30,650 nt of DNA from Prasinococcaceae sp. CCMP 1430 (lineage: Eukaryota; Prasinodermophyta; Palmophyllophyceae; Prasinococcales; Prasinococcaceae), in NCBI GenBank assembly GCA_013416795.1, contig RQSC01000025.1, positions 1 to 30,650 on the forward strand, given 5' to 3'. The first letter of the stretch is position 1. Each line of letters opens with the position of its first letter. Shown piece after piece: positions 1 to 30,650 of this stretch. The translations under genes and the position numbers were made by a program. The notes beneath the pieces are model-generated. The model searched no databases. It worked only from the letters and a program-made list of their open reading frames with translations, and had not been told where the DNA came from.

Positions 1-48
1 TTAGGGTTTAGGGTTTAGGGTTTAGGGTTTAGGGTTTAGGGTTTAGGG
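1..48 (+). repeat. TTTAGGG telomeric repeat array (six full copies plus a partial one)
   Basis: One partial TTAGGG unit is followed by six perfect TTTAGGG units and then GG, after which unique sequence begins. TTTAGGG is the telomere unit of plants and many algae. The G-rich strand runs 5'->3' into the window. At a true left chromosome end the plus strand should read CCCTAAA, so this array is inverted relative to a left telomere. It is therefore either interstitial, or the edge of a contig joined or clipped in an unusual way. Confidence 0.95.
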
Positions 49-510
49 GGCGCACACGCCGTGTGGCCGCCGCAGCCGCCGGCCACCACCGTGCACACAT
101 GGACACATCCTCATCCACACTGTTTATGGTTACACCATCTAAACCGCAACCTCTTCCCCGCGTGTCGCGCCGCGGGTTGGTACTACTTCTGACGTTCTGT
201 CGAAGCGGGTTGTAAACCCTCATTTCGGCGGCTGCGCCATTTCGCCGTTTACCAATTCGATGCGCATTTCGCCGCGGTTTTAGGTTGGCGCGCTCTTGTC
301 AGAGCGCGCTTTCGCAGCGGCGGCCCGGCCGGCGGCTGGGTGTGCGCGCGCGTGCGCACCAGCACCAGGCGGCACCGCCGGTGCCAGGTGCCACACGGCG
401 CGCAGGGCGCGCGGCCGTGAGAGGGGGGAGGAAAGGTCGAGGGGGGGAGAGAGAGAGAGAGAGAAGGGGGCGGAGGAGGCCTTAGGCCGCGCCGGCTCCG
501 CTCGCCAGCC
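49..510. promoter_or_regulatory. Subtelomeric, gene-free stretch and promoter/5' UTR of the NOG2 gene
   Basis: No credible coding frame is visible here. Three copies of CATTTCGSCG lie at 221, 238 and 265; they are E2F-like in appearance only. A perfect 9-bp inverted repeat with a 4-nt loop (GCGCGCTCT-TGTC-AGAGCGCGC) occupies 288-309. A purine-only tract with (GA)n lies at about 422-473, just before the NOG2 start codon at 511. These are likely promoter and leader elements, but function is inferred from position only. Confidence 0.45.
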
Positions 511-2508
511 ATGCCGAAGCGCAAGAGGTTCGGCAACGATGGCGGCGCGGGGGCGCCGCCGAAGAACTCGTCGACGGCCAAGGGGCGCTCGAACGACGCG
601 TCGGCCAACACGCAGGGCCGCACGGCGGCGACAGCGCGCCGGCTGAAGATGTACAACTCGCGCGCGAAGCGCGACAAGAACGGACGCCTCATTTCGCAGG
701 AGCTGCAGTCGAAGGAGCTTCCCAGCACGCGCATCGTTCCCGACCGCCGCTGGTTCGGCAACACGCGCACCGTCGGACAGGCGCAGCTCGAGCGCTTCCG
801 GGAGGAGGTCGGCGCCAAGGTGGATGACCCGTATTCGGTGCTGCTGAAGGAGCGCAAGTTGCCGCTTGGGCTCCTCAACGACAAGGCAAAGCACAAGCGC
901 GTGCACCTGGTCGACACCGAGCCGTTTGAGAGCGTCTTCGGCAAAGGCGCCACACGCAAGCGCCCGAAGCTCGCGATGGGCGACTACGAGGCGCTCGCGG
1001 ACGCTGCGTCCAAGGCGGCTGGGGGTGGCGCTGTCGGCGGCGTGAACATCGTCGGCGAGAGGTGGGTTAACCCCAGCGTTGATGCGGCGCTCGCCAAGGC
1101 CGAGGAGGGCCACGGTCGTTACTACCGCGCAAAGATGTTCGACAAGGGGCAGTCCGGCCGCATCTGGGGCGAGCTGTACAAGGTGATCGACTCAAGCGAT
1201 GTGGTGATTCAGGTGATCGACGCGCGCGACCCCGAGGGCACGCGGTGCCGCCACCTGGAGGCGCACCTGCAGAAGGAGCACAAGCACAAGCACCTCATCC
1301 TGCTGCTCAACAAATGTGACCTTGTGCCCGCATGGGTCGCGCGCCGCTGGCTCGCCGCGCTGAGCAAGGAGTACCCCACGCTCGCCTTCCACGCGAGCAG
1401 CGGCCGGCCGTTTGGCAAGGGCGCGCTGCTAGGCCTGCTGCGCCAGCTGGCGCGGCTCAAGAGCGACAAGCAGAGCATCAGCGTTGGCATGGTGGGCTAC
1501 CCCAACGTGGGAAAGTCCAGTGTGATCAACACGCTGCGTGACAAGAAGGTGTGCCCCACCGCGCCCGTGCCAGGCGAGACCAAGGTTTGGCGCTACGTGT
1601 CGCTTATGCGCCGCATAAACCTCATCGACTGCCCCGGCGTGGTGTACGACAAGGAGTCCAACTCGGAGGGCGAGTCGGTCCTGAAGGGCGTCACGCGCAT
1701 CGACAGGCTCGAGGACGCCACCGAGTACGTGCCGCTGATGCTCACGCGCGTCAAGCGTCAGTACATACAGAAGGCGTACAAGCTCAAGAGCTGGCTGGAC
1801 GCGGAGGACTTCCTCGCGCAGGTCGCGCAGAACAGCGGCAAGATGCTCCCGGGCGGTGAAGCGGACCTCAATACCGCCGCGCGCATGGTCCTCACCGACT
1901 GGCAGCGCGGCCGCTTGCCGTATTTCACGCCACCGCCGGCGGCCCCCGAGGGCGACGATGCCAAGCCGCCGCCGCTCATCGCCTCCAAGGGGCGCACCAT
2001 CAACAGCGCGCCCGCCGAGGAGGAGGAGGATGCGCCCGAAGGTAAGGGCAAGGGCAAAAGCAAGGACGACCTTGAGGTGGCGCCCATGCCCGAGATCAAC
2101 CAACCGTTGGGCAAGTTGCGCCCGGTGGAGGGTTTCTTCGATGACGAAGATGAGCGCGCCGACCTCGACGGGAGCGCAGACGAGGATGCCTCCGAGGGGG
2201 GCGGCGAGGATGACGAGGGCGCAGAGGGCAGCGGGAGCGAAGAGGATGGGGATGACGACGACGACGACGACAATTGGGACGCGCTCATGCAGTCAGTGGG
2301 CGTGCGCAAGGTCGCCAAGGACGCGACGAAGGCGGAGGTGAAGGCGGCCAAGGCCGCGAAGCTCGATGGCTTCGACGGCGAGGGCAAGACGGGGCTGGAA
2401 GCTTACGATGATTACTCGGACGGCGAGGAGCGCGAGCGCGAGGACAAGAGGGCGGCCAAGCGTGAGCGCCGCATGAAGAAGCGGCGCAGACAGGGCCTGC
2501 TCAACTAA
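511..2508 (+). CDS. NOG2: Nucleolar GTP-binding protein 2 (NOG2/GNL2-type circularly permuted GTPase)
   Basis: Predicted 665-aa nucleolar GTPase needed for maturation and export of pre-60S ribosomal subunits. The N-terminal NGP1NT region (about residues 45-175, with MYNSRAKRDKNGR and RRWFGNTR) is typical of the family. The G motifs occur in permuted order: DARDPEGTR (about 238), G4 NKCD (267-270), G1 P-loop GYPNVGKSS (329-337), a PGETK switch (about 354-358) and G3 DCPGV (373-377). The C-terminus is a long acidic tract (about 500-590) followed by a basic Lys/Arg tail, normal for nucleolar proteins. The start is an ATG with an MPKRKR basic opening, and no intron is needed. It converges on the SET gene 159 bp downstream. 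Family assignment is very secure. Confidence 0.96.
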   Translation: MPKRKRFGNDGGAGAPPKNSSTAKGRSNDASANTQGRTAATARRLKMYNSRAKRDKNGRLISQELQSKELPSTRIVPDRRWFGNTRTVGQAQLERFREEVGAKVDDPYSVLLKERKLPLGLLNDKAKHKRVHLVDTEPFESVFGKGATRKRPKLAMGDYEALADAASKAAGGGAVGGVNIVGERWVNPSVDAALAKAEEGHGRYYRAKMFDKGQSGRIWGELYKVIDSSDVVIQVIDARDPEGTRCRHLEAHLQKEHKHKHLILLLNKCDLVPAWVARRWLAALSKEYPTLAFHASSGRPFGKGALLGLLRQLARLKSDKQSISVGMVGYPNVGKSSVINTLRDKKVCPTAPVPGETKVWRYVSLMRRINLIDCPGVVYDKESNSEGESVLKGVTRIDRLEDATEYVPLMLTRVKRQYIQKAYKLKSWLDAEDFLAQVAQNSGKMLPGGEADLNTAARMVLTDWQRGRLPYFTPPPAAPEGDDAKPPPLIASKGRTINSAPAEEEEDAPEGKGKGKSKDDLEVAPMPEINQPLGKLRPVEGFFDDEDERADLDGSADEDASEGGGEDDEGAEGSGSEEDGDDDDDDDNWDALMQSVGVRKVAKDATKAEVKAAKAAKLDGFDGEGKTGLEAYDDYSDGEEREREDKRAAKRERRMKKRRRQGLLN

Positions 2509-2667
2509 TCACGTCCGAAGGTGGGCCCCGGGCAATTTGTAATTTAGTACCATTACGCGCGACGATGTCTTCGCCTGTGAGCTCGGCAAGAAGCGCCGCT
2601 CGCAGATGGTGCACCGACCGCGGTCGAGCCCCTGCTTCGGCAGCTGGGCGTCTTTCTGCACCCGCTG

Positions 2668-5148
2668 CTATTGTCCCTCTTGCTGCTGCGAGAGCTCCTC
2701 CCCCAGCTGCTTATGCTGCTCTGCCTGCCGTTGCTGCCCCACCTCATTGTCCAAAACGCATGCATTGCCGTTGCTCAGCACTGTGTTGGTGACGGCCGCC
2801 GCATCCTCGTCCCCCCTGCTCCCATCCTCCCCGACTTTCCCTGCGGCACCGTGGCCACCCGCTGCGACTCTAGCCAGCGCTGCCGCCTCGTCCGGGGTGT
2901 GCTCGCGGTCGGTGAATTCCACCCCCCCTTCTGCTAGGTGGATGGACTCCTCTTCACCCTCAGAGAACTTGACAACCATGGTGCCCGTGTCGACGTCACA
3001 TATAGCGACGACGCCATTGTACAAGGCACCGCCGTCGTACGTGACGGCGACGGGGCGGCCGGCGAACAGACCGGAGGCGCTGGCGACTTTGGGGCGCTTC
3101 GCCTTCGCCGCTACCTGCGACCCTTGGCAGGACGTGCGCCTTTTCTTTCCATTCCCCTTGCCTTTGCCACCCTTGCCGCCCCTGCCACCCTTGTCCTTGC
3201 AGCCCTTGCCCTTGCCCTTGCCCTTGCCCATTTCACGAGGGTCAGTGAGAGCGCGCGCGGCGTCAAGCGCGCCGCGGCAGCTCGGGGCGCCGCAGATGCA
3301 CACGAAGCTAGTCGCACTTGCATCGGTGCCGAAATGCTGGAAGCAGTAGTCGTATATGAGCTCCTCTCCTTCCTTCACGTCGCGCTTGGTGAAGATACCG
3401 ATGCGCGCCTCGCCCGTGGCGGGATCAGTCCAGCGCTCCGTCTCGCAGTTCGGCTCGCATCCCGAGTTGAGCAGCCGGCTGAAGTTGCCGCGATGGCGCG
3501 CGTCAATGGTGCGTGCGTCATCGATTTGCATCATGTAAAAGTTGTCTTCTCCCGTGTGTTTGGCCTCCCACAGGCGCGCCTCCACGTCAGCTTCGCCAAT
3601 TAGCTCCCCAATGTACTCCACCACGAATGTGCCCGCGGGGATGGCGGCCGCCGCCTTCACGCCCCACCCGCGCCCCTCGGTCGCGAAGACCTTCACAGGC
3701 GGCGACTTGAGCTTGTGGAAAGGCTTGTTAGTGCAGGCTTCGCCGCATGGGCAAAGCGTCGGGTGGCAGAACGTCTTGGTCTGCCGGTTGAGACACTGCT
3801 CCAGACAGGACGGCCCGCCGTTGGGAGCTGGCTTGCAATTGCACACCTGCACGTCGGCTTTTGGTACCGGCCGGCACCTCGGTGCGCTCACCCAGGTGCT
3901 GCGGGACAGCTTGCCATACTTGGGTCCCGTGATATCCATGACCTCGGTCGGGCACATGAAGTCGCTAAAGATGTCAAAGGGCTCCCCCACTCCGGGCGCA
4001 TATCGCCACGACCTTTTGCCATCCGCGTCCTCGATGTTCTCGCGGCGCCTTCGCGGCTTGGCAGTGAGCCACGTAGACGAGACCGGGGGCAGCAGACCCA
4101 GCTTGGGTTGCGGCGGCGGGGCCGGCTTCGGCGGCGGCCCCTTGGCTTTACCCTTCTGCTTCTGCGCCTTCTTGGTTTTGGCTGCCTTCTCCTTCTTAAC
4201 CTTGATCGGCTTGGGCTTCACCGGCGATGGCGGTGGCGTGTCAGGGCGTGGCCTGCACCACCAGAACTTCGACAGTTCGTCGCGCTCGAGGAGCGCCCAC
4301 GCAACCTGCAGCGCGGTTGGCACGCCGCGCTTTTTCTTGTCGAAGCCCTTGTCGAGGCCGACGCTGAATGGCACCAACGCGCTGGCTGCGATCCAGTCGA
4401 ACTGTTCCTCGCCGAAATACTGCACCAGCGTGTCCGCCTTGGGCTTCTTCACCTTCCTTGCAATCACGGGCTCGAGGTCGACGTTATTGAACTCCTCGCA
4501 CTTCTCCACATCCACGACTTGCACGGGCCAGAAAGGGTACCCCTTTGGCTTGTACCAAAACACTTTGAGCGACTCCGCGCGGCCTCGGGCTGCGGCGCGT
4601 GCCGCGTTGGCGTCAGCCTCGGTGGTCAGCGCCACCAACTCGGCGTTCGCGCCGGCGCCCGTGATGTCAGGTTTCCTCTCTTCCACTTCGAATTGCGCCA
4701 AGTTGCGCGCGGCGGCGGCATCCTGAGCGGCCCCTGCGCCAACAGGAAGTTGTTCGGCAGCAGCTGCGTTGCCACCGGTCACCGCCCCCACCGCGGCCGC
4801 GTCGCACGCCACGCTGGCGTGATCGGCGTTCGGTTCCCCCACGAGTGCCGACGCAGGTGCGCCCGCAGGTGCGCCCGCGCGCGCGGGCGCACCCTCGGCC
4901 GCGGCGGCGCTGCTATCGCAGGCCACCTCGCCACCGGCGGGGGCAGCGGAGCTGTGGGCGCCGCTCCCCCACCCTGTCGCCTCGCGGCCGTCGCCCCCCG
5001 GCCCGGACTCGCGCCCGCGGCGTGTGCGTGCGCTCAGGCTCCCCCACGGGCGACTCCATCCGCAGATCAGAACGCATCCGCCAACCCCGACCCCAACCCG
5101 CAACCGCCCCCGCCCGATTCGCGCCCGCCCGCGCGGCGCGAAACGCAT
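2668..5148 (-). CDS. PWWP-AWS-SET-postSET histone lysine methyltransferase with C-terminal Tudor-like domain
   Basis: Predicted 826-aa chromatin enzyme of the NSD/ASH1/SETD2 class, so probably an H3K36 methyltransferase. The only in-frame ATG upstream of the domains is at 5148; the open frame extends to 5349 but without an ATG. Order: Ala-rich N-terminus; PWWP-like domain near residue 205 (core PFWPV); Lys/Pro-rich linker; Cys-rich AWS domain (about 440-485); SET domain with GRGWGV and EYIGE; post-SET CxCxxxxC (CICGAPSC); a run of Gly-Lys repeats; then a Tudor-like segment (about 690-740, from AVTYDGGALYNGVV). The canonical NHSC motif of SET reads NSGC at 561-564, which is unusual. The following PNCET matches the SET2/NSD group. 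It faces the HVA22-like gene across a divergent promoter. Confidence 0.9.
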   Translation of the reverse strand: MRFAPRGRARIGRGRLRVGVGVGGCVLICGWSRPWGSLSARTRRGRESGPGGDGREATGWGSGAHSSAAPAGGEVACDSSAAAAEGAPARAGAPAGAPASALVGEPNADHASVACDAAAVGAVTGGNAAAAEQLPVGAGAAQDAAAARNLAQFEVEERKPDITGAGANAELVALTTEADANAARAAARGRAESLKVFWYKPKGYPFWPVQVVDVEKCEEFNNVDLEPVIARKVKKPKADTLVQYFGEEQFDWIAASALVPFSVGLDKGFDKKKRGVPTALQVAWALLERDELSKFWWCRPRPDTPPPSPVKPKPIKVKKEKAAKTKKAQKQKGKAKGPPPKPAPPPQPKLGLLPPVSSTWLTAKPRRRRENIEDADGKRSWRYAPGVGEPFDIFSDFMCPTEVMDITGPKYGKLSRSTWVSAPRCRPVPKADVQVCNCKPAPNGGPSCLEQCLNRQTKTFCHPTLCPCGEACTNKPFHKLKSPPVKVFATEGRGWGVKAAAAIPAGTFVVEYIGELIGEADVEARLWEAKHTGEDNFYMMQIDDARTIDARHRGNFSRLLNSGCEPNCETERWTDPATGEARIGIFTKRDVKEGEELIYDYCFQHFGTDASATSFVCICGAPSCRGALDAARALTDPREMGKGKGKGKGCKDKGGRGGKGGKGKGNGKKRRTSCQGSQVAAKAKRPKVASASGLFAGRPVAVTYDGGALYNGVVAICDVDTGTMVVKFSEGEEESIHLAEGGVEFTDREHTPDEAAALARVAAGGHGAAGKVGEDGSRGDEDAAAVTNTVLSNGNACVLDNEVGQQRQAEQHKQLGEELSQQQEGQ

Positions 5149-5448
5149 TCGAATCCGATGGCGCTTTCGTCGCGCGCGCGATCGCGCCGCGCGCGAGGCC
5201 GGGGGGGGGGGCCGAACTGGACGGGGAATCGGACCCCTGAATGCAATTCGCAATTTCCATATGTAGATCGGCGAGAGGCTCCCGAAACGCCCCTCGGCGG
5301 TGGCTGGTTCGCAGCGAGCTGGATGTAGTCGCCGCCCAAAAAGTGACACACCTCACATTTTGACCCGGACACTATTAATGCCCTAAAAACGCCTTCGAAT
5401 CCTCTCCCGGCGTGCAATTCCATCCTGTCGGCCTTTCCTCATCACAGA
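5149..5448. promoter_or_regulatory. Shared divergent region between the SET gene and the HVA22-like gene
   Basis: This 300-base interval carries the 5' leader of the minus-strand SET gene and probably the first exon or promoter of the plus-strand HVA22-like gene. A 13-base element CATTTTGACCCGG lies at 5356-5368; a one-mismatch copy sits at 14259-14271 in another divergent promoter. An ATG at 5241 opens a 40-codon frame that could splice (donor 5343, acceptor ending 5448) into the downstream coding frame; this junction is unproven. A purine-only tract (GA/AAG-rich) follows at about 5451-5490. Confidence 0.35.
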
Positions 5449-7583
5449 TTCGGAAGAGAGAAAGAAACAAAGAAAGGAAGAAGGAAAGGGATCCGGCAGG
5501 GGGGCAAAACCCGAACCGACGGGGGGGACCGAAGACCGCCCCGGCGCGGGCCTCTGCGGATTCAAAGGCGCCAGAGCGCGCGCGCGCTGGCGCGCTGCGG
5601 GCGGGCCGGAGGGCGGTCGGGTGGGGCGGCGGTGGGGGACTCGGCGGAGACGGCGGCGCGGCGGCGGCCGCGGAGGGTGAGGGGCTCGCCGGGGAGCCGT
5701 CGCTCGCCGAGCTGCTCTTCGCCTCCGACGAGGTCGCGGCCGCGCTGGGGGCGACGCGCAATGCGACCGCGCTCTGGACCAAGGCGCTCGCCCCGGTTGC
5801 CGCTCGGCTTGCGCGCCACGCGGCCACGGGAGCGGCCGGCGCCACGCGCTACGCGGCCGCCTGGTGGGCGCACGCGAGCATGCGCGAACGCCTGGCGGCC
5901 GCGGGCGCCTTGGTGCTGCTCGCGGCGCTCGTCTACCTCAACCGGCTCTTCGCGCGCCGCCGCTACCTCTCCCGTCTGCGCGCAGCGTGCGCGGCGCGAT
6001 GGCAGCGCGCCTCGCGCGGCCTCGGCAGGCGTGGCAGGGCGGCCGCCGCGCTGTTACCGCACCTGCTGTTTGCCGCCTGCGCGTGGGCACTGTGGGTGCC
6101 CGCGGGCGACCTCGCCGCGGGCCGACCCGCACTTGCGGCGCTCGTGACGGTCGCAGTTCCGACAGTGGCTGCCATCCGCGCCGAGCGACGGCATGGGGCG
6201 GTGGCAGCAGCGTCGCGCCGCCGTGCGCTCGAATTGGTGGTGGCATTCGCTTCGCTGCATGCCGTCCAACGCGCGCCACTCGTGGGGGCACTCGCGCGCG
6301 CTCTGATTGCGCGCTTTCCGCAAACGCTCCTTCTATTCGCTCTGTGGGCCATCCTGCCCCTGGCCGACGGCGCGGCCGCCACTGCTGCTGCCCTCACATC
6401 GCTCGCGAACGCCAATCCGGCCACGGCCGTCCTTGGGCGAGGCGGGCGTCCGGCCTCGATGCTCGAGCGCTCGCTCACGCGCATGTTGTCGACTCCGATT
6501 GACGTGCTCATGCTCCTGGGCGTCGTGCGGCGTGGCACCAAGGAACGAGCGCTCGCCGTGCTCACCGACCGTGGAAATGCGTCTCTGATGGCGCTCCCGG
6601 CGCTCATGACACCGGCGATGATCGTGCGGCCTGCCGCCCTGTTCGCGGGCGTCGTGCTGCCGCTGCACGCGACGCTGGCGGCGCTGACCACCGAGCGCGC
6701 CTTCTCCAACCGCGGCGGCGAGTACGCCGCGCTCGCCGCTGAGGAGAGCCGCCACTGGCTGCGCTACTGGGTAGTGCTCGCAGGCGCGCTCTCGTTCAAA
6801 CTGTTCGCCGAAGAATGGGGTGCGTTGTACATGCCTCTGTGGGAGCACGCCAACCTGCTGCTGCTCATGTGGTTGCAGCTTCCGTATTTCCACGGAGCGG
6901 ATAGGCTGTACCTTCACAGCGGCACCAGTATGACCGCCTTTGGGGCACGCGCGCGTGATCGGGTTGGCGAGCTGCGTCGCGAGGCGGCGCGCGCCAGAGA
7001 GGAGCAGCAAAGGCGCCAGCTGGAAGAGCAGGCACGTGCACAACGCGATGAGCGCGCGCGCCTGGAACGCGACGCGCACCAGCGACAGCTGCGCGAGCGA
7101 GAGACGCAGCGCACGCTGCAGCGCCAGCGTGAGGTCGCAGAGCGGAATACCCGACGTGCATCTGGGCCATCGCCCACCACTGAAGCCCGCCGCACCTCCG
7201 CTGTCCCGACTGACTCGGAGCTGCTGGAGGCCTACGAGGCGGCGATGGAAGAGCACCAGCTGGAAGGCTGGCAGAGATCTCAGCGAGGCAGCCAGCACTC
7301 GCCTCAGGAGTGGGCCATCGGAGGCGCGTCGGGCCGCCGCGCAATGAACGGCTCCTCGCGTGGCGGCCGGCACCGATTGCAGCAGCAGGACCCTCCGCGC
7401 GAGGGAGGCCAAACCCAGGTCTCGCCCCCACTTTCGCCAACGCCGCTGAGCCCAGCGGGTACAGACGTGGACGAGCCTGCCGAGCATGCGGGGTACGCCG
7501 ATGGCGCCGGCCGAAGCCCTACCGCAGACACTGGCTCGATTCGGCGCAGGCGCAAGTTGCCGGGGCGCCGAGGCGGGCGGTGA
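5449..7583 (+). CDS. Multi-pass membrane protein with TB2/DP1/HVA22 (REEP)-like repeats; 5' end unresolved
   Basis: The reading frame is open from 5379 to the stop at 7581-7583. The first in-frame ATG is at 5880 (567 aa), but the frame is already coding-like from about 5690, so an upstream exon is probable (one candidate ATG is at 5241). Near the C-terminus of the membrane part, WLQLPYFHGADRLY within a Trp-rich helical pair (about 6750-6915) matches the signature of TB2/DP1/HVA22 proteins, which shape tubular ER. A second, more diverged copy (ALWAILPLADGA, about 6225-6400) suggests an internal duplication. After the membrane region come a long Arg/Glu/Gln coiled coil (about 6950-7150) and a low-complexity tail. 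Family call is from pattern recognition; function in ER shaping or trafficking is inferred. Confidence 0.62.
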
Positions 7584-7826
7584 TAATTCAACGAGGAACG
7601 ATGTCGCCAGGTACCAGCTCTGTCTCTTCAGAGAGCCAGTCGGACGTGGGGCCTGTGGCTTGGACCGACTGCTCCGTGCGCGCTGTGCCATACGCACCGC
7701 GCCCAGCGCGCGCGTGTGCGCCGCTGTAGTGGCCTGAGAGCGCATATTACTGCTGTGATTATCCTGCGCTGTCCGATGCAATTTTGAGCGGAAGTTACGG
7801 TCCGACGCGCGCGCGCGCAACGGTCA

Positions 7827-9389
7827 TCAGGCGCGCGCCTGCTCCATGGCATAGCGCTGCGCCTTGGCCGTCGCGATAGGCAGGCTCGACCTGGCCGCAG
7901 CATTCTTGGGGTCGAGGTCGAGCGTCTTGGAGAATGCGCGCGCCGCGTCGGCGTAAAGCGAGCCGTCCTCCTTGGCCAGTTCCATTAGCGCCATGCCCTC
8001 CCTGAAGTGTGCCTTCACATAGTCAGGTGCCATCCCCTGACATGTCTTGCAGTCGGCGAGTGCTTTTCTGAATTCGCGCATCTGCAGGAAGCACGCGGCG
8101 CGGTTGGCGTACACCACGTGCAGCGAGCCGTCCAACTCGATTGCCTCGGTGTACAGCACTGCTGCCTGGGTGAACTCCTTGGCCTTGAATGCTTCATTCC
8201 CCAATGCCTTTCGGTGCTCGGCACGCGCGGTTGGGCCGACGCCCATGCTCCCCCCCCCGCTTGCCGCCGCCGCCGCCGCCGTTGCGCGCAGCTCCGCCCT
8301 CTGCTCGTCCGTGAGCTCCGAGCCGCTCTCCTCTGCCGCACGCAGCGCCGCAGCTGCCACGTCCCGTGCGCGCTGCTTGTCGGCAACAGCGGCAGCCTGC
8401 TCGCTCTCTGTCGTTGGGAAGTCGTTCGCAAGCCGCAGAAGGCGCTCCGTGCACACGCTGGGCTCGCCTTCGCACTCGGCGACGAGCCTGCTCACGAACT
8501 GGTCAGTGGTATCGTTGGCACCGGGGAAGCGCTCCACCAGCTGCTCGTAGCTGTCAGTCATCCGCACGCCAGGCTTGTCTGCGAACGTCACGCACAGGCC
8601 GCGCACGCCCGCCTGGACTATGCTGCCACACATGTCGGCGCACTCGAACTCCAGGCCGACGTCGCGGCTAAGGTCGAGCTGCACTGTCTTCAGGCGGGCC
8701 TCGCCGGACGCCAGCACACGCGTGCGCGCGCACTTCCACAGCTCGAGCGTCTCAGTCTTGACGCCACATGCGAGCGCAATAGCCACGTTCTCGCATCCCT
8801 CCACGAGCACCTTCACAAGCATGCTCACGTCTGCGGCGACCTCAAAGCGCACGCCAGAGCATCCCTTGATGTGGAGAACGGGTAGCGTGGGCAGTTCTGC
8901 AGCGGTGATGACCACCGTCGAGCCGGACTCCCCGCTCACATTCTCGATCAAATGCGTGTTGGCGTTCGACTTGAGGCCCGAGCCATCGCCTGCGGCACGC
9001 GTGGCACGTAAGGTGTACAGCGCGGCGTCCGAGTGTCGATCGGATCGCGTACGCCGTGAATGCAGATGGGGTGACGCGGCGTGCAGCGTCAGCGCCAGCA
9101 TGTGCGCGGGCGGGGCGCCGCGAGCGGTACTAAGCACCCCCCTGTGGAGCCAAACTCGCGTGCGCACCCCTCCGCGGGCAGGCGCTGCCTACATGCCGCC
9201 GCTCGCCCCACCGTCCGGGCCCACCCGGCGCCGCTCCGCGCGCACCCAACGGCGCAGCCACCTTCGCGCCGCATCCGCATCCGCGCCTGGCCGCAGCTGC
9301 GCACCGTCCTCGAAGATGCGCTTCTTCGCCTCGGCGAGCAGCTCGTGCCGCGGCCTGTCCTGCGCCTCCGCGTCCGCCGGCCCAGCCAT
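7827..9389 (-). CDS. CARP/C-CAP-like beta-helix plus TPR protein, two exons proposed
   Basis: The main exon encodes a repetitive beta-helix of the CAP C-terminal/cofactor-C type (HLIENV... VLHIKGC... VLVEGCENV... TVQLDLS, about the first half). A helical linker follows, then a C-terminal TPR domain with ALGNEAFKAKEFTQAA and YANRAACFLQMREFRKAL, like the Hsp70/Hsp90-binding TPRs of STI1/TTC proteins. It is probably a cytosolic co-chaperone or cytoskeletal adaptor. Starts: the in-frame ATG at 9101 gives 424 aa with an unconvincing N-terminus. My preferred model uses ATG 9389 (MAGPADAEAQDRPRHELLAE), donor GTGCGC at 9304 and acceptor ending at 8990 (phase 1), giving 415 aa. An alternative acceptor ends at 9185. 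It converges on the HVA22-like gene. Confidence 0.78.
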
Positions 9390-9672
9390 CGCGCCGCCGC
9401 CGCGGTGCCGCCGCGTCAGCCGATGCCCACACCGTCACCGTCCGTACCGCTGTGCCCGCCCCACCCCCGCCCACGCCGCCGCGCGTGCCAGCGCCAGCGC
9501 CGGCGAACACCCTGACCCACGGGCGACTCGTTTCGATGTTCTGAGGCGCCGCAAGCGACGCGCCAGTGTGCGCACCTGGCGCACCTACGCCCCGTCACCC
9601 AGGCGCTGCCCCCCCCCCCCTCCCCCCCAGCATCAAAGGCGCGGTGGCCGTGGCGGTGGCTCGGCGCCAGCG
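9390..9672. promoter_or_regulatory. Divergent promoter between the TPR gene and the carboxypeptidase gene
   Basis: No ORF here looks real. It holds CCTGACCCACGG near 9511, related to TGACCC motifs in other divergent promoters of this window. A run of 12 C, one T and 7 C (9609-9628) ends in AG and could be the polypyrimidine tract of a 5' UTR intron acceptor just before the carboxypeptidase ATG at 9673. Confidence 0.35.
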
Positions 9673-11424
9673 ATGGCGCGCGGACGCGCGCGCGCAGCGG
9701 CGGCGGTGGCGCCTGCAGCGTTTGCGTTGGCTGCAGCGGCGTGTGTGCTGTGTCCTGCCCGCGTTGGCGCGGCGCGCGTGGGGGCACCTCGACTGGTGGC
9801 CGCGGTCGCAGAGGCGGCGCGCTTCGATCCAGCCGCGCCCCCAGTTCGTACGCGGGTCGAGTCGCTTCCAGGCGTCGGCTCGCTCGCTGCTGCTGGCCTC
9901 GTCATCGACACAGGATACCTCAACGCTGGAGCTGCGCCTGACGCGAGCAAAGGCACCATGTTTTTTCACTACTGGTGCGCAGCCTCTGCAGAGGTGGCAG
10001 CCGACGCATCGAGCCCCGTGATGCTGTGGTACAACGGCGGGCCCGGAGCGTCCTCGCTCTTTGGCATGCTCCAGGAGTTCGGCCCGCTGCTGCTGACTGC
10101 CGAGTCCTACGACGACGCGCACTCGAAGACGGGCGTGCCAACTCCGCAGGCGAATCCGTATGCGTGGACGCGCTTCGCCACAGTGTGCGCCATCGACTCG
10201 CCACCGCCGATGGGCCTAAGCTACTGCACCGCTGAGGGCCCCTCCGCGGGCCCGCGCTCGTGCGGTGCGTGGCGCGACTCCTCCGTCGCTGCAGCGAACC
10301 GCGCGGCGTACGGCGCGCTCGTGCGCGACGCCTTTCCCGAGTGGACCAAGGCCACCCCGCTGGGCAAGCCCACCTTCGTGGTCGGCGAGTCGTACGCGGG
10401 TATTTATGTTCCCACGTTCGTCTCCAAGCTAATGGACAGCCCTGTCGATGGCCTTGCTCTGCAAGGCTTCGCCGTTGGTGACGGCATGACCGGCTGTTCG
10501 CCATCAGATGGAAAGCCTCCCGACTACTGTGTCAACTTGACCAACGTAGGCCTCTTCGCCTATCCGAACTCTCTGCCCGGTCCCCGTTACGATGTCGAAT
10601 TCTTCCACGGCCACTCGCAGTTCAGCGAGCGCACATACCGAGACATCCTGAACGCCTGCACAGACGCTGAGCTCGATGGCGAAGACCTGCCGCTGTCGGT
10701 CGAGTGCGCGGCCGCCGTCGCTCGCATGTCGGAGGAAGTGGGGAGCTTCTACCCATATCAGCTGCTGCAGGCGTGCCCATCGCCCAAAGCCGTGGGCGCC
10801 GCACACGTTGACCGCCACGGCGCCAATATGGCGCTGCGTGTGCGCAAGCTGCAGCGCACTACAGCTGGCGCTAGGGCCGCTCACGCCGCGCGCGTGAGCC
10901 CCGGCGACGGCGACGGTGGGGTCGGCTCGCCCTGCCTCGCAGACGCCATGCCCGACTGGCTGTTGCTAGAAAAGACGCTAGCGGCCATCGGCGCCCCGGC
11001 GAATAGCTCCTTCAACAATGTCGACAATGGCATTGGTTTCGACTACACCACTGACCAGACCTTCGTGGGGCCCATTTATAAGCGGGCGCTCGCCAAGGGA
11101 CTGCGCGTGCTCGTGTACGAGGGTGACAGCGACGCGTGCGGTCTGGAAACGGCTCCCAATGAGGACACCTTCGTCAAGTATTTCGACGAAATCGGCCTGC
11201 AGCAGACGCGTCCGTGGCGGCCGTGGCGCACGCTGGACGGCGTGGCACAGGCTGGGTACTCGATGGGCTGGTCGAACGATCAGGCTTTGTTCGCAAGCAT
11301 CCGTGGGGCTGGGCATTTGGTGCCGTTGGACAGGCCCGCGGCGGCCTACGCGCTCATGAGCGGGTTCATCCTGAACAAGCAGGGGGTCGGCGCGACGGCC
11401 ACCGGTCCTGCTGAGCTTCGCTGA
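9673..11424 (+). CDS. Secreted or vacuolar serine carboxypeptidase (peptidase family S10)
   Basis: Predicted 583-aa alpha/beta-hydrolase that removes C-terminal residues from peptides. The open frame runs further upstream, but that part is antisense to the TPR gene; the ATG at 9673 starts a clear signal peptide (Arg-rich n-region, then about 20 Ala/Val/Leu residues). Family marks: WYNGGPGASSLFG at the oxyanion region; catalytic Ser240 in VVGESYAGIYVP; catalytic Asp487 in YEGDSDACG; catalytic His548 in GAGHLVPLDRP. All three triad residues are present, so the enzyme should be active. There are several N-glycosylation sequons (for example NLT, NSS), consistent with lysosome/vacuole or secretory residence. 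The length is somewhat above the family norm because of an insert around residues 380-430. It converges on gyrB. Confidence 0.94.
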   Translation: MARGRARAAAAVAPAAFALAAAACVLCPARVGAARVGAPRLVAAVAEAARFDPAAPPVRTRVESLPGVGSLAAAGLVIDTGYLNAGAAPDASKGTMFFHYWCAASAEVAADASSPVMLWYNGGPGASSLFGMLQEFGPLLLTAESYDDAHSKTGVPTPQANPYAWTRFATVCAIDSPPPMGLSYCTAEGPSAGPRSCGAWRDSSVAAANRAAYGALVRDAFPEWTKATPLGKPTFVVGESYAGIYVPTFVSKLMDSPVDGLALQGFAVGDGMTGCSPSDGKPPDYCVNLTNVGLFAYPNSLPGPRYDVEFFHGHSQFSERTYRDILNACTDAELDGEDLPLSVECAAAVARMSEEVGSFYPYQLLQACPSPKAVGAAHVDRHGANMALRVRKLQRTTAGARAAHAARVSPGDGDGGVGSPCLADAMPDWLLLEKTLAAIGAPANSSFNNVDNGIGFDYTTDQTFVGPIYKRALAKGLRVLVYEGDSDACGLETAPNEDTFVKYFDEIGLQQTRPWRPWRTLDGVAQAGYSMGWSNDQALFASIRGAGHLVPLDRPAAAYALMSGFILNKQGVGATATGPAELR

Positions 11425-11674
11425 CCGGCAAGGCGTACTTCTCGCATCTTTCGGGCCCGCCAGGTCTTCGCTGCCGCTCGGGTGTGCGCGCTCGTCGCCA
11501 TCACGAAAGGCGCGCACAGCGGACGGCCAAACGTAATAATCAAAGCACCTATTCAACGACCCGAGTGGCGGCCTTCCTGCAAAGTGGGCCGGGCGCGCTG
11601 GACTCGCTACGCGGCGATGAGCAACGCCGCTCCTCTGTGCTGAAGTGATTACGCGGTAGTGGATCGGTCCATCA

Positions 11675-14174
11675 TCAGATATCTAGTTCCTCGCGGCTCA
11701 TACTCGCCGCCTCGCTCACGATGAGGTCCTTTCGCGGCGCCACCTTTGGCCCCATGACGAGGCTAATGGTGTCGTGCGCTTCGGCGATGTCCTCAACGGT
11801 GAGGCGTTTGAGTCGACGGCGCGCCGGGTCGAGCGTGGTGGACCAAAGCTGTTCGGGCATCATCTCGCCGAGGCCCTTGAAGCGCTGCAGCGTGTATTTT
11901 GCGCCGCCTAACGTGGCCAAGTAGGGCTGCAGCTCCGACTCGGTGTAGCAGTAGTGCTCCCGTTCCGCCGCAGCCGCCGCCGAGCATGTGACCTTGTAGA
12001 GCGGGGGCATGCCAACATAGACGCGCCCGGTCTCGAAGAGCTCGCGCTGGTAGCGGAAAAGAAATGTGAGCAGCAGCGTCCGAATGTGCGCACCGTCGAC
12101 GTCGGCGTCGGTGAGAATGATGATTTTGCCATAGCGCAAAGCGTCCTCGTTCAGCTCCTCACCCTTCAGCCCAAGCCCAAGCGCAGTGATGAGGTTCTTG
12201 AGCTCCTCGTTCTTGTACACCTTCGAGTCATCCACCCGCTCGACGTTGAGGATCTTGCCACGCAGTGGCAAAACCGCCTGCGTGTGCCGGTCGCGCCCCT
12301 GCTTGGTCGACCCGCCAGCGGAGTCGCCCTCAACGATGAAGATCTCGGTGTCCTCGCGCTTTCCGCTCGCACAGTCGGACAGCTTGCCGGGCAGCGTGGT
12401 GGACTTCAGAACTGTCTTGCGGCGCACCATGTCGCGCGCGCGGCGCGCCGCCTCGGCGGCGCGCGCAGCGGCAGTAGCCTTGGCAACGATGGCGTCCAGA
12501 GTGCTGCGGCTCACCTGCGCGCCCAGGAAGTTTCCGAGAGCCTCGCTGACCACCGCGTCGACAGCGCGCCGCGCCTCGGGGTTGCCCAGCCGCGTCTTTG
12601 TTTGCCCCTCAAACTCGGGGTTTGGCACGCGCACGCTCACAATTGCAGTGAGCCCCTCGCGCACGTGCTCGCTGCTAAGGTTGGCGTCGCTCTCCCGCAG
12701 CTTGCCCGCAGTGCGCGCGGCAGCGTTGACAGTGCGCGCAACGGACGCCTTGAGCGCATCGATGTGCACGCCGCCATCCGTCGTGCGGATCGAGTTTGCG
12801 TATCCCAGCAGACTGTCAGAGTACGCGTCGGAGCTCCATTGCAGCACGGCCGTCACGCCAATGCCGCCGGATTCACCCGAGCATACAACCGCATCGTGCA
12901 GCGGATCGCGGTCGCGGTTGAGCCATGCCATGTAGTCGCGCAGGCCACCGGGGAAGGCGTACTCAACCTCGCGTAGCGTGGGCTTCTCGGTGGCGAACGT
13001 GATCGCCATGCGGTCGTTGAGGAAAGCCAGCTCGCGCAGCCGCGCACCGATGGTCTTCGGGTCGAAGCGTGTCGTCGTCTTGAAGATCTCGGGATCGGGC
13101 CAGAAACGCACGCGCGTGCCCGTGTGGCCTTTAGACATGCCCTCGGGTAGCGGGCCGCGCTGCAGTGCGCCAAGCGGCACGCCGCGCACATACTCTTGCA
13201 CGTGCGAGGCGCCGTCACGCCACACGGTTACCTCGAGGCGCTCGCTGAGGGCGTTGGTCACGCTCGCACCCACACCGTGCAACCCACCGCTGACCGAGTA
13301 GCCCGACTCCTCGCCGCCGAACTTGCCGCCCGCGTGCAGCTTCGTGAAGACCGTCTCGACGCCCGTCAAGCCCGTCACGGGGTGCACGTCCGTTGGGATA
13401 CCACGGCCGTCGTCAACGACCGACGCCGAGCCGTCCGCGTGCAGCGTCACGCGCACACTGGTTGCCTCGCCTGCCTGCACCTCATCGACAGCTGTGTGGT
13501 TGCGCGCAGCACGCGCGCGTCAGCCGCAGTCTTGCGCTCGTGCCTGAACAAGGGCCCCAGGGTTTCGGCGGGTGTGTCCTGGAGCGCACATTCAAAACGC
13601 ATGCCGCACAGGCGGGGGTGCGGGGCGCACGCACCGTTGTCCACGATCTCGTACACGAGATGATGCAGCCCACGCGGCCCAGTCGAGCCGATGTACATGC
13701 CTGGGCGCATGCGCACAGGTTCGAGCCCCTCAAGCACGCGCAACTGCTGCGAGCCGTATTCGCCACCAGCTGCCGCCGCCGCTTCGCTCGCGCTCGGCTG
13801 CGCAGCCGCCGCGCTCGCCCACACATGCCGCGCGCCGCGCGCTGCACGCGGCGGTGCGACGGCCGCCGCCGCGCCGCCAGCAGCAGATGCGGCGCCGCTG
13901 TGCCATCGCTGCGCGACGGGCGGCCGCCGCCATGCCGCCGCCGCCGCCGCCGCGCCGCCCTCTGCCAAGATCGGGCCGGGTGCCTCAATGAGGGTCAGAA
14001 GCGCGCGCGGAGAGGGGGGAGAAGCGGGGGGGGGGCAGGGGCGCCGCGCGCTGCCACTGTGGCACAGCTTGCCCCACCCCACCCCCCCCGTGCCGCGCCC
14101 GCCACACACCGAAAGTGCGCAAATCAAAATCAAAATCACGAGGCGGGCTGGGCGCCCTTCGCCCGTGCGCCCAT
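11675..14174 (-). CDS. gyrB: DNA gyrase subunit B, nuclear-encoded and probably organelle-targeted; split by introns
   Basis: Type IIA topoisomerase B subunit that supplies ATPase and Toprim domains for negative supercoiling, here probably in plastid and/or mitochondrion. The main exon (13491-11675) carries [30 protein letters not shown] and DADVDGAHI, and ends in LDI as gyrases do. The ATPase N-terminus ([20 protein letters not shown], then EIVDN) is in another frame at 13758-13635. A 143-nt intron, 13634-13492 (donor GTGCGT, acceptor CACAG), joins them to read [11 protein letters not shown], restoring the conserved Asn/Glu box. The start is uncertain: no ATG precedes YGSQQ in frame. A frame-consistent model uses ATG 14174 with an 83-nt T-rich intron 14139-14057 and adds an Ala/Arg/Pro-rich presequence (757 aa total). 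An ATG at 13933 with a 91-nt intron is an alternative. Confidence 0.93.
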
Positions 14175-14309
14175 ACCAGGTCTGACCCGTAGTATTTGCG
14201 AATCCGCCGAGTGACCGTGTTCGTCCGGCGTTCTGTTGCGACTGTGCCCGGTCAGACCCATTCTGACCCGGTCTACTTCTACTTCCATTCCGCTGATCCG
14301 TTCTGGGGC
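14175..14309. promoter_or_regulatory. Divergent promoter between gyrB and the FAD monooxygenase gene
   Basis: Compact region with clustered TGACCC elements: GTCTGACCCG at about 14180, TCAGACCC at 14252 and CATTCTGACCCGG at 14259-14271. The last differs at one base from the element at 5356-5368 in the SET/HVA22 divergent region. The role is inferred from position and recurrence. Confidence 0.35.
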
Positions 14310-15970
14310 ATGCTGTGGATCGAGCGCATGTGGCCACACGCGGCGCAGCGAGCGCAGCGTGCGCGCTGCAGGCCGGCCGGCGTCGTCGCTGACGCCCTCC
14401 GCGACGACAGCCGCTGCTTCAGCTCGGCGCCGCTGCGGTCCAACATGAGCAGGGAGGGCTTCCTGGACGCCATCGCGCGCGTCAGCACCCGTCTGCGGGC
14501 GAGGGCAAGGAAAAAAATCCCGCCGCGGGCGCAGGGCTCGACGTGGCTGTCGTCGGAGCCGGGCCCGCCGGGCTCGCCACGGCGCACGCTCTGCTGTCGG
14601 ACGCTGCTGGCGCCAACGTGTCGAGTGTCACCATTTTCGAGCGGCGTGAAGAGCTCGAGGATGCGGTTGGGGGAGGGATCCAACTCAACGGCGGTGCGGC
14701 CATCCTCGCTCGCCTGGGACTGCTCGACGACTCGCGAATCACCGAGGTGCTGCTGCCCTGCAAACGCGTTCGCAGCCGACTCTGCCTGCGCGGCGACCTG
14801 ACAGCGATTGACGTGGACGTGCCCGCCGCGATGACGCGATGGCCAGACGCGGCGGAGCTCGCCGCGCGGCCGGGCCGAGAGGCGCTGGCATTCTGCTCAA
14901 TGCGCGGAGCGCTGCAGGGCGCCCTCGCGGAGACGCTGCCAGAAGCTGCCACGCTACGCTTAGGTTCCAACCTCTCAAGTGCGCGCGAGAACGCCAACGG
15001 AGGTGCCACGCTCACATTTGCAGATGGTAGCGAGGAGAGCTTCGATCTCGTCGTTGGCGCCGACGGCATAGGCAGCGCTGTACGCAGGTCACTCGCGGCC
15101 GGCGCAGCCACCAACGGCAGCGCTCGTGCGCCCGAGGCTGAGTACTCGCGCATCAGGTTGCTCCTTGGGGTCACCCCCGCTGATGAGGAGCAGTCTGGCG
15201 GACGGTCCGTCCGCCCCGCGTCTGAGCGCGCGGAGATGCATCAGTGGTTTGGCGATGGCGCCTACGCCCTGCTCGCTTCGTACCGTGGCGTGGGCGGCAG
15301 GCTGTATGACCAGGTGGTGGTGTGTGAACGTGACGACACGGAACGCGAGGAGAATGCGTCGTATGAGCGTCGTGCAGGAACGCCTGAAGAGGCGCGCGAG
15401 GCGCTCATCGCATCCGCGCGGGCCGCGCGCTTGCCGAAGGAGCTGCTGGACGTAGCGATGCGCTCGGAGAGGGTCATCGAGGTCGGCGCGCACTGGCACG
15501 ACATCGGAGTCCCGTGGACCTCGCCTCTCGGCTCGATGGTCCTGCTGGGCGACGCAGCGCACGCAATGCCGCCGTTTCTGGGGCAGGGCTGCAATCAGGC
15601 GATGCAGGTGCGCGCAGGCACCCCACCGCGCGCGCGCGCTGCGGCGCGGTGCTGCTGAGCATTGCGTTCCGAGTGCCTTGAGCTGACGTCCTCCGCTTCG
15701 CTATCCGCTGCGCGCGCGCCGTGCCAGGACGCGTGGAGCCTCGCTGAATCGCTCGCTTCGGAGCAGACCCTCCTGAGTGCCACGCGGCGGTACGAGTCGT
15801 CGCGCAGGGAGGCCGTCGAGCCCGTGCTGCAGAAGAGTCGCTTCATCGGATGGCTCGAGACCCAGAGCGGCAGCCTGGGCACGCTTGCACGCGACGCCGC
15901 CCTGACCGCCGCGGGAAAGCTGGGCGTGGCAGAGTTCATCTTCGTGGACGGCGCCGTGCCGAGGGTGTAA
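14310..15970 (+). CDS. FAD-dependent monooxygenase (aromatic hydroxylase/zeaxanthin epoxidase-like superfamily), three exons proposed
   Basis: Flavoprotein hydroxylase or epoxidase; the substrate cannot be told. Exon 2 has the Rossmann motif [15 protein letters not shown], the [14 protein letters not shown] motif, and [21 protein letters not shown] (GD motif). The last intron, 15608-15727 (120 nt, donor GTGCGC), is clear: joining gives [14 protein letters not shown], the usual continuation. At the 5' end the FAD frame lacks an ATG. Splicing 14490 to 14535 (44-nt intron, donor GTCTGC) joins an upstream frame starting at ATG 14310 (or 14328, 14445), giving [12 protein letters not shown]. That leader is Arg/Ala-rich and contains RCFSSAP, which resembles a mitochondrial presequence. 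The model totals 498 aa. Confidence is high for the family, moderate for the start. Confidence 0.85.
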
Positions 15971-16139
15971 GAGCATGGGTGCGTTCCTCACAAGCCTGTC
16001 TGTGCTCGTCCCGACAGATCTCAAAGTCTGCTGTGAATTCAGATGCAGACGCTCGCATGTGGCCACATTTTGGATATGCTCAGGTGGATAAACACACGGC
16101 GCGCGGCCTGCGCCCCCCCCACCCTGCGGGGGTAGAGCG

Positions 16140-16556
16140 ATGGCGCCCAAGCGCGCGCGCCGCGCGGCCGCCACCGCCGCAGGCGGCGACGGCGAGGGCA
16201 TGGGCGCGGCCGTGCCAGACGAGGCGGACGTGGCGCGCATGCGCGAGCGCATCCTCGCGCTGGTGCGGGCGCGCGGTCCTGCCAAGTCCTGCTGACCCAG
16301 CGAGGCGCCGCGCGGTGTCTCCGCCGCGCGCGCAGAGTGGTATCCGCTCATGCCTGCCGCCCGGGAGGCCGCGCGCAGGCTGGCGAAGGAGGGGACGCTC
16401 GAGATCCTGCAAAAGGGCGCGCCCGTTGACCCAGATAGCTTCAAAGGGCCCATCAGGCTCAGAGCGCTCCCTCCCGCAGCCGTCATCGGCCGCGCAGACG
16501 ACTCGGCGCGCGGAGATGACGCCGAGGCGGCCGCCAAGCGGCAGCGCAAGCGGTGA
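16140..16556 (+). CDS. DUF3253 domain protein, candidate selenoprotein (in-frame UGA at 16293-16295)
   Basis: From ATG 16140 the frame reads 51 codons, meets TGA, then continues without another stop to TGA 16554-16556 (138 residues counting Sec52). Before the UGA is RERILALVRARGPAKSC; after it come PSEAPRG, EWYPLMPAAREAARRLAKEG, ILQKGAPVDP and FKGPIRLR. Together these form one whole DUF3253 domain (winged-helix-like, function unknown; related proteins usually show a K-T-I-C-P-S-E motif). The UGA falls exactly on the conserved Cys of CPSE. A SECIS-like hairpin follows 10 bases after the stop. Cys51 directly precedes Sec52, a potential redox pair. The N-terminus and C-terminus are basic, possibly nuclear. 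Without Sec insertion the product would be a 51-aa stub. An intron removing the UGA would also remove the conserved motif, so I judge readthrough as Sec more likely. Confidence 0.8.
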
Positions 16557-16565
16557 CACCACCGC

Positions 16566-16658
16566 GGCTCCCCCTCTTCCGACATGACGGCAGCTCGCAA
16601 AGGCACTCCTGCGGCAGGCAATGCAGCTGGCAGCCCGACGCGGGGAGGTTGGGGAGGC
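16566..16658 (+). promoter_or_regulatory. Putative form-2 SECIS element in the 3' UTR of the DUF3253 gene
   Basis: Hand folding gives all SECIS parts in register. Helix I: 16576-16580 with 16644-16648, and 16568-16573 with 16651-16656. A symmetric 4-nt internal loop follows. The non-Watson-Crick quartet is TGAC (16585-16588, within ATGA) opposite CGAC (16636-16639). Helix II: 16589-16598 with 16626-16635 (two mismatches). Unpaired AAA lies at 16599-16601, 11 nt after ATGA. An apical mini-stem CCTG/CAGG (16608-16611/16615-16618) closes a CGG loop, as in form 2. It lies about 290 nt beyond the UGA, a workable distance. Confidence 0.75.
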
Positions 16659-17064
16659 GGAGAGGGGGACCTGGAGCGGCGCGCCCCGGCACGCGCGCAT
16701 CGCCCCGCGAGCGCCGCTGGGGTCACGTTAGGGTTAGAATTCGAATAATTCAGGTATTGAGTCATGTAGGGTTTAGTCTCAACGTTGACTCGTAGGAAGA
16801 ATATCCAAAACACGGATCGTTTGCGAGTGATTCCATTTCCGTGAAAATCGAATGGGGTCTGATACGAGAGGCGCGCTGCGGCGCGCGCGCGACAATTGGC
16901 AGCGCGGAGCGCACGGCGGGGCGGCGGCGCGCGGCGCCACACGCAGCGCGGCACGGAGGAGCAGGCGGAGGTGGCCGAGGCCGAGGCCGGCAGCCGCGTA
17001 CTGCGCAGAGCTGCTGGGTCGCCAGCGGCGCCGAGAGGTCTGCGCGCGCGCCCGGACGCGGAGG
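16659..17064. other. Intergenic stretch upstream of the RetSat fusion, with telomere-like fragments
   Basis: GTTAGGGTTAG at 16726-16736 and TAGGGTTTA near 16767 resemble degenerate telomere units. The part from about 16735 to 16860 is markedly AT-richer than its surroundings and includes GGGTCTGA near 16855, the reverse complement of the TCAGACCC promoter motif at 14252. Open frames from 16852 onward are low-complexity Arg/Ala/Gly and not convincing as protein. Confidence 0.4.
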
Positions 17065-20000
17065 ATGGCGGCGGCGGGGAGAACGTGTTCGCGGAGACGG
17101 TGCTTGCTAAGGATGGTGTGCTGTTGGCACGGCGTCGCCGCGGCAGCGCGCGCCGCTGAGAGGGAGCAGCGCGACGCGCCGCTTGCGGCGCGCAACGCCC
17201 CCGCAGGTGGGCGCGCGGGTCTACGCCGGGAGCTCAGCAGTCCGCCATGGGCGTCACATTCGGATTGCGCCGCGAGCGTGTTGGTCGCTGGAAGTGAGCC
17301 TCGCGACGTCCGCTTTCGTGGCGGGCACAGTGGGCGCGCTGCTCGCGCGGGGCGGCGAGAGGGCACGCGGGCACGCGCTTTTCCTGGGTGTTTTCGGCGC
17401 TATGCAGCTGGTTGACGCATCGCTGTGGTACGAGGCCGCACACGCGGAAGGTGGGCTGGCCGCATGCACATTACATAACCGCCTCGCCACGCGTGCTGGA
17501 ATCTCGATCATCGCGCTTGAGCCCGTGGCCGCGCTGTTCGGCGCGAGCGCAGCCGCGGGACGCAAGAATGGGCCGAACCCGTTCGTCGCCGGTGCGTACG
17601 TCCTGTTTTATCTGGTGTCTCCGCTCGTTGGCTCGGCGTTGCTCTCGCCAATTGAGGTCGCTCCGAGCTCAACTGCGCAGTCTTGCGCGTCCGGGGGGGT
17701 CGAGGGCCCACCGGGCGTCGAGCGCGCCCTGCCGGTCGTGCGGGATTGCAAGCGATTTCCGACGCGCGGGCTCCTTCTGGATCTGAGCGCTCCGGCCGTG
17801 TGCTCGACAGTGACGCCTGGAGGGCATCTCCAGTACGGCGGCATGGACATAGTGTATCATAACCTGCTCACGCCACCGGAATGGGGGCTCGAGGAGGTGT
17901 CGGTGTGCGAGCTGGCGCCGGGTGAGCTGTGCGAGGGCGGTGCAGCGACGTTTTTCGGCAGCAGAGAAATCCCGCTCGGGCTGAGGCTCGCGTACCTGCT
18001 CGGCATGGTCATCCCGTACCTGCAGGTGAAGCCCCGCGCCGCGGGCTTCGCGCATGGCACCATCCTCACTGGCACCTGGATGATTGGTTACTTCTCTGAC
18101 GCCCACGCTTCGGTGTGGTGCCTCGCGAACGTGGCTCAGGGTCTGCTCATGCTGGCCGAACCTGCGATTTGGCCCGGCCTGCCCAAGGACGGCACGTTCC
18201 CGCCCCTTGCTCTTGCCGAGGGCCCCACTGGCGCGGCCACGATGTCGTCTGACGACTCAGAATCAGACGCCGGCGGGGAAAGCCCGGGCGGTGCCGCCCA
18301 GGTGTTTGCGGCCTCCGTGACGCCACCCTCTCCGACGCCTGCGTCATCGCCCGCGTCGGACGCGACGGCCAAGCTTGCCGAGCCGCACCCGCCGCCGCTA
18401 CCCCCGAGGGTGAAGGAGAAGCGCTACCCATTCCGCGAGAAGGAGTTGCCCGAAGATCTGGATGCCGTCATAATCGGCAGCGGCATCGGTGGACTCGCCC
18501 TCGGGGCACTCCTCGCCAAAGCTGGGCAGAAGGTACTCGTCCTCGAGGCGCATTACAGGCCTGGCGGCTGCACTCACGCGTTCACTGAGATCGGCGAAAA
18601 CATCTTCGATTCGGGCATCCACTACGTGGGCGGCGCGAAGGGACCAATGCGCACGCTCCTGTCGCACGTGTGCGCGCACCCTATCGAGCTGGCCTTCATG
18701 GGCTCCGAGAAAGACGGATACACGTACGATTTGTTCGACATGGGCGACGGTGCCCAGCCGCTGTACAGCTATCGCGCTGGAGAGTTGATTGAATCGCTCA
18801 CGGAGCGATTCCCGCACGAGGCCGATGGCATTCGCAGCTACATCAAGGACGTGCGCGGGGGTGGTATCCTCGACAACGGCGTGGTTCTGTCCAAGATGCT
18901 ACCCGACGGCAAGAGCGTGCCCTGTGCAGGTCGCTTGCGATCGTGGCTGTGGTCGAAGGTGCGCGCGCGTTCACCCGAGGTCACCGCGCGAGACAAAATT
19001 GCCGAGTACGTCAAGGATCCGGTGCTGCGAGCACTGCTCAGCGGCGGCCAGATGATCGACTGGAATTTGGCACCCGGCGAGGTGTCGTGGCACGTGAGCG
19101 CGGGCATGCTCAACTATTACTTTGACGGCGGCCTCTATCCCGCGGGCAGCTCGAACACCATCCCACAGGCGATCATCCCCGTCATCGAGGCAGCTGGCGG
19201 CAAGGTCATGTGCAGCGCCCCTGTGAGCGAGATCCTCGTCGAAGAAGAGGCCGACGACGGGACGCTGCGCGCGGTCGGCGTCAAGCTGGCGCGGGGCGGG
19301 AAGGTGGTGCGTGCCAGGCAGGTGGTGTCCGCGGCAGGATATGTCAACACCTACCAGCGTTTCCTCACCGAGGAGGTGCGCGCTCGAGCGGGAATTACCC
19401 ACCCCGAGCGCGTGTTGAGCAACCTCAGGCTCAGCCACAGTCACGTCTGCGCTTATATTTCGCTGAACGGGCCGCCGGAGGACTTCGACCTCGGACCGGC
19501 GAACATACACAGCATGCCGGCGCTCTCGCACTACGACTACGACATACAGGCGATGCAGGACGCATTTTACGCCGACCCGTTCTGCCAGGAGGAGCTCGGA
19601 GGTTGCCTTATGACCCTGACCTGCCCGAGCGCGAAGGACCCTCGATATGCCGACGACTTGCCAGGGCGCTCAAACGTCCTGCTACTCATCGAGGGCTTGC
19701 ACGAGTGGTTCGAGCAGTACGCGAGCTCGAAGCACGGCCGCCGCGACGAGGGCTACACCGAGCTGAAGAGGCGGTTTGAGCCCATGTTTCTGGAGCGGCT
19801 GTATCGCTACTACCCGAAGACACGCGATAAGATCACGCACCTGGAGATTTCCACACCGCTCTCCGCCGCTCACTTCATTAACTCTCCCGGTGGAGCGTCC
19901 TACGGACTGGACTGGCGGCCCGAACACTTCGAGGAGGACCTCCACGAGGAGGCTTTCAGCCCGACCGTTCGCGGCATCGACGGTTGCTACGTCACCGGCG

Positions 20001-20155
20001 AGAGCATCGCCTTCGGTGGCTTCTACGGAGCGCTCGTCACCGCCTTCGCGACGGCCACTCACATGCTTGGGCTTTTGCCGACTCTGTGGCTCCTGGCGAA
20101 TGACCACGGTGCCGAGCCCGTGATGCTCAAGGACGGACGTCCGATGCGCGACTGA
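17065..20155 (+). CDS. Multi-pass membrane domain fused to a RetSat/CRTISO-like FAD oxidoreductase
   Basis: The C-terminal two thirds is a phytoene-desaturase-superfamily flavoprotein closest in pattern to all-trans-retinol 13,14-reductase and carotenoid isomerase. It has LDAVIIGSGIGGLALGALLA with VLVLEAHYRPGGCTHAF (about 18458-18585), DSGIHYVGG, and the C-terminal GIDGCYVTGESIAFGGFYGA box. It probably acts on a carotenoid or retinoid-like polyene. The N-terminal ~370 residues hold about six to seven hydrophobic segments (from CWSLEVSLATSAFVAG), a cysteine-bearing loop and a Ser/Pro/Ala linker. That domain resembles small membrane proteins of algae and giant viruses, but I cannot name it with certainty. 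The long frame lacks an early ATG; ATG 17065 with a 91-nt intron 17116-17206 (GTGTGC...CCGCAG) restores it in phase and gives 999 aa. Confidence 0.85.
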
Positions 20156-20349
20156 AATCGTCAGCAATCGCCGCGGGCGTGCCTGGCTTTGTGGGGCACC
20201 GGCCCGCGCGGTGCTACACGGCGGTGCGGTGTCACCAGAGAACACGTTTGGTCTTTTATAGCTACGTACTGTACATACATTTGCCTTCGTCAAGCAAGTC
20301 GTTCCCATTCGCTGTGTGTGCGCGACAGCAGCGGCAGGATCGACGGGCG

Positions 20350-21501
20350 TCAGCACGAGATGCGCGACCGCCTCGCGTCCGACGCCACCGCATGGCCGCG
20401 CGACCTGCACGAGCACTGGACACACAGGTGCGCGAACGCGCCTGCCTGCACGGACCTGATGGGCTTGTAAAGATTTATCGTCCGAACAGAGGCGACCACG
20501 CAGTCGGCGTGTGGCGCGAGTGCTTCCACTGGCAGCGTATTGGGCACCGCCACCGCGATCGCCCCAGCGGCCTTGGCCGCTTGCAGCCCGAGCACCTGCG
20601 CCACGGGCCCAGTCGCGTGCACGTGCACAACGAATAAAATACGCACAGCGCGACGAGGCGACGCGCGTCAGCGAGGCCGTCGTGCGTCCGCGCGCACGCA
20701 GGGCACGCGCCCGCACCGCGCGTCCCCGCACGCACCGCGTCCTCCACCACGATCGGCGGCTTGGAGTCATCCATCGGCCTGCCCGCCGCGGTCGCATCAG
20801 CAGCCAATCGCGCGAGCACCTCCACGTATACGTCCGGCGCAGGCTTGCCACGGGCGACATGCGTGGCCGATACGATGAGCCGCTCGTCGGGAAAGACGTC
20901 CGCGAGGCCCGCCGCGCTCAAGTTGTGCGCGATTTTCTCCGGCGTGCCACTCGAGCCGATACCCACGGCAACACCCGCCTCATGCGCCACGGCCGCGAGC
21001 TCACGCACGCCTGCGAAGGCGTCCATGCCGCCTCTGGAGCGCTCCTTGTAAAGCTGAATCTTGAGCTCGTCGACGCGCCCCGTCATCTCTGCTATGTCCC
21101 ACTCGCCTCGCTTGTCGTACATGTCGGCGTAGTACTCGACCGACGCCTGCACGTTGCTGCCGAAGAGCGGCACAAAGTCGCGCGGATACTGTGGCACCGA
21201 GCGCGTTGGCTTCCGTCAGAGCCCGGCGCGGCGCTGAGGGCCGCAGGAGCGCCGCGCGCGCTACGAGCACGTGCGCGCGCGCACGCAGACATATCATCGC
21301 ACACGGAGCTGCGTGCTCGCTCGCGATGACTGGAGGACGACGGGAGCGTCGCACCTCGCGCGGTACGTCGATTCCCGCTGCGACGCGCATTGCGTCGGCG
21401 AGCGCGAGGCACGAGTGGCGCTCCGAGTCGACCAGCACGCCGTCGCAATCGAAGACGAGCGCACGGTAGAGGGCGCTACCGCGCGCCGTGGACACCGCCA
21501 T
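20350..21501 (-). CDS. HAD-superfamily hydrolase (CbbY/phosphoglycolate phosphatase-like), three exons
   Basis: Small-molecule phosphatase or phosphomutase of the HAD superfamily, 281 aa by my model. Exon 1 (21501-21355) starts at ATG 21501 and carries the nucleophile motif VFDCDGVLVDSE (Asp18, Asp20). Exon 2 (21188-20736) has the cap domain, GIGSSGTPEKI (motif II) and ARGKPAPD (motif III Lys). Exon 3 (20595-20350) completes motif IV: joining gives IVVEDA-VLGLQAAKAAGAIAVAVPN, the family pattern. Introns are 166 nt (21354-21189, donor GTGCGA) and 140 nt (20735-20596, donor GTGCGT), both phase 0. All catalytic motifs are present. The C-terminal tail past residue 240 is basic and Cys-containing without clear homology; a shorter alternative end is possible. 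Substrate unknown. Confidence 0.9.
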
Positions 21502-21631
21502 CTGGGCGGTGCCGGTGATGCCACGCTCAGCGGGCCTGGTGTGCCAGCGCCGGCTGGCGGCGGCGGCGCACGCGTGCGCGCGAATGGCGCTGCCAAGCGT
21601 GCGTGCGCGAGCATGCGCCGACACTGCCACA

Positions 21632-21665
21632 CTGCGCGCGCGCGCGCGCGCGCGCGCGCGCGCGC
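21632..21665. repeat. (GC)17 alternating purine-pyrimidine tract
   Basis: Thirty-four uninterrupted bases of alternating G and C lie in the 175-bp gap between the divergent HAD (start 21501) and BMT5-like (start 21677) genes. This is an ideal Z-DNA-forming sequence, placed 11 bp before the BMT5-like ATG. Confidence 0.9.
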
Positions 21666-21676
21666 CGGGAGCGGCA

Positions 21677-22726
21677 ATGGGCAAGAAGAGCAAGGCGAAC
21701 GACCGCGCGCGGCTGCTGGCCGAGGCCAAAGCGCGCGAGAAGGAAAAGCGCCGCAGACAGCAGGCGGCCGGGGGCAGGAGTGGCGGCAGGGGAGTAGCCA
21801 AGCCCGACCGGCTGCAGCAGCTACTCGCGCTCAGGAAGCAGCGCGCGGCGGCTGCGAGTGCGCAAGGGAAAGGAGCTGATGGTGAAACGGATGTCGCCGA
21901 GGGGGGGAGAGTGAAACGGCCGCAGCGCGGCATGTACGCCATCGGGAGCGAGCAGCGCGTGCTCGAGGTTGGCGCCGGCAACTTCTCGTTTGCGGTGGCA
22001 CTCGCGCGCGATCAGCTGGGTGGTGCCGCCAGCGGGATGGTGGCAACGTCGTTCGATAGCCTCGGAGAAATCGAGCACAAGTACGCCGAGGCGACCGAGG
22101 TGGTCGCTGCGCTTCGGCGAGCCGGCGCCACCGTCCTGCACGGCGTGGACGCCACGCGCATGCGTCGGACGCTTAAGAGTGCCGCCAAGGCTGTCCCTGC
22201 TGACGAGAAGCCGCAGTTGTCGCCGCTGGGCCCCTTCGACCACGTCGTCTTCCTCTTCCCACACCACGGCGCGGGCATCAAGTCCGAGGATCACAGTGTG
22301 CAAAGGAGCCGCGAACTGTTGCTGGCGTTCTTCAGCAGCGTGCCGGAGGTGCTCGCTCCGGGCGGGCAGGTGCATGTAACCGTCAAGACGGGCATGCCGT
22401 ACGAAAAGGTGCGGAGATGGGGTCGGGCACCGATCGCCCTGCGCGCGCGTGCTGCTCACGCTGAGTTCCACTCTGACGCGTCGCTCGCATCGCGCACATG
22501 GCGGACTCGCACGCCGCACCGCACACGCGTGCTCGGGCAGTGGGGCGTGGCTGGACTCGCGCGCTCGACGGGCTTGGACCTGCTGTGCGCCGAACGCTTT
22601 GCTCCCGAGGCTTGGCCGGGCTATCGGCACCGACGCACGCTCGGCTTCCTCGACGGACTCAGTGACGATAGCAACAAGGAGATTGCCGGCGGCGCCAGAA
22701 CGTACACGTTCGCTGCTGCTTCTTGA
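21677..22726 (+). CDS. BMT5-like rRNA (uridine-N3) methyltransferase, two exons
   Basis: Class I SAM-dependent methyltransferase of the DUF2431/BMT5 family, which in yeast makes m3U in 25S rRNA; nucleolar role inferred. ATG 21677 opens a basic MGKKSK leader with Lys/Arg-rich helices. The SAM site reads RVLEVGAGNFSFAVALARD (family GxGNFSF). Further family marks are HVVFLFPHHGAG, the LAPGGQVHVTVKTGMPYEK segment, and WGVAGLARSTGLDLL. Between PYEK and WGVAG lies a 132-nt intron (22409-22540, donor GTGCGG, acceptor GGGCAG). It is a multiple of three and has no stop in frame, so unspliced RNA would encode a 44-residue insert. The spliced protein is 305 aa. It is transcribed divergently from the HAD gene. 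The family is secure; target site inferred. Confidence 0.9.
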   Translation: MGKKSKANDRARLLAEAKAREKEKRRRQQAAGGRSGGRGVAKPDRLQQLLALRKQRAAAASAQGKGADGETDVAEGGRVKRPQRGMYAIGSEQRVLEVGAGNFSFAVALARDQLGGAASGMVATSFDSLGEIEHKYAEATEVVAALRRAGATVLHGVDATRMRRTLKSAAKAVPADEKPQLSPLGPFDHVVFLFPHHGAGIKSEDHSVQRSRELLLAFFSSVPEVLAPGGQVHVTVKTGMPYEKVRRWGRAPIALRARAAHAEFHSDASLASRTWRTRTPHRTRVLGQWGVAGLARSTGLDLLCAERFAPEAWPGYRHRRTLGFLDGLSDDSNKEIAGGARTYTFAAAS

Positions 22727-22790
22727 CTAGAGAGGAGAGCATAGGAAGTCTTGTCTAGTCTAGCTAGAGCTCGCGCGCGGGCATTGGGGT

Positions 22791-22907
22791 AAGGTTGTTC
22801 TGCTTAGGCGCGAGCGGAGCCGCCCCCTCCCCTGCTCCCCCCCGCCATCCCGCTGGAGCACGAGCGCGTACAGTGCGGCAAGGTTGCCGTGCTTAGGCGC
22901 GAGCGTT
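22791..22907. repeat. Imperfect direct repeat, 89-bp spacing
   Basis: AAGGTTG followed by three variable bases and TGCTTAGGCGCGAGCG occurs at 22791 and again at 22880. Each copy is followed by a C-rich tract and CCCGCCAT-type sequence (also near 22990), suggesting local tandem duplication. Confidence 0.65.
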
Positions 22908-22912
22908 GGCTG

Positions 22913-22923
22913 CCCCCCCCCCT

Positions 22924-22971
<48 letters not shown>
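22913..22971. repeat. Poly(C) tract (47 uninterrupted C at 22925-22971)
   Basis: A run of 10 C, two T, then 47 C without interruption. The minus strand is poly(G), able to form G-quadruplexes; the plus strand could form an i-motif. The exact length is likely unreliable in any assembly. Confidence 0.9.
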
Positions 22972-23248
22972 ACTCCCGGCGCCCCCCCCCCGCCATTCCC
23001 GCTCGCTCCGCTGTTTTCCTCCCGCGCGGGGCGTCTGCAACGCAGGCGCGGAGCCGCCGCGAAGCGGTCGCAAGCACAGAAACATTCGCCAGCGGCGGCT
23101 GCACGCGCGGCTGGGCCACAGCGCCCGCCCGCACGCCTGCGGCGGGCAGTGCGCGCCTGCGCGGCGCGGGAGGTCGACGGCGGGGTCCTGGAGGGAGGAA
23201 GACGCGAGAAACCCTCCCGGCCGGTGTTGGTGACGTTGGCGCTGCGCG

Positions 23249-25427
23249 ATGACTCCCTCCATGCGCCATGTGTCGCAGGCGCCCGGCTCGTCGCATGCAT
23301 GCCTGCTCACGCTGCTGCGCTCGTGGGGGCTCGACCCCGACGACCAGGCGCAGCCGCGCGAGCTGCGTGAGCTGCTTCGGGGCAGTGGTGGCGAGGGGGT
23401 GGACGGGAGCGGCAGTGACGACTCCGGCGGGCGCGGCTGGCCGTGCACGCTCGCGCCTCACGCGGCCAATGCCACCGCCGCGCTTCAACACGCTCTTGAC
23501 GGGGTGCCGTGTACAGTCGACGAGTCGCACGCGGACGATGTCGTCGCTGCCATCGATGAGTGGCGATCGCGGCGTGGGGCAGATTTGTCTGGCGGCGCGC
23601 TCGATGGCCTCGACATGCTGTGCGATGCGCGATGGGACGCATTTCCCAAGCCGCGCGTGTGCATGAAGAGCGGCGCGCTCGCGCCTGGTACCGATGTCGT
23701 TGACGAGGCGGCGTGCGCCATCGTGGACTCGTTCAGCGACGTGGTGCGCTCGGGTGCGAGCGCAGGCGCGGGCGCTGACATGGGAGCGAATGCAGGAGCG
23801 GGGCACGACGGCAGCGGCGGAGGTAGCGATGGCGGCGACGGCGCACAGCGGCCTGCGCCCGCGCTCAATCTGCAGATGTTCCATCGGGCGGAGGACGACA
23901 CGGGCAATGTGCCCACGTTGCCGGCGCTGTTGCGCTGGCCGCTAGCGCGGGAGCTGCACGGCGTCGATGGTGGAGAGGATGGGGACGATACCCTTCACAG
24001 TAGCAGCGTGGAGGGAGGAGCCGCACCCAAAGGGGGGGCACCCGCGCGGCCGTGGCAGCAGCTGGGCACGCGCAGCACAGCGCTGTCGGCGTTCTGCGAC
24101 ATGGCCACACGCGTGTCGGCTGCGGGGGCTGTGACTTGGTGGCACCTTGACGATGGTGAGCCGTGCCGTGGGCACATGCGTCTCATGATACGTGTGTGTG
24201 TGTGCGTGTGTGTGTGTCTTTGTGCGCCATTGCCCGTGATGCATTTGGAAGCGTGCCTGACACTAGTGCGATCACACACGCGCGCGTGAACACACGCGCA
24301 TGCGCAGGCGGCGAGGTGACGTTCCAGGTAGGCCTGCCGCTCTCACCGAAGCGCTTCGAGCGCCCGAATGTGCTTGGCGATGCTGCCGGCGAAGGCGCTG
24401 GTACCCACGGCCCGCCCGTGCTGCTCGGCCCCGGCGGCAAGCCAGTCGTGAAACTATTCATTTTCGCGCGTCTCGAGGACTACGGACTGGTCACGCAGGA
24501 CGCCGAGACATACCGCTCGGCGCGTTTCGCCGCTGTACATCCCTTCCGCGCGCGATTGCAAGACGCACCGCGCCGTTGTCGACCGCACTGGACGATTGTG
24601 CTGCTCGAGGCTGGCGGTCGCCCATTGCTGTCGCCGCCAAACGTGCAGCACATCGTGCTCACGCTGCAGGTACGCCGCCCATGCCCGCTGGCAGGAGCGT
24701 GCGGTCACTCGGAGCACAAGAGCGGGCTCTTGGGCGCGCGCTTGGCGAGTGTGCGAGCTTGAATGCTGACGCTAGCCATGCTCCCTACCTCTAGACGTGC
24801 GCCATGGTTGAGATGCGACGCGTGCTGCCTCTCCTGCTGGACGAGGTGCTGTATTTCCTCGAGCGCGCCGCGGAGTGGGCTGAGCCACCGATCCTTTACC
24901 CGGTGATCACCGAGACCTTGCAGGATGAGGAGCGCACTGCCGAGATGATGCGTGCGCTTGTAGCCGTGCTTGAGGGCTCGTCAATGCTTGACCTGCGGCG
25001 GAGGGCATACCACGCCCTCAGCGCGCTCGAGGCAGGCGCGGCGAAAGGGCTCTTTGGGGGCGCGACCGAGCAGCTCATCGGTGAGGCGCGCGCTGCGAAG
25101 CGCGCGGCGGTCGAGCGGGAGGAGGCGGTCGCGCAGCCAGACGAGCGCGCGCGATTCCAGATGCGCGCGCTCGCTGCGCTTGCGCACGAGCGTCTGGGCG
25201 TTATGCCCCTCGCAGGTGGCGGAGCGTGCGCCTACGCGCACCTCGACGATGGTATGCCACTGTGGGGGCCAGTGCGCGAATCCATCGATGAGGCAGGGCG
25301 CGACAGGCGCGCGATGGCATCTGCGCGCAAACGTGGGCAACTCAGAGAACTCGTCAGGCAGTACCGTGCAGCAGAGGATGCCGGGGCGGCGCCGGAACTG
25401 GTCGCCGGTGCCGGGGCGGGAACGTGA
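23249..25427 (+). CDS. JmjC-like Fe(II)/2-oxoglutarate dioxygenase, three exons
   Basis: Predicted 633-aa protein with a cupin/JmjC-type iron site. Exon 1 (23249-24155) ends in AVTWWHLDD, giving candidate iron ligands His299 and Asp301. Exon 2 (24308-24669) continues GGEVTFQVGLPL, then VVKLFIFARLEDYG and SPPNVQHIVLTLQ with the distal ligand His417. Exon 3 (24795-25427) adds TCAMVEMRRVLPLLLDEVLY and a helical C-terminus. Introns are 152 nt (24156-24307, donor GTGAGC, contains a TG repeat) and 125 nt (24670-24794, donor GTACGC); both restore the conserved run in phase. It is likely a protein hydroxylase or histone demethylase, but target unknown. The N-terminal ~290 residues have a low-complexity Gly/Asp/Ser linker. 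It ends 51 bp from the convergent DNA methyltransferase gene. The JmjC call rests on pattern recognition. Confidence 0.7.
24192..24217. repeat. (TG)n microsatellite inside an intron of the JmjC-like gene
   Basis: Interrupted TG dinucleotide tract within intron 1 (24156-24307). It encodes only Cys/Val runs in frame, supporting its intronic status. Confidence 0.8.
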
Positions 25428-25478
25428 ACGTAAGTTACATGCACAATCTATTCTAATGCGCTTGCCATGTTGGACGAG

Positions 25479-28400
25479 CTATCGTGAGCTGCTCCTCGGC
25501 GCGTGCGTCGCTAGTGGCGTCGCCACAAGTGGCGCGCTCTTGCTTCGCCCAAAGTCTTTGCGTCGCTTGCGCGCGGGTGTGGCATGCGGCTCGCGCAGCG
25601 TTGGCACAAGGCCGCCACCATCTACTGCCGGCACACCTGCGGCGATGTCCGCGCCGTCGTTCTTGCCAGATTTCCGTTTCCGCGTGGGCTTGTCCGCCTC
25701 CTCGCGCGTCTCGTCCGCACCATATTTCTGCTTTGCCATGTTCCTCGTAATAGGTGCATCCCTTTGCACAGGCATCGCTGGCGCCCCTCGAGGTCCGATT
25801 TCGCCGCGTGACCCCGTAGGCGCGTGCTGGCGCGCCACATCCTCTGCAAGGACCTCCTGAGCCTGTTCTTGCCCCGCCTGGGTGTTGGTGCCGTCGCCTG
25901 CCTGCATCGCCCGCACGGCGCTGACGACCGAGCGATAGACATTGCCGTCGGGGCTCCTCACCTTGACGGTCTTGCGACCTTCGCTGGCACCCTTGCCGGC
26001 CTTGATCGGCTCGTAGAAGATCTCCCATCCAGGCGGCAGCTTTTCTGCACGCGCTGCACGAGGGGGCTTCGCCTTTCCTTGCCCCACCGCGAGGCGGCGC
26101 TCGTGTTCCTGCTCTTCCTTTGCTGATTGCTTCCTGCGGGGCTGCGCGGTGGTTGCGTTCGCGTTGTCGCGCGCAACTGCGGCCGTGGCATCGGGCACGA
26201 GGCGGGCATCAATGGCGCCCTGCACCACCAGCCCGTCCTGAAGGGACTTGACAAAGTGTGATCCCTCGAAGTTCCGCGAGGCGAGATGCGATCGCCCCTT
26301 TTTGGTTGCGTCGAGACCCGTCTGGTTGGTGGCGCCCTCACCTGCCTCCATCGCCCGCACGGCGCTGACGACCGAGCGGTATACAGTGCCGTTAGGACTT
26401 CTGACCTTGATGTCCTCTCGCCCTTCGGTGGCACCCTTGCCAGATTTGATCGGCTCATAGAAGATCTCCCAACCAGGCGGCAGCTTTGCCTTGAGCGTGT
26501 GCCTGCTCATCCCACGAATGCCACCCGCCCGCCGCATGCCCGAGAGGGGCCGCTCTGCGCGGCCACCCCACATGGTGGCTAGCCGACTCGTGCCTCTCAG
26601 ATCGATGCGACGGGGGGCATTGGCAACGCGGAAGCCAGCACGCGCGCGCTGCACGAACCCAGACGCGCTGTCGCGATGATCGTCGCCCGCAGTACACAGC
26701 GCAGTGCGGATTGCCGCGAAGATGGCCTTGGTCGCCATTGGGCTCACGGCGTTGGCAGCACACTCGTACAGGGTGTTCAATGGCGCGTCGAGCTTGTCAA
26801 CGTCTTCGCGGGTGAAGCCGAGGAAGCACCACGCCTCAGCGGGGGTGAGGATGCGCGCCTCGCTCCAGTGAACCACGCGCCCAACAAATCCCTGCGTTGA
26901 AAATTGCGTGGTGAAGGAGGGCGCCGGTCTGCTCGCGTACACACGTCCGAGCACAATCTTAGCGCGCGCCTCGGCCTCGGGCCCCGGCTTTTCCGCCCGG
27001 CCGATGGGGTATCTGTCGCGAACCTCGCGCGGCAGATCAGCGTACGAGCTACCGGGCGTCAGTGGCAGCGCCGCCAGCCGGCCTGTGTCAGCCTCCGAGA
27101 GCTGCCGCGGGCAGTGCGCTGGTCCCTCCTCGCCTCCCCTCCGAGGCGTACCGGCGGTGCCCAGACACGCGGTGGCCTCCGCAGCAGTTACCAGCGGCTT
27201 CAGCCACGGGACTTCGGAGTCTTCATCGCGAGCTCCATCGCGTCCATCCTTTTCGCCCTCCTGGCCAGCACTGCGCTCGCGCTCTTCCCGCTGGGACATC
27301 GCCTTGAGAACTTCCTCTCCGAGCTCGGGGTGGGTGGCCTGCTTGAAAGGGGTACGTACCGCCGCGCCTCGCAGGAATTCGCCATGATGAGTGGGCCTTG
27401 GCGGTGCTGGCATTGGCAGCCCGCAGCGGCCTGCGACCATGAAGAGGCGCTTGCGGCGCGAGGCAGCGCCGTACGCGCCGTAGTAAATGTGCCAGCTAAC
27501 TATCTGATAGCCAGACTGCAACAGCTGGCTTGCCACCGCAGCGTAGTACTCCTCGAATGTCGTGCTGAGCTCGAGCACGTTCTCCATGATGACATACGAG
27601 GGACGCAGGAGCTCCACGGCGTCGCTTAATGCGGCAACGCCCGAACGTGCCTCAAGCGCGCTGCGGCCATCCGGGTGCTGGTTCAGCGAGCTGAAACCTG
27701 GGCACGGCGGGCCGGCCGCCAAAACGAGCTCCCCGGCGAGGCTCCACTCTGCTGCCTTGAGCGCGACGGCCCCGAGACTGTCCTCGTCGAGCGCATGCGT
27801 GATCGCCGTGCGCGGAGTCGACATGGGTGCGAGCATGTCACGTTCGCTTTCGCCGCCAAGGGCCGCGTTGCACACGCGCAGTGCCCGTGCGGTCTCAACT
27901 AGGAAAGCATTGGCATCTCCGTGCCCGACGAGGCCATTCGCTGCCGACTGTGGATACAGCTGCTTGAGCACGGCGACTTGGCGAGAGTCTTTTTCTACGA
28001 ATCCGACCTTCGCGGCGTCAGCGAGCTTGCCTCCGAGTGCGCCTGAGGCCAGCCCGCCGATGCCAGCAAAAAGATCGATAATGCCGAAGCTGCTCGAGCG
28101 CGCCGCGCCCACCTCGCGAGCCGTGCACGCGCTCGCAGCCGCGTCGCCCGGAAGGTCGCTCGGTGGCCGGCCCTCCGCACGCGGCGGCTCGAGCGCACAG
28201 CGCTCGTACACCCACGCAGGCATGTCGAGCAGCGCCGCCGTGTCGTGCTCGTACAACCTGCACACGACTGCATCGACGTTTTTGGGAAGCTTGGAATCCG
28301 ATGCCACGTGAGCGGTCATGAAGGGTTTCCAAGGACGGAGCCAGCGCGCAGGTGGCAGTAGCACTTCCTCCCCAGTGACGAAATACACTGGCGCATCGCG

Positions 28401-30518
28401 CAGCGGCCGCGACTGGCGGAATAATATGGTCGCGTCGGCACGCACCACCACCAGGCACGTCCCACCACGCGTATCCTCAACGTTGACCCCCTCAGCAGAC
28501 ACCGTCGTATCGCGCGCCACCGGCGTGCCGCGACCGTTGGTACCGATTGGCAGCAGCACGTAGTGCGTCTTGCTCTCACCAGGCGGCAGGAAAGCCGCGA
28601 TGTATGGGCCGCCGTTAACGTCTGGCGGCGCGATCCGGTCGTGATGTTCAAGCACGACGTTGTCGCCGGGAAGGGGAAGCAACCCGCCCCACGCGTACGC
28701 CCCAGCTGGCATGCGCGCGGCCGACGCGCCCACCTTACTACCACCAAGCAAGAACTGCAGCAGTGAGTCATGAAGCGCCACAGTTCCGGCCCAGCCGACG
28801 TATCCCTTCTCGCGCGCGACGTCGCACCAGCGCTGCAGGGCTGCCGCTAGAAGGTCTGCTTGTTGATGCATTTTGCGCGCGACGTACTGCAAAGACCTTG
28901 CGTCGTTGGCGCCATCTGCCTCACGCGTCGGGTGACACAACGTGCGCTTCGATGGCGGAAGCGCCCAGAGTAGTGCGTTCGCGCGCGCCAGCACGATATC
29001 CCAGCTCCACGGCCACGAAGTGTCTTCGTTTTTCAGCCCCTGAGGTGGTTGGTTCGCCCCACCACCAACTCTGTCGCTGGTCGCACTGGCAGGCCTCGCA
29101 TCGCCGTCTTGAAAGTCATCGATATTGGCGTTCATGTGCGGATCATCTTCGCTCCACGTGACGTTCGGTGGGAGCGGAACGTACTCCTCTTCCCCGTTCT
29201 CACATCTTGTCACGAGCGTGAGCGCAAGCGCACCGCTACCAGTGCGGGCGAGATCCCCAGTAGCGCAGTCACCATCCACTGCAGGCAAGTTGTGCACCAC
29301 ACCCGCTCTCCAGCGCCTGCTCGGCTCGTGCCACACAAAAATCTCGGAACCGAGCGGGGGGGGCCGTTCGATCTCCGGTGGCCCCTCGAGCTGTGTCCAT
29401 CTTTCGCCCGCGTTGTGGCACACATGTTGGCCATCCTCTGGATAGAAAACGCTGTAGTAGTGCTCTTCGCGAGGTGCGTCGGGCGGCGCATGCACGTGCT
29501 GAGTGAGCCCACAGAACCACATGCAATCCCCTTCCCAATACACAGATACCCACGAACCAACCGTCGGCAGAGGGCGCTCTGCTTGCCGTTCCGCTTGAGA
29601 GGGCTCTGAAGCGTCCTCGGCCGCCCCGCCTGTGTCTGCGCGCGCGTTGTGCGATCCACCAGCCGCATCTGGGTTCGTCAGGGGCTGAGCTGCAGTCTTA
29701 TCTCCTGATAGAGGGGTCATCCTCGGTGACTCCTGCGAGACGTCGTGCGGTGTCTCTTGCCGAGGCGACCGAGCGCTCGGCAGCTCGTCGGTGCGCGGCA
29801 CCGCGCCCTCGCATCTTAGCGCGCCGCACAGTGCCCAAGCGAGATCTGCGAGCTCACCCACTCCACGTGCGACCGCCGAGGCGCCCCGCGCGGGCGGACC
29901 CGCGTGAACAATCACCTCAGCTACGCCGCTCGCCGCGGCGTCGCCACCACTGGCGCCGCCAACGCACGGGCGGGCAGCGTCCTGTCGCGCGCGCAGCACC
30001 GTCGCAGGAAATTGCACGGCATCGGCCGTGCGTGGGCAGTGAGGGGTGGCGACGAATGTCGTCGACGTGGCCGAACCATCGGAGGAGGCCGCGCTCGCGC
30101 GATCAGGTGCGAGGCGCAGCACGACCCTGTCGCTCATTCTGCCAGCCGCGCCGAGCATTGTGCGGTCTTCAGGCGCGAGCTCACCGATTAGCGCGCGGCG
30201 GGTGGCCCGCGCGACTGCGCGCTCGTTCGACGCGCGGCGGCTCTCCGCGAGCGCCGCCCCTTCCAAGGTCGACGGCAGTCCCGACGGTGCGTGCGCCGCG
30301 TCTGCCACCGTCTCCTCATCGTCGGAGCTGAGCCCCCACTCAGCGTCCCAGTCGACAAGCGTGGCCCTCAGAGGCAGCTGCGATGCGCACCCGGCGTCCT
30401 CGAGTTGCTCTGGTTGCAACACATCCAACCCACGCTCGCAGTCCCCTGCGCCTGCGGCGGCACGCTCGACCACTAGCTCGGCCAGCACACCACTCTCTCG
30501 CATCCCGGGCGCGAGCAT
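25479..30518 (-). CDS. DNA cytosine-5 methyltransferase with N-terminal Tudor-like and two C-terminal MBD-like domains
   Basis: Uninterrupted frame; ATG 30518 gives 1679 aa, but the frame stays open to the window edge, so the true start could lie outside. N-terminal ~300 residues are low complexity. Two Tudor-like barrels follow (from VGSWVSVYWEGDCMWFCGL and LGSEIFVWHEPSRRWRAGVV). The catalytic domain has the C5-MTase motifs in order: DLFAGIGG (Asp815), PPCPGFSS with catalytic Cys939, ENV (979-981), ASRRKRLF, and NAVSP (Asn1256). After it come two ~55-residue repeats starting at 1346 and 1494: LPPGWEIFYEPIK, then KVRSP(N/D)G.VYRSVVSAVRAM. They match the methyl-CpG-binding domain pattern. The tail is Lys/Arg-rich (nuclear). 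It is probably a nuclear DNA methyltransferase able to read and write methylation; the subfamily is not assignable by eye. Confidence 0.9.
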   Translation of the reverse strand: MLAPGMRESGVLAELVVERAAAGAGDCERGLDVLQPEQLEDAGCASQLPLRATLVDWDAEWGLSSDDEETVADAAHAPSGLPSTLEGAALAESRRASNERAVARATRRALIGELAPEDRTMLGAAGRMSDRVVLRLAPDRASAASSDGSATSTTFVATPHCPRTADAVQFPATVLRARQDAARPCVGGASGGDAAASGVAEVIVHAGPPARGASAVARGVGELADLAWALCGALRCEGAVPRTDELPSARSPRQETPHDVSQESPRMTPLSGDKTAAQPLTNPDAAGGSHNARADTGGAAEDASEPSQAERQAERPLPTVGSWVSVYWEGDCMWFCGLTQHVHAPPDAPREEHYYSVFYPEDGQHVCHNAGERWTQLEGPPEIERPPPLGSEIFVWHEPSRRWRAGVVHNLPAVDGDCATGDLARTGSGALALTLVTRCENGEEEYVPLPPNVTWSEDDPHMNANIDDFQDGDARPASATSDRVGGGANQPPQGLKNEDTSWPWSWDIVLARANALLWALPPSKRTLCHPTREADGANDARSLQYVARKMHQQADLLAAALQRWCDVAREKGYVGWAGTVALHDSLLQFLLGGSKVGASAARMPAGAYAWGGLLPLPGDNVVLEHHDRIAPPDVNGGPYIAAFLPPGESKTHYVLLPIGTNGRGTPVARDTTVSAEGVNVEDTRGGTCLVVVRADATILFRQSRPLRDAPVYFVTGEEVLLPPARWLRPWKPFMTAHVASDSKLPKNVDAVVCRLYEHDTAALLDMPAWVYERCALEPPRAEGRPPSDLPGDAAASACTAREVGAARSSSFGIIDLFAGIGGLASGALGGKLADAAKVGFVEKDSRQVAVLKQLYPQSAANGLVGHGDANAFLVETARALRVCNAALGGESERDMLAPMSTPRTAITHALDEDSLGAVALKAAEWSLAGELVLAAGPPCPGFSSLNQHPDGRSALEARSGVAALSDAVELLRPSYVIMENVLELSTTFEEYYAAVASQLLQSGYQIVSWHIYYGAYGAASRRKRLFMVAGRCGLPMPAPPRPTHHGEFLRGAAVRTPFKQATHPELGEEVLKAMSQREERERSAGQEGEKDGRDGARDEDSEVPWLKPLVTAAEATACLGTAGTPRRGGEEGPAHCPRQLSEADTGRLAALPLTPGSSYADLPREVRDRYPIGRAEKPGPEAEARAKIVLGRVYASRPAPSFTTQFSTQGFVGRVVHWSEARILTPAEAWCFLGFTREDVDKLDAPLNTLYECAANAVSPMATKAIFAAIRTALCTAGDDHRDSASGFVQRARAGFRVANAPRRIDLRGTSRLATMWGGRAERPLSGMRRAGGIRGMSRHTLKAKLPPGWEIFYEPIKSGKGATEGREDIKVRSPNGTVYRSVVSAVRAMEAGEGATNQTGLDATKKGRSHLASRNFEGSHFVKSLQDGLVVQGAIDARLVPDATAAVARDNANATTAQPRRKQSAKEEQEHERRLAVGQGKAKPPRAARAEKLPPGWEIFYEPIKAGKGASEGRKTVKVRSPDGNVYRSVVSAVRAMQAGDGTNTQAGQEQAQEVLAEDVARQHAPTGSRGEIGPRGAPAMPVQRDAPITRNMAKQKYGADETREEADKPTRKRKSGKNDGADIAAGVPAVDGGGLVPTLREPHATPARKRRKDFGRSKSAPLVATPLATHAPRSSSR
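25901..26494. repeat. Tandem duplication encoding the two MBD-like domains (444-bp offset)
   Basis: About 145 bp at 25901-26047 are nearly repeated at 26345-26491. The offset is exactly 444 bp (148 codons), with differences mostly at third codon positions or conservative. High DNA similarity points to a fairly recent internal duplication or to gene conversion. Confidence 0.85.
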
Positions 30519-30650
30519 CCTGTCCCGGCGACCGGTACCCAGCCGGCGCCCGGGCGATGCGCGCGCGCCCCCCTGCTCCGTTGGCCCCCTCTCCACCCCC
30601 CCTGGGCGTCCCTCCTCAGCAGCGCGCGCGCGCCCCGCCGCGCCGCGGCC
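30519..30650 (-). other. Window edge: upstream continuation of the DNA methyltransferase frame
   Basis: No in-frame stop is seen on the minus strand between ATG 30518 and the window end, so the coding region may extend further. Otherwise this is a GC-rich leader with no recognisable element. Confidence 0.4.

Follow-up and report, generated by a model that had tools for sequence, protein, structure and literature searches.

An algal DUF3253 protein in which an in-frame UGA at the conserved cysteine position is very probably read as selenocysteine

We analysed a 30,650-nucleotide stretch of algal DNA (the window) and found in it a gene for a 138-residue DUF3253 protein whose codon 52, a UGA, is very probably decoded as selenocysteine (Sec); this reading includes the steps proposed below and is drawn from sequence comparison. 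The initial annotation had described a whole DUF3253 domain broken by a single TGA, and this was confirmed: the frame (Table 1) translates as MAPKR...GPAKSC*PSEAPRG...GPIRLR...KRQRKR*, with one internal stop, at codon 52, inside the motif K-S-C-U-P-S-E (Cys at residue 51, the UGA at residue 52). The read-through product matched the PF11625 profile with 93 bits (curated cut-off 22.1 bits) over residues 33-109 and profile positions 3-80 of 81; therefore the domain is whole and unbroken across the TGA. A chance nonsense change would have had to strike exactly codon 52 among the ∼77 matched residues and to produce TGA instead of TAA or TAG, which we consider beyond chance. It is barely conceivable that the TGA lies within a short spliced intron, or that two short genes adjoin by chance: two of the host's GPx genes (on contigs C76 and C75) do align in two pieces and appear to be split by introns, but the family alignment of the DUF3253 product is continuous over residues 33-109, and an intron over the TGA would delete the conserved CPSE core. 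The ATG of MAPKR is the putative start codon; metagenome ORFs of relatives extend farther upstream, and the window does not contain that upstream part in frame. Four of the seven long ORFs in the window end in TGA (TAG ends two and TAA one; the ORFs are mechanical calls, of which at least 14543-15658 may end inside an intron), therefore UGA doubles as a stop in this host. The gene would thus be a recoding case of use for spacing rules, in which a short gene has one UGA as Sec and a second, just ahead of the SECIS-like element, as the stop.

Table 1. Coordinates in the window of the putative selenoprotein gene and its downstream SECIS-like element
Feature	Positions	Strand	Remarks
Putative DUF3253 selenoprotein CDS	16140..16556	+	138 residues including Sec52; TGA terminator 16554-16556
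In-frame TGA, proposed Sec codon, residue 52	16293..16295	+	adjoins Cys51 (TGC 16290-16292)
DUF3253 (PF11625) domain	16236..16466	+	predicted winged-helix fold
SECIS-like element, core	16584..16639	+	ATGAC; helix II (GGC/GCC, GCU/GGC, GC/GC, two mismatches); AAA; apical ministem; CGAC
SECIS-like element including candidate helix I	16568..16656	+	16568-16573 and 16576-16580 paired with 16644-16648 and 16651-16656; inferred structure

The position of the UGA within the family is informative. When 146 homologues were aligned (150 database proteins minus the near-identical relatives P0001, P0002, P0004 and P0143; the set was drawn from 120 proteins listed among 242 matches, with 8000 candidates scored), residue 52 corresponded to Cys in 146/146, residue 53 to Pro in 145/146 and residue 54 to Ser in 146/146. 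A smaller alignment had Cys at residue 52 in all 20 other rows, and in bacterial DUF3253 loci (80 examined, part of at least 381 confirmed) Cys was present in 75/75 sites recovered by a motif script, the site motif not being recovered in the remaining five; all these counts lean towards Cys because the Cys motif is part of the search words and of one scan pattern out of two. As residue 52 is Cys in all aligned homologues, the putative Sec stands in for the conserved Cys of DUF3253, and the earlier proposal that the UGA sits on the CPSE cysteine of the PF11625 family was borne out, with the same leaning of the search words. Furthermore, in 18 relatives with the PSExP form, which we took as algal (P0041, from Monoraphidium, is the sole named alga among them), residue 51 was Cys in 15, Ala in two and Ser in one. 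A cysteine next to the Sec site therefore appears to be a usual feature of the algal-looking branch, which includes forms such as NCCPSEVPRR.

The interruption itself is kept in relatives. Three metagenome protein clusters, P0001, P0002 and P0004 (98%, 98% and 92% identical to the query, over 37% of the query covered), stop exactly at GPAKSC. Searching with the post-UGA half alone recovered another cluster, P0143 (68 aa, 5 members, 13 contigs), whose representative is 99% identical; the longest contig is 21165 in both P0143 and P0001. Thus both halves of the gene appear to be kept in relatives with a break between them, seen at the level of proteins, where the type of stop codon is not visible. 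Because the two halves are conserved with the break at the same residue, a sequencing error (a true TGC or TGT) or a recent pseudogene derived from a Cys-type gene is a very unlikely explanation. A single change does convert TGC to TGA, and the PF11625 search of the 24.5 Mb assembly reported one match, with the TGA inside (two candidates scored), so the gene is reported in one copy; against this, three clusters of relatives end at the same residue, the post-stop half is retained across the contigs of P0143, and a SECIS-like element lies downstream of the gene.

This element, ATGAC-GGCAGCTCGC-AAAGG...GGCAGCC-CGAC, begins 27 nt past the terminator and 288 nt past the Sec codon. Elements of the form ATGAC-GGC...AA...GCC-[C/T]GAC are present in the 3' flanks of the GPx genes on C68, C3 and C75, with variants on C76 and C89. 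The genome-wide pattern ATGACGGC-N5-9-AA-N12-40-GCCYGAC, which like the SECIS rules was written after the DUF3253 element had been seen, occurred 9 times compared with 2 in the reversed control; the 9 sites belong to three GPx genes, the DUF3253 gene, a gene on C51 with the motif FDTUGHC and four others of unassigned status. A structural rule (the quartets, three basal pairs, AA at 8-13 nt and at least 7 arm pairs) recovered the elements of 5 of the 6 Sec-type GPx genes and that of the C51 gene, and it also accepted the loci L024, L019 and L025. It gave no element at L026, at the locus of the Cys-type GPx, at the Rdx locus (L007), where an energy rule found a weaker one, or at the C135 GPx gene, after which no SECIS was found (L012; 340 of the 3306 bases there are N). 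On the window the structural rule returned one plus-strand element, that of the DUF3253 gene (−14.0 kcal/mol), and one weak minus-strand match (−3.0), and its background was 1 match (−8.0) in 324,856 strand-bases from 20 other stretches. When the 626-nt flank was dinucleotide-shuffled 3000 times, 29 shuffles held any match and 8 held one at −14 or better. Thus the 3' region contains the SECIS motif and helix II against a low background, under a rule that was not blind.

Other SECIS searches varied in what they detected. Two rules (the first scan and the energy rule) overlooked the DUF3253 element, and one early rule that detected it missed the GPx elements. Rfam SECIS_1 had no match in the window or in the genome, the GPx elements being missed likewise. 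We then used a covariance model built from three equal-length GPx elements of the five, because MAFFT misplaces the 3' side when loops are unequal. With this model the DUF3253 element scored 14.4 bits (E 0.17 over 81 kb), the top score of the window (next 10.6); comparable scores were obtained for L019 (15.6) and L026 (14.9), which are pattern matches of unassigned status, and for a part of L010 that lies outside its SECIS (14.6). Over 133 nt, the fold constrained to the SECIS had −51.6 kcal/mol versus −56.0 unconstrained, so that the unconstrained fold favours another register by 4.4 kcal/mol, and the flank was not more stable than its shuffles (z 0.42). A second candidate at 16827 (GTGA...AAAA...TGAT) was rejected: it has a good stem, but the stem overruns the sites of the quartets, and folding was equally good or better in 186 of 200 shuffles. 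This candidate lies in an AT-rich patch (16700-16890) downstream of the gene, within a region of 69% GC, and no second copy of the patch was reported in the genome.

The genome that carries the gene also encodes other probable selenoproteins. A GPx search gave nine matches in seven genes; six have a TGA at the NVxx-U position, while the seventh has Cys there. In addition, a gene of the Rdx (SelT/SelW/SelH) family has a TGA within its CxxU motif, and the genome contains a match to SepSecS (E 4.2e-112) that is interrupted by a TAG and a TAA, both of which we took as introns. The host thus has SepSecS together with six GPx genes and one Rdx gene with TGA. It is highly improbable that the UGA is read by a near-cognate tRNA as programmed read-through without selenium. 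On the side of such read-through, the genome searches did not recover tRNA-Sec, selD or EFSec: RF01852 gave four sub-cut-off matches, all on contig C136 (53 of 2117 candidates scored), which ARAGORN calls Leu, Ser, Ser and Ser; two tRNA-Sec sequence patterns occurred at 2 and 3 places (0 and 2 in the reversed controls), and ARAGORN called a tRNA at none of these places; the search for selD gave no candidate; and the SelB profile had 15 matches with 0 above the cut-off. Two of the 15 SelB matches were inspected; the best one outside C136 resembles an organellar EF-Tu by eye. An incomplete assembly, or introns that split these genes, may account for the negative results. Read-through without selenium is opposed by SepSecS and the seven other genes with an in-frame UGA at Sec positions, by the placement of the UGA on a Cys column and by the SECIS-like element.

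Further observations came from the same genome. In the C68 GPx gene, the segment around the Sec site (DLGAAKGKVALVENVAGLUGTTVKDYL) is duplicated in tandem in one frame, with two in-frame TGA codons (L009 1426-1587; copies at 1426-1506 and 1507-1587), either as an assembly artefact or as a real duplication. The SECIS-pattern match on C51 (G000:C51:156922-156975; L020 with the region upstream) follows the gene with the thioredoxin-like FDTUGHC motif; this gene scored 20.4 bits against PF00085, below the cut-off of 23.5, and is likely a further selenoprotein of the same alga. On C78 (G000:C78:234118-234169, L024), a SECIS-like element with 27 bits in the GPx model follows a gene that resembles a phosphate-binding protein by eye.

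Taken with the Cys column, the break in relatives and the SECIS-like element, these Sec-decoding genes support the original proposal that residue 52 is Sec beside Cys51. The mechanism that we propose begins with two well-supported steps: the SECIS-like element, which is of the same type as those of the host's GPx genes, would recruit the shared Sec insertion machinery, and Sec would replace the Cys of C-P-S-E, giving a vicinal Cys51-Sec52 pair where 15 of the 18 algal-looking relatives have Cys-Cys. The DUF3253 domain is predicted to adopt a winged helix, matching the solved member 2ns0 (RHA04536, Rhodococcus sp.), and not a thioredoxin fold. By this prediction and the solved relative, the Cys-Sec pair would lie after the first short strand and ahead of helix 2. 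The winged helix is a frequent fold among nucleic-acid-binding proteins. A redox or metal role, as put forward in the initial annotation, is conjectural. We infer that Cys51-Sec52 may form a reversible selenenylsulfide, or bind an electrophile or a soft metal, and that this chemistry may alter how the domain binds nucleic acids or acts in repair or regulation. The idea that the pair before helix 2 uses selenium to switch nucleic-acid binding in response to redox state or electrophiles, and that the DUF3253 Cys does the same job across bacteria, is tentative and on balance doubtful.

Within the Sec reading, we regard it as unlikely that Sec is the catalytic nucleophile of a reaction that modifies or repairs DNA or RNA and not part of a binding switch. 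The invariance of the Cys in the aligned set goes, in our judgement, beyond the need of a sensor, and photolyase-like genes are present in 3 of the 80 bacterial DUF3253 loci (L033, L039 and L042), but neither catalytic partner residues nor an enzyme-like fold were seen in what is a bare predicted winged helix, and 3 of 80 loci make a link of DUF3253 to DNA repair possible but weak. The bacterial neighbourhoods (20 neighbours from 11 of the 80 loci scanned) were mostly unrelated to one another. Viral contigs contained one partial relative among 118 matching stretches, and plasmids gave two distant records.

New families of selenoproteins are seldom found, and thioredoxin-fold oxidoreductases make up many of the known ones. 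Sec at residue 52 would extend the range of selenium-bearing proteins to the winged helix and, if the switch reading is true, the protein would be a regulatory or repair selenoprotein with a fold other than thioredoxin. Moreover, Sec in a winged helix would suggest that DUF3253, a family found in both bacteria and algae, works through its conserved Cys, and therefore makes the function of the family testable. The algal protein shares with the DUF3253 Cys proteins of bacteria and algae (2ns0) the whole domain, the C/U-P-S-E motif and the winged-helix fold; it differs from them in having Sec for Cys and a SECIS-like element downstream, and it lacks the DUF2256 domain (PF10013) that many of the listed forms carry in front.

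We also compared the protein with described selenoproteins. One algal selenoprotein linked to DNA repair presumably has a helix-turn-helix part, and its Sec, we assume, replaces the catalytic acceptor Cys. In the excerpted text of PMC7539508 this protein is tied to repair; it belongs to a different family from ours. The same excerpts give 42 algal selenoprotein families, which share with our case Sec on a conserved Cys, a eukaryotic SECIS and an alga with several selenoproteins; they do not name DUF3253, and a 'Hypo' family left undescribed in them might be DUF3253. Vicinal Cys-Sec is also found in the prokaryotic CU-motif selenoproteins SaoL, MbdU and KCU-star, which in the excerpts of PMC13188914 are by name other families; this 2026 prokaryote inventory lists other DUFs, and DUF3253 is absent from its full text. 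DUF3253 is not named in the excerpts of PMC12013277 and PMC6627142, and there was no mention of DUF3253 or PF11625 in the open-access PMC literature. A search of the open PMC literature for selenoproteins and winged helices gave, by title and among the matches listed, no Sec-bearing winged helix.

Finally, one gene on a possibly chimeric contig points to a green alga as the host, and away from haptophytes and pelagophytes. The plastid psbA on contig C136 scored highest, at 320-340 bits, with PSII entries that we take in many cases to be from plants and green algae, whereas the entries that are presumably red-lineage (including diatom) or cyanobacterial scored 319 and below. As psbA is nearest to plant and green-algal entries, the haptophyte and pelagophyte context offered by the initial annotation was unsupported. 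Contig C136 (G000:C136; L002, L003 and L005) is 477 kb long and holds, besides psbA, rpl2, chlI-like and clpP-like genes (the latter two by eye) and tRNAs; the proximity of these plastid genes to GC-rich, nuclear-looking sequence reflects either a chimeric contig or a plastid insertion.
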